IMG/VR virus record: IMGVR_UViG_3300020420_000012
Span: 17,636 to 81,635 of that record
DNA length: 64,000 nucleotides
Direction: 5' to 3' (one strand)
DNA from: a virus
Part shown: piece by piece, positions 1 to 64,000 of the stretch
Numbering within the stretch: the stretch's first letter is position 1
Layout: each line of letters opens with the position of its first letter
Notes under the pieces: generated by a model
Databases searched by the model: none
What the model was told of the DNA's origin: nothing
The model's input: only the letters and a program-made list of their open reading frames with translations
Made by a program: the position numbers and the translations under genes

Positions 1-1373
1 GTGCTCCTAGTAACCGGTGCTCTATTTTCTATGTATAGTAGTTCTCCGGATAATAGTTTTATGTCATCTGCTGAATCACCTTTAGTATTTGCGTCAAGAC
101 CGGCTGCAACTGTAGTTGCACTGTTACCACCACCTTGTATCGTTTCATTTTCTGCAAATGTATGAAATCCTGTTGTTTCTGTCTGATGGAAAAATATTTT
201 ATCACCTACGACTTCATCAACTAAACCTTTTGCTCCAGAAGTTTGTCCTGTTATGGTTGTATCTGCAGTAAAATTTGCTGCATCAACAGCACTTGTAACT
301 AATAAAAATCTTATTGCTCTTCCGGATGCAACGTCTAATGCGGAGTCTGCACCAGCAATTCCTTTAAAAACTCTTGGATTTCTAAACAATCCTACTTGTC
401 TAAAATCGTTTCCTACAATAAAATCATTATTCTCATTTCCACTTGGTTTAGTATTAAACATTAATGATGTTGAAAGTAAATCTGTTCTTGCATCTGCACC
501 GATACCACTATCTGGACCTATGATAACTCTTGCAGTTGCTTGTACTCCACCTGCACTATCAGGAGCTGGTATAAGCACACTTGCAAAGTCAAAACCTCTG
601 CCCATTTGCATGGCACTATCTGCACTTGAATCAAGTTCAATTTTTGTGATAGATCCACCATTTACTGTCGCAGTAATTGCAGGAGTACTATCGCCATCTC
701 CTTGAATGACAACAGCAGGTGGAGAAGCATCGACGTATCCTGAACCGCTGTTTGTCATCACTACACCTAAAATTTGCCCGGGCACTGCCGCGTCTTGAAC
801 GTTTTTTTGTAAAACTTCAAGTGGTTCTAGTGTTCTGTTTAAAGTAGCAGAATCAAGTTGAAGTTGAGTAGGTAAAAAATTTGCAGATAAAAATTTATTT
901 GCATTTGCCGCACCCATTGAATATATGTACTTCCAAACGTAACCATCTGAAAGTTTAAATGCTTTTGTTCCAGTGCCACTTGGTTTTACAGTTGATACTT
1001 GTATTGCACCACTTGCATCTTTTGAAGGTTTAAGACAAACATAAACTTGATTATCTTCAGTTAAAACATAATAGCTATTAGTGGAAGGTTGAGTTGCAAA
1101 AGTATCATCAAATCCTTGGTATTTATTTCCTGACGTCCAATTGTGTCTTGGAATAACGTAGCTGCAAGTCTGTGCTGATTTCATCGACTGAAGAGCTGCT
1201 CTTAAGTTTCTATCTTCTCTTCTACTATCAAGAGGAGTCGTGACATTTTCTGCAGAATCATAAGGCTCTGACTTTCCTATACCAATATAATATCTTGACG
1301 AATCAAGTCTTACTTCATCAAATATCAGTTGAGCAAATTTTCTTTTTAATTTTTTAGTTATTATTGCTGGCAT
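1..1373 (-). CDS. gp8: Baseplate wedge protein gp8 (3' end cut by window edge)
   Basis: Structural protein of the T4-type baseplate wedge. Reading leftwards from the ATG at 1373, the frame stays open to the window edge, giving about 457 codons without a stop, so the C-terminus is missing. Near the edge the protein reads GELLYIENRAPVTRS, which aligns with the T4 gp8 C-terminal segment GEMIYMENRPPI. DGYVWKYIYSM matches the T4 GYVWEYLFEI segment, and the N-terminus has the gp8-like IGIGKSEPYDS. It is longer than T4 gp8 (334 residues). It is the last of a minus-strand baseplate run. Confidence 0.88.
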   Translation of the reverse strand, partial: MPAIITKKLKRKFAQLIFDEVRLDSSRYYIGIGKSEPYDSAENVTTPLDSRREDRNLRAALQSMKSAQTCSYVIPRHNWTSGNKYQGFDDTFATQPSTNSYYVLTEDNQVYVCLKPSKDASGAIQVSTVKPSGTGTKAFKLSDGYVWKYIYSMGAANANKFLSANFLPTQLQLDSATLNRTLEPLEVLQKNVQDAAVPGQILGVVMTNSGSGYVDASPPAVVIQGDGDSTPAITATVNGGSITKIELDSSADSAMQMGRGFDFASVLIPAPDSAGGVQATARVIIGPDSGIGADARTDLLSTSLMFNTKPSGNENNDFIVGNDFRQVGLFRNPRVFKGIAGADSALDVASGRAIRFLLVTSAVDAANFTADTTITGQTSGAKGLVDEVVGDKIFFHQTETTGFHTFAENETIQGGGNSATTVAAGLDANTKGDSADDIKLLSGELLYIENRAPVTRS

Positions 1374-1386
1374 GTTAAATCCTTAT

Positions 1387-2337
1387 CTATGCTACCGTTA
1401 CTTCACCTTGGTTTCCTACCAAAAACCATTTTGCTCCATCCCATACGCAAGTACATCCATCGTTTGCTGCTAGAGTAAATTTACTTCCTTGAGCAAAACT
1501 AACTGGCGTAATCTCCATTGCTTCTGAACCTTTGTTTGTAAAAATTTTATATTCACCAACGGTGGTTCCATTAGCAAGACTAAGAGTTAATGTACCACCA
1601 GAATTTTTATTACCTATGACTAACGTGCCACTTACTATTGAAGTGGCGTTAGTATCGACAGTTACAGAGCTAAAAGCTGCTTTGCTTAAATTGACTGAAC
1701 CTGTACCTTTTGCACTAAGATCTAAATTAGCATCAGTGGCACCACCTGTAGTAGTTATTGAAGGAGCATTTGATCCTGCAGCATTCGCTATAGTAATTTC
1801 ATTCTGTGCACTAGTAGTTGCGGTTAGTTTAATTATTTCTGCACCATTTGCATCATTAATTAAAGTTCCAATTCTTGGTGAATTTATGATAGGTGATGTT
1901 AATGTCTTATTTGTTAATGTATCTGTTGAAGTTCTAGCTACTAAAGTATCAGCGCCAGAAGGTATCGTAACTGTACCACCATTTGTAATAGATGCTATTG
2001 TTGGTGTAGTTAAAGTTTTATTTGTCAGTGTATCTGTTGTTGCCTTACCAACTAGTGTATCTGTTGCATCAGGTAAATTGATTATGTTATCTTGACTAGG
2101 ATCAGTGGCAATTAACTTTGTTTGTGTATCATCACCAGAAGTAGCACCTTGAAACATTACAACTCCAGTGCCACCAGAATCAGTAAGCTTTATCTTTTGG
2201 CTTAAGTTGCTACCGTCTGCACCCAACTGATTATATAATTCAGTAAAGTTTGAATTAATTTTAGTAGCTGCATTACGTAAGGTATCTCCGGTACCGTCGT
2301 TTGCTGATGAGCCTGTACTTATTGTTGCTTTTGCCAT
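1387..2337 (-). CDS. Repeat-containing virion structural protein (tail or fibre associated)
   Basis: 316 residues. The N-terminus has NDGTGDTLRNAATKINSNF, a segment common at the start of fibre-like proteins of T4-like marine phages. Two copies of TDTLTNKTLT lie near residues 102 and 137, followed by a Gly/Thr/Ser-rich low-complexity body that resembles a beta-structured fibre shaft. The C-terminus (CVWDGAKWFLVGN) looks like a small capping domain. It sits between gp8 and the gp7-position gene, with its own late promoter. Its exact place in the virion cannot be told from sequence. Confidence 0.6.
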   Translation of the reverse strand: MAKATISTGSSANDGTGDTLRNAATKINSNFTELYNQLGADGSNLSQKIKLTDSGGTGVVMFQGATSGDDTQTKLIATDPSQDNIINLPDATDTLVGKATTDTLTNKTLTTPTIASITNGGTVTIPSGADTLVARTSTDTLTNKTLTSPIINSPRIGTLINDANGAEIIKLTATTSAQNEITIANAAGSNAPSITTTGGATDANLDLSAKGTGSVNLSKAAFSSVTVDTNATSIVSGTLVIGNKNSGGTLTLSLANGTTVGEYKIFTNKGSEAMEITPVSFAQGSKFTLAANDGCTCVWDGAKWFLVGNQGEVTVA

Positions 2338-2358
2338 TCTAAATCCTTATGATAGTTC

Positions 2359-2366
2359 TATTTATA
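2359..2366 (-). promoter_or_regulatory. T4-type late promoter TATAAATA
   Basis: Exact TATAAATA on the minus strand, about 22 bases before the ATG at 2337. It matches the T4 late promoter used by gp55/gp33 and the sliding clamp. A structural gene follows. Confidence 0.75.
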
Positions 2367-3320
2367 CTAGAAAGATGAATCACTTGTTACCCTTGTGAAA
2401 AATTCGTTATCCATTGTTTCAAAAGTATTTGATATATCAGCTTGCGTTGTGTCATCAAAAGTAAATGAGTTTGGTGTTAAAATTTGTCTTATGCTTCCAT
2501 AGTTATTATCTAAGAAGCTAAGAGAAACATTCTGATAATCAGATACCAGTTTATTTATATCAGATATACGCAACGGACTTGTGCCGCCTGCACCAGCAGA
2601 ATCAAAGAGTGTAGTAAGTTGAGTAAACCCACGAGCCATTCCTAGCTCAGCTTCTGATTGAACTAAAAACGCAACGTTTGAGTCTGTTATCGATTGTATT
2701 TGATTTGGTAAACCAGATGTAACACCTACTGCGCTTACTTCTCCTTCAACATAAAAACCAGCAGGATGTATAAATTTAGTGTATAACTCTTTCCATGTGT
2801 CTATGCTTAAAGATGATTTTACTAGTATAGAAAAAATTTGATATCTTTGATAGTTTTGAATAAATTTTATAGAATCAACACCAATCTTACTTGTTTCTTC
2901 ACCTATTTTAAATATATCTTTTTTAGGATATTCTATCTCTACGTTTTCTTGAAAAAATAATCTAAAAAATTCTTGTGCACTTAACTTACTTCCACTATTT
3001 TTATGTAGCTCGGCAAGTCTTGTAAGTGCATATCTTTTATCAGTAAAATTTTCTCCAGTATTTAAACCACCTGCTAATTCAGAAACTAAATTATTTAGTA
3101 AATCTTCAGGCATTTCATGTATATCTTTTTTAGAAAAAATTTGTTTCATATCATCGCCAAATGCATGAGATCCACCTGATGAATCTAAAAAATCATAATA
3201 TTTTTCTAAGAAAGTTACAAGCTTTGGAAAATCTTGTGTAAAAATTTCAGGTAAAGACTCCCTTACTTTTCTTACTTGAAAGTTTTTTAATCTTCTATTA
3301 CTTTTATAATTTAATCCCAT
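2367..3320 (-). CDS. Baseplate protein at the gp7 position
   Basis: 317 residues starting MGLNYKSNRRLKNFQVRKVR. It has a helical N-terminal segment (LPEIFTQDFPKLVTFLEKYY) that I associate with baseplate or structural proteins of T4-like cyanophages lying between gp6 and gp8. It starts exactly where gp6 ends (shared base 3320), so translation is coupled. It is far shorter than T4 gp7 (about 1,030 residues). It may be a reduced functional counterpart or a distinct wedge protein; homology to gp7 is not shown by what I can see. Confidence 0.55.
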   Translation of the reverse strand: MGLNYKSNRRLKNFQVRKVRESLPEIFTQDFPKLVTFLEKYYDFLDSSGGSHAFGDDMKQIFSKKDIHEMPEDLLNNLVSELAGGLNTGENFTDKRYALTRLAELHKNSGSKLSAQEFFRLFFQENVEIEYPKKDIFKIGEETSKIGVDSIKFIQNYQRYQIFSILVKSSLSIDTWKELYTKFIHPAGFYVEGEVSAVGVTSGLPNQIQSITDSNVAFLVQSEAELGMARGFTQLTTLFDSAGAGGTSPLRISDINKLVSDYQNVSLSFLDNNYGSIRQILTPNSFTFDDTTQADISNTFETMDNEFFTRVTSDSSF

Positions 3321-5149
3321 TATAGTGTCGTCTTAGTGTTTTGAAAATCAAGTAATGCCGATGATATTGATGCATCTGTATCAATATCAATAACAAAGTT
3401 TCTTAAAGGTCTTATTGTACTTTGATTTGCTGGAGTAACTGAGACCTTAATTTTATCTCCATCAAAGGCGCTTACCTTAAATCCTCTTAAAGTTACTTTA
3501 CCAGCATTTGTATCATAATCACCAATATTATTTGCAATTACTGCTCCAGTTGTAGATACAACCTGAAGTTGATTTGTTTTTAAAAGGTTTCTAATAAAAC
3601 AAGTTATGCCTTGAAATGTAAATTTACTACTTGTAACAATAAAATTTACATCATCTGGATCTGCAAGTTTTACTGGATAATTTATTATGTATTCAAGACT
3701 TTGATTTAAAGTAGGTAAAAAACTATTTTGTATCTTTACAGACATTTTAGAATTTAAAATTGACGGATCTAATGCATCTATTAAAGTTAAAAGATTAGAT
3801 CTTCTAAATACCTTATTAAATCGTTTCAAATTAGTGTTAAAAAAGTTGTTAATTAAATTTTGTACTCTAACTTGGATTGATTGAGGAGTTGAAGACGTAA
3901 GATCAGGATCTAAGTTAAATGTTGTTAATAATTCTAAGTTAATAGTTTCTGGATCAACAAAAACTGTATCAATTGACATAATTGACAAATTATCTGACAA
4001 TTCTGTTATTATTTGATCTTTTACGCTCTGTTGATTTGTTGTGCTTATGTTGTCTTTAAACTTTAAACCAACAAATACTTTTCCATACTGTCTAGGTTCA
4101 TTATCTTCACCACCAAATGAAGTAACATCATCTAAAAAATTATTAAAATTTGTAAGTATTTGAGCTTTATAATCTTCTGCAGTCACAAGTCTTCTTTGTG
4201 AAGTAAAAGCAATAGGCGCATTATTTCTTATTGATTCAATACTTTCTTTGTAAGCTCCACCAGCTGAAGCAGATTCTGTTACAGTAGTAAGATTATACTC
4301 AACACCTGCAACTCTAACTGTACTTACTGAACTAAAGCTTGATCCGCCGTTTGCAATAGTACCTTGAGTTGACAAGTAATCTACTACTACTTTGTTACCT
4401 GCGACAGGAGCCTTACCTGTCGATATACCGTCACCAAATATTATTTCATAAAATCCGTTAGGTACTTCTTTTATTTGAAAATAAGTTGAAGTATTTTCAA
4501 CACGAACAGCTTTTAATATGTTTGTATATGTATCAAACGTTGAACTGTTGGCAGTGTCAAAAACTCTTACTCTTATTGTTGACGTATCCATAGTTACATC
4601 AGGTATAACATAAACTTGATTATCTGAAGTTTCTCCTACAAAAAATGTTTTAGTTTTTTCAGTTCCTTCGAAGACAGGTATACCAGTTGAGTTATCACTT
4701 GTTACAAATTGATAGTTACCTACTCCATCGTCAGTTGCTGTAAAAACTTCTCTTGTTTGAAAAGTAAAAGCAGTACCGTCAACGCTTGTTGTAAATTCAG
4801 TATTTCTAGGCAATGTTATTGTTGCTGGTCTGTTTGTTGCAGTAACTAATAAACTTAAATTTAAAGTTGCCTGTGAAGCTGAATAAGATCTTGGCACATA
4901 ACCTAAACCTTCAGCTAAAGAAACCACTGAGCTTCTAAGTTGTGCGCTGTTTATAAACGATTCATTTAATCCAAAGTTCGCATTTAATCCGCTAAAATGA
5001 GTGTTGTAAGCTAACACATCAAGTATATTGCTTAATCCAGATGCTTCAAAATCATAATCAGCAAATTCTGTTTGTCTTTTAAGAAAATCTTTTAATTGAG
5101 ATTTTATAGTATCAAAATCTAATTCTGTACTTTTTATTGTTGTAGCCAT
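3320..5149 (-). CDS. gp6: Baseplate wedge protein gp6 (Baseplate_J family)
   Basis: 609 residues, close to T4 gp6 (660). gp6 forms the inner ring that joins the baseplate wedges. The N-terminal helical part (LDFDTIKSQLKDFLKRQ, then LDVLAYNTHFSGLNANFGLN) and the central RRLVTAEDYKAQILTNF segment are typical of the gp6/Baseplate_J family. It overlaps gp25 upstream and the gp7-position gene downstream by one base each, forming a tight wedge operon. Confidence 0.9.
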   Translation of the reverse strand: MATTIKSTELDFDTIKSQLKDFLKRQTEFADYDFEASGLSNILDVLAYNTHFSGLNANFGLNESFINSAQLRSSVVSLAEGLGYVPRSYSASQATLNLSLLVTATNRPATITLPRNTEFTTSVDGTAFTFQTREVFTATDDGVGNYQFVTSDNSTGIPVFEGTEKTKTFFVGETSDNQVYVIPDVTMDTSTIRVRVFDTANSSTFDTYTNILKAVRVENTSTYFQIKEVPNGFYEIIFGDGISTGKAPVAGNKVVVDYLSTQGTIANGGSSFSSVSTVRVAGVEYNLTTVTESASAGGAYKESIESIRNNAPIAFTSQRRLVTAEDYKAQILTNFNNFLDDVTSFGGEDNEPRQYGKVFVGLKFKDNISTTNQQSVKDQIITELSDNLSIMSIDTVFVDPETINLELLTTFNLDPDLTSSTPQSIQVRVQNLINNFFNTNLKRFNKVFRRSNLLTLIDALDPSILNSKMSVKIQNSFLPTLNQSLEYIINYPVKLADPDDVNFIVTSSKFTFQGITCFIRNLLKTNQLQVVSTTGAVIANNIGDYDTNAGKVTLRGFKVSAFDGDKIKVSVTPANQSTIRPLRNFVIDIDTDASISSALLDFQNTKTTL

Positions 5150-5592
5150 TACCTTAACCTTGTTAATGATATTTGAGTATTTAGTGTTTCATTTGTACTT
5201 ATTATCTTAAATTTAACTGTTACATCTATTTCATTTCTATCATCATTTCTTAATATTTTTATGTTTAGAACTTTTGCTCTTGGTTCAAATATTTCAATAC
5301 TTTCTAATATTCTTTCTTCAAGTCCTATTTCGTCAATGGTAGTATTTAATGAGAATAGTAATGAATTTAAATCACCTCCATAGCGAGGTAAAAATGGTTT
5401 TTCACTAAAGTTTGTTAATAATAAATTTCTAACAGCTTGTGCTACAGCACCAGCATCTGTTTTTTTAAAAATATCACCAGATGCTCTTTTTGAAAAAGTT
5501 AAGTCAATATCAGAGTAACTTTTTTTACGAGCAGTTACTATAGTTGTCGAATTAATATTTCCGTCTTCAACTGAAAAAACTTTTTGTGGCAT
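5149..5592 (-). CDS. gp25: Baseplate wedge protein gp25 (gpW/gp25 lysozyme-like fold)
   Basis: 147 residues (T4 gp25 is 132). Members of this family sit in the wedge core and contact the sheath; despite the lysozyme-like annotation of the fold they act structurally. The diagnostic stretch is AVRNLLLTNFSEKPFLPRYG followed by IGLEERILESIEIFEPRAKV. First gene of the gp25-gp6-gp7 block, with a late promoter just upstream at 5611. Confidence 0.92.
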   Translation of the reverse strand: MPQKVFSVEDGNINSTTIVTARKKSYSDIDLTFSKRASGDIFKKTDAGAVAQAVRNLLLTNFSEKPFLPRYGGDLNSLLFSLNTTIDEIGLEERILESIEIFEPRAKVLNIKILRNDDRNEIDVTVKFKIISTNETLNTQISLTRLR

Positions 5593-5610
5593 TTAAAATT
5601 CCTTTTACCC

Positions 5611-5618
5611 TATTTATA
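5611..5618 (-). promoter_or_regulatory. T4-type late promoter TATAAATA
   Basis: Exact TATAAATA on the minus strand, 19 bases before the gp25 start codon. It would drive the gp25-gp6 wedge genes late in infection. Confidence 0.78.
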
Positions 5619-5622
5619 AGGT

Positions 5623-7623
5623 TTATGCTAAGACTTCTATTAATTCGTTTGTTGTTTGTACGTTATTATTATATCTTGTCTCAACATCATTTTTATACTT
5701 AACCGACCATGGCGGTAATATTTCCGGCATAATTAAAATTATCTGTGCATTTATAGAATTATCAGGATTATATGTATCATAATCCAATATTAATTTATCA
5801 AACTGTAAGTTATTTTTCCAATACGTTGCAAGTTCATATGTTTTTTCAACGTCTATTTCTCCGTCTTCACCTATTAGTTCATAAACAACTGCTAAACCTC
5901 TTGACATTAAATAGTTTACACCATCACTTACATCTAAGTTTTCACCTGCTTCTGCTCTATATAATCCTTCTACAACTTGTAATCTAAATTCATTAAATCT
6001 TTTTGCTCCTGTACTTGAGTTAATAAGTTTCATTGCATGAGCATGTAACACATATTGTTTTGCCAATCTTAATTTTTCGCCATCTTCAAGTATATGTGTT
6101 AAAGTAACAGGATCACCTACACCACCTAAAAATTTTGCCATTGGTATTCCAGGTGCTAGTTTAGTTCTACTGGTTATAATATCTTGAAACACAGGATTAT
6201 ATTTAGGGTCGACAAAAAAATCTGTCGTTAGACTTGATGTTTGTTTTGTAGTAAATCTTTTTGCGGTGTTTCTTGATTTACCTATTATTCTTGATCCTAA
6301 AGATGATATTTTTTCATTGCTCGAAGTCCTATTTGTTAATTTTGGTACCATAGAAGCAAAATCTGCAGAAATTATTCCGTCTGTTATGCAAGCACCAACA
6401 AACGTTTCGTTGTTGATATTATTTGGATCTCTTAATTTAGAACGCGCTTGTCTTGTATTTAAATCACTGTTTGACACACCTCCAAATTTTGTAGTTTTAT
6501 CAACAGAATTTTTCATTAAATCACCTTCATCAATATCAACTCTTTGTATCGATAAAGGTGAATTTTCTAATAAATCATTTAATATACTAGTAGTAGGATT
6601 TACGGTGTTTTTATCTGATGCTGTTTCAATTGTTTGAGTGCCACCACCAGAACCAGGTCCTGATGGTGCAGAACCGGCTTCATCTGCTTTTGCTGCGAAA
6701 GATGCTTTACCATTTAATGTACCATGAAACGTTGTAGCATGCATTGATGTAGAATTAACTCGTGGTATATGAGCAGACTTAGCATACATTACAATCTCAT
6801 CACCACCAATGGTACCACTATCACCAAACACCGAAAGAGATGAAGCTGCAATGTTTGCACTTTTTGTTGATAAACTAACTTCATTTTCTGCAGTCATAAA
6901 TAATGTTCCACCTACATTAAAATTTTGATCTTGACCAACAAATAAACTATTACTTGATTTAATGATGTTAGTGTTGTCACCAAAAATAAGATTATTATTT
7001 GCACCTATTACTGTAGTAGAATTGTTTCCAGTTATTTCAGTTTCTACACTACCTGAAACTTGTGTATTGATTCCTCTTTTAACCTTTTGCTCAATGTCAC
7101 CATCAACAGTGACATTATAATCACCACCGACTTCAAGATCAAAATCACCAGCAACTTTTAATTTTAAATTACCGTTATACTGTATCTCACCATCGCCATC
7201 AACAATTACTTTTTCATCATGAGCTGTTATTTTTATACTGTTGTTAGTAGAACTATAAATCATAGTTCCATCTGCTCTCATTTCAATACCACTGCCTGAC
7301 CTATGTCTTAACATTATTTTTTCAACACCTGGTGTATCATCATATTCTATGATATGTCCGGATGGAGTTTCTTTTACCTGACTATTAGTATATGTTGCAA
7401 CCGGTTCATCATCTAAATCTAAATCGATGTCAGGAACACTTCCTCCTGTATAAACATTTTTTCTATCGGTTCCTCTTGCGTATTTACCAACACCAGAAGT
7501 AAAAAAATAATCAGTCTTAGGATGTTGACCTGTAGGATCGCTTCTTGCGTCTTTAGGATCTTGATTAGATTTAAGTTCTTCATCACTTAATACTTGATCT
7601 ATATTTTCATAAATTGTGCTCAT
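5623..7623 (-). CDS. Baseplate central spike: gp5 C-terminal-like needle protein
   Basis: 666 residues. Residues of about 90-280 form short beta repeats such as GSGIEMRADGTMIYSS and LKVAGDFDLEVGGDYNVTVD, the pattern of the gp5 C-terminal / VgrG beta-helical needle that pierces the outer membrane. A Gly/Ser/Pro-rich linker follows (around PSGPGSGGG), then a C-terminal domain of about 300 residues I do not recognise. It has no lysozyme or OB-fold part; these lie in the gene at 9870-10736. The gp5 functions are therefore divided among several genes. Confidence 0.75.
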   Translation of the reverse strand: MSTIYENIDQVLSDEELKSNQDPKDARSDPTGQHPKTDYFFTSGVGKYARGTDRKNVYTGGSVPDIDLDLDDEPVATYTNSQVKETPSGHIIEYDDTPGVEKIMLRHRSGSGIEMRADGTMIYSSTNNSIKITAHDEKVIVDGDGEIQYNGNLKLKVAGDFDLEVGGDYNVTVDGDIEQKVKRGINTQVSGSVETEITGNNSTTVIGANNNLIFGDNTNIIKSSNSLFVGQDQNFNVGGTLFMTAENEVSLSTKSANIAASSLSVFGDSGTIGGDEIVMYAKSAHIPRVNSTSMHATTFHGTLNGKASFAAKADEAGSAPSGPGSGGGTQTIETASDKNTVNPTTSILNDLLENSPLSIQRVDIDEGDLMKNSVDKTTKFGGVSNSDLNTRQARSKLRDPNNINNETFVGACITDGIISADFASMVPKLTNRTSSNEKISSLGSRIIGKSRNTAKRFTTKQTSSLTTDFFVDPKYNPVFQDIITSRTKLAPGIPMAKFLGGVGDPVTLTHILEDGEKLRLAKQYVLHAHAMKLINSSTGAKRFNEFRLQVVEGLYRAEAGENLDVSDGVNYLMSRGLAVVYELIGEDGEIDVEKTYELATYWKNNLQFDKLILDYDTYNPDNSINAQIILIMPEILPPWSVKYKNDVETRYNNNVQTTNELIEVLA

Positions 7624-7632
7624 ATGTACCTA

Positions 7633-9870
7633 CTAAAATAATTTTTTGAATGCGTTTATGCCATCAGTTAGTTTTTGTGCAGCGGTGCTTGTTGATGGTG
7701 CTGCTTGTTTAATTGTGTCATCTATTTTAGCACCAAGTGCATCTTTATCAACTGTTAAATTTTTTATTTTTAAATCGTTACTAAGTTTTGAAAAAGAACC
7801 TGCTGCTTCATTCTTTGCCGCATTGAATCCATTTTGTATTCCATTTTCAATGCTTTTGCTATCAGACAATGCAGTATTTATTTCAGAAGTTGCAGTATCG
7901 ATATCTTTAGTTATTTGCTCTCCGTCTAATTCATTTATTCTTTCAAAATCTTTTAACACTGCATCAAAACTAAATTTTCTCTTAGAATTAAAAGCACTAG
8001 TTGATGATTTTGCTAATTTTTTTGGTCTTATAAAGGCAGAAGTTTTTTTACTTGGACTTTCTTCAACTGCAGTTGGATCATCTATATTTGTTGTTTTTTC
8101 AAATTTTTTACGATAAATGTCAATGTCAAATCCTGGTCCTTCGTATCTTCTATTTATTTCATAGTCTCCATAAACATTTCCGCCAGGGAATACTTCATAA
8201 AAAACTTTCATAAACTCTTCTAAAGAATTTATTTGAAATTGAGTGGCTGGTTTTTCTTTTGTAGCAACTAAAGTTAATTGTATACCACTTTTTGTAAACG
8301 TAGCATATTTCTTATTTCTAATTTCATCAATAGGTCTGCCTCTTTGTATTGTGCCATCAGTTCTTATAATATAATGACTTTGTATACCAAACAACTTTGC
8401 ATCTTTTAAAATTGTTGCATTTACTTCTTTAGCTACATCGCTTGGATCAGAAGCAGCTGAGGACTTTTCTTCAATAAGAAAAGCTTGATCAGCCTTTTTA
8501 CTTTTTTCGTGTATAAATGCTGCATCAAAATTACCTGTAGGAGGAGGAGGGCCTGCATATTTTGCGGTCCAACCAACAACTAGTGTTGTTATTGCATTTT
8601 CATTGTCATCTTTTCTTCTTTCACAATTTTCCAATTCTTGTTGTAATTCTTCCATGCTATCAACAATTTCAAACTTATAATCCTTTGATGTTGAAAAACC
8701 ATTAAATCCTGATTGTGTAGTAGGTATGTCACTTATTTGTATTGGAACAATATCTTTTTTAATAAGATCACCTTTGTCAACAAGCTTAGCAAAATTAGAG
8801 TTTAAAGATAATTCGCCAGTTTTGGCATCTACACCTTCTATTAAATTAGGAATTTCTAATCCGTCAGGTATTTTTAAATCAGGAGATATACCAGCAACTT
8901 GTTTTTTTATGTCACCAAGTAAATTACTTAAACCACCTCTTGATTTATTTAACAAGTTAGGTAGAACATTCATACCACTTCTTCCACCAGCTGGCATTAC
9001 TTTCTGTAATAATCCACCTAAGCTTAAACCAGCATTTCCAATCTTTGGTAATTTATTTTTTACTTCAGTTATTACAGACTTTACTGCATTATTTGAAGGA
9101 CTAATACCTGTGTCTTCATTATCAACTGCTTTTTGTAATCTTGATACAACCTTTGTTGATAAAGTACTTGATCTTGTATTTGATGCAAATTCTCTTATTT
9201 TACTTTTATTTGCTGTTAAATGTTTTTTAAATATTTTTAGTGTTCCGGCAGGTGTACCTTGCGAGACAACAATTTTGTTTAAATTCTTCGTTGACATACC
9301 TAGTTTGCCAGTTAATGTTTGTATGTTAGATAATTGACTTGAAGTTTTATCTGCTGATCCATCGCCTGCACCTAACTGCATAATTGCAGGTCTTAGTTTT
9401 TTTATTCCGTCTTTTATTGGTTTCGATCCTCCAAATAAACCCTTTAATCCATTTTTTATTTCACCTGGATTATTAAAAGGAGAACCATTGAGAGCAAAAT
9501 CTTCAGCTTTAAAATTTGCAGCAGATGCTTTCATATCTTTTCCAATTGTGCCTGCTAGTTGTTGTTGAAGATCTACGAAAGCTTTCGGTGCTGTAGCTTC
9601 AAATTCAGCTTGGCTAATTTCTAAGTCAAAATCAACAAATATTCTAAAAACAAATGGGCCCTGTATTTCAATTTTCTTTCCTACAAATACGTAATCAACA
9701 CCGTTTAATAATGTTGTTTTACTTAATTCATCTTCATTATATTTTACTTGTACACGGTTCAAACCTTTTACAATATCACCATCACCAAAAGTAAAAATTC
9801 TTCCATTAAATTTTCTACCATTTGCGTCCGGCGTATTTTTAGGATCTGCGTCTGAAATCACTTCTGGCAT
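7633..9870 (-). CDS. Baseplate hub protein with degenerate amidase/PGRP-like domain
   Basis: 745 residues between the gp5 OB-lysozyme gene and the needle gene. The N-terminal 110 residues look like a small beta domain, the middle is helical and low-complexity, and roughly residues 420-610 resemble an Amidase_2/PGRP fold: LVVGWTAKY, SHYIIRTDGTIQRGRP, SGIQLTLVA and GPGFDIDIYRKKF. The first zinc histidine expected in (I/V)xH(H/W)T is glycine here, so hydrolase activity is doubtful; peptidoglycan binding is an alternative. The C-terminus is coiled-coil-like. Start ATG 9870 shares one base with the upstream stop. Confidence 0.6.
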   Translation of the reverse strand: MPEVISDADPKNTPDANGRKFNGRIFTFGDGDIVKGLNRVQVKYNEDELSKTTLLNGVDYVFVGKKIEIQGPFVFRIFVDFDLEISQAEFEATAPKAFVDLQQQLAGTIGKDMKASAANFKAEDFALNGSPFNNPGEIKNGLKGLFGGSKPIKDGIKKLRPAIMQLGAGDGSADKTSSQLSNIQTLTGKLGMSTKNLNKIVVSQGTPAGTLKIFKKHLTANKSKIREFASNTRSSTLSTKVVSRLQKAVDNEDTGISPSNNAVKSVITEVKNKLPKIGNAGLSLGGLLQKVMPAGGRSGMNVLPNLLNKSRGGLSNLLGDIKKQVAGISPDLKIPDGLEIPNLIEGVDAKTGELSLNSNFAKLVDKGDLIKKDIVPIQISDIPTTQSGFNGFSTSKDYKFEIVDSMEELQQELENCERRKDDNENAITTLVVGWTAKYAGPPPPTGNFDAAFIHEKSKKADQAFLIEEKSSAASDPSDVAKEVNATILKDAKLFGIQSHYIIRTDGTIQRGRPIDEIRNKKYATFTKSGIQLTLVATKEKPATQFQINSLEEFMKVFYEVFPGGNVYGDYEINRRYEGPGFDIDIYRKKFEKTTNIDDPTAVEESPSKKTSAFIRPKKLAKSSTSAFNSKRKFSFDAVLKDFERINELDGEQITKDIDTATSEINTALSDSKSIENGIQNGFNAAKNEAAGSFSKLSNDLKIKNLTVDKDALGAKIDDTIKQAAPSTSTAAQKLTDGINAFKKLF

Positions 9871-10736
9871 TAGTTAGCTCCTGGTCCTAATTTTCGAAAA
9901 GCCTCTTGTGCATAGGCTAATCTTTCATCTGTATGTGCTAAATCTTTGTTTGGTCTTTCATATTTATCTTGAAAAACAACTGTTGCATCTTTAAATGTTT
10001 TTGCTTTTCTTAACTGACCTAGACCTAAGAAAGGTTGAGTTTCAAGTTCAAACTTAACAAATCTTAATTGTGCATCTAAAGATCTATAACTTTTGCCAAT
10101 TTGTGATGCAAAAGATTGTAACTGACCAAATCTATTACCTGCTGCTTCAGCAGGATTCCACTGTGCGATGCCAAATGAATTTTCGTTTTTAAATCCAGAT
10201 CTTGCAGTAGGATTTATGTCTCCCTTGTTTTGAGATGCACCTGATTCTACGCAAAAGTTTCCGATCATTCCGCATGCTTGCTCAGGCGTAAATCCACCAC
10301 CAGCTTCTGATGTGAAAAAATGAAAAGATCTTTCTATATTTGTGTTACCAGTTAAAGAAACATCAACGTTACTGCCTTCATCAACTTCTTCTGTAGTTAA
10401 GTTTTGTTCTGTTTCAATTTTTGGAATAGAACCTAAAACAAGAGGATGTTGACTATCTCTACCGTCTAAAAAAACGCCAAACACTTGAGCTCTAGTTTTA
10501 AGTTGAGAATTAGATCCTAAGCCAGTTACACCAGGCTCTGTATTAGGTATGACTACCTGTGCCCACGGTAAGTCATCATTTGCTATTCTTATCTTTTCTG
10601 CCTTATTTTGAAGTTCTTCATTGCCGGTATGTATTCCATGAATTCTTACTTTTACACGGTCAAGTCTTAGTGGATCATTTATATCAACAACCACACCAAC
10701 AAACCATCTAAAATTATCACCATAGAAATCTTTCAT
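9870..10736 (-). CDS. gp5: gp5-like hub protein: OB-fold plus tail lysozyme domain
   Basis: 288 residues. Residues 1-110 match the T4 gp5 OB-fold: FRWFVGVVVDINDPLRLDRV, LPWAQVVIPNTEPG, VFGVFLDGRDSQHPLVLGSI. Residues of about 135-288 look like a phage tail lysozyme (GMIGNFCVESG with the likely catalytic Glu, then FGIAQWNP). The domain would digest peptidoglycan locally during injection. It lacks the C-terminal needle of T4 gp5, which is a separate gene here. Located directly after gp27, the trimer it docks on in T4. Confidence 0.85.
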   Translation of the reverse strand: MKDFYGDNFRWFVGVVVDINDPLRLDRVKVRIHGIHTGNEELQNKAEKIRIANDDLPWAQVVIPNTEPGVTGLGSNSQLKTRAQVFGVFLDGRDSQHPLVLGSIPKIETEQNLTTEEVDEGSNVDVSLTGNTNIERSFHFFTSEAGGGFTPEQACGMIGNFCVESGASQNKGDINPTARSGFKNENSFGIAQWNPAEAAGNRFGQLQSFASQIGKSYRSLDAQLRFVKFELETQPFLGLGQLRKAKTFKDATVVFQDKYERPNKDLAHTDERLAYAQEAFRKLGPGAN

Positions 10737-12088
10737 TATGCAAACATCTCCTGTTGCTCTCCTATGCTACCAATTTTTGCACATAATAAAGTTGTATCAA
10801 ATTTTTCAATTCTATAATTATGTCTTGCTTCTACTATAATATAATCACCTGATTTTTTCTCATCAAGTTTTGCAGCATTAGTATCTACTAGTGGATTTGT
10901 GTCTAAAAAATTAATTCTTATAGTTTTACCAATTGAATAATTATTATCAGCAGTTACAAAATCACGCCCTCTAACAGTCATTCTTAAAGGTGTTTTTCCT
11001 AAAAACCCTCTTAAAGATTTTTCAATTACTTTTTTAATGTTTGATCCTTTTGTGCTTTCTTCATGATAACTTTTAAATACTGAATCTTTTGTAGTATATG
11101 CACCACTCGAATTAATAGAAGATATATTTTTAGATTCATATTCTTGAAAAGCTATATCATTAAACCTGTAGTCCGGTGCATAATTATATCTTGTGTTATT
11201 TGCACCTATTGAATTTTGCTGTGCTAATCTTTTAAAAACATTTCTATCAACGTTAAATTTTATTGGATCTTCAAGCGCAGTTAGAGTACTATAAAAATTA
11301 TATTTAGCACCAACTAAGCCTTCTCTTATCAAACCAATTAAATTTTCAGTGTCACTATATTCATAGTCTTGAATAGCATAGTAGCTTTGTATGCTTTTTG
11401 TTGTTACCAAACTCGGAGCATAAAAATATGGTATCTTTTTATTAATAGGTTGTTGACTTAACATCGTACCTAAATCTTTTAAAATTAAATTATCAACACC
11501 GATTGTAGAAAATAAAAAAAATGGAAAGCCTTCTTTAGTAAGTGTTCTTTTGATAAGCCACTGGCATGCCTCTATTGGATGCATATTAGGTATTATGACT
11601 TTCATGTCTTTTAAACTATCATTACCAATTTGTATCAAATCTCTGTTTAAAAACTCAGACATTATTTTAGCTATAATTTCTGAAGGAGCACCTGTATATA
11701 CTCTATTAACGTTTTGTAAAGAAGAAATCAAACCAATAAATTCTGTGCAATGTATTCTGACTACTTCGTCTCTTTCACCAGCTTTGGATATTTCTTTAAT
11801 TGAATCTATTACAAATTCTTTTTTAATTTCTACTCCTTTGTTCATTTCTTCTACGTGGTAAAAACTAAAAGTTAATTTTTCACCGCCTTGTAAATCCATA
11901 TCTTGAACTATATTTTCTTGATCTACAAAAATAATGTTTGCTGTTAAGTATGGATTAACTATGTTTTCGTATATTTCAAAATCAGATATTAAATTTTTTA
12001 TATCTACTGATACTGGAGTTCTATCACTTGATATAACCGCTTCTGTGATTTTTATTTCAATTTGGCTTTCAATAGAAAGTTCTGACAT
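10736..12088 (-). CDS. gp27: Baseplate hub protein gp27-like
   Basis: 450 residues (T4 gp27 is 391). The N-terminus (ISDFEIYENIVNPYLTANII) and the HCTEFIGLIS segment fit the gp27/gpD-like hub fold, which forms the trimeric adaptor between tube and spike. Position between gp53 and the gp5-like gene supports this. The C-terminus has a typical beta-rich ending (KSGDYIIVEARHNYRI). Stop and the next start share one base. Confidence 0.75.
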   Translation of the reverse strand: MSELSIESQIEIKITEAVISSDRTPVSVDIKNLISDFEIYENIVNPYLTANIIFVDQENIVQDMDLQGGEKLTFSFYHVEEMNKGVEIKKEFVIDSIKEISKAGERDEVVRIHCTEFIGLISSLQNVNRVYTGAPSEIIAKIMSEFLNRDLIQIGNDSLKDMKVIIPNMHPIEACQWLIKRTLTKEGFPFFLFSTIGVDNLILKDLGTMLSQQPINKKIPYFYAPSLVTTKSIQSYYAIQDYEYSDTENLIGLIREGLVGAKYNFYSTLTALEDPIKFNVDRNVFKRLAQQNSIGANNTRYNYAPDYRFNDIAFQEYESKNISSINSSGAYTTKDSVFKSYHEESTKGSNIKKVIEKSLRGFLGKTPLRMTVRGRDFVTADNNYSIGKTIRINFLDTNPLVDTNAAKLDEKKSGDYIIVEARHNYRIEKFDTTLLCAKIGSIGEQQEMFA

Positions 12089-12089
12089 T

Positions 12090-12851
12090 TTAAGACCTGA
12101 TGGATTTTTTGAAGCTTGATATTAAATTATTAATTATATTTGGTTTAATAACTTTTATTTGCCTTAAACTTTCATTAGTGGTAAAGTATACATCTTCATG
12201 TGTTTTTTCAGTTATTTGAGCACCTGGCGGTAATAGACCTCCAAAATTTGATGATGTAGCGTCGCTATCAACTCCTAAATCTACAATTTCTCCACTAGCA
12301 TTAACAAAATGACTAGCAGACTGAAATTCTTTAACTGCCGAAAATGTTTGTAATGATTCAACAACACCACTTGAGTTTGTAGATAAAATAACTTCTCCAT
12401 CTTCTTTAAAGTTTGCTATTCCATCTAATATAATTTGACCAAGATCTAAATTTCTTTTTTTGATAACTCCTACAGCGCCTGAAACTGAGCCAGTTACTGT
12501 TTGACCAACTTTAAACTTTGTAGCAAATGGTTGTCTTGTATTTAAAACTTCATTAGGAAATATTTTTCTTATATAGGCGTTAAGTTCTGTGTTTGTTAAT
12601 GGCCAACCTTGTTCTCGAATGTCATCATTCAATAAGTAAAATGTCCAATAATTAAAAGGAGTACCATATAATTGTATAGAAACTTGATCAGGTCTAAATC
12701 CTTCTTGTATTGTATGAAAATTTAAAAATGATATGCCATCTTTCACTTGATCTATGATGTCTGTATATAGTGAAAGATCTTGGAAGACTACTGTATCAAC
12801 TTCATCACCAAACTTATAAAATATCTTATTGAAATCATTGAAATATTGCAT
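12090..12851 (-). CDS. gp53: Baseplate wedge protein gp53
   Basis: 253 residues (T4 gp53 is 196). Diagnostic parts are YGTPFNYWTFYLLND (T4 YGNPQLYWVLLMCND) and the C-terminal ESLRQIKVIKPNIINNLISS (T4 ENEKLRQIKIIAKSDINSF). The extra length is an internal beta-rich insert of about 90 residues (near GQTVTGSVSGAVGVIKKR). gp53 completes the wedge and lets wedges join around the hub. Confidence 0.88.
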   Translation of the reverse strand: MQYFNDFNKIFYKFGDEVDTVVFQDLSLYTDIIDQVKDGISFLNFHTIQEGFRPDQVSIQLYGTPFNYWTFYLLNDDIREQGWPLTNTELNAYIRKIFPNEVLNTRQPFATKFKVGQTVTGSVSGAVGVIKKRNLDLGQIILDGIANFKEDGEVILSTNSSGVVESLQTFSAVKEFQSASHFVNASGEIVDLGVDSDATSSNFGGLLPPGAQITEKTHEDVYFTTNESLRQIKVIKPNIINNLISSFKKSIRS

Positions 12852-14107
12852 TAGAAACCACCTTCTATTACATCTTTTTTTGTTATTGTTTCATGCTCTA
12901 CAAATTGTAAGGAAAGATCAATCTCATTAGGTTGACCGTCGTTTCTAAACCCGCCACCAGTTGGATTTATTGTATGAGAAACATTTCTAAGATATGCAGG
13001 TTTTATTTGTGGTATTTTAGAAGAATCTACACCTTTAAATTGAAACGAAATTTTGAATGCATTTGGAAACTTAAATCCTACTGCCGCTTCTTGGTCGCCG
13101 ACTGTAACTCCAAAAACATCTGGATATAATTCTTTTCTAAAGTGTTTAACAATGTTTTCAACTGCTCTTGCTTCTTCTGCTGAGGTTGCAATAAATTTAA
13201 ATTGAAAACTAAATTCTCTTAAATTAACTCCTCTAAATATTGATCTTGCATTAGGGTTTATTATTATTCTTGCTTGTAAAGAAACTGTATTTTGTATTCC
13301 TCCACCAAGTAATCCACCAAAAAAAGAATTTATTCTTGAAACACTGAATGCCATGGCGTCTCTACCAACTTGAGGATTTGCACTTAGCACATCACTCAAA
13401 GAATTTACACCAGCTTGTAAATTTTGTACAACTGCTCCAGTAACTCCTAATCCAGAATTTAATGCAGCTTCTGCTATAGCGCCTGATGCCCCAAGATTGA
13501 CGTTGTCATATAAAGCATTATCGTTAAATTGAGTTGACATTGGATAATACATCATTACTATAGGCTCGTCTCTTTCTTCTAAGAATCTCATTCCAGATTG
13601 TAAAGTTGTGGTGACACTTTTACCTAATTGTGTTTGAGCTACCGAACCAAAAAGTTGGCTAGCGTTAGAACTTATTTTTTGTCTTAAAGTTTTTCCAACA
13701 TTTACTGTATCGTCAAAATTCGAAATATCAGTAGCATCATTAAAATCTTCTTCATTAGAAAAATCAGTATTTGCAGCTACGGTGTCATCAGCAAAAAACG
13801 GTGTAGCACCTTGTTTTTTTAGATTGTCTTCAATTGTTTTATCCATTTGTTTTTGTGGTTGTTCAGTAGGAGATCCATATCTCATAACTTTAAATCTTAT
13901 AGTTGCAGGATATGCAGGATTGCCAATTACGTCTAACGGATACATCAATGCATCGCTTGATCCTGTTTCTGTTAATGACTGTACTGCGGTAAGGGTTTCA
14001 CCTATTCCGCCTCTGTTAGTAAAACTACTAACTGCTTCACCAACGTTTCCGAACAATGATCTGCTAACTTTTTCGCCTAACGGGCCAACTTTATTTAGTA
14101 TACTCAT
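12851..14107 (-). CDS. gp48: Tail tube cap / baseplate protein gp48-like
   Basis: 418 residues. The C-terminal 200 residues carry the tube-fold signature of the gp48/gp54/gp19 group: FSFQFKFIATSAEEARAVEN, IVKHFRKELYP, and HTINPTGGGFRNDGQPNEID. The N-terminal half is longer than T4 gp48 (364 residues). These proteins cap the hub and start the tail tube. First gene of the leftward baseplate operon, 36 bases after a minus-strand late promoter. gp54 is the alternative name. Confidence 0.75.
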   Translation of the reverse strand: MSILNKVGPLGEKVSRSLFGNVGEAVSSFTNRGGIGETLTAVQSLTETGSSDALMYPLDVIGNPAYPATIRFKVMRYGSPTEQPQKQMDKTIEDNLKKQGATPFFADDTVAANTDFSNEEDFNDATDISNFDDTVNVGKTLRQKISSNASQLFGSVAQTQLGKSVTTTLQSGMRFLEERDEPIVMMYYPMSTQFNDNALYDNVNLGASGAIAEAALNSGLGVTGAVVQNLQAGVNSLSDVLSANPQVGRDAMAFSVSRINSFFGGLLGGGIQNTVSLQARIIINPNARSIFRGVNLREFSFQFKFIATSAEEARAVENIVKHFRKELYPDVFGVTVGDQEAAVGFKFPNAFKISFQFKGVDSSKIPQIKPAYLRNVSHTINPTGGGFRNDGQPNEIDLSLQFVEHETITKKDVIEGGF

Positions 14108-14142
14108 TTTAAACCTATAGATATATTAAAGGATTATTGTTT

Positions 14143-14150
14143 TATTTATA
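14143..14150 (-). promoter_or_regulatory. T4-type late promoter TATAAATA for the leftward baseplate operon
   Basis: Exact TATAAATA on the minus strand between the divergent gp48 and gp4 genes. It is placed to drive gp48, gp53, gp27 and the hub genes. It touches the gp4 start codon at 14150. Confidence 0.78.
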
Positions 14151-14656
14151 TGGTTTATTCAGGTCGTTACATAGTTAAAAACAAAACAAAATATAAAGGT
14201 GACTTTAATAACGTTATTTATAGGTCGCTTTGGGAGCGTGCTGTGTTTGGTTGGTGCGATAATAATCCAAAAATTAAATATTGGAGTTCAGAAGAAGTTA
14301 TAGTTCCATATTATTACGAAGTCGATAAAAAATATCATAAGTACTATGTTGACGTTAAAATAGTTTATGAAGATAAAACACTTATAGTTGAAATTAAACC
14401 TGAAAGAGAGACTGTGCCACCAACAGGTGAAAAAAGAACTAAGAGATACATTGCTGAAGGTTTAAACTATGTGAAGAATATGAACAAATGGGAGGCTGCA
14501 GATAATTATGCAAAAGATAGAGGATGGGAGTTTCACATTTGGACAGAAAAAACGTTACAAGAAATGAAACTTTTGCCGAAGCCTGTACCGGGTAAACTTA
14601 AAAAGTATACACCTCTAAAGCCATTTCGTAAAAGAAAACGTAAGAAAAGGTTATAA
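14150..14656 (+). CDS. gp4: Head completion protein gp4 (TnsA/PD-(D/E)xK-like nuclease)
   Basis: 168 residues (T4 gp4 150). Head completion nucleases trim packaged DNA and are needed for tail joining. The N-terminus MVYSGRYIVKNKTKYKGD parallels T4 MAYSGKWVPKNISKYRGD, and YRSLWERAVFGWCDNNP matches YRSSWERFFFEWLDKNP. The likely catalytic core is DVKIVYEDKTLIVEIKP with D and ExK. The C-terminus is very basic. The ribosome site is distant, but the N-terminal match to T4 fixes the start. Confidence 0.9.
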   Translation: MVYSGRYIVKNKTKYKGDFNNVIYRSLWERAVFGWCDNNPKIKYWSSEEVIVPYYYEVDKKYHKYYVDVKIVYEDKTLIVEIKPERETVPPTGEKRTKRYIAEGLNYVKNMNKWEAADNYAKDRGWEFHIWTEKTLQEMKLLPKPVPGKLKKYTPLKPFRKRKRKKRL

Positions 14657-14659
14657 ATA
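14652..14659 (+). promoter_or_regulatory. T4-type late promoter TATAAATA (plus strand)
   Basis: Exact TATAAATA six bases before the ATG at 14665, overlapping the gp4 stop region. It is very close to the start codon, so the transcript of the next gene would have almost no leader; it may serve the downstream tail genes. Confidence 0.55.
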
Positions 14660-14664
14660 GAAAC

Positions 14665-15255
14665 ATGAGTAACTTATTTCAAAAACTTGAACTTGAAGCT
14701 TTTCGAAAAGGCATTACACCTAGGACAAGAGAATCAAGAGAATGGTTTCGTAAAAAAGTACAACAACTAACTCGAGTCAATCGAGCGCAACTCGTTAGAA
14801 GTGATGAAGTAAAAGAAAGAAGTAGTCATAGATATGGTACAATGGTTATGTTTACTTATGATCCTAAACTAAAAGAAAAGCTACCTTACTATGATACGTT
14901 TCCACTAGTAATACCTGTTGAACCAGCAAAAGGTGGATTTAGAGGATTAAATCTACATTACTTACCACCAGTTTTAAGAGCAAAATTTTTAGATGGTTTA
15001 CTAGAAACAACTAATAATGATAAGTATGATGAAAGTACTCAATTTAAATTAACATACAATTTACTTAAAAGCGCTTCAAGATATAGATACTTTAAGCCTT
15101 GTATTAAACATTATCTTTTAGAACACGTAAGATCAAGATTTGCAGAGGTGAATTCACCAGAATGGGAGATTGCAACTTTCTTACCGATTGCAAGATGGCA
15201 AAAACAAAGTGCAAATAGAGTATATTCTGAATCAAGAAGGATAGCTAATGGCTAG
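14665..15255 (+). CDS. Conserved T4-like structural/assembly protein, possibly gp2-like
   Basis: 196 residues. The central block LPYYDTFPLVIPVE followed by GGFRGLNLHYLPP is recurrent in T4-like marine phages beside gp4. The N-terminus (SREWFRKKVQQL) is helical. By position it could be the DNA-end protector gp2, but I see no sequence proof, so the role is left open. Its stop overlaps the next start (15248-15255), indicating coupled translation. Confidence 0.5.
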   Translation: MSNLFQKLELEAFRKGITPRTRESREWFRKKVQQLTRVNRAQLVRSDEVKERSSHRYGTMVMFTYDPKLKEKLPYYDTFPLVIPVEPAKGGFRGLNLHYLPPVLRAKFLDGLLETTNNDKYDESTQFKLTYNLLKSASRYRYFKPCIKHYLLEHVRSRFAEVNSPEWEIATFLPIARWQKQSANRVYSESRRIANG

Positions 15256-15940
15256 TAGTGTAGACGAATTAAAAGCATTGGTTAATACTAAACTTGGATT
15301 TGCAAGAGCAAATCGATTCTTAGTAACTTTACCAACAAATTTTGGTGGTGGAGGAGGGTTGATAGGTGGAGTATTAGGTCTATTAAATCTTGGTGGTGGC
15401 GGTGCATCTGGTAGAGAATTAAATATATTATGCAGCAATGCAACTTTGCCAGCAAAACAGATTCTTACGAATGATAGAAGAATAGGTATGGAGTTTCAAA
15501 AAGTTGCTTATGGATACGCAGTTGATGATGTAAGCATGACTTTTTATTTAATGAACGATTACGGAGTAAAAGAATATTTTGATGCTTGGAGAAATACAAT
15601 AATACCTGAAGAAGGTTTTAATGCGTTTACATCTAAATACAAAGATGAGTATGCCAGAGATGTTACTATACATCAACTCAGACAGCCACTTAAAGGTTTT
15701 AGTAAACAAATAGGACCTATAAGATTTAACGCTGGTATTGGCGGTGGAAGTGTTTATTCGGTTGATTTAATTGATGCGTTTCCAATAGCAACTAGTGCTA
15801 TAGAACTTAACAATGAACTAGATGGTCTAGTTCAATTAACAGTGTCCTTTGCATTTACAAACTGGAGAAGATCGAAAAATGTGCAAGGATTTATTAACAT
15901 GGATATTAATACACCACTTGGTGGAATTGATATATTATAG
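15248..15940 (+). CDS. Tail-tube-fold protein, likely baseplate tube initiator gp54
   Basis: 230 residues. FARANRFLVTLP near the N-terminus, the segment LNILCSNATLPAKQI, and MTFYLMNDYGVKEYFDAWRN correspond to the T4 gp19 pattern (FARPNLFQVEI, FQCKATALPAG, WTVTVMND). A Gly-rich insert sits at residues 36-58. It is separate from gp48 and lies before the gp26-family/tape-measure pair, so initiator gp54 is the best guess; a gp19-type tube protein is the alternative. The ribosome site AAGGA is 7 bases before the ATG. Confidence 0.65.
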   Translation: MASSVDELKALVNTKLGFARANRFLVTLPTNFGGGGGLIGGVLGLLNLGGGGASGRELNILCSNATLPAKQILTNDRRIGMEFQKVAYGYAVDDVSMTFYLMNDYGVKEYFDAWRNTIIPEEGFNAFTSKYKDEYARDVTIHQLRQPLKGFSKQIGPIRFNAGIGGGSVYSVDLIDAFPIATSAIELNNELDGLVQLTVSFAFTNWRRSKNVQGFINMDINTPLGGIDIL

Positions 15941-15949
15941 GAGTGATTG

Positions 15950-16666
15950 ATGGGTTTACCTAAACTATCAAATGATAAACCAATTTATGAACTAACTGTA
16001 CCATCAACTAATCAATTAGTTAAGTACAGACCATTTTTGGTGAAAGAACAAAAAGCTATGCTTGTGGCATTCGAATCAAAAGACACAAAGCAAATATTAA
16101 ATTCAATACTTCAATGTATTGAAAATTGTGTTGAAGGCATTGACGTCAAAACACTTTCTACTTTTGATGTTGATTATATTTTCACAAAGGTAAGAGCAAA
16201 ATCAGTTGGTGAAACTTCTAAAATTTTGATGGCATGCTCAGCGTGTAACGAAGAAAATGAAGTTAACATAAACTTAGATAACATTAAGTTAACTAATGCA
16301 GAATTAAAAGATAATGTTATTGAATTAAATAATGATATTGCAATTACAATGAAATATCCTACTTATTTCGACATGCTCAAACATGGAAACTTATTCAAAG
16401 AAGATGTTTCTGAAGCAGCAGTTGTTTTTGATAATATGAAAATGTGTATGCATTCAGTACAAACTGAGAATGAAAACGTTTTAATTAAAGATGAAACTGA
16501 TGAAGAGATTGAAACTTTTGTTAATAGTTTAAATAATGTTCAAATGCAAAAGATTATGAATTTTGTTGAAGGATTACCAAATTTAGTTTATGAAGATACT
16601 TTTGAATGCAAAAAATGTAAAAAAGAAAACATAGTTAAATTACAGGGGCTCAATGATTTTTTTTAG
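15950..16666 (+). CDS. gp26: gp26-family baseplate hub assembly protein (0-frame product)
   Basis: 238 residues of the T4 gp26/hub assembly family. A zinc-ribbon-like Cys pattern is visible (CSACNEEN in the middle, CKKCKKEN near the C-terminus). The ATG at 15950 is preferred to the TTG at 15947 because AGGAG lies 6 bases before it. The gene ends GAT TTT TTT TAG: an 8-T run directly before the stop, followed in the -1 frame by a long open, conserved-looking extension. It precedes the tape measure gene, the usual place of tail assembly chaperones. Confidence 0.75.
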   Translation: MGLPKLSNDKPIYELTVPSTNQLVKYRPFLVKEQKAMLVAFESKDTKQILNSILQCIENCVEGIDVKTLSTFDVDYIFTKVRAKSVGETSKILMACSACNEENEVNINLDNIKLTNAELKDNVIELNNDIAITMKYPTYFDMLKHGNLFKEDVSEAAVVFDNMKMCMHSVQTENENVLIKDETDEEIETFVNSLNNVQMQKIMNFVEGLPNLVYEDTFECKKCKKENIVKLQGLNDFF

Positions 16667-16860
16667 TTAACCTCTCTCATGAAACGTTGGAGAACTATTT
16701 CAAGACGAATTTTTTAATGATGCAACATTTCAACTATTCATTATCAGACTTAGAAGGAATGTTACCGTGGGAGAGAGAGGTTTATATAATATTATTAAAC
16801 GAGCACCTAGAGGAAAAACAAAGAGAGCAAAGTGGCAGCAACATTAGCAGATATCAATAA
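16657..16860 (+). CDS. -1 frame extension of the gp26-family gene (probable programmed frameshift product)
   Basis: The slippery T TTT TTT is at 16657-16663. After a -1 slip the reading continues TTA GTT AAC and so on to TAA at 16858-16860, adding 65 residues that include LSHETLENYFKTNFLMMQ and YSLSDLEGMLPWEREVYI. The frame is protein-like from its first codon, well before any ATG. The two ATGs at 16717 and 16720 have no clear ribosome site. The fusion would be about 303 residues. An independent 47-residue product from 16717 is the alternative. The layout mirrors gpG/gpGT of other tailed phages. Confidence 0.7.
   Translation, partial: FFLVNLSHETLENYFKTNFLMMQHFNYSLSDLEGMLPWEREVYIILLNEHLEEKQREQSGSNISRYQ
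16669..16782 (+). promoter_or_regulatory. Candidate frameshift-stimulating RNA stem
   Basis: AACCTCTCTC (16669-16678) and GAGAGAGGTT (16773-16782) are perfectly complementary over 10 bases. The 5' arm starts five bases after the slippery heptamer, within the spacing typical of -1 stimulators; the loop is 94 bases. Chance pairing cannot be excluded without folding or conservation. Confidence 0.5.
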
Positions 16861-18625
16861 GACCTTAATAAGTGTAGATGAGAATACTCAGAAAACAAGT
16901 AAAGGTATAAATGGCTTCTTAAATTATCTTAAAAGAAGAGACGCTAAAGAGGATAGAAAAGATCTTGAAGCTTCTCGTGAAGCAAGAAAAGTTAGCACTA
17001 AAGAGACACAACAGTCGTCAAGTGGAACTAGTAGATTTAGTAGATTTAAATTACCAAGTTTTGGTGTGCCTAGTGCAGGAGCACTTGCTGCTGGCGCCCT
17101 TGCTTTCACAAGTCGGCTTTTTAGAAGAGGGCTTGTAGGTGGCTTACTAACTACTTTCGCTGAAGAAATTGCTGACTTTTTTTTACCTGGTCAACCAGGA
17201 GAGAAACAATTAACAAAGGACTTAAGAAAATATTTAGTAGGTGGTTTAGAAGGATTTGGTTTAGGTTATATCTTATTTGGTAAAAAAGGTGGAATACTTG
17301 GTTTTGTACTCGGTGCCTTAACAAAGAACCCAAAAGTAGATAAAGAACTAGGTAGACTAACAGATAATTTAGAAAAGTTAGCTATAGCAATTTTTGGTCC
17401 TGATTATAAAGGTGGATTTGCAAAAATGGCTGAAAGTATTTCTAATACTGCAGGTGACGGTCTTACACGTTTAAATAATCTTGTTGAAGGTAAGAACTTT
17501 AGCACAGAAAATATAAGAGAACTTGGTAAAGATATACTTGGTGCGGCTGGTGTCTTAGGTGCCTTTGGTTTTTTTGTTTCACCTAAGTTTAGAAAAATGT
17601 TACTAAGCGTAAAGACATTGAAAAAATTACCAGTCGTCGCATCAATAATAGCATTGGCAAACTTACTTGGTTATACAGTATCTGACGATGGTAGCGAAGG
17701 ACCTTCATCTACTGAAATTGGTGCTGGTGCTGTAGGTGCCACTTATCTAGCTTATAAAGGAGCCAAGGCATTCAAAAATATGGGTGGTGCAGGTGATCCA
17801 AGAAAGTTAGATCCAGGATATAACGAAAAAATAAGAGCAGCAAATAAACTTTCTCCATCAGCTTTGAATAAAGCCGGTTTAGAAAAAGCTAAAGGTGGTG
17901 GCGTGCAACAAAAAGGTGGTAAGTTTGCTACAAATGCACAACTAGATAAAGCACTAGCAAACAGATATGGTAGAATATTTGGACCTAAAGGAATTGCTCG
18001 TTTTCTTGGAGGAGTGTTTCCGTTAGGTTTACTTGCAGGTGTTCTAACAGCAAGCAGTGTAAAACAAACATTAGCAAATGATAATTTATCTGAAGATGAG
18101 AAGAGAAAAATAATAGGTGAAGAACTTGGTACTTCATTAAATATGTTTGCATTTGGAGCACTAGGAAGTGCTCTTGGTGGTATAGCATTTGGTCCTAAGG
18201 GAGCTACGATCGGTGGAATAGGGCTTGGTGTTTTAGGAGCTTTAGCACCAAATGTCGCAGGCGATTTTTTAGCAAGTTGGTTCTTAGGAAGACCAATGTC
18301 TGAAAGTCAACTAAATCAGATTACAAGTTTAAATAATGTTAGAAAAAAAGCTCAAGGCGGTGGAATGAATCTATTTCAAGATATATCAAGTACAGAGGGG
18401 CTTATGAGTAGGTTACCACCTTCATCTGCTACTACCCTTGGTAGTAATCTTCCGAGTGCAATGACTATGGGTGGAGCAGCGGCGTCTAGTCCTAACACAT
18501 TAATTACTTCACAAAATAATTACTCATCACAACATCAATCTTTGATTGTAGGCCACCCTAACACACGTGATAGAGATAACGCACTTAATCAAAGATTGAA
18601 TATTGGTAATAGTTTTAATTACTAA
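16832..18625 (+). CDS. gp29: Tape measure protein (gp29-like)
   Basis: 597 residues, essentially the length of T4 gp29 (590). Tape measures set tail length and leave with the DNA. The protein is rich in Gly/Ala hydrophobic stretches (for example AGALAAGALAFTSRLF, GLLAGVLTASS, GALGSALGGIAFG) between charged helical parts, with a Ser/Asn-rich C-terminus. It follows the frameshift-type chaperone gene, the usual tape measure place. The start is a GTG at 16832, inside the end of the -1 extension; no in-frame ATG is near. Its stop overlaps the convergent gp32 stop. Confidence 0.8.
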   Translation: MAATLADINKTLISVDENTQKTSKGINGFLNYLKRRDAKEDRKDLEASREARKVSTKETQQSSSGTSRFSRFKLPSFGVPSAGALAAGALAFTSRLFRRGLVGGLLTTFAEEIADFFLPGQPGEKQLTKDLRKYLVGGLEGFGLGYILFGKKGGILGFVLGALTKNPKVDKELGRLTDNLEKLAIAIFGPDYKGGFAKMAESISNTAGDGLTRLNNLVEGKNFSTENIRELGKDILGAAGVLGAFGFFVSPKFRKMLLSVKTLKKLPVVASIIALANLLGYTVSDDGSEGPSSTEIGAGAVGATYLAYKGAKAFKNMGGAGDPRKLDPGYNEKIRAANKLSPSALNKAGLEKAKGGGVQQKGGKFATNAQLDKALANRYGRIFGPKGIARFLGGVFPLGLLAGVLTASSVKQTLANDNLSEDEKRKIIGEELGTSLNMFAFGALGSALGGIAFGPKGATIGGIGLGVLGALAPNVAGDFLASWFLGRPMSESQLNQITSLNNVRKKAQGGGMNLFQDISSTEGLMSRLPPSSATTLGSNLPSAMTMGGAAASSPNTLITSQNNYSSQHQSLIVGHPNTRDRDNALNQRLNIGNSFNY

Positions 18626-19509
18626 GCGTCTTCTTTTGCAAGTTTAGCGAAATAAGACATGGTATCTTCTTCAGAAGTATCAACTTCTTCTGCAGTCACT
18701 GGAGCCACAGATTCAACTGGCTCATTAATCTTATTTTCTTCTTTTATTTGATATGAACCTACGTTCATTTCTTCACCAAGAACTCTCATCATTTTAGCCT
18801 TAAGCTCATCATATGTTTTATAATTCTTAGGATTAGTGAACTCTGTAAGATCGTGTAGTTGGTTATACACGCTTTCTAACTTAGCTTCATTACCATCTTG
18901 AAATACAGCGGCTGATGCAAACTCAGATTTATCGTAGTTTCTATAACCTTCTACGTTTCTAATCTTAAGTTTAAAATCTGCACCTTCCCAGAAATCAAAT
19001 GGATCTACAGGTTGCTCGTCTGCAAATGAAGGATTCATCAAGTCATAAATCTTATCGAAGATTTTTTTACCAAACTTATATAAGAATACTTTACCTTCGT
19101 TTTGAGGAGCTGAAGGATCACTCACTACACATATATTAGTAACATAGTGTAGTCTTCTTTTTTGTGACCTTGCTTTTTCTTTATCAGACTCTATACCTGA
19201 ATTCCAAAGTCTAGAGTTTAACTCACCAACTGGATCAGGTTGACCTATGGAAGTTAGAGAGTTTTCAATATACCACAAACCAGTAGGACCTTTAAAACCA
19301 TGATCCCAATATCTTACGAATGGAATCTCACCGTCTTTACCTGGTAAGAATCTTATTACGGCATAACCGTTACCAGCTTTGTCAACAGTTGGTTTCCAAA
19401 TCCTGTCATCGACGTAGGATTTTGTTTCACCACTTGATGTGGCTTCTGCTGCTTTAATGATTTTATTGATGTTGCTTCCGCGATTGCGTTTTAATGTTTC
19501 AAATGACAT
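18622..19509 (-). CDS. gp32: Single-stranded DNA-binding protein gp32
   Basis: 295 residues (T4 301). It coats ssDNA in replication and recombination. The N-terminal LKRNRGSNINKI is the cooperative LAST-type region; the core has VIRFLPGKDGEIPFVRYWDH and APQNEGKVFLYKFGKKIFDK; the C-terminus is acidic. The loop that in T4 carries the zinc cysteines reads SIGQPDPVGELNSRLW here, with no Cys, so the zinc site seems absent. The leader holds a tandem repeat (19529-19551). The stop overlaps the convergent tape measure stop by three bases. Confidence 0.93.
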   Translation of the reverse strand: MSFETLKRNRGSNINKIIKAAEATSSGETKSYVDDRIWKPTVDKAGNGYAVIRFLPGKDGEIPFVRYWDHGFKGPTGLWYIENSLTSIGQPDPVGELNSRLWNSGIESDKEKARSQKRRLHYVTNICVVSDPSAPQNEGKVFLYKFGKKIFDKIYDLMNPSFADEQPVDPFDFWEGADFKLKIRNVEGYRNYDKSEFASAAVFQDGNEAKLESVYNQLHDLTEFTNPKNYKTYDELKAKMMRVLGEEMNVGSYQIKEENKINEPVESVAPVTAEEVDTSEEDTMSYFAKLAKEDA

Positions 19510-19528
19510 AGTATTGTCTCCTTATTTG

Positions 19529-19551
19529 CTGAAATATTAACTGAAATATTA
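19529..19551 (-). promoter_or_regulatory. Tandem repeat in gp32 leader (possible autogenous operator)
   Basis: CTGAAATATTA occurs twice in tandem with a 12-base period (plus-strand spelling), 20-42 bases before the gp32 ATG. T4 gp32 represses its own translation by binding an unstructured AU-rich repeat region in its leader; this element has the right composition and place. The link is inferred. Confidence 0.4.
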
Positions 19552-19618
19552 CTTGTATATATTAGTACTCTCCTAACCATTCACTAGCTTGCAAAGTACC
19601 TATATTATATATACAGCT

Positions 19619-19864
19619 TTACTCAAAAAATGCATCGTCAATAGAATTTTTTTTCGGTAAGAAATTTAAATTCATTGCCTCTGCTTCAATCTTATCTTTA
19701 ATTACAGGTGAAATAAATCTTTTAATATCTTCCACTTCAATCTGATTTTTTTCACACACGTGAATCACAGCATCCATGTAGGGTATCTTTTTTTCAGCTA
19801 CTGCACCTTCGATAAGTTTGGTGAATTTTGTTCTTGTTAGAAATTGTTCTTCAACTTTACTCAT
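19619..19864 (-). CDS. gp33: Late transcription co-activator gp33
   Basis: 81 residues (T4 gp33 112). gp33 links RNA polymerase to the sliding clamp for late promoters. The core (DAVIHVCEKNQIEVEDIKRF, then SPVIKDKIEAEAMNLNFLPK) fits the gp33 type found in T4-like marine phages. The C-terminus SIDDAFFE is a hydrophobic-acidic tail of the clamp-binding kind. It overlaps the upstream gene by ATGA. The TATAAATA promoters in this window are its expected targets. Confidence 0.75.
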   Translation of the reverse strand: MSKVEEQFLTRTKFTKLIEGAVAEKKIPYMDAVIHVCEKNQIEVEDIKRFISPVIKDKIEAEAMNLNFLPKKNSIDDAFFE

Positions 19865-20997
19865 TTATCTAACACTCTTAATAATACTGTATCTTTATTG
19901 ATACGACCGTTAGGTACAAACGTTTTTGTTGTTATATCTTTCCAAGCTTCATCAATTTGCTTTGGCGTTTTTGATAAGAAGATTGGTAAGTAACTATCAG
20001 GCTTACGTAAAGTTACTGCTCTACTTGTCGCCTTGTTAAAGTTCTTTATTGTAGAACCTGATATAACAAATCCATTTGGACTATCTGTTACGTATTCGGT
20101 AACAACTTTGTACTTACAATTAAATGTATATAACCTTGTATTGTTTGGTACTTGTATTGGATTTATCGATTTAATTTTAAAATCATTATCTTCTTTCTTG
20201 TATTGTACCTTTGATACTTGTTTATCGATTGCTACAGAACCTTTAACCTTTACGTTACGAGATGCTTTACTTGCAGACTTAATTCTATCTAGATCAGAAA
20301 GCATCTCTTTACAAACTTTAATTCTACGGTTGAGTTCTGATCTTTTAAGGTGGGAGTAACCTTCAACTGCCTGATCGCATCTTTTATGATACGCATCTTC
20401 ATAATCTAACAACCAGCCCTCAACCGTAACTTTAACAGGACCTACCGCAGCACCCGTTAATCCATGAAACTTAAATCTATCATACAAGTTAATTTCAGTT
20501 TCTTTACCATCAATCCAAGCATCTTCTAAATCAAGAAGCTCTTGCATTATAGTATTATTAATCTTTCTAATTAACTTTACAGTAGGTGATATTGAAACAA
20601 CTTTTGTTTCTTGTTTTTTATTATTATATAACTCCTTACCTGAATCAATAAGTGGAATGATATAATCAAATAATGAATTAAGATATTCTTTGGCTTTATC
20701 TCTACCAAGATCATTATTTTTATATAGATCGTTATTATACCAAAATGCAGTAGCCGCATGATGAGACATAGTAAACTTCCACTCTGGATGACTTAATATA
20801 TACTTTGACGGTTCAGGAAAGTTCTTCTTGATCCAAGTTTTAATTTGACTGATACAATCTTTTCTGTCAACTTCTAGATGAAAGTAATCTTTTACTGACT
20901 CAAATCCTTTTTCGATTGGCACACCGGCCAAACCTGTACGAGCTCTTGCTCTGATTTTCTTTTTAGTTCTTTTACCTTTTAATGCTGTCAAACTCAT
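19861..20997 (-). CDS. Conserved hypothetical protein upstream of gp33
   Basis: 378 residues. The first 25 residues are strongly basic (KGKRTKKKIRARARTG). A predicted mixed alpha/beta body contains VEGYSHLKRSELNRRIKVCK and a C-terminal beta-rich part. No catalytic motif is recognised. It sits in an ATGA-coupled chain with the 81-residue protein upstream and gp33 downstream, so a role in replication or transcription is possible, but this is only context. Confidence 0.6.
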   Translation of the reverse strand: MSLTALKGKRTKKKIRARARTGLAGVPIEKGFESVKDYFHLEVDRKDCISQIKTWIKKNFPEPSKYILSHPEWKFTMSHHAATAFWYNNDLYKNNDLGRDKAKEYLNSLFDYIIPLIDSGKELYNNKKQETKVVSISPTVKLIRKINNTIMQELLDLEDAWIDGKETEINLYDRFKFHGLTGAAVGPVKVTVEGWLLDYEDAYHKRCDQAVEGYSHLKRSELNRRIKVCKEMLSDLDRIKSASKASRNVKVKGSVAIDKQVSKVQYKKEDNDFKIKSINPIQVPNNTRLYTFNCKYKVVTEYVTDSPNGFVISGSTIKNFNKATSRAVTLRKPDSYLPIFLSKTPKQIDEAWKDITTKTFVPNGRINKDTVLLRVLDK

Positions 20998-21239
20998 AAA
21001 TTATTCTCCCTTATATAATTACCGACTGCGCCTTTAACTATGTTAGGGTACTCACCTAAGTAAGTACCTGCTACTAACATATCCTTTGTTAATAAGTATT
21101 TGTGCATATGCTGAATGTTATCCCAGTTATCTAAGATTTCTTTTGCTAATGCATCAAATTCAAAATCTTCTATTAGTGGCTTATCCATTTCATAATAAGC
21201 ATAAGCACACATTAAATATTTTGCGATAGGATTTTTCAT
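20994..21239 (-). CDS. Small conserved protein resembling the LigA Ia region
   Basis: 81 residues. AYYEMDKPLIEDFEFDALAK resembles the N-terminal Ia region of NAD-dependent DNA ligases (YYxxDxPxISDxEYDxL), which binds NMN. No ligase catalytic domain follows, so if the similarity is real this is a stand-alone fragment. It shares ATGA with the next gene and one base with the previous one. Confidence 0.5.
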   Translation of the reverse strand: MKNPIAKYLMCAYAYYEMDKPLIEDFEFDALAKEILDNWDNIQHMHKYLLTKDMLVAGTYLGEYPNIVKGAVGNYIRENNL

Positions 21240-21448
21240 TACGTACGTATCGCCTTTAATGATACGTTGCTGATATCGTCATAAGTGCGAATAGTGAAGA
21301 TCTGATCATCATTATCCATCTTGCCTATAGTATAGTTTTGGATAGCAATATCAATCGACTTCTTTTCGGTCTTAGCCTGACCTGAATAGAATGACTTGCC
21401 ATCTAATGACTTATCTGATGCTGTAACGACTGTGAAATATTTAGACAT
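21239..21448 (-). CDS. Small hypothetical protein, first gene of the gp33 operon
   Basis: 69 residues, MSKYFTVVTASDKSLDG at the N-terminus. No motif recognised. A strong ribosome site (AAGGGAG, minus strand) lies just before the ATG, and a promoter of the TGTACA-N17-TATAAT type is 31-59 bases upstream. It is likely expressed early or middle, together with the downstream chain to gp33. Confidence 0.6.
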   Translation of the reverse strand: MSKYFTVVTASDKSLDGKSFYSGQAKTEKKSIDIAIQNYTIGKMDNDDQIFTIRTYDDISNVSLKAIRT

Positions 21449-21478
21449 ATTGAACTCCCTTTTTTATTATATACTTAT

Positions 21479-21507
21479 ATTCTACCATACTTTTTAGTAA
21501 ATGTACA
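21479..21507 (-). promoter_or_regulatory. Phage promoter, TGTACA-N17-TAGAAT
   Basis: Minus strand: -35 TGTACA (21502-21507), 17-base spacer ending TATGG, -10 TAGAAT (21479-21484). An A-rich tract precedes the -35 box. Member of the ten-copy family in this window. Confidence 0.75.
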
Positions 21508-21538
21508 CCTTTTTTTTCACTTTTTTTAATTTTTGTTA

Positions 21539-21550
21539 TTAACATGTTAA
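21539..21550. repeat. 12-base palindrome TTAACATGTTAA
   Basis: Perfect palindrome directly after the stop of the 21551-21913 gene and 31 bases upstream of the -35 box at 21502-21507. A ten-base core recurs at 43456-43465 at similar distance from another promoter. Possible protein-binding site. Confidence 0.45.
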
Positions 21551-21913
21551 CTAGTTTCTACGCATTGTTGCATATTCTTTTGCATCTGCGTTCTTACTTA
21601 CAGGCACCATGTTTGATTTATGCATGGTAGCAATACCTGTTATAAAAGTGCCAGTGTAAGTATTTGATTTAGACTTACCAACAATAGGACCCGTATAGTC
21701 ACTTGTTGGTAGAGCTCGTGAATGCTCCTTATAATTAGGAGCTTTAATACCTGCATTCTTAGTTTTATTTTTTAACTGTGATGGATGTACACCACGCTTC
21801 ATTAACCAAGCATCATGTTCTGCTTGTGCTTTTTGCCAGCCGGCTTTACGAAAAGTTTTACGCTTTTTACTATTGTTATTGTTGTAATATACTGGCATTA
21901 AGTGCATTGTCAT
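21551..21913 (-). CDS. Conserved phage hypothetical protein
   Basis: 120 residues, basic. FRKAGWQKAQAEHDAWLMKR is a segment I associate with small phage proteins of unknown role. The ATG at 21913 is chosen because AAGGA lies at proper distance; ATG at 21907 is an alternative. It has its own promoter at 21942-21970, which lies in the end of the upstream gene. Confidence 0.6.
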   Translation of the reverse strand: MTMHLMPVYYNNNNSKKRKTFRKAGWQKAQAEHDAWLMKRGVHPSQLKNKTKNAGIKAPNYKEHSRALPTSDYTGPIVGKSKSNTYTGTFITGIATMHKSNMVPVSKNADAKEYATMRRN

Positions 21914-21941
21914 AATATAATCCTTTTTTTATTATACTTAT

Positions 21942-21970
21942 ATTTTACCATAGTTTTTCGTAATTGTAAA
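21942..21970 (-). promoter_or_regulatory. Phage promoter, TTTACA-N17-TAAAAT
   Basis: Minus strand: TTTACA (21965-21970), spacer ending TATGG, TAAAAT (21942-21947). It overlaps the last codons of the upstream small membrane gene. Confidence 0.65.
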
Positions 21971-22130
21971 GGAAAAAAATCAAAATTATTGAAATAATTA
22001 TCACAATAGAGAATCTAAACATAAATCCTACTATTGCGACAATTGTACCAACAAGAATAGCACCAGCTACTGCGAAGAAGAGGAGTTGAAAAAATAGTGG
22101 TGCCAGTTCTTGTATCTCTACAAAGGTCAT
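21945..22130 (-). CDS. Small two-helix membrane protein
   Basis: 61 residues with two hydrophobic segments (about residues 11-36 and 38-55, separated by a short polar turn) and a basic-aromatic C-terminus (YNYEKLW). Function unknown; a holin-like or envelope role is possible but unsupported. ATGA overlap with the coiled-coil gene upstream. Confidence 0.5.
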   Translation of the reverse strand: MTFVEIQELAPLFFQLLFFAVAGAILVGTIVAIVGFMFRFSIVIIISIILIFFLYNYEKLW

Positions 22131-22321
22131 GTTCTATACCTTTGTATTTCATCAGGTCCAGAATTATTTGATAATTCTGGACTTTTATTCTTTAAGAAAC
22201 TAATCTCTTCATTAAGTTCTTTAATTCTCTTATACAAAGCGTACTTCTCTTTAGTTTCTTCTGCTAACTGCTTTTTTAGTAAATCTATCTTAGTGGATAG
22301 TTCCATCGGGTTCGTCATCAT
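22127..22321 (-). CDS. Short coiled-coil protein
   Basis: 64 residues. Start placed at the ATG ATG pair (22321/22318) because GGAGGAG precedes it; a longer open frame to 22411 would overlap the previous gene without a ribosome site. The body (LSTKIDLLKKQLAEETKEKY) is a heptad-like coiled coil; the C-terminus is polar. Function unknown. Confidence 0.55.
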   Translation of the reverse strand: MMTNPMELSTKIDLLKKQLAEETKEKYALYKRIKELNEEISFLKNKSPELSNNSGPDEIQRYRT

Positions 22322-22496
22322 CAAACTCCTCCAGCTTAAATATAAATTCCATACCGTTATCATTATGAGCTTGATGAACCATTTCACCGAGCTGATAATC
22401 ATCACCTTCAACGGTAAAAATTATTTCATTTTCATCGTTAAATTTTTTAGCGGTTGCTTTTTTGAAATCAATTATATTAGATTTTTTTCTAGACAT
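22290..22496 (-). CDS. Small acidic hypothetical protein
   Basis: 68 residues, start preceded by TTAGGAG. Basic N-terminus (MSRKKSNIIDFKKATAKK) and acidic C-terminus (EEFDDDEPDG). The end overlaps the start of the next gene by about 30 bases. A family promoter sits at 22526-22554. Confidence 0.5.
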   Translation of the reverse strand: MSRKKSNIIDFKKATAKKFNDENEIIFTVEGDDYQLGEMVHQAHNDNGMEFIFKLEEFDDDEPDGTIH

Positions 22497-22525
22497 TAAA
22501 ACTCCTAATTTTTTATTATAGTTAT

Positions 22526-22554
22526 ATTATACACTACTTTTAAGTGAATGTACA
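22526..22554 (-). promoter_or_regulatory. Phage promoter, TGTACA-N17-TATAAT
   Basis: Minus strand: TGTACA (22549-22554), 17-base spacer ending AGTG, TATAAT (22526-22531). Drives the 22496-21945 small-gene group. Confidence 0.8.
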
Positions 22555-22565
22555 CAAAAAAGTGT

Positions 22566-22967
22566 TTAACCTGTTAAATGTTTTGCATGAATTCTACAAC
22601 CTATAAAGTTGTTGTAGTAATCATCTCTAAACAATACATTGTGATCAAACTGAAGCTTTGCTTCATAGTAAGACATTTCGCCTTTTGTTTTACAGAGTTT
22701 TAATATTTCACGCTTAAATCTTTCTTTTCCATGTTGTTCCACGAGTTGGCGTACTTCATTTGATGATCCATAATAATCTTTCCAGTCTGATTCAACACGC
22801 GTTCGTACACGTCTCTTACGTGTCTTATTGACGGGAAGAACTTTAGGTTTCCAGAAGTTCTTCTTTCCAATATACTTTTTGTTGTTATGAATTTCTGTGA
22901 GTTGATATACAAACCCTTGATAGTCTTCTGGTGTTACTTCAAATAATTCATTATTATAATACCACAT
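22566..22967 (-). CDS. GIY-YIG-like endonuclease
   Basis: 133 residues. FVYQLTEIHNNKKYIGKKNF looks like the GIY-YIG start (VYQL...YIGKK), then a basic stretch (KTRKRRVRTRVESDWKDYYG), and a helical end with SYYEAKLQFDHNVL that offers the usual catalytic Glu. Such small phage nucleases can be free-standing homing or host-DNA-degrading enzymes. It ends the cytochrome b transcription unit. The placement could mean that a mobile nuclease helped to bring in the neighbouring foreign genes, but this is inference. Confidence 0.6.
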   Translation of the reverse strand: MWYYNNELFEVTPEDYQGFVYQLTEIHNNKKYIGKKNFWKPKVLPVNKTRKRRVRTRVESDWKDYYGSSNEVRQLVEQHGKERFKREILKLCKTKGEMSYYEAKLQFDHNVLFRDDYYNNFIGCRIHAKHLTG

Positions 22968-22975
22968 AAAGTTAT

Positions 22976-24229
22976 TTATTCTTTTTTATAGACAGCACCT
23001 CGTAATGCCAATGGGCTTGTCGCTTGTAATATTGGTGTATTGATACCAACAGGCAAAGGTTTTGTTGGCTCAAATTTTGGCAACAGTGGTAATAATATTA
23101 GAAAATGAAAGAAGTAATATCCTGTTGCTAATCTACTTAACGTAACATATATTCCTTCAGCTGGCATTGCACCGAGATATCCAAGTGCTATACAGTCAAT
23201 AAACAATATCCAAAAGAATATTTTATATAAAGGTCTAAAATTTGAACTACGTATAGGCTGTCTGTCAAGCCAAGGTAAAATAAAAAGTACTACTATTGCA
23301 CCAAACATTAATAGTACACCGCCTAATTTATCAGGTACCGCACGCAGTATAGCATAAAAAGGTAAAAAGTACCATTCAGGTACAATGTGTGCGGGTGTAA
23401 CCATTGGATTTGCTGGTATGTAATTATCAGGATGACCCATAAAATTAGGAAAGAAAAACACTGCTGCTGCGAAAAATGTTAAGAATATACCTAGTCCAAA
23501 TAAATCTTTTATAGTATAATATGGGTGAAACGGTATAGTGTCTTGTTTTCCTTTAACATCAATACCTATAGGATTATTAGAACCAAATCTGTGTAATGCT
23601 ACTAAGTGTAATATTACAGTGCCAACTATTACGAAAGGTAACACAAAGTGTAAACTAAAAAATCTATTTAACAATGCGTTATCAACACTAAATCCTCCCC
23701 ATAGCCATGTAACGAATTGTTCACCTACCAGTGGTATTGCACTAAACAAGTTTGTTATTACTGTAGCACCCCAAAAACTCATTTGACCCCACGGCAGTAC
23801 ATAACCCATAAATGCAGTTGCCATCATTAATAGTAATATAAAAACGCCAAGAATCCAAAGAAGTTCACGCGGTGCTTTATATGAACCATAATACAGTCCA
23901 CGAAATATATGTATGTACGTAACTATAAAGAAGAAGCTAGCACCATTCATATGAATGTATCTTATTAACCAACCGTGATTTACATCTCTCATTATTCTTT
24001 CAACTGAATCAAACGCATAGTCTACATGAGCAGTATAATGCATACTTAATACTATACCAGTTACAATCATAATTACAAGGGATATGCCTGCTAAAGAACC
24101 AAAGTTCCAAAAATAATTTAAATTTTTTGGTGTAGGATATTCGTTAAGTTCGTGATTCATAAACGTAAATATGCCAAGCCTATGATCTATCCAATTAACT
24201 ACAGGATTTTTAAATTTAGTTTTTGCCAT
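22976..24229 (-). CDS. petB: Cytochrome b of the bc1 complex (intact, phage-encoded)
   Basis: 417 residues, full length for a bacterial cytochrome b, the membrane subunit that oxidises quinol in complex III. All four heme ligands are present with the right 14-residue spacing: His93/His107 ([14 protein letters not shown]) and His194/His208. The Qo-site PEWY is at 284-287 and the RELLWILG segment follows the first heme helix. About eight hydrophobic helices are visible. No Rieske protein or cytochrome c1 lies beside it, so it would have to join or replace the host subunit. Coupled by TAATG to a small upstream frame. Presumably host-derived (alphaproteobacterial type). Confidence 0.95.
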
Positions 24230-24306
24230 TAAAAGTCTACGTCTATTCCATTTATACTATAAGTCTTACCGTTGAAACCTTTATCCATCTTTTCTTTATC
24301 AGTCAT
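24229..24306 (-). CDS. Possible 25-residue leader ORF before cytochrome b
   Basis: ATG at 24306, ends TAATG with the cytochrome b start. Sequence begins [16 protein letters not shown]. It may only serve to couple translation. The frame is open further upstream but overlaps the zinc-ribbon gene. Confidence 0.3.
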
Positions 24307-24316
24307 GTTGTCACTG

Positions 24317-24451
24317 TTAATTCTTTTCCAAGGATTGAACTTCTTCTGCTTCTGCTCTCCTACCACAGATCGGGCAAAAAACAGGTTTTTGATATGATGC
24401 CACATAAGAAGTTTCATCACATTCTTCGCAATCTATCTGGTAATCTTTCAA
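24317..24451 (-). CDS. Small zinc-ribbon protein
   Basis: 44 residues from a TTG at 24451. CEECDETSYV and VFCPICGRRAE give two CxxC pairs, the pattern of short zinc-ribbon proteins that are common in T4-like phages. No ATG is available; TTG is the only plausible start. It overlaps the DUF1289 gene by 35 bases in another frame. Confidence 0.6.
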   Translation of the reverse strand: MKDYQIDCEECDETSYVASYQKPVFCPICGRRAEAEEVQSLEKN

Positions 24452-24590
24452 GAATTTTCTTCTTTCTTTTTAAACTTGCTGTTGACCATTCCGCTATCTC
24501 TTGTGTCGATCTGCCACAGCCAATACAAAAATTGTCTTGTAGAGTGCAAATCTTTATACAAGGTGAAACGACTTTAGAAATCGATTTCAC
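24417..24590 (-). CDS. DUF1289-family protein
   Basis: 57 residues. SPCIKICTLQDNFCIGCGRS followed by QEIAEWSTAS and ERLPDRL is the DUF1289 pattern: four Cys, a WS-type turn, and an R-rich end. The family is bacterial (common in proteobacteria) and of unknown function, so this gene looks host-derived. Start GTG at 24590 is preferred (AGGTGG six bases upstream); it overlaps the ribonucleotide reductase end by 17 bases. An ATG at 24632 would give 71 residues with a much longer overlap. Confidence 0.75.
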   Translation of the reverse strand: MKSISKVVSPCIKICTLQDNFCIGCGRSTQEIAEWSTASLKRKKKILERLPDRLRRM

Positions 24591-26787
24591 AGGCGCCACC
24601 TGCGCAGGCGGCTGCAGCGAGTGTATCAACATCGGTATACTTTCTTTCTTTAATATCTTCTTTCCAATCTACTGTCATAAGTGTCGATTGTATCTTATTC
24701 CACTTATGAAGTAGATACGCATCCTTTAAACAATGCTCAGCTAATGTTGTATCTGATTTTAAATAATTATCAGCAAACTTTCCAAACCTTCTTATCCAAT
24801 CTCTTTTAAGAGCATTTTCAGAAGTTTCTAGAGATATATCTTCACCAAACCCTTTTGCGGTTGAACACGCATCCCATAAGTTATTAAAACATTTTAAGGC
24901 GTCCACGACCATACCTGACGCAAATACTGCTGCATCACCATATTTCTTCACCATATCTTTTGAAGTAATGACTGCCGTGTTTGGAGCTTGATTATAATCT
25001 TTATCACCACTCATAGATAAAAATGAAATACCAGCAAAAGAATCTCTGTTTTCAAAAACATATCTTTCAACATCATCCCAATTATCAACTATTATAGTAT
25101 TTGAAACATTATGCCTAACGCCACTGTCTGCGCATAAATCTTCATTTGTGCCAGCTTCAACCCAATGTTTTTGAGCTTTCTTTACAAGTTCCAAATGTTT
25201 TATACCTAGTAAGTCATCTTTATACAAAGAACCTTTTTTTGGTAGTATAGGAAAAGAAACAACAACATCAGTGCCACCAGCAGACCATACTGAATCTTCT
25301 ACCATATAAGGATTGGTCTTCATAATAGCTTGAGTTATTTCTGATTCTTTATTCATTTGTACGTTTCTTATATACATGTCAGAATGCTCAGCATGAATGC
25401 CAGATGCAGTTTGTAATAATACAGAAGCATTACCACTTGGCTTTACACACGTAGTTCTTGCTGCAGGATTGATTTTAATAATCATGGCAACTTCTCTATT
25501 TACTTCTTTAACTATCTTTGCGCCTTTTTCTAATATTTTTTCGTTAAATAAAATATCAGGATTATTCATCCATCCAGTAATTGAAACTCCAAGTAACGCT
25601 TCTCTATCAAAGATAAGTTTTGATGTGTCAGTTAAAAACTTAAAGTCAGTGTACCCTGCTTGTAGGGTACCGAGGATAGACGCTGCTCGACATGCCTTAT
25701 AAAAGTCTTCCTCGGTATTGCATTTGCCTCCGTTGATTTCAGTCAGGTTACAGCCTTGCCAACCTGACTTTTTATTAATCTGAGGATACATACCAATCTC
25801 AACACATGGATTAGTTGTATGCTCTTTTGATTCAACAAAGACGAATCCGGGTTCGCCAAATTGTTTGACAGATTCCATAATCTTGCCAAACTCTTCAGGT
25901 GTAGTCTTGTCTCTAACAATAACTGCAGAGTTGTTTGACCTACCTCTTTGCGGATTTTCCATAAACCAATTCCCAGTTTTTGCGTTCAACATCTGTTCGT
26001 CATCTGGTGAGAATAAACATATTGTTGCAGATCTTCTTACACCACCGGATAATACAGCATCTGCTGCATGCATAGTGATATCATATGCATCAATAGGTTT
26101 GATTTCTATTGGTTCTTTGGAATCTAATACAATACCTTGTAATAAATGTTCTATCTTGTCTAAGGACCTACGTAAACCGTTCGGTCCTGGTGCTTTAAAT
26201 CCACCTGATATATAAGCACCCTTTGGTCTTATTTGTGATAAATCGAAATAAACTCTTCTTCCTTCGTATTCTGGATATTTACCTCCTCCAACAAAAAAAG
26301 AAGACATTAATATGTCTAATGCTGAAGCCCAACCTTCAATTGAATCTTCAACTATGTAACCTTTCGCTTGCTTTGTTCTATTTTGAATTTTTGGTAATTT
26401 TTTAATATGATGCTTTTGGACAGAGAAACCTGCACCAGCACCGCATAATAAAATATAAAACACTTCTCCAAAGAATGCTGGTCTGTCGACATAAGAAGAC
26501 GTACAGTTATACATTCTCATTTGATGTTTCATTAATTGCTCGCCGCCAAACTGTAGAGCGCGTTGCGCACCAAGAACTCTTTGTTCTTTATAAGCTGTAC
26601 GCGCCTCATCTAAGTAAGTAGCTAATTCATTATTATAGTTAATATAATTTTCGTCGTGCATGTTTATAACACGATCGACAGCCTCATCCCAAGTTTCATA
26701 TCTACCATCATCATCTTTAAATCTAGAATATCCTTCATAAAACTTAGTTTGAGACAAAAAATCTCTTGTGTCAACTTGTTGTTGCAT
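24574..26787 (-). CDS. nrdJ: Class II (B12-dependent) ribonucleotide reductase, monomeric type
   Basis: 737 residues, the size of the Lactobacillus leichmannii RTPR (739). It makes deoxyribonucleotides without oxygen or a small subunit, using adenosylcobalamin. Cys95 (YNCTSS), the active-site NPCVEI with its Cys and Glu, a later GGKC cysteine, and the C-terminal CAGGAC pair (Cys728/Cys733) that re-reduces the active site are all present. Most members have NPCGEI, so Val is a small change. Preceded by a family promoter at 26822-26850. The host must supply B12. Confidence 0.93.
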   Translation of the reverse strand: MQQQVDTRDFLSQTKFYEGYSRFKDDDGRYETWDEAVDRVINMHDENYINYNNELATYLDEARTAYKEQRVLGAQRALQFGGEQLMKHQMRMYNCTSSYVDRPAFFGEVFYILLCGAGAGFSVQKHHIKKLPKIQNRTKQAKGYIVEDSIEGWASALDILMSSFFVGGGKYPEYEGRRVYFDLSQIRPKGAYISGGFKAPGPNGLRRSLDKIEHLLQGIVLDSKEPIEIKPIDAYDITMHAADAVLSGGVRRSATICLFSPDDEQMLNAKTGNWFMENPQRGRSNNSAVIVRDKTTPEEFGKIMESVKQFGEPGFVFVESKEHTTNPCVEIGMYPQINKKSGWQGCNLTEINGGKCNTEEDFYKACRAASILGTLQAGYTDFKFLTDTSKLIFDREALLGVSITGWMNNPDILFNEKILEKGAKIVKEVNREVAMIIKINPAARTTCVKPSGNASVLLQTASGIHAEHSDMYIRNVQMNKESEITQAIMKTNPYMVEDSVWSAGGTDVVVSFPILPKKGSLYKDDLLGIKHLELVKKAQKHWVEAGTNEDLCADSGVRHNVSNTIIVDNWDDVERYVFENRDSFAGISFLSMSGDKDYNQAPNTAVITSKDMVKKYGDAAVFASGMVVDALKCFNNLWDACSTAKGFGEDISLETSENALKRDWIRRFGKFADNYLKSDTTLAEHCLKDAYLLHKWNKIQSTLMTVDWKEDIKERKYTDVDTLAAAACAGGACEIDF

Positions 26788-26821
26788 TTTTTTCCTCTAT
26801 CTAATTTTTGATTGTATAGTT

Positions 26822-26850
26822 ATTATATATTAAAAACAGGTTTTTGTAAA
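26822..26850 (-). promoter_or_regulatory. Phage promoter, TTTACA-N17-TATAAT
   Basis: Minus strand: TTTACA (26845-26850) and TATAAT (26822-26827) with a 17-base spacer. Drives nrdJ and probably the genes down to the GIY-YIG-like gene, including cytochrome b. Confidence 0.75.
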
Positions 26851-26854
26851 GGCA

Positions 26855-27073
26855 TTAATCATCATTTTTTGAAAAATATTTTTCAATCATTTCAATTCTA
26901 TCATGCGCTGCAGACATCTTATCGAGTTCTGCGATAACTGCCTCAGTTACATCACTGTGTTCACCTATACCAGCCGGCATAGTTTGATATACTTTTATGT
27001 TTGCTTTATGTACTTCAAGTTCTCCTTCAGCTTGTTTCTTAGCTGCAAATAATAAATGATCGCCTGCTTTCAT
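26855..27073 (-). CDS. Small hypothetical protein
   Basis: 72 residues, mostly helical (LLFAAKKQAEGELEVHKANI). Ends five bases before the promoter of nrdJ. Starts two bases after the upstream stop. No motif recognised. Confidence 0.55.
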   Translation of the reverse strand: MKAGDHLLFAAKKQAEGELEVHKANIKVYQTMPAGIGEHSDVTEAVIAELDKMSAAHDRIEMIEKYFSKNDD

Positions 27074-27074
27074 T

Positions 27075-27659
27075 TTAGTCTCCTATTTTTGCGTTCACGT
27101 CTCTATGTTTATTCCAAGCTACAAACCCACCGAGTCTTAATGCCCAGTAAGCAAGATAGTTTAAGAAATAAAAACCATTTACTTCAATATTAATGTCTCT
27201 AAATGTTTTATCCATCCATTTTTGAGTCTTAATACCTATTGTCTTTTTGTTTTTTAACAACAATGTTTCATACTTATATCCATAATCATGTATGAGACCG
27301 CCAATTAATAATACACCAACTGGTGATAAAAATTGACCTAAAAATTTTGGCACACTAGCACCATCAAATTTAAATCCTTTTGGTATTATAAAATTATTAC
27401 CATTCATTGAATAATTAAAGTCTTTTACTACTTCCCAATGTCTTGAACTAAACGACCATAATAATAATGCACCCCAAAAACCTTTTCCTTTAGTTGCAAT
27501 AGGAATAGGTTTCATGTGTGGAAATTCTTTATATTTAAAATTTACTCTATTATCTATTTTCTTATCAAATAGATTGATTATGAATCCAATAATTACTAGT
27601 ATAATAAAAACTGTCATTGGCCAAAATTGAGTGGCTAGACCTAAAATTAAATCTGTCAT
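27075..27659 (-). CDS. DUF1353-family membrane protein
   Basis: 194 residues. One N-terminal hydrophobic helix (FWPMTVFIILVIIGFIINLF), then the DUF1353 pattern KGFKFDGASVPKFLG and GGLIHDYGYKYETLL with its conserved Asp and His-Asp. The family is frequent in phages; its role is unknown. ATGA overlap with the gene upstream. Confidence 0.75.
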   Translation of the reverse strand: MTDLILGLATQFWPMTVFIILVIIGFIINLFDKKIDNRVNFKYKEFPHMKPIPIATKGKGFWGALLLWSFSSRHWEVVKDFNYSMNGNNFIIPKGFKFDGASVPKFLGQFLSPVGVLLIGGLIHDYGYKYETLLLKNKKTIGIKTQKWMDKTFRDINIEVNGFYFLNYLAYWALRLGGFVAWNKHRDVNAKIGD

Positions 27660-27895
27660 TTTTTACTCCTCATTTGTTCTTGCATCTCTAACGCTGATTC
27701 GTTATCAATGCATGCAATTTCTACTAACTTCATATTAGGAAATTTAAGTTTAATGCCAGCTTTTACATATTGATTATAAGTTTTAAGATATTCGACACAT
27801 TCTTCTTTTGTGTTAAAAATAAAATTTTGATTTATTTTAAAACTAATTAAATCTGTATTTGGATATGTTAAAGCTGCTATTAAAAACCAAATCAT
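27656..27895 (-). CDS. Small secreted or anchored hypothetical protein
   Basis: 79 residues, short hydrophobic start (MIWFLIAALTY), two Cys (ECVEYL, IACIDN) that may form a disulfide in the periplasm. ATGA-coupled to both neighbours. Confidence 0.5.
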   Translation of the reverse strand: MIWFLIAALTYPNTDLISFKINQNFIFNTKEECVEYLKTYNQYVKAGIKLKFPNMKLVEIACIDNESALEMQEQMRSKK

Positions 27896-28044
27896 TGCTT
27901 TTCCTTTTTAATTAACCATTTTATACCATTATTATTATGTGTTACGACTTCTTCTATAACTTCAAGTTTGTTTTCAATTTTATTAACTTTTATCTCATCC
28001 CATAACATGTTGGCAATTAATGATGCCACAATTGATTCAAACAT
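27892..28044 (-). CDS. 50-residue hypothetical protein
   Basis: Starts MFESIVASLIANMLWDEIKV, an amphipathic hydrophobic N-terminus, followed by a charged helix (ENKLEVIEEVV). Overlaps TAATG with the upstream lipoprotein and ATGA with the downstream gene, so it fits the operon as a real cistron. Confidence 0.6.
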   Translation of the reverse strand: MFESIVASLIANMLWDEIKVNKIENKLEVIEEVVTHNNNGIKWLIKKEKQ

Positions 28045-28403
28045 TATTTATTCTCTTTTGGTTTTACTGCTTGTTCATAGTAAAATATAACTTCTTTTTG
28101 TTGTTCTATATATCTCTTTATTTCTTCAAAGTTAAGTGCTAAATTTTTAAAAGATGCTGGATCTAATCCATATATTACAAACTCACCCATACCGGCTTTT
28201 ACCTTTTTAATAACTTCAGGTAGGTTTTTTTCAGTTATTACAATAATTTTTGCTTCTAACATTTTAACTGCTTTTGGCCTTTGAGCAATTGCAATGGTTG
28301 GTGTTATTACTTTCTCAACAGTAACAATTTCTTTTTCTGGTTTCCAACTACAACTACTTAGTAGCAGTGTTGATACCATTAAACATGTTAACAACTTCTT
28401 CAT
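28044..28403 (-). CDS. Outer-membrane lipoprotein, o-spanin (Rz1-like) candidate
   Basis: 119 residues. The N-terminus MKKLLTCLMVSTLLLSSC is a signal peptide with lipobox LLSSC. The C-terminal half ends in a segment (LNFEEIKRYIEQQKEVIFYY) known from conserved T4-like proteins. It starts inside the 3' end of the gene for a single-helix coiled-coil protein (50-base overlap), the arrangement of Rz/Rz1 spanin pairs that fuse inner and outer membranes at lysis. Longer and less Pro-rich than classical Rz1. Confidence 0.6.
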   Translation of the reverse strand: MKKLLTCLMVSTLLLSSCSWKPEKEIVTVEKVITPTIAIAQRPKAVKMLEAKIIVITEKNLPEVIKKVKAGMGEFVIYGLDPASFKNLALNFEEIKRYIEQQKEVIFYYEQAVKPKENK

Positions 28404-28728
28404 TTATTTTCTTTTCTGATGCTATTGGATCTGCAATACTATTTTTTATTATATCAGTTTTTGCAAGTATATTTGCAATCTTTTTATTATTTTCTTCAGC
28501 AATAGTTAACTTGTTATTTAAGTCTTTAGTTAACTTAATTTGATTTTCCATATTTTCTTTGAGAGCTTTAATTGTCGAATCTTTTGCTTTGACTGCAACT
28601 TCAAGTTTTGCATTATTATCTCTTAATACAGACATTCGTTGCATAGTATCATTATATATGTAATATGCACCATATCCTATACCGCCTAAAATAATTAGAA
28701 TAAAAATTAAAATATAGAGCCTAGCCAT
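28354..28728 (-). CDS. i-spanin (Rz-like) candidate
   Basis: 124 residues: one N-terminal membrane helix (LYILIFILIILGGIGYGAYY) followed by a long periplasmic coiled coil (AKLEVAVKAKDSTIKALKEN). This N-in/C-out layout and its overlap with a lipoprotein gene suit an inner-membrane spanin. The endolysin candidate (SleB-type) is far away at 53.9-54.5 kb. Confidence 0.6.
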   Translation of the reverse strand: MARLYILIFILIILGGIGYGAYYIYNDTMQRMSVLRDNNAKLEVAVKAKDSTIKALKENMENQIKLTKDLNNKLTIAEENNKKIANILAKTDIIKNSIADPIASEKKINEEVVNMFNGINTATK

Positions 28729-29524
28729 AATTATCTTCTATGTATTTTCTAAATCTTTTTAGTAATACTGGAAACTTATCTTTCTTTCTACGTTTATCAT
28801 GCATAGTAGTAGTTTTTAATCTTGGCCCCATTGCTGTCGTGGCAGGATTTGGTATTGATGCTGTGTTTGTTGATGGCACATCTTCACTTCTTTGTGCTGA
28901 TTTTAATGCATCTGCGGTAGGCGCACCTTTTTCACCTTTCTTACGCATACGTTCACCACGTTTACGTTTCATATGAATATTGTGCCATAGTCCTTTTGAT
29001 TTTTCTTCTAATGATTCTTTTTGCATAGCTTTTGTTTTCTTCTTCATTTTGTTTATAAAAGCTCTATATACTGCAGCTGGACCAGGTTTGCCCATAACTC
29101 TCGCTCTTTGTTCCATTGCAATTGCTGCTTGTATCTGGTGAGCATGTTTTTTACCAGAATTTTTAATTTTAGATACTGATGCTTTTGCATCATCTACTGT
29201 TGCAAACTTCAAACCGTGAATCGTACCTTTTGGATTCTCATCTGTATATAAGTCACTGTGTTTATCTGAATTAGCTGGCTGTCCTTTTTTTCTTGGTATT
29301 CTTTTTGTAGCTTCAAACATATCTGTACTTGGACTCTTACCAGATTGTTTAACTACTTTTAAATCATCTCCTACCAGTGGTGAATATTTTTCTGCAGCTT
29401 TCTTTGCACGTGCTTCTGAACTGTGCATACTAAAGGTATACCTTGACTTTGGAGCGTTAGGGTTAACTACGACATGAGTGTAAGCTTTGATCTTACTGCC
29501 TTTTTGTCTACCTGCATATCTCAC
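28721..29524 (-). CDS. Lysine-rich modular protein
   Basis: 267 residues, very basic. Recognisable phage modules: GLKFATVDDAKASVSKIKNS, HAHQIQAAIAMEQRARVMGK, and EEKSKGLWHNIHMKRKRGER. The last begins after SLEE, a possible T4 prohead-protease type site ([LI]-x-E). Such lysine-rich modules recur in marine T4-like phages and may be packaged in the head, but no role is proved. It ends the long operon that begins at 39.9 kb, just before the spanin-like pair. Confidence 0.55.
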   Translation of the reverse strand: MRYAGRQKGSKIKAYTHVVVNPNAPKSRYTFSMHSSEARAKKAAEKYSPLVGDDLKVVKQSGKSPSTDMFEATKRIPRKKGQPANSDKHSDLYTDENPKGTIHGLKFATVDDAKASVSKIKNSGKKHAHQIQAAIAMEQRARVMGKPGPAAVYRAFINKMKKKTKAMQKESLEEKSKGLWHNIHMKRKRGERMRKKGEKGAPTADALKSAQRSEDVPSTNTASIPNPATTAMGPRLKTTTMHDKRRKKDKFPVLLKRFRKYIEDNYG

Positions 29525-30108
29525 TTAACTAACTCGCTTGCTGTTACAAATATTTTCTTGTCAGTATTAATGTGTGTTATTTCGTATATGTCAACGCCAA
29601 ACAAGTCACCTACTGGAAAGCAGTGATCTTCAACAAGTACTTGGTCTTTAGCCCAAACCATTTCATCACAACTTATATTTAAAAGTTTTGGATTTATTAC
29701 TTTATATCTACCGGGTGTTAGTTGTTTGTTATTTAATAAAAACCATTCATTTTTTTCATTTAAAAAATCTAATACTTCGATATTACATTTTTCGCAAATA
29801 TCTTTTATTCCTTTTTCGCTAATTCCAAATTTTTCTTTGATAAGATAGAGCGCTGACGCAAAAGATCCGAGTTTGCTTCCACCTCCTGGAACTTTTGCAA
29901 TGAGCCTTTTAATGTTAGCGGCAAGACGAACAAAAGGAGTATAAGCAGACTTCTTTTCATCGGTGTCAATTTTCACGTTCCTATTTCTCTTTCCGTTTTC
30001 ATCGATAATACCTTCTTTATAGGCATCCCAATCTTTCCAATCCATAACCATCATTCTTATGAACCGAAATGCATAAGTTAAATCTACTGCTCTTTTAACT
30101 AATCCCAT
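29521..30108 (-). CDS. Conserved T4-like phage protein of unknown function
   Basis: 195 residues. FIRMMVMDWKDWDAYKEGII and FVRLAANIKRLIAKVPGGGS resemble a protein type I associate with T4-like and other large phages; no enzymatic motif seen. C-terminal half is beta-rich (PVGDLFGVDIYEIT). ATGA overlap downstream; 14-base overlap with the upstream gene. Confidence 0.6.
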   Translation of the reverse strand: MGLVKRAVDLTYAFRFIRMMVMDWKDWDAYKEGIIDENGKRNRNVKIDTDEKKSAYTPFVRLAANIKRLIAKVPGGGSKLGSFASALYLIKEKFGISEKGIKDICEKCNIEVLDFLNEKNEWFLLNNKQLTPGRYKVINPKLLNISCDEMVWAKDQVLVEDHCFPVGDLFGVDIYEITHINTDKKIFVTASELVK

Positions 30109-30469
30109 TTAATTTCCTTAACTTATTTACGACTGTTGGATCCATTGTAATTCCAGTATATTGATCATTTTTAATATATCTTAAAAACACTAAAAAAGGT
30201 TTTACAACTGGCCAATGTTTATCCTCAAGTTTGAGATCAAGTATATTTAAAGCAGCCTTTATACCAAACATATTAAAAACTACAATAAAATGATTAAGTA
30301 ATAACCTGTCTGCCAAATCATCAGTTTCAAGGTATCTATTCAAGAGTCTTTTAATATATTTAAATCTTTTTAAATCTTCATAAAACTCTTCGATATCAGA
30401 GTAAGTCGGATTTTTATAATTTTGAGCCGCGTAAAGAAGTAAATTTTTCTCATTAAGTTTTCTTAACAT
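30095..30469 (-). CDS. Conserved helical phage protein of unknown function
   Basis: 124 residues, almost wholly helical. NLLLYAAQNYKNPTYSDIEE, RFKYIKRLLNRYLE and RLLLNHFIVVFNMFG form a pattern I know from T4-like phage proteins of unknown role. It is paired with the downstream conserved gene. Confidence 0.6.
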   Translation of the reverse strand: MLRKLNEKNLLLYAAQNYKNPTYSDIEEFYEDLKRFKYIKRLLNRYLETDDLADRLLLNHFIVVFNMFGIKAALNILDLKLEDKHWPVVKPFLVFLRYIKNDQYTGITMDPTVVNKLRKLNGIS

Positions 30470-30487
30470 AAAATTATATATTAAGAA

Positions 30488-30817
30488 TTAAATTACTTCT
30501 TTCAACTCCTCAATCAAATCAGCCTTATTTTTTCTTCTATCAAGTTCAATACCGTGTTCTCTGCCAAGAGCTTCAAGTTCAATCTTTGTCATACCTTCAA
30601 GATCATCATCATCCATTAGTTCAGCTTCAGCTTCCTCTGCAGTTGTCGGTGACTCTTTTAGTACCTTAACTTCTGCCTTGGTTTCAACGTTTAAGTACTC
30701 ATCAATCTGTGTTTGTGATATTGGTCTTGATACTAACAATTCATTAGTTCTTGGATCTCTCCAACCTTGAGGTGTAGGTATCGCATCTTTTTTAAAATTT
30801 GGTGGTGTTATTGCCAT
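30488..30817 (-). CDS. Small protein with C-terminal HeH/SAP-like DNA-binding helix pair
   Basis: 109 residues. The N-terminus has QGWRDPRTNELLVSRPISQT, followed by an acidic linker (EAELMDDDDLEG). The end, MTKIELEALGREHGIELDRR followed by KNKADLIEELKE, is the classic two-helix HeH/SAP/LEM-like pattern that binds nucleic acids. Confidence 0.65.
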   Translation of the reverse strand: MAITPPNFKKDAIPTPQGWRDPRTNELLVSRPISQTQIDEYLNVETKAEVKVLKESPTTAEEAEAELMDDDDLEGMTKIELEALGREHGIELDRRKNKADLIEELKEVI

Positions 30818-30819
30818 AA

Positions 30820-31998
30820 TTATTTTCCTTTTGTTACTTGTTCTATTGCATCAAGTAAAGTATTAGAAACTTTATTTCCTGATATTCCATAGTCTTCTTT
30901 TTTCATTGATGGCTTTTTTGGAAACATCTTCATAGATGGTTTATCAATTGCCTTGAATCTACCAGCGTCTTTAGTATTATCATGAGCTTCGGTACTTTGC
31001 TTGTGAGCTGCATCTGCTGCAGACTTATATTGTTTTGAATCACCGCCGTGTTTTTTATGTGCATCGTGTGCAACCTTATGCAATCTTTCAGCCTCATCAT
31101 GAGCATTTGCGGCATAGTCATGTGCAGAACTATCGCTATTACCTGCCTCAGTTGAGTGTCTTTCACCATGATGTCCATGAGCGGCTGCCATTGATTTATG
31201 ATAAGCCTGATCTTCATTGACTGTTGATTCTGCAGTTTGCATCTTTGCTGATGGATCTTTTACTGGTGTTGCGCTAGGCTTTACTGTAAGATCACCTTTA
31301 TTTTGATCGCCTTTTCTTAACTTCTTACCAGGTGCACTTTTCTTGATAGCGTCTGCAGTATCTTTTGCAGCTTTCATTCCATCTGCTTCAACACTCTTTG
31401 GTGTATTAAGCATATCCATTGCGCCCTTTGATGACATTGACTTCATATGCATCGGCTCTGGTTCTGTGGCACCTTTATAGTGTGCAGCTCTATCGCCTTC
31501 AAACAGTGACATTAATTTTTCTCTAAAAGTCATTGTACTCTCTTTCTTTACTGATTCTTTTTTAGCCATGTCGTGATAATGGTCTTTATGTTTGTTATCA
31601 GTTCTGCTATACTGAGGTAACTTATCATAATCATGACCGTCTTTCTTAGCAAGTTCTTTTGCTTTTTGCAAATGAAAATAACTCTTATCACCTGCTGTTT
31701 TTCCTACTGATTCTTTTTTCTCTTTTTTCTTAACTCTTTCACCTGTCGAATAATGATAATCATCAGCTTCTTTCTGATCTGCGATCTTATTTGCTAAATC
31801 TTTCTTCATAGTAACCGGATGGGTCTTCCCACCAAAGTTAAAAGATTTCTTTCCTTTTTTAGCTGCATCTGCTGCTGCACCATGAAAAGCAGTTCTTTCG
31901 TTTGCTGGAATATCTTCAGGTATATGATACTTAAATGATTCGCTTAGGCCCTGTTTATTTGGCCCGTGATCACTAAATGGATTTTCTGTTAAAAACAT
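30820..31998 (-). CDS. His/Lys/Ala-rich modular protein with capsid-targeting-like start
   Basis: 392 residues. Start at 31998 (MFLTENPFSDHG) because AAGGAG precedes it; the earlier ATG at 32019 reads through that ribosome site. Modules: FHGAAADAAKKGKKSFNFGG, then STMTFREKLMSLFEGD, which itself looks like an internal capsid-targeting start with an L-F-E site, then a His/Ala/Asp-rich region (AHDEAERLHKVAHDAHKKHG). It looks like several short modules joined, possibly a polyprotein. A TATAAATA lies at 32072-32079. Confidence 0.5.
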   Translation of the reverse strand: MFLTENPFSDHGPNKQGLSESFKYHIPEDIPANERTAFHGAAADAAKKGKKSFNFGGKTHPVTMKKDLANKIADQKEADDYHYSTGERVKKKEKKESVGKTAGDKSYFHLQKAKELAKKDGHDYDKLPQYSRTDNKHKDHYHDMAKKESVKKESTMTFREKLMSLFEGDRAAHYKGATEPEPMHMKSMSSKGAMDMLNTPKSVEADGMKAAKDTADAIKKSAPGKKLRKGDQNKGDLTVKPSATPVKDPSAKMQTAESTVNEDQAYHKSMAAAHGHHGERHSTEAGNSDSSAHDYAANAHDEAERLHKVAHDAHKKHGGDSKQYKSAADAAHKQSTEAHDNTKDAGRFKAIDKPSMKMFPKKPSMKKEDYGISGNKVSNTLLDAIEQVTKGK

Positions 31999-32009
31999 TT
32001 TTTTTCTCC

Positions 32010-32339
32010 TTACATCCACATATGGGCCACGTAGGCACCTACCGCTGCAACCACTGCAGCGTATACAATCTTATTTATAATACTTACGGTTCTTGAATTA
32101 TCATCGACAGCTTTCTGTATCTCGTCTAATTTTACTGAAAGCTTGTTCATACGTTCTCTCATATTCTCATGATCGTCTTGTAATGCTATGATTTTCTCCT
32201 CTGCTCGAGCCAAAGAGATCATAGCGTCTGCAAGTTTATCAATCTTAGTTTCGATTCTATCTAATCGTGATTCAGTTGTCTCATTTTGAGCCATCTTACT
32301 GTAATCCTTTAATATTTGTTCTATGAGGTCTTTGTCCAT
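32010..32339 (-). CDS. Coiled-coil protein with C-terminal membrane helix (XhlA/holin-like)
   Basis: 109 residues. A heptad-rich helix (RLDRIETKIDKLADAMISLA onwards) is followed by a C-terminal hydrophobic helix (IVYAAVVAAVGAYVAHMW). This is the layout of XhlA-type haemolysin/holin accessory proteins. A holin role is possible; another is a membrane anchor protein. Confidence 0.5.
   Translation of the reverse strand: MDKDLIEQILKDYSKMAQNETTESRLDRIETKIDKLADAMISLARAEEKIIALQDDHENMRERMNKLSVKLDEIQKAVDDNSRTVSIINKIVYAAVVAAVGAYVAHMWM
32072..32079 (-). promoter_or_regulatory. TATAAATA late-promoter match inside a gene
   Basis: Exact match on the minus strand, about 75 bases before the start at 31998 and within the end of the upstream gene. 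It could give late expression of the 30.8-32.0 kb gene; chance is possible. Confidence 0.4.
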
Positions 32340-32365
32340 AAATATATTTATTGCTCGTCAAAAAA

Positions 32366-32393
32366 TTGACACCTACAATAATTTGTCTATAAT
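32366..32393 (+). promoter_or_regulatory. Consensus sigma70-like promoter on the plus strand
   Basis: TTGACA (32366-32371), 16-base spacer, TATAAT (32388-32393). Both boxes are perfect consensus, yet every gene near is on the minus strand, so it would make an antisense RNA across 32.4 kb and rightward. Chance in AT-rich DNA is possible. Confidence 0.45.
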
Positions 32394-32414
32394 TAACTGT
32401 CAGATTCTTGACAC

Positions 32415-32558
32415 TCATCTACTTTTTCCTTGTCCTCTATACTTTTTAAAACTTCTTCTTTTATGTTTATTCATAGTTGAAGTTATTGGTTTTCGTCCAA
32501 TTGTTGTACCATGTTTTTTTGGTTCATGAACTGTTACTGAACGAAACAACTTTGCCAT
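32415..32558 (-). CDS. Small basic protein
   Basis: 47 residues: MAKLFRSVTVHEPKKHGTTI at the start, then an RKP turn and NKHKRRSFKKYRGQGKSR. Similar short basic proteins are found in T4-like cyanophages. TAATG coupling to the upstream membrane protein. Confidence 0.6.
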   Translation of the reverse strand: MAKLFRSVTVHEPKKHGTTIGRKPITSTMNKHKRRSFKKYRGQGKSR

Positions 32559-32722
32559 TACTCAGCTTTCCATATTGTCCATATACCATAAGCGATCGCT
32601 ATACCTGCTGCAATTTTAGCTAATGGCGATAGAAATAAAATCATAAGACCAAGAGCAATACACACTGCTCCGTCCATAGATGTTCTTTCTTTAATTCTAT
32701 TGTTAATCCATTTTTTAATCAT
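32558..32722 (-). CDS. Small membrane protein
   Basis: 54 residues from the ATG at 32722 (TAATG with the upstream stop). Basic start (MIKKWINNRIKERTSMDG) and hydrophobic C-terminal half (CIALGLMILFLSPLAKIAAG). A TTG six codons-bases upstream (32728) fits the ribosome site AAGGAG better and would add two residues. Confidence 0.55.
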   Translation of the reverse strand: MIKKWINNRIKERTSMDGAVCIALGLMILFLSPLAKIAAGIAIAYGIWTIWKAE

Positions 32723-33027
32723 TAGCAATTCCATCTCCTTCTTGCTTGTCTTAATCTGCTGTTTGGATCTTTTGCTGCTTTTGGAAACTTTTTCATTTGT
32801 CCTGCACTTCTTGCACAATAACTTTTTCTTCTATTAGCAGCTTTTGAACCTTTTTTTAACTTAGATGGTTCTGTAGTTACAGCAGTTTTTAAATTTCCAC
32901 CTGTCTTTCTATTTACAGCATCGACACCTTTCTGTGTCATACCTGCGCCTTTATCAGTTGCACGAAAATGACCTTTAGAGTCTTTACCTTTTTCTTCAAT
33001 AAAAGTTTTAAATCTAACCAAACTCAT
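32722..33027 (-). CDS. Small basic Cys-containing protein with capsid-targeting-like start
   Basis: 101 residues. N-terminus MSLVRFKTFIEEKG resembles the T4 capsid-targeting start MKTYQEFIAE and has an I-E-E site. The rest, with KGAGMTQKGVDAVNRKTGG, KTAVTTEPSKLKKGSKAANR, KSYCARSAGQ and RRWNC, is a widespread phage domain (I believe DUF6321). Role unknown; packaging into the head is inferred. Confidence 0.65.
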   Translation of the reverse strand: MSLVRFKTFIEEKGKDSKGHFRATDKGAGMTQKGVDAVNRKTGGNLKTAVTTEPSKLKKGSKAANRRKSYCARSAGQMKKFPKAAKDPNSRLRQARRRWNC

Positions 33028-34057
33028 GTCCAGCTATCCTTTTCATTTGTGCGTTGAACTCACCTTGGCCCGGCTTCTTCTTATAAAGTTTCTTTGTAAG
33101 GCTACTGTCTTTTTTACCTTTTATTCTGTACTTAAATCCTTTTGCTTTATGTTCTGGATCTGTAGTTTTTACCAATCTTCTTTTATATTGTGCTTCATAA
33201 GATTCTGGACCTTTTGGCGCATCAGTACCTTCGTTTTGACCGGGTGTTTGTTTCTTCATTAGTTTTACAGATTCAGGTGTACCGTAATCATATTTGTATT
33301 CGGCAACTTCTCTACCTTGTGCTTTTTGTCTAAATGCTTTTCTTTTTTTTGCAGTAGTAGTTCTTTCAACATCTTGTATTAGAGAAGGCTGTTTAACGAT
33401 CTTTCTTAATTTTTGTAACAATGAACCAGGTGTTTTATCATCCATATACATATCAGGTAATCCTGCAATAGAAACTTTATAGCTTCCTTCATTTTTCATA
33501 TTAAGAGCTCTTTTAATAAGTTCCTTTTTAGTATCGTCACGCTTAGCCACTGTAGTAAGTATATTTGCTTTTCTTTCAATCTCTTTTGCACGCTTACCAG
33601 TAGTTCTAAACATATCAGGCATAGCTTTTCTATTTGGTCCTACAAGTGCTCTTTGCAATTTTGCTTTTGTCTTTAACTTCATTGATAACTCGTTAACGTC
33701 ATCCATCACTGGTCTTTTAAAGCCATGTTTTGATAACACGTCATCTTTATTATGTTTATCAAATGCTGATTGAGCCTTCTTAATGTTTTTCTTTTGTATT
33801 ACTTTTTTTCTAAGCTTTGCAAAAGTTGGTTTATCTCTATCTAACTCAGGTTTACTACCGTCTCTATTATTTTGACCAAAAAGTTTTAAAGTACTACCTG
33901 CAAACTTTGCTTCTTGTGGTCCACGCTTGGCGTCAAGGTATGCAGCAACAGCCATTTGTTGACGTTTCTTTTTACTCTTACCTTTAAACTGCGGTGCCTT
34001 TGACTTTTTAAAGTCTTTAATGTAGGAACCTATTCCATCTTTTGGATCTAATGGCAT
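33014..34057 (-). CDS. Lysine-rich multi-module protein
   Basis: 347 residues. Modules: DGIGSYIKDFKKSKAPQFKG with KKKRQQMAVAAYLDAKRGPQ; DDVNELSMKLKTKAKLQRAL; NEGSYKVSIAGLPDMYMDDK with a long basic helix ending KAFRQKAQG; and a C-terminal basic part (QGEFNAQMKRIAGHEFG). Each module recurs in other proteins of marine T4-like phages in different orders. No enzyme motif. Overlaps the next gene by 14 bases. Confidence 0.5.
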   Translation of the reverse strand: MPLDPKDGIGSYIKDFKKSKAPQFKGKSKKKRQQMAVAAYLDAKRGPQEAKFAGSTLKLFGQNNRDGSKPELDRDKPTFAKLRKKVIQKKNIKKAQSAFDKHNKDDVLSKHGFKRPVMDDVNELSMKLKTKAKLQRALVGPNRKAMPDMFRTTGKRAKEIERKANILTTVAKRDDTKKELIKRALNMKNEGSYKVSIAGLPDMYMDDKTPGSLLQKLRKIVKQPSLIQDVERTTTAKKRKAFRQKAQGREVAEYKYDYGTPESVKLMKKQTPGQNEGTDAPKGPESYEAQYKRRLVKTTDPEHKAKGFKYRIKGKKDSSLTKKLYKKKPGQGEFNAQMKRIAGHEFG

Positions 34058-34058
34058 A

Positions 34059-34280
34059 TTACTTTGCTTTCATTGCTGTTTGCATGGCTTTGATGAGATT
34101 ATTCATATCCTTTGAAAGAACTTGAATATATCTACCTCTTTCACCATAATTGATTTGATAACCTATACCACCTTTAAGGCGTGTTTTTGTGATTTGTATT
34201 CCAAACTTATCATAAACGTCTTCGCCTTCTTCAATCTTTTCAGGCTGTAATACTTCAAAAATAGCTTTTCTTAAACTCAT
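34059..34280 (-). CDS. Small protein with capsid-targeting-like start
   Basis: 73 residues, MSLRKAIFEVLQPEKIEEGE at the start with an I-F-E site, then a small beta-rich part (GIQITKTRLKGGIGYQINYG). Starts by ATGA from the upstream gene. Function unknown. Confidence 0.5.
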   Translation of the reverse strand: MSLRKAIFEVLQPEKIEEGEDVYDKFGIQITKTRLKGGIGYQINYGERGRYIQVLSKDMNNLIKAMQTAMKAK

Positions 34281-35077
34281 TTCATACTCCCTACTTTTTT
34301 ACGAGTACCAAACGCTTTAGTATCGCCTTTATCCATCATACCTTTCATACCGGCTGCTGGATCAGACTTACCGTGATAGCCTTGTGCATACCCTGGTTTT
34401 AGTTTTTTAATCTTTCCGCCTTTAGCTTTGAAAGCATCAATTGCTTTTTGATGTGCTGCTTTCTCTGCATCAGACATAGCTTCTTTTTTTGAAAGTCTGT
34501 TTGTAGCTCTATCAATGCCACGTACTCTCATCGATGCTTTTCTCTCAGGACCTTTTTGATAATCTTGGTCAGGATGCGTACCACCAAGTTTGCTAATAGC
34601 ATCTTGTCTTTCATCATCTCTACCTTTTTGAAATACATCTCTTGCAGCTTTACTTATGTAATTCTTTGCTAGCTTTTTTGAGATCTCATTTACACTATTC
34701 ATTAAATCATTTGTTACAGCTTCATTATTTTTTTTCTTCTTACCTCTTTCGGCCATAGATGCATGCGCTGCTTTTTGCTGAGCGTAAGATACGTAACCTT
34801 CTTTCTTATCTTTCTTCTTCTTACCTTTGCCGCTAAGATCAGAATCAGCACCGTAGTAAGTACCTTTACCTTTTGTGATATAAGAATTGACTCGAGCCAT
34901 TCCCCATTGTTGTGGTGTAGTGCCTGGTCTATGACCAGTTCTCCAAGCCGCCATTCCTCTATTATACACCTTCTTTAATGTACCGAGAGATATACCCGAC
35001 TTAGCTGCTTTTTTCTTTAAGCCTTCGTTTTCAAGTAACTCATCGAAGGATTCTGAATAAGATGAAAATTTAAGCAT
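34277..35077 (-). CDS. Lysine-rich modular protein
   Basis: 266 residues. N-terminus MLKFSSYSESFDELLENEG ends in an L-L-E site and is followed by GISLGTLKKVYNRGMAAWRT then GHRPGTTPQQWGMARVNSY, a domain frequent in marine phages. A second module, VNEISKKLAKNYISKAARDV, and a C-terminal one (HQKAIDAFKAKGGKIKKLKP) follow. The order and the protease-like junctions suggest a processed head protein; unproved. Confidence 0.5.
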   Translation of the reverse strand: MLKFSSYSESFDELLENEGLKKKAAKSGISLGTLKKVYNRGMAAWRTGHRPGTTPQQWGMARVNSYITKGKGTYYGADSDLSGKGKKKKDKKEGYVSYAQQKAAHASMAERGKKKKNNEAVTNDLMNSVNEISKKLAKNYISKAARDVFQKGRDDERQDAISKLGGTHPDQDYQKGPERKASMRVRGIDRATNRLSKKEAMSDAEKAAHQKAIDAFKAKGGKIKKLKPGYAQGYHGKSDPAAGMKGMMDKGDTKAFGTRKKVGSMK

Positions 35078-36254
35078 CTTGTTTACTCCTGTTTTTTATT
35101 TTTCTTACTTTAGCGCGATCTAACATTCGAGCATGTTTTATTTTATCGACCATTTTTTCACGTTCAATTTTTTTCTTAGCAAGTTGAACAGCATCCTCAC
35201 CAAACATCTTTCGATATTTAAGTGTATGTTTGCTTGGTTTTGTTTTTGCTTTCGCGTCGCCTGGTGCTTTTTTATAAGCAGCAGGATTATCATCATCCAT
35301 TTTTGCATGTTTTCTAAAGTGTGCTAACCTCTTCTTCTTAGTAGCTTTCTCTAGTCCTTTATAATAAGGTGCAGGCTGAGAGCCTTTTTTATCTTTTATA
35401 TCTTTGTCTTGTCTTACTCTATCTTTAAAATCTTTTTCTACTAACTCTATAGCATCAAGCCATTTTCGATAAAGTTTATCACCTGACTCAATAATGACAT
35501 AATTACTTCCAAGCTTGGTAACATGACCCAACTCGTCAGTCCCCAAGATAGCAACACAATCACCAATACTATACAGATTTCCCTTAACATATTTCTCCCT
35601 CGTTTCTGAGACGGGGTCGAGGTTTATTTTGTTATAATATTCTTTCTGTTGTTTAAGGCCCATGCCTTTTCTCACTTCGTTATAAACTCTTTTTGCATCT
35701 GAGTTTGATACGTTTCTTGGTAATCCCTGAGAAAATTGTGTAAAGTCACCATCACTTGCAATCTTTCTCATTTTTGAAGCTGACATTCCAGAGACATCAT
35801 CAGCATCAGGGTCCCTCTCCCCGGCTGACACGACATTAATTTTATTAAAATTATAAAGTCCGTGTCTACTTTTAACTCCATTATACTTGTTTAAGAGCGT
35901 TTTAAATTCATTAACTCTATCAGAACCAACTACCATATTAATATTTTTATAACCTTCATTATTTAATTTAGTCATTGCATCAAAAACCGTCTTGACTTTC
36001 TTATCAAGAATTACTTGTCTTGCATGCTTAGGAAAAAATCTTCTAACAGTTTTAACTTTGAAATTATAATCCAACGGATTTTTTTTGTTGTCAGTACTTT
36101 GTGTTAAATAAACTCTATAAGGATTCTTTCCAGACTTCTTAGATAGTTCATTCATCAATTTTTCATGACCAGATGTTGGAGGATTCATACGACCAAAAGT
36201 AAAATATATGGTCTTGTCTTCCTCAATCAAAAATGATTTAAATGAATTTATCAT
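35070..36254 (-). CDS. HxGH-type nucleotidyltransferase fused to basic modules, capsid-targeting-like start
   Basis: 394 residues. The first residues MINSFKSFLIEEDK look like a capsid-targeting sequence. Residues 15-190 form a cytidylyl/adenylyl-transferase fold: FGRMNPPTSGHEKLM (T-x-G-H at 27-30), NMVVGSDRVNEF, and SGMSASKMRKIASDGDF as the C-terminal ISxSxxR-like motif. Then a KOW-like beta-barrel (LYSIGDCVAILGTDELGHVT) and a basic module (YYKGLEKATKKKRLAHFRKH). Substrate unknown: NMN, cytidine or another nucleotide. Confidence 0.7.
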   Translation of the reverse strand: MINSFKSFLIEEDKTIYFTFGRMNPPTSGHEKLMNELSKKSGKNPYRVYLTQSTDNKKNPLDYNFKVKTVRRFFPKHARQVILDKKVKTVFDAMTKLNNEGYKNINMVVGSDRVNEFKTLLNKYNGVKSRHGLYNFNKINVVSAGERDPDADDVSGMSASKMRKIASDGDFTQFSQGLPRNVSNSDAKRVYNEVRKGMGLKQQKEYYNKINLDPVSETREKYVKGNLYSIGDCVAILGTDELGHVTKLGSNYVIIESGDKLYRKWLDAIELVEKDFKDRVRQDKDIKDKKGSQPAPYYKGLEKATKKKRLAHFRKHAKMDDDNPAAYKKAPGDAKAKTKPSKHTLKYRKMFGEDAVQLAKKKIEREKMVDKIKHARMLDRAKVRKIKNRSKQDA

Positions 36255-37849
36255 TAACCTTTCTTTCTTTGTACTTCTGCTTTTCTTACGTCTTTAAATA
36301 TTCTTTTTGCTATTCTTTGAATTCTACTTTTTAAGGCAGGCTTATCAAGTCTCTTTTCTATCTCTTGTTTTCTTGCAAATGTAAGTTCTCTTTTTGGTAT
36401 TCCTCTTGTTAACTTTTTTGCAATTTGATTACGAGCCTGTCTCATTGCTCTTTTCTCGAGAGTCTTCTTATTAGCCATTTTTCTTTTGGCTCTATCTCGA
36501 CCTATCTTGATTCTTGCTTTAAGTCGTTTCATTAAACGACCACGTTTCATTCTTTGCTGTAATGTTAGTGCTTCTTCAACGTTTTTTTCTTCGTTTGTTT
36601 CTGCATGTTTTTTGTACATGTTTTGCACGATATCACTATGATGTTCATCAGGATATTTCTTTTTTACAGCTTTCATAAATGCACTTGTATTTCCTTTATA
36701 TTTTTTATCCTTGGACATGTCACTTATGTTTTTCTTAACCATAGGATTAACTAGTGCAGTTTTTCGTCTAAAAGCTGTACTTGTAACTCTTGCTTCATCA
36801 ACATCTTCTTTCTTTGCAGCTGCTTTCTTAGCTTCTTTTTCTTTTCTTTTCTGTATATTTAAAGGATGAAGTGGATGTTTCATGCCGTATTTAGTTTTGC
36901 CATGATACGGATCTTTTTTTGTTGGTCTTCCTCTTAGATCCATAGGATCAATCATTTCATTAACTTCTTCTTTATGAATATCCATTCTTGTTCCTGATGG
37001 AGTCTTAACATAATTCTTTACTTTATAACCATGCTTCTTTGCAAAGTCTTGTCCGTCTTTCTCTTTGTGATAACTCTTCATGTGTAAGTGTAAATGTTTA
37101 TCATCTGGCTTTTTAATCATACTTGGAATTTTTTTAACACTCATACTTCCATCAGAGTGTGTTTGAGCATCGCGATGTGCATCACTATGGTTTATGGCTT
37201 CTTTAGGGTACATTTTGAATACTTTAGCACGAGCTTTGTCTATATATTTTTTTCTATTCATCATGTAGTCTCTTGGATTCTTTGCGAGAGTTCTGGCGTG
37301 TTTGACAATATCCATAGCACTCTTCGGTTTAAGAACTGAAGCTTCATTCTTTGCTTTGTCTAACTCTTCTCTAGTTGGAATTCTTCTTTTAGGAAGACTG
37401 GAAACTGGTCCACGGTGTGTCAATGTGATATCACCTTTGACACCTTTTTTTCTAAGTTGTTTCATAGCATCGTCTGGATTTTTAGCATGAACGTTGCCTG
37501 CCATGCTTTTGTGACCGATCCTATAAGCCTGCATTTCTTCTTTCTTAATAACTTCTTTATCAGTTGGTACCATTCTAATTCTTGTCTTACCGTCCGGACC
37601 AATATATTTTTCTGGTTTTTTATCCGCTGAATGCGTGCTGTCATTCATCTTTGCAAAAGCTGCCTTTCGATTTGCATCGCTTTTAAATCCAGCACTTAAA
37701 TCATCTTTGGCTTTGGTAATAACTTTCTTACGCATAAACTTACTTACGCCTTTTTTACCTTTAACTGGTACTTTTAAGTTTGGAAGTTTCTTGTCCGACT
37801 TCATAGACAGTTCGTTGACTAAGTCGAAAAAAGATTTCATTTGGGTCAT
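36254..37849 (-). CDS. Large lysine-rich modular (polyprotein-like) protein
   Basis: 531 residues, rich in Lys and Arg. The start MTQMKSFFDLVNELSMKSDK is capsid-targeting-like. Inner modules begin after acidic junctions: EEVNEMIDPMDLRG, KEDVDEARVTSTAFRRKT, and NVEEALTLQQRMKRGRLMKR. The last, about 100 residues to the C-terminus, is a widespread phage domain that elsewhere often follows a short FLxE leader, so cleavage by the head protease is plausible. High charge suits DNA binding inside the capsid. One-base overlap with the downstream gene. Confidence 0.5.
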   Translation of the reverse strand: MTQMKSFFDLVNELSMKSDKKLPNLKVPVKGKKGVSKFMRKKVITKAKDDLSAGFKSDANRKAAFAKMNDSTHSADKKPEKYIGPDGKTRIRMVPTDKEVIKKEEMQAYRIGHKSMAGNVHAKNPDDAMKQLRKKGVKGDITLTHRGPVSSLPKRRIPTREELDKAKNEASVLKPKSAMDIVKHARTLAKNPRDYMMNRKKYIDKARAKVFKMYPKEAINHSDAHRDAQTHSDGSMSVKKIPSMIKKPDDKHLHLHMKSYHKEKDGQDFAKKHGYKVKNYVKTPSGTRMDIHKEEVNEMIDPMDLRGRPTKKDPYHGKTKYGMKHPLHPLNIQKRKEKEAKKAAAKKEDVDEARVTSTAFRRKTALVNPMVKKNISDMSKDKKYKGNTSAFMKAVKKKYPDEHHSDIVQNMYKKHAETNEEKNVEEALTLQQRMKRGRLMKRLKARIKIGRDRAKRKMANKKTLEKRAMRQARNQIAKKLTRGIPKRELTFARKQEIEKRLDKPALKSRIQRIAKRIFKDVRKAEVQRKKG

Positions 37850-37850
37850 A

Positions 37851-39074
37851 CTAGTTCCTCCCTGGTTTGTCCCATCCTTTTAATATATCTGGTGAAAAGT
37901 TTGCGTATGAGAACTCCATACGGTCCACAATTTTCACTGCATCACCACCAAGTTTGTCAATAGCAACGTATCCTTCTTGACCTGTAGTTTGATAACCATT
38001 TCTTGTCTTTAAGAACGTTTTAGTGCTATTTAACTTATTAAGTATATTTATAAGTTTTAACTTCGCTAGAACAATAACTTTTTGCATCTCAAACATCATA
38101 GTAAGACTTGTTTTGTTTTGCGGTGAAAAGAATTTTAATAATTCATCAAGTTTCTTTTGTTGTCCGGCTTTACCTTTTTCAGTTTTTCTTTTATCTATTT
38201 CTTTCTGATACTTTTGTTGAATGTACTTTATCAATTTTTCAACGTGGGCTTTGGTGTTACCAATGACTTGGCCCTTTCGTACAAACGTATTATTAAACGT
38301 TTCAATAGTTTGAGCAAGGTTTTGATTAGCTTCGAGAGTACGTAAGGTAGTACCAGAAATTTTATTAAATATCCTGCCAGCATTACTAAGATGTGCATTA
38401 ACTTCCTCCGTATCTTTTTTAGTCATAGTGAATCGAGTCATGTCTCTTAACATAGCGTCTTGTGACCAAACGTCTTTTGATTTAAAGTTAGAAGTGTTTA
38501 CACCGTAAGAAGCTTTCATGTCTTCAAATTTTCTACCAGTGTAAGTTGTATGCCAAACAACACCGATCTTTGCGGCCCTCGCCTTCTTTGCTGCTTCTGT
38601 GTTTGTTGGTATAGCATACATTATTGTATTTGGATGGAACGTAAGATATGGTTTGCCTTTTATCTTTTTTGTTTTTAAATCACCAGGTCCAAACAAAAAG
38701 TCTCCTTGTATTACGCCCTTAATACCAATATTTGGTAGGTATTTAAGTGCTGCTTTTAATTTTGCATTGAGATCACCAGAAGTATCGTCATCAATATCAT
38801 TGTTAGATTTATATACCTTTGGAGTGGCATTGAAAATTCCTTTCTTTGCAACAAAAAATGCACCGTCACGAGGATCAGTACCGGCAAAAACAGCTGGAGC
38901 TCCATCCCATTTGACGCTAACGTTTCCATCTTTGACACCTCCTAACATATCTCTGAGAGAACGAAGAGCAAGTATCGCTTGTCGAGTACCATCGACACCA
39001 CCATAGAGAACTTTATCCTCAATGTGAGTCATATGAGTATTCTTTTGTTCTGATATAAATTCTTTAAAGTTCAT
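37851..39074 (-). CDS. Ligase-fold nucleotidyltransferase-like protein (KWDG)
   Basis: 407 residues. The start MNFKEFISEQ looks like a capsid-targeting leader with an I-S-E site. Motif I is VSVKWDGAPAVF (Lys55, KxDG); a motif III-like KGVIQGDFLFG at 119-129; a hydrophobic strand HPNTIMYAIP; motif IV-like EGYVAI at 367-372; motif V-like AVKIVDR with Lys381. This order is that of ATP-dependent DNA/RNA ligases and mRNA capping enzymes. A helical insert (about 190-350) separates motifs III and IV, which is unusual. Not a known T4 ligase. Active nucleotidyl transfer is inferred. Confidence 0.65.
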   Translation of the reverse strand: MNFKEFISEQKNTHMTHIEDKVLYGGVDGTRQAILALRSLRDMLGGVKDGNVSVKWDGAPAVFAGTDPRDGAFFVAKKGIFNATPKVYKSNNDIDDDTSGDLNAKLKAALKYLPNIGIKGVIQGDFLFGPGDLKTKKIKGKPYLTFHPNTIMYAIPTNTEAAKKARAAKIGVVWHTTYTGRKFEDMKASYGVNTSNFKSKDVWSQDAMLRDMTRFTMTKKDTEEVNAHLSNAGRIFNKISGTTLRTLEANQNLAQTIETFNNTFVRKGQVIGNTKAHVEKLIKYIQQKYQKEIDKRKTEKGKAGQQKKLDELLKFFSPQNKTSLTMMFEMQKVIVLAKLKLINILNKLNSTKTFLKTRNGYQTTGQEGYVAIDKLGGDAVKIVDRMEFSYANFSPDILKGWDKPGRN

Positions 39075-39075
39075 T

Positions 39076-39927
39076 TTATAATTTTACTTCTGGCTTTGGT
39101 TTACCTTGTGTAATTTGCCCTAACCTAACTTGATTTTTTTTAATAGTTCCAATAAATTCAATATTACCACCTACGTCTCTTTTCAAGTTACCTCTTGCGT
39201 CTTCGTCTTTTGCTGTACCAGATACTTTATTATTATTAAAAAGTAGTAACTTATTTTTTGCTAGATAACCATAAGCTTTATTAACAAAATCAGATTCTAT
39301 TTTTCTCATTTGAGTTGGATATTTCTTTCTAATTTCAATTAAATCAGCTTTGTTAACTTCTTCCTCACCGGTTCCACCAAATTTTAAACCTAAGTCTTTC
39401 TTAAATTGTACAACTTCTCTTACCATATCAGAAACTTTAACAGTTCCACCTAATCTAAAGCCGGCTGCAATTCTATCTTTTGATATTGTTGCTGCTTTTA
39501 GTTCATACTTATCTCCATCTAAAATCATGATATCAATTCCAGCACTACCTCCACCACCAACTATTGCTTTATTTACTAAAAAGTAAATCATAGCTTCACC
39601 TGGTCCAATACCTGCGGCAGGAAAATTCCATAGTTGCATAAAAGTGTTGTAATAATTATCTCTTAAATACTTAATTGATTTATTTACTGTATTTTTACTT
39701 GAAGTTGTAAGCTTTTCCTGTATTAACTCTAAAGGAAACTTAGGAAACCAATGTTGAGCAATCATATATTGTATTTCTTTTTTATATTTAATACTACCAA
39801 AATCTTTTGCTTTGATATTGATAGACTTGATAGCCATTGCTTTTCTAATATAGTCTCTGTCTAAGTCTTTTAAAAGTTGAGTAGCCATTTCATCTAGCCT
39901 CATGTAATGTGATTTAAATCTTTCCAT
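39076..39927 (-). CDS. PD-(D/E)xK nuclease-like protein
   Basis: 283 residues from the ATG at 39927, since GGAG of the earlier ATG (39939) serves as its ribosome site. The middle shows the nuclease pattern: GPGEAMIYFL with a possible N-terminal Glu, then GSAGIDIMILDGDKYELKAA with Asp and E-x-K (Asp136, Glu146, Lys148 in the numbering from 39939). The start MERFKSHYMRLDEMA carries an L-D-E site. It heads the operon of capsid-targeting-like proteins and is next to the ligase-like gene. Confidence 0.65.
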   Translation of the reverse strand: MERFKSHYMRLDEMATQLLKDLDRDYIRKAMAIKSINIKAKDFGSIKYKKEIQYMIAQHWFPKFPLELIQEKLTTSSKNTVNKSIKYLRDNYYNTFMQLWNFPAAGIGPGEAMIYFLVNKAIVGGGGSAGIDIMILDGDKYELKAATISKDRIAAGFRLGGTVKVSDMVREVVQFKKDLGLKFGGTGEEEVNKADLIEIRKKYPTQMRKIESDFVNKAYGYLAKNKLLLFNNNKVSGTAKDEDARGNLKRDVGGNIEFIGTIKKNQVRLGQITQGKPKPEVKL

Positions 39928-39953
39928 ATTAAACTCCATAGTTGTTTAATAGA

Positions 39954-39982
39954 ATTATACACTATTTATAACAGTTTGTACA
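39954..39982 (-). promoter_or_regulatory. Phage promoter, TGTACA-N17-TATAAT, with embedded TATAAATA
   Basis: Minus strand: TGTACA (39977-39982), TATAAT (39954-39959), 17-base spacer. Inside the spacer lies an exact late-promoter TATAAATA (39963-39970). It is the only copy of the family with this feature and leads the 39.9-28.7 kb operon. Confidence 0.75.
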
Positions 39983-39983
39983 C

Positions 39984-40008
39984 AAAAAAAGCACCCGAAG
40001 GTGCTTTT
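39984..40008 (-). terminator. Rho-independent terminator after the phosphate permease
   Basis: On the minus strand the RNA reads AAAGCACC UUCG GGUGCUUU followed by a run of U: a perfect stem with a UUCG tetraloop. It lies 25 bases after the stop of the PiT gene and just before the next promoter. Confidence 0.9.
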
Positions 40009-40032
40009 ATCACCGAAAGGAGAAGTGAATTC

Positions 40033-40992
40033 TTATAGTCCGTTTGGTACTATGATGTAGTGTATTGACAATACGACTCCAACCGAAGCTGCAAGTCCAA
40101 CCATCATTTTAAGAAAGTCTTTTCCAATCAGAGGGAATACGACTTTAAACTTTTCCTTACCAGTCATAGTAGCCATAGCCAATTCACGACCACAAAGAAG
40201 ACCAACGAATACCCATGTTGTTGACATTGGAATATCATTTAGTTCTTTAAAGAAAAATAGAATTAGCCAGTAAACACCATCAATAATTGTCGCAGATCTT
40301 ACATAACGTGTGTTATGTTTTTCCAAAACAATTTGCTGGATTTTACCACCACCTTCTCTAAACATCCACCATAAGCCGGCTATAAAAACAAAGCTAATGC
40401 CGACCATAAGATCGGCTGGTATTTGTCTAGGAAGGAATACTGCAATATTTGCCATGTCATGCGATAGCCACGTGAACCATAAGAATCCTGTAGTTATCCA
40501 TTGACCTATTCGCCAATATCGTTTATGTTCTTCCTTTACTGGCTTAGCTTCATCTAGAATTTTAGTTACTCCAATCCAAATAGCATATGCAGCAACTGCT
40601 GCTACTGCATAACCCATCATGGACTTCATTAACATTTTTTCTAAAACAAATGTGGAAGCAAACGCCGACAATACTAAGAAAGAAGTACTAACAGGTACAC
40701 CTAGTCTTGTAAGTATTAAAAGTAATCCCGGCGCTGCGGCATGATACCATTGAATGTCTTGGAACGGAATCTTATTAAGTCGTCCATAACTAATATCACC
40801 ACCATTGGTGTACCAACCATACCACAAAGTATAAAGGAGAACTGCCGAAGCCGCTCCCCACATAACTTTCCAATTAAATCTCTCATTGTTTGATGCAATC
40901 CATGTACCGAGAGTCTGTACTGAATCGTTAGCAATTACGGAATATGCGGCAAATAAAAAACCCACAAACATCCATAGAGTTACTAGTTCCAT
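40033..40992 (-). CDS. PiT-family inorganic phosphate permease
   Basis: 319 residues, many membrane helices. The duplicated PiT signature is visible: SVIANDSVQTLGTWI near the N-terminus and LSHDMANIAVFLPRQ in the second half, with GVPVSTSFLVLSAF and DIPMSTTWVFVGLL as the paired P(V/M)STS/T segments. It would import phosphate with H+ or Na+. It is shorter than most bacterial PiT proteins (400-500), mainly lacking a long central loop. It is followed by a terminator. A host-derived gene that would help in low-phosphate seawater. Confidence 0.88.
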   Translation of the reverse strand: MELVTLWMFVGFLFAAYSVIANDSVQTLGTWIASNNERFNWKVMWGAASAVLLYTLWYGWYTNGGDISYGRLNKIPFQDIQWYHAAAPGLLLILTRLGVPVSTSFLVLSAFASTFVLEKMLMKSMMGYAVAAVAAYAIWIGVTKILDEAKPVKEEHKRYWRIGQWITTGFLWFTWLSHDMANIAVFLPRQIPADLMVGISFVFIAGLWWMFREGGGKIQQIVLEKHNTRYVRSATIIDGVYWLILFFFKELNDIPMSTTWVFVGLLCGRELAMATMTGKEKFKVVFPLIGKDFLKMMVGLAASVGVVLSIHYIIVPNGL

Positions 40993-41043
40993 AGTAATTT
41001 CTCCATAGTTAATATAAGTTGATTCTTATACTATAATTATGTA

Positions 41044-41211
41044 TTACCGACCACGTTTTTTAAATGTTACACTTTTGTTAAATCTTTTCTTATGAGAAGA
41101 ATTTTTTTTTCTTCTATCATTTTCACGATTGCGTGGATCATACATCTCGTAACCACGTATACCATTTTCTTTTGCCCAAGCTGCGATCATTTCTGGTTTA
41201 TGATGTTTCAT
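41044..41211 (-). CDS. Small basic protein
   Basis: 55 residues: MKHHKPEMIAAWAKENGIRG, then a polar DPRNREND stretch and a basic end (KKRFNKSVTFKKRGR). ATGA overlap with the upstream gene. Function unknown. Confidence 0.6.
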   Translation of the reverse strand: MKHHKPEMIAAWAKENGIRGYEMYDPRNRENDRRKKNSSHKKRFNKSVTFKKRGR

Positions 41212-41663
41212 TTTTTAAACCTCACTATGTAATTTTTTCCGTCATAATTAAAAGTTATAGTTGAATGAGAATATATAGTTTCCATTGACTCTTTATATCT
41301 TGTCATTTTATTACATACGAGTTTAGTACCATCATTGGCTGTGCTGTTTTGATGACCAAGTAATCCGCCTATAATTGCACCTGCAGTACCACCGTCAGGT
41401 AAATCTTTAGTTATGTTATTACCAATTATGCCACCAATAATAGCACCCATAACAGCATCACCAGTTTTGTCACCTGAAACTTTTCTTTCAGAACAAACTT
41501 CGACAACTTGTGGTGTTCTTTTAATTACAGTTTTAGTATGATCTTGTACATCAACGTTATAAGGCTGAGTTGCTCGAGCCTCTTTAACAAGATTCATTAA
41601 TGCTAAGGAGAACGCTAACGCAGTCATTCCATAGAATACAAAGTCTTTAGTTCTTTCACTCAT
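41208..41663 (-). CDS. Glycine-zipper 2TM-domain protein (17-kDa antigen-like)
   Basis: 151 residues. N-terminal hydrophobic helix (FYGMTALAFSLALMNLV) and a Gly-zipper: DAVMGAIIGGIIGNNITKD and GGTAGAIIGGLLGHQ. Such domains sit in outer-membrane or cell-surface proteins of proteobacteria. In phages its role is unknown; it may alter the host envelope. ATGA coupling on both sides. Confidence 0.7.
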   Translation of the reverse strand: MSERTKDFVFYGMTALAFSLALMNLVKEARATQPYNVDVQDHTKTVIKRTPQVVEVCSERKVSGDKTGDAVMGAIIGGIIGNNITKDLPDGGTAGAIIGGLLGHQNSTANDGTKLVCNKMTRYKESMETIYSHSTITFNYDGKNYIVRFKK

Positions 41664-41848
41664 TTCTTAAGTTTCCATAAAATATATTCTTCACCATTTG
41701 CTTTCATAGTGATTGCAGGTGCGCCAGATGGTTTTGTCTTTCCAACGTAATTCCATTTGTAACCGTCTTTCATTTGAGAGTTGGCTAACTCTCTAAACTC
41801 TTGTGTATCGATACTAAACATACCAATAACTAGTGCTACTATTCCCAT
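41660..41848 (-). CDS. Small secreted or anchored hypothetical protein
   Basis: 62 residues from the ATG at 41848 (AAGGAG seven bases before it; TAATG with the upstream stop). Hydrophobic start MGIVALVIGMFSI, then a soluble part (DGYKWNYVGKTKPSGAPAIT). Function unknown. Confidence 0.5.
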   Translation of the reverse strand: MGIVALVIGMFSIDTQEFRELANSQMKDGYKWNYVGKTKPSGAPAITMKANGEEYILWKLKK

Positions 41849-42039
41849 TATTTTTCTCCTTCTACTTTGCATATAGGGGTTGATTTCACACCGTCAGTGT
41901 AGTCACCGCCGATGTATCTTCGTGTGACAGTTTCTTCTACAAGCATACCGTCACGAATTCTTAAAGTTACGAGTTTCCTAGACAGTATTCCATCACTGTC
42001 TAGGAGATCGAAAGCTTCCTTGAGAGGACCTTCGGTCAT
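41848..42039 (-). CDS. Small hypothetical protein
   Basis: 63 residues, MTEGPLKEAFDLLDSDGILS at the start, beta-rich after (RKLVTLRIRDGMLVEETV). One-base overlap with the DUF932 gene upstream. Function unknown. Confidence 0.55.
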   Translation of the reverse strand: MTEGPLKEAFDLLDSDGILSRKLVTLRIRDGMLVEETVTRRYIGGDYTDGVKSTPICKVEGEK

Positions 42040-42995
42040 TACGCGACCTCTGCAAATTCTAATGCAGTCTTAAGTGCGTCTCTCTTTCTAACTTGATTAC
42101 CGCCGAACCAAGAAGAGTATAACCTGTTATCAGCGTTTCTACCTTGTACATGATCGGTAACGTAAGTTACAGAGTTAAAAGCCTGCCACCAAGAACCCTC
42201 GGCATACCTTGCACCAGGCTGAAGCTCGATAGCATCAAATGCAGCCTTTGCATTCTTTGAAAGAGTCTCTACAGATAACTCTTGATTTTGAACACGCTTG
42301 TCTGCGGTTCTTGGAAAGACTGTATTATAATACTCGATAAGATTATCGATATTGTATCTCTTAGAACCAAGGAACTCAGCCATTTCTTTATACTGACTTA
42401 ACTTAGCAGAAGCGATACCAAGAGCCTTCTTAACTTCATCGGCATTAAACTCTGTTCTGTGACCGACTTTTACAGATCTTTCAGCTTTTGCCTCAAGAGA
42501 TAGTGATAAAGTATTGTTACATACGACTCTAATTGGAGTAAACCTTACGTCGATAGAGAAACCGTACTTATGCGGATTTGAAAAGAGTAAGTATGACTCG
42601 ACAGTGTCACCACCGAAAAGATCAAATGACTCTTTGACTTTTGCTAAAGCCCATACGAGCTGACCGCCTTTGAGCGAACCTGCTGTATGCATTTCCATGT
42701 CACCTTTCATGACATACTCGCTGAAGAAGTTGAATGCGTCTTCGTTTTGTACAGGATTCCAAACCTGACCGATGTTAGTAAGAACTTTATTATCAGAACT
42801 TCTGACTAATGCTTTCATTCCAGTAGGAACTCTTTTGTCACCTACCTGAACGTATGAATCAATCTGCTCGACTGTCCAGTCTAAGCCAGCTTTCTTCATC
42901 ATTTGTTGCGGAGTCAGATCGTTTGATACTGATACTCCAAGACCATGCCACGGTACTTCACCTGCGTAAGCCATTGTTTCAACGTTATGAGCCAT
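42039..42995 (-). CDS. DUF932 phage/plasmid-like protein
   Basis: 318 residues. The start AYAGEVPWHGLGVSV and FTPIRVVCNNTLSLSLE are diagnostic of the DUF932 (phage/plasmid-like TIGR03299) family. Its role is unknown; members often lie with replication or early genes. Leader has a strong GGAAGG ribosome site. Confidence 0.85.
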   Translation of the reverse strand: MAHNVETMAYAGEVPWHGLGVSVSNDLTPQQMMKKAGLDWTVEQIDSYVQVGDKRVPTGMKALVRSSDNKVLTNIGQVWNPVQNEDAFNFFSEYVMKGDMEMHTAGSLKGGQLVWALAKVKESFDLFGGDTVESYLLFSNPHKYGFSIDVRFTPIRVVCNNTLSLSLEAKAERSVKVGHRTEFNADEVKKALGIASAKLSQYKEMAEFLGSKRYNIDNLIEYYNTVFPRTADKRVQNQELSVETLSKNAKAAFDAIELQPGARYAEGSWWQAFNSVTYVTDHVQGRNADNRLYSSWFGGNQVRKRDALKTALEFAEVA

Positions 42996-43010
42996 AATAT
43001 ACCTTCCTTT

Positions 43011-43091
43011 CTATGCTAAAATAATATAGGCTAAAAATAATTCTGCGAACAGAATAAACGAACAAATAAAATATAAAAGTGATTTAAGCAT
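43011..43091 (-). CDS. 26-residue membrane micropeptide
   Basis: MLKSLLYFICSFILFAELFL and six further hydrophobic residues: basic start then a single membrane helix. It starts in the last codons of the upstream gene (8-base overlap). The position fits the operon, but the shortness makes it uncertain. Confidence 0.45.
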   Translation of the reverse strand: MLKSLLYFICSFILFAELFLAYIILA

Positions 43092-43362
43092 TTTGCGCCT
43101 CCGCCTTTTGAGCGTCTCTTTCGTCCTGCTTACGAACGAAATCGTTGCCAACCACGCATTGCTTGGTTGTAAGGAAACCAGTCTTATCTAGAAAAGATAA
43201 GAGGTTAGAAGCAAACTCGCTCCAATGCTTGCGCTTTTGCAAACCATAAACAAGCTTCCTGTTGATAGGACACTTCATAAACCTATCCAACTTAGCGATT
43301 CTGCTTTGCGGAAACCTTCTGATTTTTTCCTGTCTGAGGAACATTGCTTGATCGATATTCAT
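43084..43362 (-). CDS. Conserved small T4-like protein
   Basis: 92 residues, basic. HWSEFASNLLSFLDKTGFLT is a segment found in small T4-like phage proteins of unknown role. Preceded by AAGGGAG and a family promoter at 43395-43423. Confidence 0.6.
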   Translation of the reverse strand: MNIDQAMFLRQEKIRRFPQSRIAKLDRFMKCPINRKLVYGLQKRKHWSEFASNLLSFLDKTGFLTTKQCVVGNDFVRKQDERDAQKAEAQNA

Positions 43363-43394
43363 AAATTAAACTCCCTTTTCAATCTTATAATAAT

Positions 43395-43423
43395 ATTATA
43401 CACTAGTTTCTCTCAAATGTAAA
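43395..43423 (-). promoter_or_regulatory. Phage promoter, TTTACA-N17-TATAAT
   Basis: Minus strand: TTTACA (43418-43423), spacer ending AGTG, TATAAT (43395-43400). It leads the 43362-41044 group. A 10-base palindrome (TAACATGTTA, 43456-43465) lies 32 bases upstream of the -35 box. Confidence 0.8.
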
Positions 43424-43462
43424 GGAAAAAATGCACTTATTTGAAAAAATAAACATAACATG

Positions 43463-43624
43463 TTAACTAATGAATCCTTTAGTCGTGATTGACCAGAACT
43501 GAGTGACCCATGGCTCTCTGTGAAGCTTTCTTAGAGTCTTGTACATGGCTCGAGCCTCCTTTAGAGTGTCAAACTCGAAGATCTCCATAAGCTCGCCGTT
43601 CATAAAAGTTTTAATTTCGTACAT
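43463..43624 (-). CDS. 53-residue hypothetical protein
   Basis: MYEIKTFMNGELMEIFEFDT, then a helix (LKEARAMYKTLRKLH) and a short end WVTQFWSITTKGF. A strong ribosome site GGGAG and its own promoter at 43656-43684 support a real gene. Confidence 0.7.
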   Translation of the reverse strand: MYEIKTFMNGELMEIFEFDTLKEARAMYKTLRKLHREPWVTQFWSITTKGFIS

Positions 43625-43655
43625 AATATAACTCCCTTTTTAATTTTATAGTTAT

Positions 43656-43684
43656 ATTATACACTATTTTCTCTTAGATGTACA
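43656..43684 (-). promoter_or_regulatory. Phage promoter, TGTACA-N17-TATAAT
   Basis: Minus strand: TGTACA (43679-43684), TATAAT (43656-43661), spacer ending AGTG. It overlaps the end of the radical SAM gene. Confidence 0.8.
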
Positions 43685-44682
43685 CAGTTTTTTTCACTTT
43701 TTTTTAATCCATATTTAATAACTTCTAACTCTTCTTCTGAATAGCCATACATAATATCATCATTGTCTTCATCTCTCCATTCATCAGTGTCTTCACCCTT
43801 ATGTATTAACGGGTCTATTGAATATCTTAGTTTAGGAAAGAATTCCGGAACGAGATCATCAAAGAATTTTTTACACTCGTCTAACCTGCCCGGCAAAAGC
43901 ATATACTCGATGTTAAACTTTCCGTCAACTTTTTCTCTGTAAATTTCTTCTATCTTATCTATTATCTTGCCGTGATTTGTAAATTCTTGATGAATGCTTA
44001 AACGAATTCCTCCAGCGTTTATAAGCTCTCTTAGCTTCGAAGCGTTGGCGGTACCGTTCGTGTTAGTGTGTACCTTATAACCAAAGCTGTTAACGTGTCT
44101 TACCATCTTCATATATTCTGGATTGATGGTTGGTTCACCGCCAGTAAATCGAAATGAAAGATCCTTACCCTTTGTTTGACTCACAATGTTATCGAAGCCT
44201 ATCTTAAATCTTTCGAAAGAGAGATGTGGACTAAAATTATCATGAACGTAACTCGGGCAATACGAGCAATCATAGTTACATCTTTTAGACATTATCCAGT
44301 TGATTCTAACGTGATTTTCTTTACCTCCCAAGTAACCAACTAAAGTTTTGATTTTTTCGTCCTTCAGTATTTCAACATTTTTTGTCTTTTGAAGATACTT
44401 AAAGTCTTTTTTTCTTTTCGACTTTAAGATATAGTGATCGGCACCACAATGGCACTTACTAACCGGACATCGTATCGGCTTGTCCGGCAGCTTGAATTCA
44501 GTAAAGATGTTACCTAACTCACCACCGTTAGCACAAACGCTTCCAAAGACTCTTCCGTCTCGTCTGACCGATAAAAAATTAAAACCAACACCACAGTACC
44601 AGTTTTGAAAAGAGTTACAGTTAACCTTGATGTAACTTGATCTTGTCCTTCTCAGACCATCTTCGGTGTCTACCATTATCAT
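43657..44682 (-). CDS. Radical SAM enzyme with an extra Cys-rich N-terminal region
   Basis: 341 residues. CNYDCSYC in mid-protein is the CxxxCxxC cluster motif; FTGGEPTINPEY is the GGE(P) SAM-binding motif; VHTNTNGT and IRLSIHQEF are later barrel strands. Before the barrel lies a Cys-rich part (NWYCGVGFN, GSVCANGG, CPVSKCHCG) like a SPASM-type auxiliary cluster domain but at the N-terminus. It could modify a peptide, nucleotide or sugar; the substrate is unknown. Neighbours are oxygenases and an unknown protein, so a joint modification pathway is possible. Confidence 0.85.
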   Translation of the reverse strand: MIMVDTEDGLRRTRSSYIKVNCNSFQNWYCGVGFNFLSVRRDGRVFGSVCANGGELGNIFTEFKLPDKPIRCPVSKCHCGADHYILKSKRKKDFKYLQKTKNVEILKDEKIKTLVGYLGGKENHVRINWIMSKRCNYDCSYCPSYVHDNFSPHLSFERFKIGFDNIVSQTKGKDLSFRFTGGEPTINPEYMKMVRHVNSFGYKVHTNTNGTANASKLRELINAGGIRLSIHQEFTNHGKIIDKIEEIYREKVDGKFNIEYMLLPGRLDECKKFFDDLVPEFFPKLRYSIDPLIHKGEDTDEWRDEDNDDIMYGYSEEELEVIKYGLKKSEKNCVHLRENSV

Positions 44683-44694
44683 TGAGCATCTCTT

Positions 44695-45381
44695 TTAGGA
44701 TTTTTTTTCAGAAGGATTTTTTTCACCGGTGATAAAGTCACGATCCGCGTAGATATCGTAGTAGTACTCCTCAGTGTCTCCGAGCCTGTACTCATTACCG
44801 TTCTCGACCTGATAGTATTCCGTACTCACCTTGAAGTCCGGCATCTTTGGTTCCTTCGGAGTCAGACTGTTATCGTATACTCGCATCCTATTGTTGGGGT
44901 ACAGAGCGAACTGCCCGTTCTCCAACTCTAACAAGTTAAAAGACTTGTGCTCATCCGGCTGTTCCGCTGTAGAGTAATCAACCTCGTCCGAATGTATATG
45001 GTAGTTATCCAAGGTGGCAATGTATGAACCCTTTACACGTCCGTGATTCTTTGTCCATACCTCGTAATCCATAGATCCAATGAACTGTTTCTGTATGCAT
45101 GTAACACCATAGTCCATACAGTTCCAAAACTGCAAGTCAGGCAATGCCATATCAACGTCCGGAGTCTCAGGAGAGGATACAAACGCGGATATCGGTAACT
45201 TATCGAACAAGGCACCGTACTCAGGTAGGAACGTTTCAAAATAGAAGGCGCGACCGGGGATAGACTTTGCTGTAACCCAGTGACCCTCGACGAACTCACC
45301 GTGTCCATCCTCGAGATCTCTGAGGTACTCACGGCGAACCCAAACTTTCTGATTGGGTATATTACAAATTAAATGCGACAT
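44695..45381 (-). CDS. Conserved phage protein of unknown function
   Basis: 228 residues. VWVRREYLRDLEDGHGEFVE, WVTAKSIPGRAFYFETFLPE and YGALFDKLPISAFV form a pattern I associate with T4-like cyanophage proteins. No enzyme motif. GC content looks higher than the surrounding genes, like the flanking non-coding region. It lies upstream of the radical SAM gene in the same direction. Confidence 0.55.
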   Translation of the reverse strand: MSHLICNIPNQKVWVRREYLRDLEDGHGEFVEGHWVTAKSIPGRAFYFETFLPEYGALFDKLPISAFVSSPETPDVDMALPDLQFWNCMDYGVTCIQKQFIGSMDYEVWTKNHGRVKGSYIATLDNYHIHSDEVDYSTAEQPDEHKSFNLLELENGQFALYPNNRMRVYDNSLTPKEPKMPDFKVSTEYYQVENGNEYRLGDTEEYYYDIYADRDFITGEKNPSEKKS

Positions 45382-45851
45382 AATACTATATATCTCTCGA
45401 AAAGGTTACGGGCCGAAATTTTTCCAGGAAAAAAAATTTTATAAAAGGTTTCTGTAAAAAAGTTCTGTGCTCTCTAATACGCGAACCAAACTAGTGGCCT
45501 GTTACATGACTGTGCGATTCTGCCAATATAAACCCCTATACTGCTGACGTCACACAGATGATCACAGAGAGGTCCTTCGATATATGTGGTAGACTACATG
45601 CCTACCGTACTCGTTACGCCTCTCTGTGTGTATATGGGGGCCGTTGTCATGACATCCATCCTACCGACCTATCGGCCCCCTGGTAGGATGGGATACGTTT
45701 TATACTCCGACTCTGGTTCCCTGGGTAGTACCACACCTGTAAACCCCGATGACCTTCTGCTTCTGATATCTCACAACTTCTCCATCAGCCACCCTGTCGG
45801 TTACTATCGCTATGTCATTATATAGTACTCCCTTTTTTTCTTTATATACTT
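45382..45851. other. GC-richer segment without a convincing gene; nested inverted repeats
   Basis: About 470 bases with no supported CDS. Perfect inverted repeats: CACAGAGAGG (45563-45572) with CCTCTCTGTG (45619-45628); GGGGGCCG (45636-45643) with CGGCCCCC (45673-45680); CCATCCTACC (45656-45665) with GGTAGGATGG (45682-45691). The last two cannot form together. A strong minus-strand promoter and a GGGAG ribosome-like site lead into it, but the first ATG there (ATG ACA TAG) stops at once. A minus-strand frame at 45700-45819 (about 39 codons) is open but lacks a start. A structured RNA or a decayed gene are the two best readings. Confidence 0.5.
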
Positions 45852-45880
45852 ATTATACCACGGTTTCACAGCAATGTACA
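45852..45880 (-). promoter_or_regulatory. Phage promoter, TGTACA-N17-TATAAT
   Basis: Minus strand: TGTACA (45875-45880), spacer ending GTGG, TATAAT (45852-45857). It points into the GC-richer non-coding segment and then the 45381 and radical SAM genes. Confidence 0.8.
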
Positions 45881-46036
45881 CCTTTTTTTTCATTATTTGT
45901 GAACTTTTTTTTGGTATGAGAAAAAAATCTGCGGTCTGCTGCGGTCACTAAGGTATGCGACTGTGTGTACGTTTTGATTAGTTTTGAGATATCGCATGCA
46001 GAATGTGCACGATGTAAGTATCGCATATATAGTATT

Positions 46037-46165
46037 ATGAAGAGATTTATAAGAGATTTCCTATACTATTATAGGATGTTTGGACCACGCTATGGTTGGT
46101 TCTGGTCCATAGAATACAGTCGTTTTAACGCGATATACTTTAATAGAGACGGTACATGGAGGTAG
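46037..46165 (+). CDS. Small basic aromatic protein
   Basis: 42 residues from ATG 46037: MKRFIRDFLYYYRMFGPRYG and FNAIYFNRDGTWR. No clear ribosome site, so the start is uncertain; the open frame extends to 45965. Its stop lies in the ribosome site of the next plus-strand gene. Confidence 0.4.
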   Translation: MKRFIRDFLYYYRMFGPRYGWFWSIEYSRFNAIYFNRDGTWR

Positions 46166-46167
46166 AG

Positions 46168-46338
46168 ATGAACTCGACAGACTTTATTATCGTCCTTCTG
46201 ACCGCTGCCATGATCTATATAGGGTTTACTTTAATATGGATAGGTATGTATTGGGGTCTGCTTGTGATATTGTTTAACGTAAAAGTGTTTGATGTCTATT
46301 GTTTAAAGAGAAAGAATGATAATGATACAGCACGTTGA
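46168..46338 (+). CDS. Small membrane protein
   Basis: 56 residues, start chosen at ATG 46168 with GGAGGT four bases upstream. Two hydrophobic stretches (FIIVLLTAAMIYIGFTLIW and YWGLLVILFNVKVF). Overlaps the start of the oxygenase-like gene. Function unknown. Confidence 0.5.
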   Translation: MNSTDFIIVLLTAAMIYIGFTLIWIGMYWGLLVILFNVKVFDVYCLKRKNDNDTAR

Positions 46339-46837
46339 CTATGAGATCGATAAGAAGAAGTATCGAGACATCTTTTATGAGAACGTTAACAAGTACGGGC
46401 AGTGGCACTGGCTTTGTCCGAAGCGGCAGGAGTTGTTTTGGTATCAGATGTTTGTGAAAGATGATCATCCGCTCAAGCCGATGATACGTGAGGTTGAGCA
46501 CGATCTTAATATTGCATATATGAACAACTATCCGAGATTCAGTTACCAGTTTCCGAACACGAAGCTTGGACACCATCGCGACGAAGACGATATCGTATCG
46601 ATCAATATCAATCTCTTTGAGACGATTCCGATCATACACGTCGAGAATCATCCGTATCCGTACGAGTGTGCCTTGATCGACGTTGGTTCCTTGATGCACG
46701 GTGTCGAGCCTGACGCTAACCACAGACTGATACTCAAGTTTTGTTTAAGACACCCTTACGAGGAGGTGTACGAGAGACTGGACAAGTTTGGTCTCTTGAC
46801 AGAGGACTGTATCTACAGGACGTCGACTCTGAAGTAA
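46316..46837 (+). CDS. Fe(II)/2-oxoglutarate oxygenase-like protein, paralog A
   Basis: 173 residues. LGHHRDEDD gives H-x-D, SLMHGVEPDANHRLILKF gives the distal His and the Arg of a double-stranded beta-helix oxygenase. The end HPYEEVYERL matches the ends of three neighbouring minus-strand genes. It is the only copy on the plus strand and is the most divergent. The 3' end overlaps the convergent paralog B by 25 bases. Substrate unknown. Confidence 0.65.
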   Translation: MIMIQHVDYEIDKKKYRDIFYENVNKYGQWHWLCPKRQELFWYQMFVKDDHPLKPMIREVEHDLNIAYMNNYPRFSYQFPNTKLGHHRDEDDIVSININLFETIPIIHVENHPYPYECALIDVGSLMHGVEPDANHRLILKFCLRHPYEEVYERLDKFGLLTEDCIYRTSTLK

Positions 46838-47295
46838 CTCTGCAGCCTCTTTCTTACGACTTCGTAAGGCGTATCCAGATAAGAGAACTTCAGTAAGAGT
46901 CTCTCTTTGTGGTAAGCAGGCACGGCATGATCGAGAGAGGTGTTAAAGAGCGCGCAATCGTAGCGTATCTCACCATAGTCTTTAAACACGACCGGTGCGT
47001 AGTCGTCTGACAGCACGATATTCACAGAACATTCTGTCGCAGGATCGACGTGCATGTGTACGCTTGTGTTCGCTAATTGTTTATAGGCTACTATGATACT
47101 ACCGGGTAACTGCATGTGTAGGTCCTCGATGTGAGGAAACATAACAATATTTTCTCTCAGTCTCGCCTTGAGCCAAGTGTTACGAAAGTAACATTCCTTC
47201 GGTGAGAACGGTTTAAAGTCAAGCTCACTTACTTCTTCTTTAAGTTTCTCTTTATCGTACTGTAAGTTTAAATGTGTTACGTATAGTTCCTGCAT
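46813..47295 (-). CDS. Fe(II)/2-oxoglutarate oxygenase-like protein, paralog B
   Basis: 160 residues. SVHMHVDPATECSVNIVLSD (H-x-D) and LDHAVPAYHKERLLLKFS (distal His, Arg). Shares with paralogs C and D the run of NIxLSDxxxPxxFxDxGxxxYxCAL. The middle pocket differs between copies, so substrates may differ. 19-base overlap with the kinase-like gene. Confidence 0.65.
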   Translation of the reverse strand: MQELYVTHLNLQYDKEKLKEEVSELDFKPFSPKECYFRNTWLKARLRENIVMFPHIEDLHMQLPGSIIVAYKQLANTSVHMHVDPATECSVNIVLSDDYAPVVFKDYGEIRYDCALFNTSLDHAVPAYHKERLLLKFSYLDTPYEVVRKRLQSYFRVDVL

Positions 47296-47711
47296 CTAAA
47301 AAAGTCCACTATGTAAAAATAATTTCTGTTGAGGTATCGATACACATCGCTTTTTCGATAGAATCCTATCTGATCTAAATCGATAATCTTTAGTTGCCTG
47401 TCTGGTGTCACGATCAGGTTGAGTGAATGTATGTCTTCGGCAAATAAAAATAAATCTTTGTCCTTGATACGAGTCAAGGTGTTCATAAAGTCCATACATT
47501 TCGACAACACCCACATCATATCTTCTACAGATTTCATATCAGTTTCTTTTAATGTTGTTCCTTGTACGTACTCATAAATTATTTTTTTATCGTCATACTC
47601 AATTATGTTTGGAACCATCGAATGATTTAACTCAATCAGATTATCGATTGGTGTCTTGTGCTCTGTTGGACGAGCCGACCTGTTATCCTTAAATATTTTT
47701 TTATGTAACAT
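47277..47711 (-). CDS. Kinase-like protein with shortened N-lobe
   Basis: 144 residues. KIIYEYVQGTTLKE looks like a kinase hinge, EDIHSLNLIVTPDRQ an HxxN catalytic loop (the usual Asp is Ser), and LKIIDLDQIG the metal-binding Asp strand of the aminoglycoside/choline/LPS-kinase type. The N-lobe is only about 45 residues and the P-loop Lys is not clear, so activity is uncertain; a pseudokinase is possible. It sits between two oxygenase paralogs. Confidence 0.55.
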   Translation of the reverse strand: MLHKKIFKDNRSARPTEHKTPIDNLIELNHSMVPNIIEYDDKKIIYEYVQGTTLKETDMKSVEDMMWVLSKCMDFMNTLTRIKDKDLFLFAEDIHSLNLIVTPDRQLKIIDLDQIGFYRKSDVYRYLNRNYFYIVDFFRCRNYT

Positions 47712-48216
47712 TGATTATACTTGCAGGTAGTCTGTTATAGCATTCATCATAACTCTTATCAAAGATACTGAGTTTTAAGAGTAGTCTTTCTTCTGAATGT
47801 TTCTTTACGGCGTGTCTTTTACTTACGTTGATAAGCGCGCATTCATACTGAATGTCACCGATGTCTTCAAATGTTATTGGTCCAAAATTATCTGACAATA
47901 GTATGTTGATACAAGTTTGAGTACCGTTGTCGCTGTGCATAGGAACTTCGGTGTTTGCGTGTTGTTTCAAGTATCTTGGATCAATCTTAACGTCAAACAA
48001 ACTCTCAAAGTATCGTGTTAATTTTGCTATGTCGCCAAAAGGTTTCTTCATGTGACCAAACTCCCATGATGGAAAGTTTTCAAATGGTGTACCTTTTGCT
48101 TTTTTACTCTTAATCTTAAGAGGTTTAAAATCAATGAGTTCTGATTCTAGAATCAGTTTGTCAACGTCATAATTAATTTTTAAGTGTGTCAGGTAATCTT
48201 TCGATACATTCTTCAT
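47701..48216 (-). CDS. Fe(II)/2-oxoglutarate oxygenase-like protein, paralog C
   Basis: 171 residues. EVPMHSDNGTQTCINILLSD (H-x-D), ITFEDIGDIQYECALINVS, RHAVKKHSEERLLLKLS (distal His, Arg), YDECYNRLP at the end. Clear tandem duplicate of paralog D upstream; the two overlap by 44 bases. Confidence 0.65.
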   Translation of the reverse strand: MKNVSKDYLTHLKINYDVDKLILESELIDFKPLKIKSKKAKGTPFENFPSWEFGHMKKPFGDIAKLTRYFESLFDVKIDPRYLKQHANTEVPMHSDNGTQTCINILLSDNFGPITFEDIGDIQYECALINVSKRHAVKKHSEERLLLKLSIFDKSYDECYNRLPASIINVT

Positions 48217-48667
48217 ATGTCTTATCCAAAATACTAAGATTAAATAACCATCTCTCTGTCTTACTCGATTTAACCTTATGTTTCTTTTTTATGTTAAGTA
48301 GTGCACAATCATAATACACGTCACCAATATCTTCAAACGTTATTGGTGAATTATTGTCTGATAATAGAATGTTAATAGAACACATTGGTCTTCCATCGGT
48401 ATGAAACGGTATTTCACAACCGGGCATCTGTTTAAAAAATTGTGTTCTAATTTTTGTTTCAAATAGGTTTTGAAAGTAAGTTGATATTCTATTAACTTCT
48501 TCGATATGATCTATGTCTCTGCAGATTTGCCAACCAGGTGCATGTATAAAAAAAGAATTCTGTGCTTTCTTTACATTATTAAGTTTAAAGTCTACGTAAT
48601 CTACCGTATCAAGATCTTTTATAAGTCTTTCTTTATCATATTTAAAATTAAGGTGAGTGAAATGCAT
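48173..48667 (-). CDS. Fe(II)/2-oxoglutarate oxygenase-like protein, paralog D
   Basis: 164 residues. EIPFHTDGRPMCSINILLSD (H-x-D), ITFEDIGDVYYDCALLNIK, KKHKVKSSKTERWLFNLS (distal His, Arg), YEECIERLP at the end. N-terminus MHFTHLNFKYDKERL resembles those of B and C. It overlaps the TauD-like gene by 20 bases. Confidence 0.65.
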   Translation of the reverse strand: MHFTHLNFKYDKERLIKDLDTVDYVDFKLNNVKKAQNSFFIHAPGWQICRDIDHIEEVNRISTYFQNLFETKIRTQFFKQMPGCEIPFHTDGRPMCSINILLSDNNSPITFEDIGDVYYDCALLNIKKKHKVKSSKTERWLFNLSILDKTYEECIERLPDTLKN

Positions 48668-49388
48668 ATCTCATCAATCTTCTCTTAACGTGCGAGGGTG
48701 TGTGATCACGCTTGTGACTGACTGTCATATTATTCCAAATAACTAGATCTCCTACACTCCAATTATGAATGTAAATATTTTCTTCATCATCAAATATTTT
48801 GTTAAGATCTTCATAGTACTCAGTACCAGCGTATGCTGGACTAAAGAAAATGTACTCACCAAACTGATCATTTCGATAAATGCTTTGCTTAGATCTTGAC
48901 TTCATAAGAAACGCTCGCTTATAGACTTCTGACCTAAAGTCATGTGGATACTTGGATCTTTCAAAATAGTTTCGTACTGAAAATTCTACACTACCCTCAT
49001 CAATAACTTTTTGTTTAAGTTCATCATCTAATTTTTTCCATGCATTGATTGAATCACAAAAATAAGTAGGACTTGAACCTTCGTCTGCTTGCTTACAATA
49101 AAGTCCTACAAACGGATGGATCGAGTCAAGGTAAGCTCTGTCGTTATGCCACATCATGTCTTCTTCTTGCCAAACATGATCCTCTTTTTTATTATCAGTT
49201 CCTATCGGTACTTCTTTTTTTCCATACAAATCTTGCTCTTCAAGCTCACCAATATATCTAATCAACTCTTCATTTGCATTCTTAATTATTAAAACCTGTA
49301 TCTTTCCGTTGTAAAAGTCTCTTATCCATCTTTGATAAAGATGTGACTGTTCGGTTTTTATGAAGGTTTGTGGTATTTCTCTAAGCAT
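48648..49388 (-). CDS. TauD/TfdA-like 2-oxoglutarate dioxygenase
   Basis: 246 residues, start at ATG 49388 (GGAG four bases upstream; a longer frame starts at 49403). Motifs: MMWHNDRAYLDSIHPFVGLY (H-x-D), IHNWSVGDLVIWNNMTVSHK (distal His) and KRRLMRYAFH (Arg). The WSVGDLVIWNN strand is typical of TauD. The family hydroxylates small molecules such as taurine or modified amino acids; other substrates are equally possible in phage. Confidence 0.8.
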   Translation of the reverse strand: MLREIPQTFIKTEQSHLYQRWIRDFYNGKIQVLIIKNANEELIRYIGELEEQDLYGKKEVPIGTDNKKEDHVWQEEDMMWHNDRAYLDSIHPFVGLYCKQADEGSSPTYFCDSINAWKKLDDELKQKVIDEGSVEFSVRNYFERSKYPHDFRSEVYKRAFLMKSRSKQSIYRNDQFGEYIFFSPAYAGTEYYEDLNKIFDDEENIYIHNWSVGDLVIWNNMTVSHKRDHTPSHVKRRLMRYAFHSP

Positions 49389-49873
49389 AGTTCTCCGATC
49401 CAACCAATGTACTGATAGTGTCCATCAGCTACTTTATATTTATTATCATTCGTGTTAAAATTAATTGCATTACACAGTCTTCTCATAATGTACGGTGTCT
49501 TATCTTCTCTTGAAAAAAATATATTACTACAACATAATTTATTCTTACAGTACTGAATTTGTTGTTTCAACATCTCTTCGGTAGAAGGTCTTACAAACCT
49601 ACGGTTTTCATATTGTGATATGTTTATTCCATCATCATAATAATATCTTGACAGCACTCTTAGCATGCCGTTAAAAATTGGTCTATCGTGTATAAAACTA
49701 ACAGAAACTGGTCTTTCATAATGTAAGCCTATCGTACATGCCACGTCATCTTTTATCTTAAAGTAATTTTTAGATATTTTATTTTTATTGTTGTTGACCG
49801 CTTTATGACATAGATACTTTATTTCAAATTCTAAGTCACTACTTTTTGCTGTTATAAACTTCCAACCATTCAC
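49358..49873 (-). CDS. Acetyltransferase-like (GNAT-like) protein
   Basis: 171 residues. ACTIGLHYERPVSVSFIHDR, NGMLRVLSRYYYDDGIN and KVADGHYQYIGWIGE follow the strand order of short GNAT-like phage proteins that I associate with T4-like phages. The acetyl-CoA loop is not clear, so activity is unsure. Overlaps both neighbours (31-35 bases). Confidence 0.5.
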   Translation of the reverse strand: MNGWKFITAKSSDLEFEIKYLCHKAVNNNKNKISKNYFKIKDDVACTIGLHYERPVSVSFIHDRPIFNGMLRVLSRYYYDDGINISQYENRRFVRPSTEEMLKQQIQYCKNKLCCSNIFFSREDKTPYIMRRLCNAINFNTNDNKYKVADGHYQYIGWIGELCLEKYHKPS

Positions 49874-50549
49874 AGTCTAATTTCTCCTGAGAGTCCATTA
49901 CAATCATGAGATGAGTCCTTGGTTCGCTGCCTTCATTTTTTACCCAATGATTCTTACCTGAGTTAATAAACCAAACATATCCATCTGCAGGAACGTGCAC
50001 ATCATTCATCGTAGCTTTTTCATTAGTGTCTATTGCAATATGATATCGAGTAGAAAACGTTGTGTCATAATCACGATGTGGCGCTATGCCGCCACCTGGT
50101 TCTGTTATCGCTATACAGACTCTTGTAACTCTTTTACCAAACCCTTTTACTACTTTTTCTAAGTAAGGAGGTAAATCTTTTTTAAGTTTACTGTAAGCCC
50201 GCTCGTCAAATCGCTTATCATTTTTCATGAATCCACGATCATATCTTTTACCAGAGTTTCTGTCTTTAGGTATCTCGTAATCAGGATTAAAATCAGTTAA
50301 AGCTATCTGTTTATACGGTATACGATTCCAGTCAAAATTGCTATCAACTTCTTTATTTGTTTTACCGTATGCGGCTGGCGATAAGTTATAACCATAAGCA
50401 TCACGTAAATTCTTGTACGGTCCTTCTTCCATGGAATCTTTCAAGTCTCGGGACACGTATTCGTGTATGTCTTTTCTCAACATACCGATATTGTATTTTA
50501 TATCAAGCTTAATGAGCTCTGGTAATTCGTTCCTTGATTTCCAGTTCAT
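49839..50549 (-). CDS. Aspartyl/asparaginyl beta-hydroxylase-like protein
   Basis: 236 residues. GGGIAPHRDYDTTFSTRYHI gives the H-x-D region with the Arg, and VWFINSGKNHWVKNEGS with PRTHLMIV gives the distal His and Arg. This is the Asp/Asn hydroxylase pattern in a small soluble form. It would hydroxylate a protein or small-molecule side chain. First large gene of the oxygenase group; ATGA overlap with a small membrane protein. Confidence 0.8.
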   Translation of the reverse strand: MNWKSRNELPELIKLDIKYNIGMLRKDIHEYVSRDLKDSMEEGPYKNLRDAYGYNLSPAAYGKTNKEVDSNFDWNRIPYKQIALTDFNPDYEIPKDRNSGKRYDRGFMKNDKRFDERAYSKLKKDLPPYLEKVVKGFGKRVTRVCIAITEPGGGIAPHRDYDTTFSTRYHIAIDTNEKATMNDVHVPADGYVWFINSGKNHWVKNEGSEPRTHLMIVMDSQEKLDCEWLEVYNSKK

Positions 50550-50704
50550 GATACCTGTATAGCGACATAGATCAACGTACCTAGAATACTAAAATTAATT
50601 ATCATATTCACGTAGTGTGGATTTGGTGCCATAATCTTTCTCCTTTTTGATGAGGGTGGTTTGTATGGTATTCCACCCGTATAGTCAATGATTCTTCCCC
50701 ACAT
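50546..50704 (-). CDS. Small membrane protein
   Basis: 52 residues from ATG 50704, which overlaps the upstream stop as TAATG. MWGRIIDYTGGIPYKPPSSK, then a hydrophobic helix (MIINFSILGTLIYVAIQV). A second in-frame ATG at 50632 has a much better ribosome site (AAGGAG), so a 28-residue form is likely made too. Confidence 0.5.
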   Translation of the reverse strand: MWGRIIDYTGGIPYKPPSSKRRKIMAPNPHYVNMIINFSILGTLIYVAIQVS

Positions 50705-50919
50705 TAGTTCATACCTAACCATGTGTTCACTTCAAACACTTCGATTAACATGAAACTGAACAGCAGAAGTAGAATACTCCACAGTATCAGTTTACCACTG
50801 AAGTTCGTTGCTGCCATCTTGATCGCAATGAGTTCGTTACCCAAGAATCGTAGTGCCAGTTCGAACTCGTTGTGTTCGTCTTTGACTACGATACCGTTTT
50901 TCTTTTCTACTTCTGCCAT
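50704..50919 (-). CDS. Small single-helix membrane protein
   Basis: 71 residues. Soluble N-terminus with ELALRFLGNELIAIKMAATN, then a hydrophobic helix (LILWSILLLLFSFMLIEVF). Similar small proteins are known in T4-like cyanophages. TAATG coupling to the next gene. Confidence 0.55.
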   Translation of the reverse strand: MAEVEKKNGIVVKDEHNEFELALRFLGNELIAIKMAATNFSGKLILWSILLLLFSFMLIEVFEVNTWLGMN

Positions 50920-50927
50920 ATTTTATC

Positions 50928-51161
50928 CTATTTCTTTTCGCTTACATAAGCATAGAGTTCGTTAGCTCTCTTAACGATCTCTTCTGGCTTGTACATGTCA
51001 GGTACGTACTTATCATACGCTTCCTTAATATCTTTACCAGTTTCTTGATTTTCATCAATCATACGATGCATGAAATCCATCTGTAATTGAAATTGTTGGT
51101 CAGCCATCTCTTTGGCCATTCTTAAAGTTTCGAGTCTGATCTCGTATGGATTTTTAGACAT
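50928..51161 (-). CDS. Conserved small helical T4-like protein
   Basis: 77 residues from ATG 51161, with AGGAGG seven bases upstream. NPYEIRLETLRMAKEMADQQ is a pattern known from small T4-like phage proteins. It is the first gene after the tmRNA and may share its transcript. Confidence 0.65.
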   Translation of the reverse strand: MSKNPYEIRLETLRMAKEMADQQFQLQMDFMHRMIDENQETGKDIKEAYDKYVPDMYKPEEIVKRANELYAYVSEKK

Positions 51162-51185
51162 ATTGTCCTCCTGTGTGTTGTGTGT

Positions 51186-51450
51186 TGTGGAGAGATTCTG
51201 TTTCCACGCTCTCTCCGAGCGCATAGGAATTACGCTGCTTGAGCGAACTCCTGAGGTGCAAAATTATCGTTTGCATTTAGAGTTTTGTTCGCATTAACCG
51301 AGCTTACATCCGGATAACTCCACATCGCTATTGAACCTGTCGATCCTATTTCAGCCCCATCAAAACTACTCGATAATAGTGTTTTTGGTGGAGCTGCCGG
51401 GTACCGCCCCCGGGTCCAGCGAACCATTCGCTTTGCTTCATCGTTATATA
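51186..51450 (-). ncRNA. ssrA: Permuted two-piece tmRNA (alphaproteobacterial type)
   Basis: Rescues stalled ribosomes. On the minus strand the acceptor piece comes first and ends CAGCTCCACCA (3' CCA at 51386-51388). The T-arm is CCGGG-GGCGGTA-CCCGG (51397-51413), an odd T-loop typical of alphaproteobacterial tmRNAs. After 27 bases the coding piece starts GGGGCTGAAATAGGATCGAC (51358). Its GGGGCTG pairs with CAGCTCC in a 7-bp acceptor stem with G3-U70, the alanine identity pair. The tag ANDNFAPQEFAQAA plus stop is at 51230-51274 (resume codon GCA 51272-51274). A CGCTC/GAGCG hairpin follows. Both outer ends are estimates. Confidence 0.92.
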
Positions 51451-51456
51451 GTATAT

Positions 51457-51485
51457 ATTATACCATAAAAATTAACATTTGTACA
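51457..51485 (-). promoter_or_regulatory. Phage promoter of the tmRNA, TGTACA-N17-TATAAT
   Basis: Minus strand: TGTACA (51480-51485), spacer ending ATGG, TATAAT (51457-51462). Transcription would begin near 51450, just before the acceptor piece. Confidence 0.85.
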
Positions 51486-51494
51486 CCTTTTTTT

Positions 51495-51502
51495 TATAAA
51501 TA
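51495..51502 (+). promoter_or_regulatory. T4-type late promoter TATAAATA (plus strand)
   Basis: Exact TATAAATA 22 bases before the ATG at 51525. It gives late expression of the plus-strand group 51525-53008, divergent from the tmRNA. Confidence 0.78.
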
Positions 51503-51524
51503 GTTATGAAGAAGAGGATTAAAA

Positions 51525-52007
51525 ATGATTGAAGTAGCAGCTGCATTAAGTGTAGCGACAAGCGCGTTTAATGCTATCAAAAAAGGTTTCGAGGTCGGTA
51601 GAGATATCGAGTCAATGTCAGGTGACTTAAGCAGATGGATGGGTGCAGCATCAGACATTAATAAAGCAGATGAATACGCAAAGAAACCACCACTATTTAA
51701 AAAGTTATTTGCATCAGGTTCAGTTGAAGAAGAAGCGATGGCGTCATTCATGGCTAAGAAAAAAGCCGAAGATATGCGTTATCAACTTAAACAACTCATA
51801 TCATTGACACGCGGTCCTGCAGCATGGGATGAGTTACTAAAGACCGAAGGTGAGATAAGAAAGAAACGACAGCGTATGATTTATGAACAAAAAGAACGCC
51901 AAAGAAAAATAATGGAATGGACAGCTATAACAATCGGCATTGCCGTATTTGGTGGATTTATTTTCTGGTTAGTAGGATTAGCAATGAAGGCACAAGGTAT
52001 ACTTTGA
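51525..52007 (+). CDS. Conserved phage protein with C-terminal membrane helix
   Basis: 160 residues. Helical N-terminal part (AAALSVATSAFNAIKKGFEV), charged middle (MAKKKAEDMRYQLKQLISLT), then one membrane helix (ITIGIAVFGGFIFWLVGLAM). I associate this pattern with T4-like marine phages; role unknown. Start has GAGGA upstream and a late promoter, so it is probably a late or lysis-stage protein. Confidence 0.6.
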   Translation: MIEVAAALSVATSAFNAIKKGFEVGRDIESMSGDLSRWMGAASDINKADEYAKKPPLFKKLFASGSVEEEAMASFMAKKKAEDMRYQLKQLISLTRGPAAWDELLKTEGEIRKKRQRMIYEQKERQRKIMEWTAITIGIAVFGGFIFWLVGLAMKAQGIL

Positions 52008-52390
52008 TAAAAGATTATTACTGGCTCATAACAACTATATCGTTTATTATTTGTATTTTTTTATTTACAGTATTAGCACATGCTGGTGGTAAAATATACG
52101 AGCCAAAAGATCCAAAATACGGTCAGAAAAAACAATACACTAGACAACAGTTAATTCAGCGTGGTAACAACGACGCAAAAAAATATACCACGTGTCGACT
52201 CATGAAAAGAATTAAGTCACGTACTACCGGAAGACAAGCATGTATCTATATTGGTGGAAACAAAACGTTTACACTTATGTACGAAGATAAATGCCCAGCG
52301 TCTTACAAGTGCGAGTACAATCCATGGAGTAAAGAACCAAGTATTGACGACGTAATTGATAGTCTAAACTCAATAAAGAAAGGTAAATAA
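52004..52390 (+). CDS. Secreted small hypothetical protein
   Basis: 128 residues from TTG 52004 (TTGA overlap with the previous stop). Signal peptide-like start with LITTISFIICIFLFTVLAHA, then a soluble domain with Cys residues (TTCRLMKR, RQACIYIGG, DKCPASYKCEY) that may form disulfides in the periplasm. Function unknown. Confidence 0.55.
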   Translation: MIKDYYWLITTISFIICIFLFTVLAHAGGKIYEPKDPKYGQKKQYTRQQLIQRGNNDAKKYTTCRLMKRIKSRTTGRQACIYIGGNKTFTLMYEDKCPASYKCEYNPWSKEPSIDDVIDSLNSIKKGK

Positions 52391-52393
52391 ATA

Positions 52394-52528
52394 ATGTCAG
52401 GAAGTCCAGAAAGATGGTGTAACACATGTGGCTGTAGGTGTCATTGTTATTCACCTGATTGCCCCAACTGCGCAAATGACGTGTGCTATAAATGTAATTG
52501 TAAAAAGGATGACGATATTCAAACATGA
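52394..52528 (+). CDS. 44-residue Cys-rich protein
   Basis: Ten Cys among 44 residues (RWCNTCGCRCHC, then PDCPNC, DVCYKCNC), in CxxC and CxC pairs like a small zinc- or metal-binding protein. Starts three bases after the previous stop. Too short for most gene finders. Confidence 0.6.
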   Translation: MSGSPERWCNTCGCRCHCYSPDCPNCANDVCYKCNCKKDDDIQT

Positions 52529-52793
52529 AAATTTTGTACTTGATTTAAATGCAGCTCATAAGAGTATTCTTTACAAAGATAATAAGTTACTCTTTATGGG
52601 TGATGGATATAAAGCTATCCAGATACTTATTAGCCAAAGTACTGACCCTAAACCGGTAAAGCATAAATTCAATGCACAATTACGTATGAGAGAAAAACCT
52701 AAATTTGATACAGCAAGTGATGAGTTAGAAAGACTTAGAAGAGAAGCTCAAGCATCAATAGTTAAAACACCAGAAAAAAAGAAAAGAAGATAA
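52509..52793 (+). CDS. Small basic hypothetical protein
   Basis: 94 residues from ATG 52509, overlapping the Cys-rich gene by 20 bases. FKHENFVLDLNAAHKSILYK and LLFMGDGYKAIQILISQ look like a small alpha/beta part, then a basic helical tail (ELERLRREAQASIVKTPEKK). Function unknown. Confidence 0.5.
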   Translation: MTIFKHENFVLDLNAAHKSILYKDNKLLFMGDGYKAIQILISQSTDPKPVKHKFNAQLRMREKPKFDTASDELERLRREAQASIVKTPEKKKRR

Positions 52794-53008
52794 TGCACGC
52801 ATTTTTATTGATGGTATATATGGGACAAGCATTGGTCAGTAAAGACATGTACTTTAAAAATATTAATGATTGTTTATATTTTGCTGATAGACTTAACAAC
52901 CAACCGATGGTGCCAAACCGCAACGCACAAGAGGGAGTTGATAAGTTGGTTAAGTACGTTGCGGTTTGTGTTCCCAAGAATGTTGGGAATAACATGAAAT
53001 TATACTAG
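52793..53008 (+). CDS. Small conserved T4-like protein
   Basis: 71 residues, short hydrophobic start (MHAFLLMVYMGQALV) and DMYFKNINDCLYFADRLNNQ, a pattern of small T4-like phage proteins; two Cys (DCLYF, VAVCVP) may pair outside the cytoplasm. Shares one base with the previous stop; its end overlaps the convergent DUF3310-like gene by nine bases. Confidence 0.55.
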   Translation: MHAFLLMVYMGQALVSKDMYFKNINDCLYFADRLNNQPMVPNRNAQEGVDKLVKYVAVCVPKNVGNNMKLY

Positions 53009-53347
53009 TTTACCTATTTCATAATTAAATTCTTTATTGATCTTAATACTATCATTTTCAAAACAATCATGTACATATAATTGTATGATGGCATAATGTA
53101 ACACTTTCATTAAGTCTTTACGAGCATCATCTCTGTTACCTTTTTTACCGTATCTTTGTGCGTACTTCATAATATTACCGATACAGAAACCTGTGCCGTG
53201 ACCACCGTCGATTATAAATTCTGTGGCTTGAAAGTGTTCTCTAGAATAGTGACCAGTGTAAGTTGAATCAATAACTCTTAACAACTCTTCAACATATTCT
53301 TTTTCATTAAACTTATATTCACCTTTCGGTTCTTTCGCTATACTCAT
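53000..53347 (-). CDS. DUF3310 (SaV-like) protein
   Basis: 115 residues. FCIGNIMKYAQRYGKKGNRD and ARKDLMKVLHYAIIQL are the DUF3310 core, a family frequent in phages and sometimes called nucleotide kinase-like, without firm function. ATGA overlap with the upstream gene. Confidence 0.85.
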   Translation of the reverse strand: MSIAKEPKGEYKFNEKEYVEELLRVIDSTYTGHYSREHFQATEFIIDGGHGTGFCIGNIMKYAQRYGKKGNRDDARKDLMKVLHYAIIQLYVHDCFENDSIKINKEFNYEIGKLV

Positions 53348-53547
53348 TTTTTAAAAAACCTCGTTGCCATCTTAATTGGATTCTTCAATCCTTCATATGT
53401 ATCATCAATAAAGTCGATATGTTTATCGAACTTTGCACTTAGCTTATCTACTTTTGCTTCTATATTATCTAACTTTTTTTCTAGTATATCGAAGTCTTTT
53501 TTAATAACGCTACGATAACCTTTAATTACTTCAGATGCATCACTCAT
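53344..53547 (-). CDS. Small coiled-coil protein
   Basis: 67 residues from ATG 53547 (GGAGGT two to seven bases upstream, inside the end of the upstream gene). The body DFDILEKKLDNIEAKVDKLS is a coiled coil; the C-terminus is amphipathic and basic (PIKMATRFFKK). Function unknown. Confidence 0.55.
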   Translation of the reverse strand: MSDASEVIKGYRSVIKKDFDILEKKLDNIEAKVDKLSAKFDKHIDFIDDTYEGLKNPIKMATRFFKK

Positions 53548-53914
53548 GCTCACCTCCAGGATCATTCTTATCTAATTCGATTCTTTTACCACCATAATAC
53601 ATATACCTTGTTCTACTTGGTGTATGATAACCATTAGTCTTATGTTCTAATCTTAATTTAAATGCTTTTGGATTATTTTTTGCTGTTTCAAATGTTGCCA
53701 CTGTAATTACTATGGCTGCTAAAAATATAACGTGTGCTATCATTGTTACGCCCATAACAAAAATGCTACCTATATACATTGAAAAAACAATGCACCACAT
53801 CCAAGCCAAAACTTGCAAGACCATGTGCCGTGTATTTGTGTCAGGTATATGTTTTAAAGGATTTATATCAGCATTCATTATTCCATTCCAACTATCATAT
53901 ATAAATTCTCTCAT
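53540..53914 (-). CDS. Membrane protein
   Basis: 124 residues from ATG 53914 (TAATG with the SleB-type gene). Two membrane helices (VLAWMWCIVFSMYIGSIFVM and MIAHVIFLAAIVITVATF) and a basic C-terminal tail. Being next to the cell-wall hydrolase, a holin role is possible but not shown. Confidence 0.5.
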   Translation of the reverse strand: MREFIYDSWNGIMNADINPLKHIPDTNTRHMVLQVLAWMWCIVFSMYIGSIFVMGVTMIAHVIFLAAIVITVATFETAKNNPKAFKLRLEHKTNGYHTPSRTRYMYYGGKRIELDKNDPGGEHE

Positions 53915-54468
53915 TATTTTTCCCATCTGTAGAATATATGATTAGCCACTACTAACGTTTTTGTTTTTTGTTTACGCCATGCTGGAAAAACATAATCAGC
54001 ATGATAATGCGTTGCACCTTTTGTTATATCATCGTTATAAGAACCAAAGAAAACCTTTTGTGCAATTGCTAAAGCTATCTGATAGACATCGATATCGTAT
54101 AACGGTATCTCATCGCTCTTACCATCACAGTACCAGCTAAACTGACACCTATGTCTTATAGGTACAATCTTGCCATGTTTTTTAAACCACCATTTACTAG
54201 TCGGACCTTGTTTGATAACTTCACAATGACTATTTGGAAACCTTGAATCCTCAACTCTGTTATCTGTAACTAAAGCAACAGCCCACATACCTTTCACTGG
54301 TTGATTGCGTGCTTCCCAATAAATGTTATCTGCTAAACAGATGATTTGTTCGTGCATACTTTTTATTGGTTCTGATGCAGGTGCTGGTGGACTACAAAAA
54401 CTTAAACCAAGAAAGCCTATAGCACCGATAATTAAACCGATGCTATTATTTTGTGGATTAACTGACAT
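53914..54468 (-). CDS. SleB-type cell-wall hydrolase (endolysin candidate)
   Basis: 184 residues from ATG 54468; ATG 54477 is an alternative and the open frame reaches 54573. N-terminal hydrophobic segment SIGLIIGAIGFLGLSFC is a signal anchor or lipobox. Then CLADNIYWEARNQPVKGMWA, with the Glu of the SleB/Hydrolase_2 family, FSWYCDGKSDEIP, and GATHYHADYVFPAW, its last conserved motif. It would cut peptidoglycan at lysis. Export by its own signal (SAR- or lipoprotein-like) fits a gene next to small membrane proteins. Confidence 0.85.
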   Translation of the reverse strand: MSVNPQNNSIGLIIGAIGFLGLSFCSPPAPASEPIKSMHEQIICLADNIYWEARNQPVKGMWAVALVTDNRVEDSRFPNSHCEVIKQGPTSKWWFKKHGKIVPIRHRCQFSWYCDGKSDEIPLYDIDVYQIALAIAQKVFFGSYNDDITKGATHYHADYVFPAWRKQKTKTLVVANHIFYRWEK

Positions 54469-54649
54469 ACCAAGCATTCTCTGTTTCTTCAGCGATTGCA
54501 AATTGATCGAGCCAGTTGTACTCAACTTTTCTAAGCTTTTCAACCTTTTGCTGAGCTTCCCATGCTGAATCACTATCTTTGATAAGAATTAAAGCTTTGT
54601 CATAAAACTCTTCTTGTAAGTCCATCATTAAACTTTTAACTTTTGCCAT
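54458..54649 (-). CDS. Small acidic hypothetical protein
   Basis: 63 residues from ATG 54649 (TAATG with the upstream stop). Helical: MMDLQEEFYDKALILIKDSD and WEAQQKVEKLRKVEY. It overlaps the start of the hydrolase gene by 11 bases. Confidence 0.55.
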   Translation of the reverse strand: MAKVKSLMMDLQEEFYDKALILIKDSDSAWEAQQKVEKLRKVEYNWLDQFAIAEETENAWYVS

Positions 54650-54915
54650 TATTGAATCTCCCAACCAAGGTGTTCAGCTACCCAGTCATTACCTAAATCG
54701 TAACCGATAGCGATAATGGCACCTTCTCTTGGAAGAGTGTCCATATACTTAATTAACTTTTTAGCACCGGAGATATTACCGTCCTTGAAGAAATTTAAGA
54801 TAGACTTAAAGTCTTTTGCGTCTTGCTTATACATATCAGCCATATCTTCCTCAATGGCCCACTTAGACTTTGAATTCTTAACTGTTTCTGATATTAATTT
54901 TTTTAAATGTTTCAT
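54649..54915 (-). CDS. Small helical hypothetical protein
   Basis: 88 residues. N-terminal basic helix (MKHLKKLISETVKNSKSKWA), then an acidic-helical part and WVAEHLGWEIQ at the end. The family promoter at 54951 and an AAGGAG site support the start. Function unknown. Confidence 0.6.
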   Translation of the reverse strand: MKHLKKLISETVKNSKSKWAIEEDMADMYKQDAKDFKSILNFFKDGNISGAKKLIKYMDTLPREGAIIAIGYDLGNDWVAEHLGWEIQ

Positions 54916-54950
54916 AAAATCAACTCCTTAATTTTTTATTTTATAGTAAT

Positions 54951-54979
54951 ATTATACCATAAAAAAAAGGCTTTGTACA
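54951..54979 (-). promoter_or_regulatory. Phage promoter, TGTACA-N17-TATAAT
   Basis: Minus strand: TGTACA (54974-54979), TATAAT (54951-54956), spacer ending ATGG. Leads the group down to the DUF3310-like gene, including the hydrolase. Confidence 0.82.
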
Positions 54980-55007
54980 CCTTTTTTTTACTTTTTTTTT
55001 AAAAAAA

Positions 55008-55625
55008 TTAATTCATTTTTGCTTTACCTTCATACGTTCTAATAGATACGTTATCTGTAACGGGAAACTTTATTGCATCGTGTATGTGATGCATTATAAA
55101 TTTAGTATTTGGAAATTCTTTAAACATGTTTGACCAAACTGGACGCCAGTTAGTGGCAAGTCTGTTTGTGTTCAGATTGCCTCTGTCTGAATTAAGATAG
55201 AAATCAGAACAACTTCTCATGTTAAAATCAAAATTAGAATCAAATCCATACATATGAACCTCATCAGCTTTAATTTTATTCGCTGCATAATGCACAGCCA
55301 TATGACCGCAATTAAAGTCAGTATAGTTTGCAACATATTTAGGTAATGTAGTGTAAAATTCTTTAACTTGACTTGAAAATTTAAGATAAAAACCTGGCTT
55401 TTGATCCATCCAAATTTTTGGTCTCATACCAAGAATCCAATCACCGGGTATAGTAAGAGACCCTTCACTTAAAGCTCTCATCATTTTAAAATCTACCATT
55501 ACTGTACCATATGCACCTGGTACAGGCCATGGCGGAATATTACATGTTAGTTTCATTCCTACTCTTTTTTCATGATGATATAAGCTAGCTTGATCACCGT
55601 TTCCAATTACATGAACTATTTTCAT
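55008..55625 (-). CDS. Putative glycan-related protein (sialyltransferase-like start)
   Basis: 205 residues. VIGNGDQASLYHH is a Gly-rich Rossmann-like opening, as in sialyltransferase-like and DUF115-like proteins, and FNCGHMAVHYAANKIKADEV followed by HMYGFDSNFDF continues that pattern. It closes the glycan cluster. Family assignment is weak; a glycosyltransferase or sugar-binding role is inferred mainly from its neighbours. Confidence 0.45.
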   Translation of the reverse strand: MKIVHVIGNGDQASLYHHEKRVGMKLTCNIPPWPVPGAYGTVMVDFKMMRALSEGSLTIPGDWILGMRPKIWMDQKPGFYLKFSSQVKEFYTTLPKYVANYTDFNCGHMAVHYAANKIKADEVHMYGFDSNFDFNMRSCSDFYLNSDRGNLNTNRLATNWRPVWSNMFKEFPNTKFIMHHIHDAIKFPVTDNVSIRTYEGKAKMN

Positions 55626-56260
55626 ACCATCTCCGCTATCTTTATCTTACCTCTTTGTCCGGTCCAATGTGCTATTTTTACTTCTCCACCATAACCATCT
55701 TTTTCTAATTGTATTCTTAGAACGTTATACGAATTTGGCAAATCGGCAATATACTTAATTTTTGTAATAGGCGATAATATTTTGTCTAAAACTTCTTGAT
55801 CTCCGTCTTCTGGATTTTCTTTAACAGCCTTAACCCATTGATATAAAATTACAGGTTTATCTTGAAATCCAACCACACCAGAATTATGCCAAAGGTGACC
55901 ACGTCTCCAAGTCCAAGGTTCGTCTCTTGCCATCAGCAATTTTTCTGGTTCTATAAGATTAAAGATATCATCTGTATTTTGTTTTATTTCACAGTCTGTG
56001 TCAACCCATACTGTTTTCTTTGCAGGACTTTTTAGCATTGATAGTGGTTTTTTAAACCAGCCTTTTTCTTCTGCTTTTGTTAGATCCATTACAGCATGCA
56101 CATTTTCTCTTACTATTTGTAAACTTAAATCTGTGATTCCAAAGTTTGCAAAGATGAGAGGTTTCTTATTATATTTTTTAAAGTTTTTTATAAACCACGG
56201 TAACATCCATTCGTGAGTATTATCACAACCTGTTACGTAAGCTTCATCATATAATTTCAT
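55622..56260 (-). CDS. Glycosyltransferase, GT8-like
   Basis: 212 residues from ATG 56260 (GGTGA upstream; a longer frame begins at 56335 but overlaps the previous gene). MKLYDEAYVTGCDNTHEWML is a typical start, KKTVWVDTDCEIKQNTDDIF holds the D-x-D metal motif, and HNSGVVGFQDKP and DGDQEVLDKIL are later GT8-like parts. Transfers a sugar from a nucleotide sugar; acceptor unknown. ATGA-type overlaps on both sides. Confidence 0.75.
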   Translation of the reverse strand: MKLYDEAYVTGCDNTHEWMLPWFIKNFKKYNKKPLIFANFGITDLSLQIVRENVHAVMDLTKAEEKGWFKKPLSMLKSPAKKTVWVDTDCEIKQNTDDIFNLIEPEKLLMARDEPWTWRRGHLWHNSGVVGFQDKPVILYQWVKAVKENPEDGDQEVLDKILSPITKIKYIADLPNSYNVLRIQLEKDGYGGEVKIAHWTGQRGKIKIAEMV

Positions 56261-56888
56261 ACGTTTCACCATAATTATGTTTTGCCCAACAACCTTCTTT
56301 TCTTTGTATGGTTGTAAAACTATCCCTCGCTTCAACTGGCCATGGATAATATTCGCCTAATGTAAACTTAGAACTATGTATAAAGATGTCTGTAGGTCCA
56401 GCTGAGTATAAAGATTCATCAATTAATTCTTGTGCACCCTTCGGTGTAATTCTATAAGCATGCGCACCAGGGAAATATGGTTTAGAAACAAGTTGACCAT
56501 AACCAATAAATTTAGGTGTGTTAAATTTACCGTATGATGGTTTACCTAAACTTAAGATGTCAAACATTTGTAATTGTGGTATTTCTCCAACTAAAACAGC
56601 ATCATGCTCAAATATAACTATCGGCTCTTTTAATCTAATACATTTTTTCCAAAGACTATGGTGACTTAAAAATCCTGCGATACAATTTTCTGGTCTGCTA
56701 TATTTTTCTATAAAACCCTTTTCACTGTATTTTAATTTTTTAAGCTCTTCATATACGTTACAATTTTGCGGTGTGTATGCCTTATGTTTTTTTATATAAG
56801 CATCAAACTTTATTCCACTTTTTATACACCTTTCAGCGACCTGTACCGATCTTTCATTATCAGTCATTGTAATTACAAACATTTTCAT
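56247..56888 (-). CDS. Glycosyltransferase family 25-like (LPS type), copy 1
   Basis: 213 residues from ATG 56888 (ATGA with the upstream gene; the longer frame to 56969 lies over that gene). ENCIAGFLSHHSLWKKCIRL, VIFEHDAVLVG (E-H-D-A) and PGAHAYRITPKGAQELIDES are the GT25 pattern used in lipooligosaccharide synthesis. Related to the gene directly upstream, so a tandem pair. Confidence 0.8.
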   Translation of the reverse strand: MKMFVITMTDNERSVQVAERCIKSGIKFDAYIKKHKAYTPQNCNVYEELKKLKYSEKGFIEKYSRPENCIAGFLSHHSLWKKCIRLKEPIVIFEHDAVLVGEIPQLQMFDILSLGKPSYGKFNTPKFIGYGQLVSKPYFPGAHAYRITPKGAQELIDESLYSAGPTDIFIHSSKFTLGEYYPWPVEARDSFTTIQRKEGCWAKHNYGETYEII

Positions 56889-57583
56889 AGCGTTGTTGTT
56901 GACCTCAATCCTTGTATTCTTGTGTAAAAGTTTCTTGTTACACCAAGATTTGGTACCAGTTGTCTGCACATTAATGCATCATTTGGCCACATACCATATC
57001 TTTGTGACAAGTCTATCATTCTTGCAGCACCTGCAGGTTTAATAACATATGCAGAGTTGCCAGCCAAACCTTGTGGAATATGAACTTCGTCAATCGTCGG
57101 CACCGGTTGAAAAAAATCTGTTTTCGAAATTATTGCATCGTGATAATCTTTTGACTTTCTTGTAGCCATCGACGGATCATTTATACCAATGATATCATAA
57201 TCACAATTTTTAAATGTTCTATCACTTGGCAATTTTTTAATAAATTTAGCATCATGCTCTAAAATTAAAATTGTTTCATTAAGTTTTAAACATTTTTGCC
57301 ATAAGTACCAATGACCTAAGAAACAAGATATCCTACGTCTTTTATCTGCAGTTTGATAAGCGCTTTTTGTAAGGCCTGTTTCTATATCAATCATTGAACC
57401 TTCCCATGGATAATTCCAAGTCAAATCATTAGCTGACGCATAATTATCTACTTTATTCAGTTCGATAGCATTAAACTTTTCAATGCCTTCTTCATGTCCA
57501 TACTTATCATAACTTTCTTTAAGTTCAGAAAAACCTGATTCAGAAAGTTTGTTATCTTTAACAACTATGGCAAAACACTTCAT
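56885..57583 (-). CDS. Glycosyltransferase family 25-like, copy 2
   Basis: 232 residues. ISCFLGHWYLWQKCLKLNET, LILEHDAKFIKKLP (E-H-D-A) and AGNSAYVIKPAGAARMIDLS match the same family as the downstream gene. N-terminal MKCFAIVVKDNK is typical. Acceptor unknown. Overlaps the upstream methyltransferase-like gene by 26 bases. Confidence 0.78.
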   Translation of the reverse strand: MKCFAIVVKDNKLSESGFSELKESYDKYGHEEGIEKFNAIELNKVDNYASANDLTWNYPWEGSMIDIETGLTKSAYQTADKRRRISCFLGHWYLWQKCLKLNETILILEHDAKFIKKLPSDRTFKNCDYDIIGINDPSMATRKSKDYHDAIISKTDFFQPVPTIDEVHIPQGLAGNSAYVIKPAGAARMIDLSQRYGMWPNDALMCRQLVPNLGVTRNFYTRIQGLRSTTTL

Positions 57584-57971
57584 TTTTAACCTCTGAGTAA
57601 TAACTGCCTATGCAGTATTTTCTTAATTTATCAAAACTTCTTGTATTATCTATTATTATATCAAATCTTGGATTTTTCCATATCTCAATCATTAAATTTT
57701 CTATTGATTTCTTATCATCAATATTACACCTTGACCAATAAATTTTTTTATCTTCTAAAAAACTAAAATCTTTAGGTTGTTTATTTTCAAATGAATCAAT
57801 ACAGTATATATTACAATTATTTAAATATTTATTCCATACTGGAATGCTATTATCGATACCAACTTGTAGTAACGACATCGGGCTAAATCTTTTTGAATAA
57901 AATTCTTTCTCATAATAATTTGCAAACTTAACTCTATTTGACTTATATTTTGTTAAAAGATTATATAGCAT
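57558..57971 (-). CDS. Short methyltransferase-like protein
   Basis: 137 residues from ATG 57971 (the frame is open to 58031 within the upstream gene). MSLLQVGIDNSIPVWNKYLN, NIYCIDSFEN, and FDIIIDNTRSFDKL look like SAM-methyltransferase strands (GxxxGxS, xxGxD, DxIIDD-type). The C-terminal part is missing compared with full enzymes, so it may be reduced or inactive. Confidence 0.5.
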   Translation of the reverse strand: MLYNLLTKYKSNRVKFANYYEKEFYSKRFSPMSLLQVGIDNSIPVWNKYLNNCNIYCIDSFENKQPKDFSFLEDKKIYWSRCNIDDKKSIENLMIEIWKNPRFDIIIDNTRSFDKLRKYCIGSYYSEVKNEVFCHSC

Positions 57972-58701
57972 CTCTAACAAATCTTTCAATAGCAGCACCA
58001 CCGTATACACAATGATGGTCATTATTTTCACTTAACATTTGGTACCAACCATACTCAGCTGGCCACAATCTTTTTTCTGCGTCGTATTGAAAAACTTTTT
58101 CTGGATCAAATTTTTTTCTTGGATGTATTATTAAGTTATCGTTTAGCCACCAACTCCAATCACGGCTTACTGATAGATGAGTATCGATTGTAGTAAATTT
58201 ATGTGGAATATCGTAAAATGCATTCATTTTAGTATAACGACCACCTCTGATTGAAAAACCAATAGCTATTTGTTCATTGTATGACTGATCAACATATTTA
58301 TCAAATTTAATTCTTGAACCACAAACAGTATCCCATCTTATTCTAACTACCATATCATATTCTTCTGGCAAATCTCTAACTTGATAAGCGTGTGCTAGTA
58401 TTTGTTTAGTTGAATGATTTAAAGATTCTACTGTGTAGACAGATTCTGACTTTTTTTGTATTCCAATCTTATATTGTTTAAATTTGTGATGTGGATTATC
58501 TTCCACACATTCTGTCCATGAATTATATTTTAAAACTGGCTCTGGATACGTAACGCAGTTTAGTTTTTTTGACATGTCATTCTGCTGTTCTTCCCAAGTT
58601 GCATAAAATAAATCAGCCTCAGGCATTGCATTTTTTACATGTTCAATATTTCTCTCTACTTGTCCTCTTACGATTCCAGAAAAGCAAATAGCTAGTTTCA
58701 T
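57961..58701 (-). CDS. Glycosyltransferase-like protein
   Basis: 246 residues. Starts MKLAICFSGIVRGQVERNIE, a start found in a class of viral and bacterial glycan proteins; MVVRIRWDTVCGSRIKFDKY holds the R-x-R-x-D motif. C-terminal HHCVYGGAAIERFV. No firm family name. It stands between the nucleotidyltransferase and the methyltransferase-like gene. Confidence 0.5.
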   Translation of the reverse strand: MKLAICFSGIVRGQVERNIEHVKNAMPEADLFYATWEEQQNDMSKKLNCVTYPEPVLKYNSWTECVEDNPHHKFKQYKIGIQKKSESVYTVESLNHSTKQILAHAYQVRDLPEEYDMVVRIRWDTVCGSRIKFDKYVDQSYNEQIAIGFSIRGGRYTKMNAFYDIPHKFTTIDTHLSVSRDWSWWLNDNLIIHPRKKFDPEKVFQYDAEKRLWPAEYGWYQMLSENNDHHCVYGGAAIERFVRDAI

Positions 58702-59393
58702 TTAAGTTTCTCCAAATCTTCAGGCGTTCCCATAATGTCATGTCTTATATTTCTATCAATTCCAATATGACCACCTTTTTGTATTAACTTGTTAAACACT
58801 GGAGCTATATAAAATTCACCATTCACTCTTTCATTTCTTTCAATCATTTCAATTCCATACTTAACAAAGTTACTACCTTTTTTCCAATAATATAATCCAC
58901 CAATTGCTAAGTTGCTTATAACTTTTTTTTCTGCAATTTCAGAGACATATTCTTTATCAAGAAGTACATAACTATGAGCTGGACTATTTGATTCAAACAC
59001 ACATACCATTCCATCAAATTCTTCATCGATTTTATTTGGATCTATTTGTGGTTCAAAGTAACAATCAGGAGTAAAAATAATAAGTGGTTCATTATTATCA
59101 ATATGTTCTTTTGCAAGTAAGCAGGTTGAAAGTGCGCCATCAGTAAGCCCTGGAATAATAATTATTTTACAGTCTTTATATTTACTTCTTAGAACTAAAT
59201 TTAAATTATGTTCTTTACAGTGGTCTTCTCTAATAATAAAGATTAAATTACAATTATCAGTTTTGACAGATTCAAGAGATCGATCTAATATTGTTTTTCC
59301 ATTAATCTCTATCAAAGGTTTTGGTACAGAATATCCTGCATCTATGAATCTTTGTCCATTACCAGCAATCGGTAATAATAAATTAGTTTTCAT
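58698..59393 (-). CDS. Sugar-1-phosphate nucleotidyltransferase
   Basis: 231 residues. NLLLPIAGNGQRFIDAGYSV and PKPLIEINGKTILDRSLES form the NTP_transferase core (GxGxR and PKPL), with FTPDCYF as the later Asp motif. Makes an NDP-sugar; which base and sugar cannot be read. It is next to a PfkB kinase and a HAD phosphatase, so the three may form a sugar activation route. ATGA-coupled downstream. Confidence 0.85.
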   Translation of the reverse strand: MKTNLLLPIAGNGQRFIDAGYSVPKPLIEINGKTILDRSLESVKTDNCNLIFIIREDHCKEHNLNLVLRSKYKDCKIIIIPGLTDGALSTCLLAKEHIDNNEPLIIFTPDCYFEPQIDPNKIDEEFDGMVCVFESNSPAHSYVLLDKEYVSEIAEKKVISNLAIGGLYYWKKGSNFVKYGIEMIERNERVNGEFYIAPVFNKLIQKGGHIGIDRNIRHDIMGTPEDLEKLK

Positions 59394-60048
59394 AAGTTAG
59401 TACCTTTAAAGTTTGTTGATGAGCATTCTCTAGCGATTTTTCAATATCGTCCACATTTAACATGTTTGAAATAAAACATGCCGCAAAGGCATCGCCAGCT
59501 CCTAACACATTTATATTATTCTTAACTTCAGTTGTAAATGAGTATTGTTTCTCTCCATCGGTGCACATACTTCCTGATGGATAATGAAGAATCACATGGC
59601 CTCTAGTTAATTTTGCAAGTTCTTTTACATCCATAAATAAATCTTCTTCAGATATGAACAAGTAGTCAATGTACTTTATTTCATTTATAATATCCATTTT
59701 ACCTGCAGTAACATCAGCAGATATTTTTCCATTTAAATTTTTTATGAATGAAGTATCTTTTAGTTTATTAAGATATAAAATATGATGCCAATGAGCATTA
59801 ATGATTTGTGGTTTTGTGGTTTTTAAATTTAAGTTGCCTCTACCAAATCTTTGTGAAGATGTTTCGTTAATTAAAACTACAGCCTCACCAACTGCACATG
59901 GCGATAACTTATATTTAACGTTAGTATCAATAACGTTTAATGCATTCCAGAAGTTTGCAATAGCGCCTAACGAAATTTCTTCTTTAAAATTCCTAATTAT
60001 TCTATCAACTGTAATATGACCATAAACTGCTAAATCATATTCATACAT
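59383..60048 (-). CDS. PfkB-family sugar kinase
   Basis: 221 residues. YGHITVDRIIRNF at the start and NVLGAGDAFAACFISN (GAGD, catalytic Asp) near the end are the PfkB motifs. It is shorter than most (about 300) since a lid or part of the middle is missing. Heptose or another sugar is the expected substrate from context (compare HldA). Overlaps the nucleotidyltransferase gene by 11 bases. Confidence 0.78.
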   Translation of the reverse strand: MYEYDLAVYGHITVDRIIRNFKEEISLGAIANFWNALNVIDTNVKYKLSPCAVGEAVVLINETSSQRFGRGNLNLKTTKPQIINAHWHHILYLNKLKDTSFIKNLNGKISADVTAGKMDIINEIKYIDYLFISEEDLFMDVKELAKLTRGHVILHYPSGSMCTDGEKQYSFTTEVKNNINVLGAGDAFAACFISNMLNVDDIEKSLENAHQQTLKVLTYEN

Positions 60049-60052
60049 TATA

Positions 60053-60598
60053 TTACCTCATTTCTGCGGTCGATTGCTCCAGTTTGTCAAGTTCAATAAC
60101 TTTATCTATCGTTGTTCCACTTATATAATTTAGCGTCTGGCAGACATCATAAAGTTCCACTATACAACCTTCACCACCTTTTCTTTTTAATTTTATAAAC
60201 GCTGCATCTCTTATAGTCAAAGGTGAATCACTTGGACATGCGGTGTATAATAATTTTTGAAACATTTGATAATCAAAGTAATCATCGCCTACAAACAACA
60301 TCTCATTGTATTCTACTTCATACTTATTTTTAAATTCATTAAGCCAAAGTGATTTATCTAATCCATCTTGTTTATCTCTTGTGCAATAAAAATCAATATT
60401 TCTTTTTTCTGCCATAGTTTTATTATAATTATCTCCACTTATCATAATAACTTTTACACCAGCTGCGCTAAACCTTTTTATTGCAGTGAAGTCTTTGCAC
60501 ATAAATTTTTTGTAAATTGGTCTGTGATCTATATCATAAACTTTTGTGCCGTCGGTTAGAACACCATCAACATCAAGTATCAATAATTTTAATTTCAT
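60053..60598 (-). CDS. HAD phosphatase, KdsC-like
   Basis: 181 residues. LLILDVDGVLTDGTKVY (DxDG, motif I), VKVIMISGD (motif II), and EMLFVGDDYFDYQMFQ (motif IV) fit the KdsC/NeuA-C type, which acts as a tetramer on keto-sugar acid phosphates. Substrate could be KDO-8-P or a relative. Start overlaps the methyltransferase stop. Confidence 0.82.
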   Translation of the reverse strand: MKLKLLILDVDGVLTDGTKVYDIDHRPIYKKFMCKDFTAIKRFSAAGVKVIMISGDNYNKTMAEKRNIDFYCTRDKQDGLDKSLWLNEFKNKYEVEYNEMLFVGDDYFDYQMFQKLLYTACPSDSPLTIRDAAFIKLKRKGGEGCIVELYDVCQTLNYISGTTIDKVIELDKLEQSTAEMR

Positions 60599-61218
60599 GC
60601 TTCTACTTTTATAACATATTGTGTCATACCTTTTCGATTCATACCAAAGTCAGTTTGCAAAACAAATTCATTAACTGCCTTAGTCACACCAGGTTTTTCC
60701 CATTTTGCATCAGGCCAACCATAATCATCACCAATAATTAAACCTCCAGGTTTTACTATTTGTAAAGCGTTATTTAAATCTTTCTTGCACTGTTCATATG
60801 AATGGTCTCCATCAATGTAAATCCAATCTAACATTTCAAAATTACCGTGTCCTTTTGATGCTAAGTACTTTTCAAAGAAATTATCAGAAGTTTCTCTACA
60901 AAGTTCAACTTCTTCAAAATCTTTAAATCGAGATTTTATATCGTCAAATACTCTATCATAATATTTTTGGAAACCTGCTTCTGCAATTTCACCTGTTATT
61001 GGTTGATACTTTGCTAGCCACTCTTGATAACTCATTTCTGAATTTTGTTTGTAAGGTTCAACTGAATATGGATCTATCATATAGAATTTTTTTAAACCTT
61101 TTTTTAAAAACTGTGTAGAAGTGTTTCCCATCCAAACACCAATTTCTGCACCAATTGTATTTTTTTTGATTAAATGCATAACGTGCACCGCGTCTTTATT
61201 TGTATGTGTTGCCATCAT
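60595..61218 (-). CDS. Class I SAM methyltransferase
   Basis: 207 residues. NTIGAEIGVWMGNTSTQFLK is the SAM-binding glycine motif; MLDWIYIDGDHSYEQCKKDL and KPGGLIIGDDYGWPD are the Methyltransf_24 pattern. Often acts on sugars or antibiotics. ATGA to the phosphatase downstream; three bases from the upstream gene. The start may be the second ATG. Confidence 0.8.
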   Translation of the reverse strand: MMATHTNKDAVHVMHLIKKNTIGAEIGVWMGNTSTQFLKKGLKKFYMIDPYSVEPYKQNSEMSYQEWLAKYQPITGEIAEAGFQKYYDRVFDDIKSRFKDFEEVELCRETSDNFFEKYLASKGHGNFEMLDWIYIDGDHSYEQCKKDLNNALQIVKPGGLIIGDDYGWPDAKWEKPGVTKAVNEFVLQTDFGMNRKGMTQYVIKVEA

Positions 61219-61221
61219 AAT

Positions 61222-61989
61222 TTACACCATAAATTTTTTGCTACCATTACTAACAGCTCTTACCATGTGATGTGATAAGTAGCCACCAACCTTATTATAT
61301 ATGTGTATCTTTTCAAATGGCATGTATAGTTGAGCTAAATGAAACATACCTGAATCGCTACCAACATGAAAATCAGCATTAACCATGGCTAATCCAATAT
61401 GAGCGAGTGAAGTTTTAAAATTTCCTTTGCCTTCGCCACCTACATATATGACTTCTCCCTTGTACTTCGAGTGTATTTTTTCTTGAAGTAAAGGTGAGAG
61501 AGTTCTACCTGCATCTGTTGAATCCCACTGGACGGTTATGTATTGATCCGGTAACCAATCATTAACTATAGGTTTTAACATAACAGGTTTTTTTAAGTAT
61601 TGCGACATCTCTAATGGAACTACTGTTTCATTAGGGTGCATGTGCAATGTATCTTTAAAATAATAAATTTCTGCATCAATTCTTTTCTGTTTTAAATATT
61701 TAAGCCACTCATCTTCTGGTAAGTTTTCTACTGGCCACGGCTGAACATATACGGTATTTTTTGGAAAAAGATCTAATATTTCTTTCCATGACTTTTTCTT
61801 CTTATCTGAAATTTTACCGCCAGCCACACTCCACTTGTCATCAGTTAAATGTAAAGTTACTGGCGTGTTATGAAATTTACCATATTGGTATGCACAAAGT
61901 ACACTTTGTATTCTATCACCTAATCCTGGTGTAGTATATGGTCTATCACCTGATCTTATACTTTTGGATCTTAATGCTATATGTTTCAA
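61222..61989 (-). CDS. GT9-like glycosyltransferase (heptosyltransferase type)
   Basis: 255 residues. PGLGDRIQSVLCAYQYGKFH resembles the GDxI start of ADP-heptose transferases, and LAMVNADFHVGSDSGMFHLA the xGxDSGxxHLA motif of family 9. Shorter than the bacterial enzymes (about 320-350). Fits with the PfkB kinase and phosphatase. ATGA to the DUF6165-like gene. Confidence 0.68.
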   Translation of the reverse strand: MKHIALRSKSIRSGDRPYTTPGLGDRIQSVLCAYQYGKFHNTPVTLHLTDDKWSVAGGKISDKKKKSWKEILDLFPKNTVYVQPWPVENLPEDEWLKYLKQKRIDAEIYYFKDTLHMHPNETVVPLEMSQYLKKPVMLKPIVNDWLPDQYITVQWDSTDAGRTLSPLLQEKIHSKYKGEVIYVGGEGKGNFKTSLAHIGLAMVNADFHVGSDSGMFHLAQLYMPFEKIHIYNKVGGYLSHHMVRAVSNGSKKFMV

Positions 61990-62330
61990 TGACTTTTCTT
62001 TTCTGTAAAATCGCTACCGAAATAAATGTCTATTCGCTTTTTAGTTTCGTGTCTTAAATCGTTAAGTTGAGTAATTAAGAAAGCAGTATCAGACTCTTTC
62101 TTACTATATCTTTCTACGTCTTTTCTCTTAACATCCTCTAAATCCCATAACTGTAAGTTTATGGCTTTGATTATATTTAAGTAATAATTATGGCCATCGT
62201 CTAAATCAATCAACCTATGATGATAGTTTGTTAATTCATTTTCAACGTCTAATCCTTTTTCTTTTTTAATTTTTAATATTGATAATCTATCTAAATAGTC
62301 ACCTACGCTTATTGCAGTTGCAATTTTCAT
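61986..62330 (-). CDS. DUF6165-like protein
   Basis: 114 residues. ISVGDYLDRLSILKIKKEKG resembles the (V/I)SxGExxDKxxILxIK start of the DUF6165 family found in sugar clusters; then a long helix (ITQLNDLRHETKKRIDIYFG). Function unknown, probably partner to the GT9-like gene. Confidence 0.65.
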   Translation of the reverse strand: MKIATAISVGDYLDRLSILKIKKEKGLDVENELTNYHHRLIDLDDGHNYYLNIIKAINLQLWDLEDVKRKDVERYSKKESDTAFLITQLNDLRHETKKRIDIYFGSDFTEKKSH

Positions 62331-63154
62331 TGTACAATCTCCATCAATTCTTCTACGTTTTCACCACCATTTGGTAATTTATCTTTAAGAAAGAAATGTA
62401 CAAAATACGCTTCTTTTATATTTTGATCTGGTATGGCTGTATATAATGCATTCCACTTCCAATCTAATTCTTGCTGAATCATGTTTTCTTTTTTAATCCA
62501 ATAGTTTAATAAAGTTTGATCTGTGCTCCATTTCCAAGGACCCATACCATCTACAAATTTCTTAAACTCAGGCCTTGTTACAAAATCTTTACCAGATTGA
62601 CGTTTTCCATTCGATCCAATTGGTAAGTATTTTACAAATTGTCTATTCATTAGCATAAGACCCATATTATAAAAATGTCCACCAAAGTTATTCCATTTCC
62701 AATCTACGTCAGTTAAAGACCTGTACTGCATATTTGTATAGTTCATTAATTTTTGTTGATACCAAAGCATGATTGGTGCAGTTCTTTCGACTACACCTGC
62801 AAATTCTGTTTCATCAGACATTTCGTTAAATATATTTGGAGTATCTGGTCTTATCCAGATGTCAGCATCAATTATGCAAATTTGATCATACCTGTCCCAA
62901 TAATCAAACGCATTTTCTTTTTCATAAATTGGTAAAAATCCACCGTACTTCTCATAAGATTCTGTGCTTCTGTTAGATACAAAAACGTCTGGTTTAATTC
63001 TCATAATAGGTTGAGTTTGAACTATATAATCAACTCTATTTCTTACGTTTTCTTCTTTATTAATTTTTTCAGCATAAGCTTTTACAGATGCTGTACAATG
63101 ATCGTAAAGTTTTGATCGTTTACCTGTATAAACTTGATATATTAGTCTTTTCAT
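62327..63154 (-). CDS. Glycosyltransferase, GT8-like
   Basis: 275 residues. QICIIDADIWIRPDTPNIFN carries the D-x-D; NNFGGHFYNMGLMLMNRQFV and WSTDQTLLNYWIKKENM give the GxxNxG and D-Q motifs that follow in the family. The acceptor is unknown. ATGA on both sides. Confidence 0.78.
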   Translation of the reverse strand: MKRLIYQVYTGKRSKLYDHCTASVKAYAEKINKEENVRNRVDYIVQTQPIMRIKPDVFVSNRSTESYEKYGGFLPIYEKENAFDYWDRYDQICIIDADIWIRPDTPNIFNEMSDETEFAGVVERTAPIMLWYQQKLMNYTNMQYRSLTDVDWKWNNFGGHFYNMGLMLMNRQFVKYLPIGSNGKRQSGKDFVTRPEFKKFVDGMGPWKWSTDQTLLNYWIKKENMIQQELDWKWNALYTAIPDQNIKEAYFVHFFLKDKLPNGGENVEELMEIVQ

Positions 63155-63726
63155 CTTCTAAAAATTCCTAGTAAACTATTTGTCCTATGATGTCTATTTA
63201 TGATTTTAAAATCATTATTAAAAAAATTAAAATCTTCTTCTATTATTTGAGTTAATTCTTTTGGAGATATTTCAAGAGGATCTAATTCTCTCATTTTGTT
63301 TTCAGCACCAGTGGCAAGTTCTATACAAAGCATACCATTTTTGTTAACTTGATCCGTCCACGTTTTTAATGCTTTGTAAGGATCGTATGAATGGTCGAGT
63401 GAGTTACTATATACAATATCAAACTTACCTACATAAGATTGTATTTGTTCGTGAAAGTCGTGCTGAATAGTGTTGGGAAATTGTTTTGCAGTGTGTGATA
63501 TTTCTGTACCAACAATATAGTACAATGAAGGAATGGCTTTTTTAAACATGTCGAGCTCAGCGCCATTCCTTGTACCATGACAAATAATATCTTTTGCGTC
63601 AGGCTTGTAATTAGCTATTATGTCAAATACTTTTTGATCTGCCCATACGTTCTTAATTTTACTTACGTTACCTTCGGTTTGCACTCTAACATATTCTTCA
63701 TAATCTTTATACTTCCAAAGTTTCAT
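63151..63726 (-). CDS. SAM-dependent methyltransferase
   Basis: 191 residues. DIICHGTRNGAELDMFKKAI is a degenerate glycine motif; YYIVGTEISH the acidic loop; KFDIVYSNSLDHSYDPYKAL and KNGMLCIELATG the later class I strands. First gene of the glycan cluster after the small membrane protein; no promoter seen between them. Confidence 0.72.
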   Translation of the reverse strand: MKLWKYKDYEEYVRVQTEGNVSKIKNVWADQKVFDIIANYKPDAKDIICHGTRNGAELDMFKKAIPSLYYIVGTEISHTAKQFPNTIQHDFHEQIQSYVGKFDIVYSNSLDHSYDPYKALKTWTDQVNKNGMLCIELATGAENKMRELDPLEISPKELTQIIEEDFNFFNNDFKIINRHHRTNSLLGIFRR

Positions 63727-63740
63727 AACAAAATCCTAAT

Positions 63741-64000
63741 TTATTTTTTCTTTGCTAGTGCTTCCTTACCATAGAATGCAGCAACAATAGCAGCAACTGA
63801 TACAAAGTATACAGCTGCCATGTCTCCTAGTATCTTTGCAGCATTATCGAGACCGAATAATGTTGCAGTAATAACAAAAGTAGGGTAAAGTAACATACCA
63901 CCAAGAGCAAACCAAGCCATATTTCTTTGTGCATCTTGTTTTTTATCTTCATTTTCAAGTTGTATCAACTTTTGTTCCATTTCAAATTCTTCATCAGTAA
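63741..64000 (-). CDS. Small membrane protein (5' end outside window)
   Basis: At least 86 residues. The frame is open past the ATG at 63980 to the window edge (TDEEFE before MEQKLIQLENED), and no ribosome site precedes 63980, so the start is probably outside. Two hydrophobic helices: WFALGGMLLYPTFVITATLF and DMAAVYFVSVAAIVAAFYG. Basic C-terminus EALAKKK. A holin-like protein is possible; this pattern is known from T4-like cyanophages. Confidence 0.6.
   Translation of the reverse strand, partial: TDEEFEMEQKLIQLENEDKKQDAQRNMAWFALGGMLLYPTFVITATLFGLDNAAKILGDMAAVYFVSVAAIVAAFYGKEALAKKK

What the first reader, a model, noticed from the sequence alone, without database searches (positions are those of the whole stretch)
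51186..51485. Phage-encoded permuted two-piece tmRNA of the alphaproteobacterial kind, with its own promoter
The acceptor piece precedes the coding piece; CCA, G3-U70, an alphaproteobacterial-like T-loop and the tag ANDNFAPQEFAQAA are all visible. Ribosome rescue may be needed as host mRNA is degraded, or the tag may redirect proteins. It is a strong sign of the host class.
Basis: partly seen in the sequence, partly recalled or inferred. Interest (0 to 1): 0.88.

Follow-up and report, generated by a model that had tools for sequence, protein, structure and literature searches.

The report
Marine phage's own two-piece tmRNA
This marine T4-like virus carries a complete copy of the two-part RNA that frees stuck ribosomes; such genes are already known in marine phages, but its relatives show an unusual early-plus-late promoter and small genes tucked inside the RNA gene.

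Summary
On the minus strand at 51502-51186 lies a complete circularly permuted alpha-type tmRNA gene (Rfam RF01849, 133 bits, cut-off 50). It has an acceptor piece with CCA, a 27-nt intervening segment, then a coding piece with tag ANDNFAPQEFAQAA, G3-U70 and a 3' hairpin. The record is an 81.6-kb T4-like virus fragment. The gene is under selection: the tag changes almost only at third codon positions in its clade (pN/pS 0.07), and its promoter hexamers are conserved while the spacer drifts. It belongs to a 17-member virus-only clade, so recent host capture is unlikely. It is a new member of a known kind: two-piece tmRNAs were reported in marine phages (Melnitz, PMC9004378). Alpha-type tmRNA does not prove the host class: Melnitz has one and infects OM43. 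Two wider observations look new. Most viral relatives carry TATAAATA upstream, usually as TTGACA-N16-18-TATAAATA (overlapping sigma70 and T4-late promoter; 81 at tmRNAs, 6 elsewhere); this window's clade has only the sigma70 type. In 31 relatives the intervening segment holds a small ORF with a ribosome site (3.6 expected), including sister L127.

The parts
51480..51485 (-). -35 hexamer TGTACA (TTTACA in about half of the relatives)
   Evidence: 5 of 6 positions invariant in 19 relatives
51457..51462 (-). -10 hexamer TATAAT with extended TG; 17-nt spacer
   Evidence: 100% conserved in 19 relatives while spacer positions 1-12 are 66% conserved
51386..51450 (-). acceptor piece: from the inferred transcript start to CCA (51388-51386); T stem CCGGG/CCCGG 51413-51409/51401-51397, T loop GGCGGUA 51408-51402
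   Evidence: start of transcript is inferred from the -10 position
51359..51385 (-). intervening segment, 27 nt, removed on maturation (inferred); no ORF in this phage
51189..51358 (-). coding piece: GGGGCUG 5' strand of the acceptor stem (RNase P site expected before 51358), pseudoknot region, tag, 3' hairpin
51230..51274 (-). tag reading frame ANDNFAPQEFAQAA + UAA
   Evidence: purifying selection on the peptide
51189..51216 (-). 3' terminal hairpin GGAGAGA/UCUCUCC of the coding piece
   Evidence: -13.8 kcal/mol, z -2.0; matches the end of the RF01849 consensus
50928..51164 (-). 78-aa ORF directly downstream, with GGAGGA ribosome site; no terminator between, so probably co-transcribed
   Evidence: no terminator found; no family match
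51495..51502 (+). TATAAATA, T4-type late promoter of the divergent neighbour gene (30 nt before its ATG)
51525..52007 (+). divergent neighbour gene, 160 aa, phrog_32327, shared with roseophages; marks the syntenic position of the tmRNA in relatives

Best explanation
The virus carries a working two-piece tmRNA as one of its own genes. It is transcribed leftward from a host-sigma70-type promoter (inferred: early, since no late motif is present), together with the small gene that follows. tRNA-processing enzymes of the host remove the 27-nt intervening segment and leave an acceptor piece ending in CCA and a coding piece, held together by the acceptor stem (inferred from the permuted anatomy). Host alanyl-tRNA synthetase charges it through G3-U70. 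Host SmpB brings it into ribosomes stalled on broken messages, the peptide ANDNFAPQEFAQAA is added and the ribosome is freed; the tag then most likely sends the fragment to host proteases. The likely benefit is to keep ribosomes free and recycle amino acids while host and phage messages are being cut. Shown: complete anatomy, selection on tRNA domain, tag and promoter, conserved position in sister phages, no SmpB gene in the record. Inferred: processing, charging, timing and benefit.
For: RF01849 133 bits over the whole model. All 115 parsed viral relatives keep 7/7 acceptor pairs, 5/5 T-stem pairs and G3-U70, through many compensating changes (14 acceptor-stem pair combinations and several T-stem ones). 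Tag clade pN/pS 0.07, with 7 of 8 variable columns at third positions (p 0.003). Same tag, same place and same promoter in sister phages. Window tmRNA sits in a 17-row viral clade, support 100/98. No SmpB in this record or in 14 other virus records, so host SmpB would be needed.
Against: No transcript or protein data exist here. The record is a fragment, so SmpB could lie in the missing part. RNA structure could add to the constraint seen in the tag. The promoter match alone is not above chance in the region. The reason a phage would benefit is not shown.
Confidence: 0.8

Rival explanations
1. It is a recently captured host ssrA, or an attachment-site relic, with no role for the phage.
For: Phages often pick up ssrA pieces as integration sites, and host ssrA fragments exist in prophages (discussed in PMC9004378).
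Against: The gene is complete, sits in a T4-like (virulent type) virus at a place conserved among sister phages, forms a virus-only clade, has no close match in 385 alphaproteobacterial genomes (best 69-81% over under 200 nt), and its tag and promoter are under selection.
Confidence: 0.05
2. It acts mainly as a decoy or competitor: it sequesters host SmpB or replaces the host tag with one that is degraded differently, so as to spare or redirect phage proteins.
For: The tag ends in AQAA, where most viral and host tags have a hydrophobic residue before the last AA; closely related phages differ exactly at this residue (L412 ALAA versus kin AQAA; ANDNNAYVDYAIAA versus AQAA); a tRNA-like-only phage tmRNA (DS6A) inhibits host tmRNA (cited in PMC4131195 and PMC11915505).
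Against: AQAA is natural in Bradyrhizobium and some other alphaproteobacteria, and in the viral samples not chosen by tag Q is rare (2 of 168), so it is not a general phage trait. The full coding piece and stop codon are kept, which a decoy would not need.
Confidence: 0.15

Closest known systems
ssrA of Methylophilales phage Melnitz EXVC044M (MZ577097; PMC9004378)
   Same: Permuted two-piece alpha-type tmRNA in a marine T4-like phage (Kyanoviridae in the record); 113 bits to RF04321; its baseplate protein is a relative of the window's
   Different: Tag ANDNYVPVDYALAA; promoter TTGACA-17-TATAAATA; intervening segment of about 130 nt that holds an unannotated ORF; beside the late-transcription coactivator, not beside the phrog_32327 gene
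ssrA of Pelagibacter phages HTVC008M and Mosig
   Same: Permuted tmRNA in marine T4-like phages of an alphaproteobacterium
   Different: Lower scores (91-94 bits), tags ANFNEYALAA and GEDNFALAA
ssrA of roseophages such as DSS3_MAL1 (annotated) and vB_RpoS-V10
   Same: Alpha-type T arm and permuted order, nearest named DNA matches
   Different: Match only over about 15% of the stretch; DSS3_MAL1 has a long intervening segment and tag ANTNAAPMEMAIAA
Alphaproteobacterial host tmRNA (Rfam RF01849)
   Same: Same model, same fold, same G3-U70
   Different: Sampled hosts fall outside the viral group on the tree; none of 107 host copies has TATAAATA upstream, against 124 of 206 viral copies

Membership tests
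alpha_tmRNA (RF01849) / permuted tmRNA (RF04321) | Covariance score above the curated cut-off | tested here: met
   133 bits (cut-off 50) and 120 bits (cut-off 47), full length
alpha_tmRNA (RF01849) / permuted tmRNA (RF04321) | Acceptor piece encoded before the coding piece, with an intervening segment | tested here: met
alpha_tmRNA (RF01849) / permuted tmRNA (RF04321) | CCA, G3-U70 and A73 for alanine charging | tested here: met
   sequence; G3-U70 kept in all 115 parsed relatives
alpha_tmRNA (RF01849) / permuted tmRNA (RF04321) | Tag reading frame with stop codon | tested here: met
   peptide-level selection
alpha_tmRNA (RF01849) / permuted tmRNA (RF04321) | Matures into two RNA pieces | not testable with these tools
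   needs RNA from infected cells
Phage-encoded tmRNA (a viral gene rather than a host gene in a contaminated contig) | Lies among phage genes | tested here: met
   gp32, baseplate, tail tube cap and other T4-like proteins in the same record; same gene and place in several independent viral contigs
Complete trans-translation system encoded by the phage | SmpB gene present | tested here: not met
   none in the 81.6-kb record (a fragment) nor in 14 other virus records
T4-type late promoter on the tmRNA | TATAAATA at the -10 position | tested here: not met
   the window and its 18 closest kin have TATAAT instead; most other viral copies have it

The most novel reading that the evidence does not exclude
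Marine phage two-piece tmRNAs are a long-lived viral gene lineage with its own regulation and a second use. Most are driven by a dedicated overlapping promoter (host sigma70 -35 TTGACA plus TATAAATA, which serves both as -10 and as T4-late element), so they would be made throughout infection. Their intervening segment is a docking place for small protein genes that are translated from the tmRNA precursor. The window's phage is a derived branch that kept only the sigma70 promoter, and its sister L127 carries such a nested gene.
Probability: 0.55. Interest if true: 0.65.

Novelty: new member of a known kind. Interest (0 to 1): 0.45.

Why it matters
The gene itself adds a clade of conserved viral tmRNAs to a short list of known phage copies and shows that the tag is kept by selection. 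Its promoter bears on when the phage wants it: the published reading for Melnitz is early expression, while most relatives carry an overlapping late element. The nested small ORFs would be the first protein genes reported inside a tmRNA gene's intervening segment, as far as the papers searched here show. It also warns against inferring the host class from an alpha-type tmRNA.

Tried and rejected
(1) AQAA as a phage-specific loss of the protease signal: rejected as a general claim, because AQAA is common in Bradyrhizobium-type hosts, 4 of 385 sampled alphaproteobacterial genomes match the AQAA pattern against 16 for the hydrophobic pattern (both patterns miss most tags), and only 2 of 168 viral copies in samples not chosen by tag have Q. 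(2) 'Acceptor-only' viral loci as decoys: 56 loci with the T-arm motif lacked an ARAGORN call; most of them proved to have a coding piece with an unusual tag, or to end at the contig edge; about a dozen remain unparsed by my script. (3) TATAAATA counts in the window: not above chance in number (10 against 11); only the positions (6 of 10 lie 13-43 nt before an ATG of an ORF of 60 codons or more) speak for late promoters. (5) Host identity: the class sample is unnamed, so the donor group could not be named; among the host tags fetched, ANDNVASQDFALAA in G381 looks closest to this tag family.

Full report
What is there. The minus strand of the window at 51502-51186 matches Rfam RF01849 over its whole length with 133 bits (cut-off 50) and RF04321 with 120 bits; ARAGORN calls the same gene as permuted, with tag ANDNFAPQEFAQAA. 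Read from the sequence: acceptor strand CAGCUCC-A-CCA, a 27-nt intervening segment, then GGGGCUGAAAUAGGAUCGAC. All seven acceptor pairs form, with G3 opposite U70. The T arm has the alpha loop GGCGGUA. The tag frame ends in UAA, and the coding piece ends in a 7-bp hairpin.

Where it is. The record is an 81,635-base IMG/VR virus fragment. Its proteins include T4-like gp32, baseplate wedge and hub, and tail tube cap. gp6 is closest to phage C48C1, Melnitz, HTVC008M, Mosig and Caulobacter phage Cr30. The divergent neighbour gene (51525-52007, +) has relatives in roseophages and in 118 viral stretches. Several of the closest carry the tmRNA at the same place with the same tag.

Is it selected? In 115 parsed unique viral copies the acceptor stem (7/7), T stem (5/5) and G3-U70 are kept through many compensating changes. 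In the window's tag clade the ten distinct tag sequences give pS 0.33 and pN 0.022; seven of eight variable columns are third positions, p 0.003. RNA structure may add to this, but the pattern is that of a translated, conserved peptide.

Promoter. TGTACA-17-TATAAT with an extended TG is at 51485-51457. A scan of the region alone would not support it (5 sites against 7.2 expected). In 19 relatives, however, the -10 is invariant and five of six -35 positions are invariant, while the first 12 spacer positions are 66% conserved. No terminator was found between the tmRNA and the next gene, so it probably heads an operon.

Origin. On a tree of 149 tmRNAs the window sits in a clade of 17 viral copies (100/98). 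The host copies sampled (the 30 best matches among 385 alphaproteobacterial genomes, plus Bradyrhizobium-type copies) group elsewhere, with two viral-contig rows among them. The host sample is limited and unnamed, so the donor is not known, but recent capture is unlikely. The alpha type does not prove an alphaproteobacterial host: Melnitz infects OM43 and has one too (PMC9004378).

Parts it lacks. SmpB was not found in the record or in 14 other virus records, while ten of the 14 control genomes rang, so the RNA would depend on host SmpB.

Prior knowledge. PMC9004378 reported 53 two-piece tmRNAs among the 133 unique tmRNA structures found in 18,146 phage genomes, 50 of them from marine or aquatic samples, and suggested early expression. 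PMC11915505 lists 79 unique phage sequences. The window's gene is therefore a new member of a known kind.

Two wider observations, made on relatives. First, TATAAATA, the T4-type late promoter, lies at a nearly fixed distance (29-38 nt) before the acceptor piece in 77 of 120 unique viral copies against 2.7 expected, and in 124 of 206 in the larger set against 0 of 107 host copies. In 99 of the 124 a TTGACA-like -35 (at least 5 of 6) stands 16-18 nt before it, against 2.5 in shuffles; the exact form TTGACA-N16-18-TATAAATA occurs 81 times at tmRNAs but only 6 times elsewhere in the same 1.7 Mb. This looks like one promoter readable by host sigma70 early and by the T4-type late apparatus later. 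The window's clade has only the sigma70 form. These are sequence matches, not mapped starts.

Second, of 100 viral intervening segments of 60 nt or more, 31 hold an ORF of at least 20 codons with a ribosome site near the start, against 3.6 (maximum 8) after shuffling the segment. Homologous ORFs recur in different tmRNAs and show pN below pS in all 11 pairs tested (for example L116/L410: 0.17 against 0.61; L127/L412: 0.13 against 0.63). One family (L116, L410, L095, L117) is 57% identical to the protein encoded just upstream of ssrA in Melnitz. Melnitz itself has an unannotated ORF in its segment. L127, a syntenic sister of the window's phage with the same tag, has one of 45 codons (its upstream site is weak); the window has none. 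PMC11915505 mentions a tRNA gene and a repeat in two intervening segments, but no protein gene in the passages read, and a further literature search showed no such report in its titles and abstracts. No Pfam family matched the four nested proteins tried.

Verdict. A complete, selected, phage-owned two-piece tmRNA; ordinary in kind, in a clade with its own promoter form and tag. The promoter and nested-gene observations on its relatives are the more surprising part and are directly testable.

Noticed in passing
L027, L029, L042, L046, L058, L072, L092, L116 and over 100 other viral tmRNA loci, about 30 nt before the acceptor piece: TATAAATA late element upstream of the tmRNA (124 of 206 copies), usually as an overlapping sigma70 and T4-late promoter TTGACA-N16-18-TATAAATA that is almost confined to the tmRNA gene (81 at tmRNAs, 6 elsewhere).
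   Followed up: yes
L127, L412, L116, L410, L095, L117, L470, L405, L455, L453, L055, L064, L035, L098, L036, L515, L109, L118, L397 (Melnitz): between the CCA and the coding piece: Small ORFs with ribosome sites nested in the intervening segment of the permuted tmRNA gene, in recurring families, with pN below pS in the pairs tested.
   Followed up: partly
tags of L412 versus L213/L233; L150/L155 versus L204/L207/L228: Close relatives differ at the residue before the last AA of the tag (Leu or Ile versus Gln), a position recognised by ClpX in E. coli (general knowledge, not tested); the tree needs 7 changes in all.
   Followed up: partly
L027, L029, L038, L026, L095, L117; L046, L058, L042: Very long tags (24-31 residues) in some viral tmRNAs and very short ones (9 residues, e.g. 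ANANYSLAA, ANENFALAA) in others.
   Followed up: no
window 49839-50549 (-): Aspartyl/asparaginyl beta-hydroxylase (PF05118, E 1e-10) downstream of the tmRNA.
   Followed up: no
window 24574-26787 (-): Ribonucleotide reductase 61% identical to that of Rhizobium phage RHph_I1_18 and 57% to Pseudaeromonas phage KLEP7, a different kinship from the structural genes.
   Followed up: no
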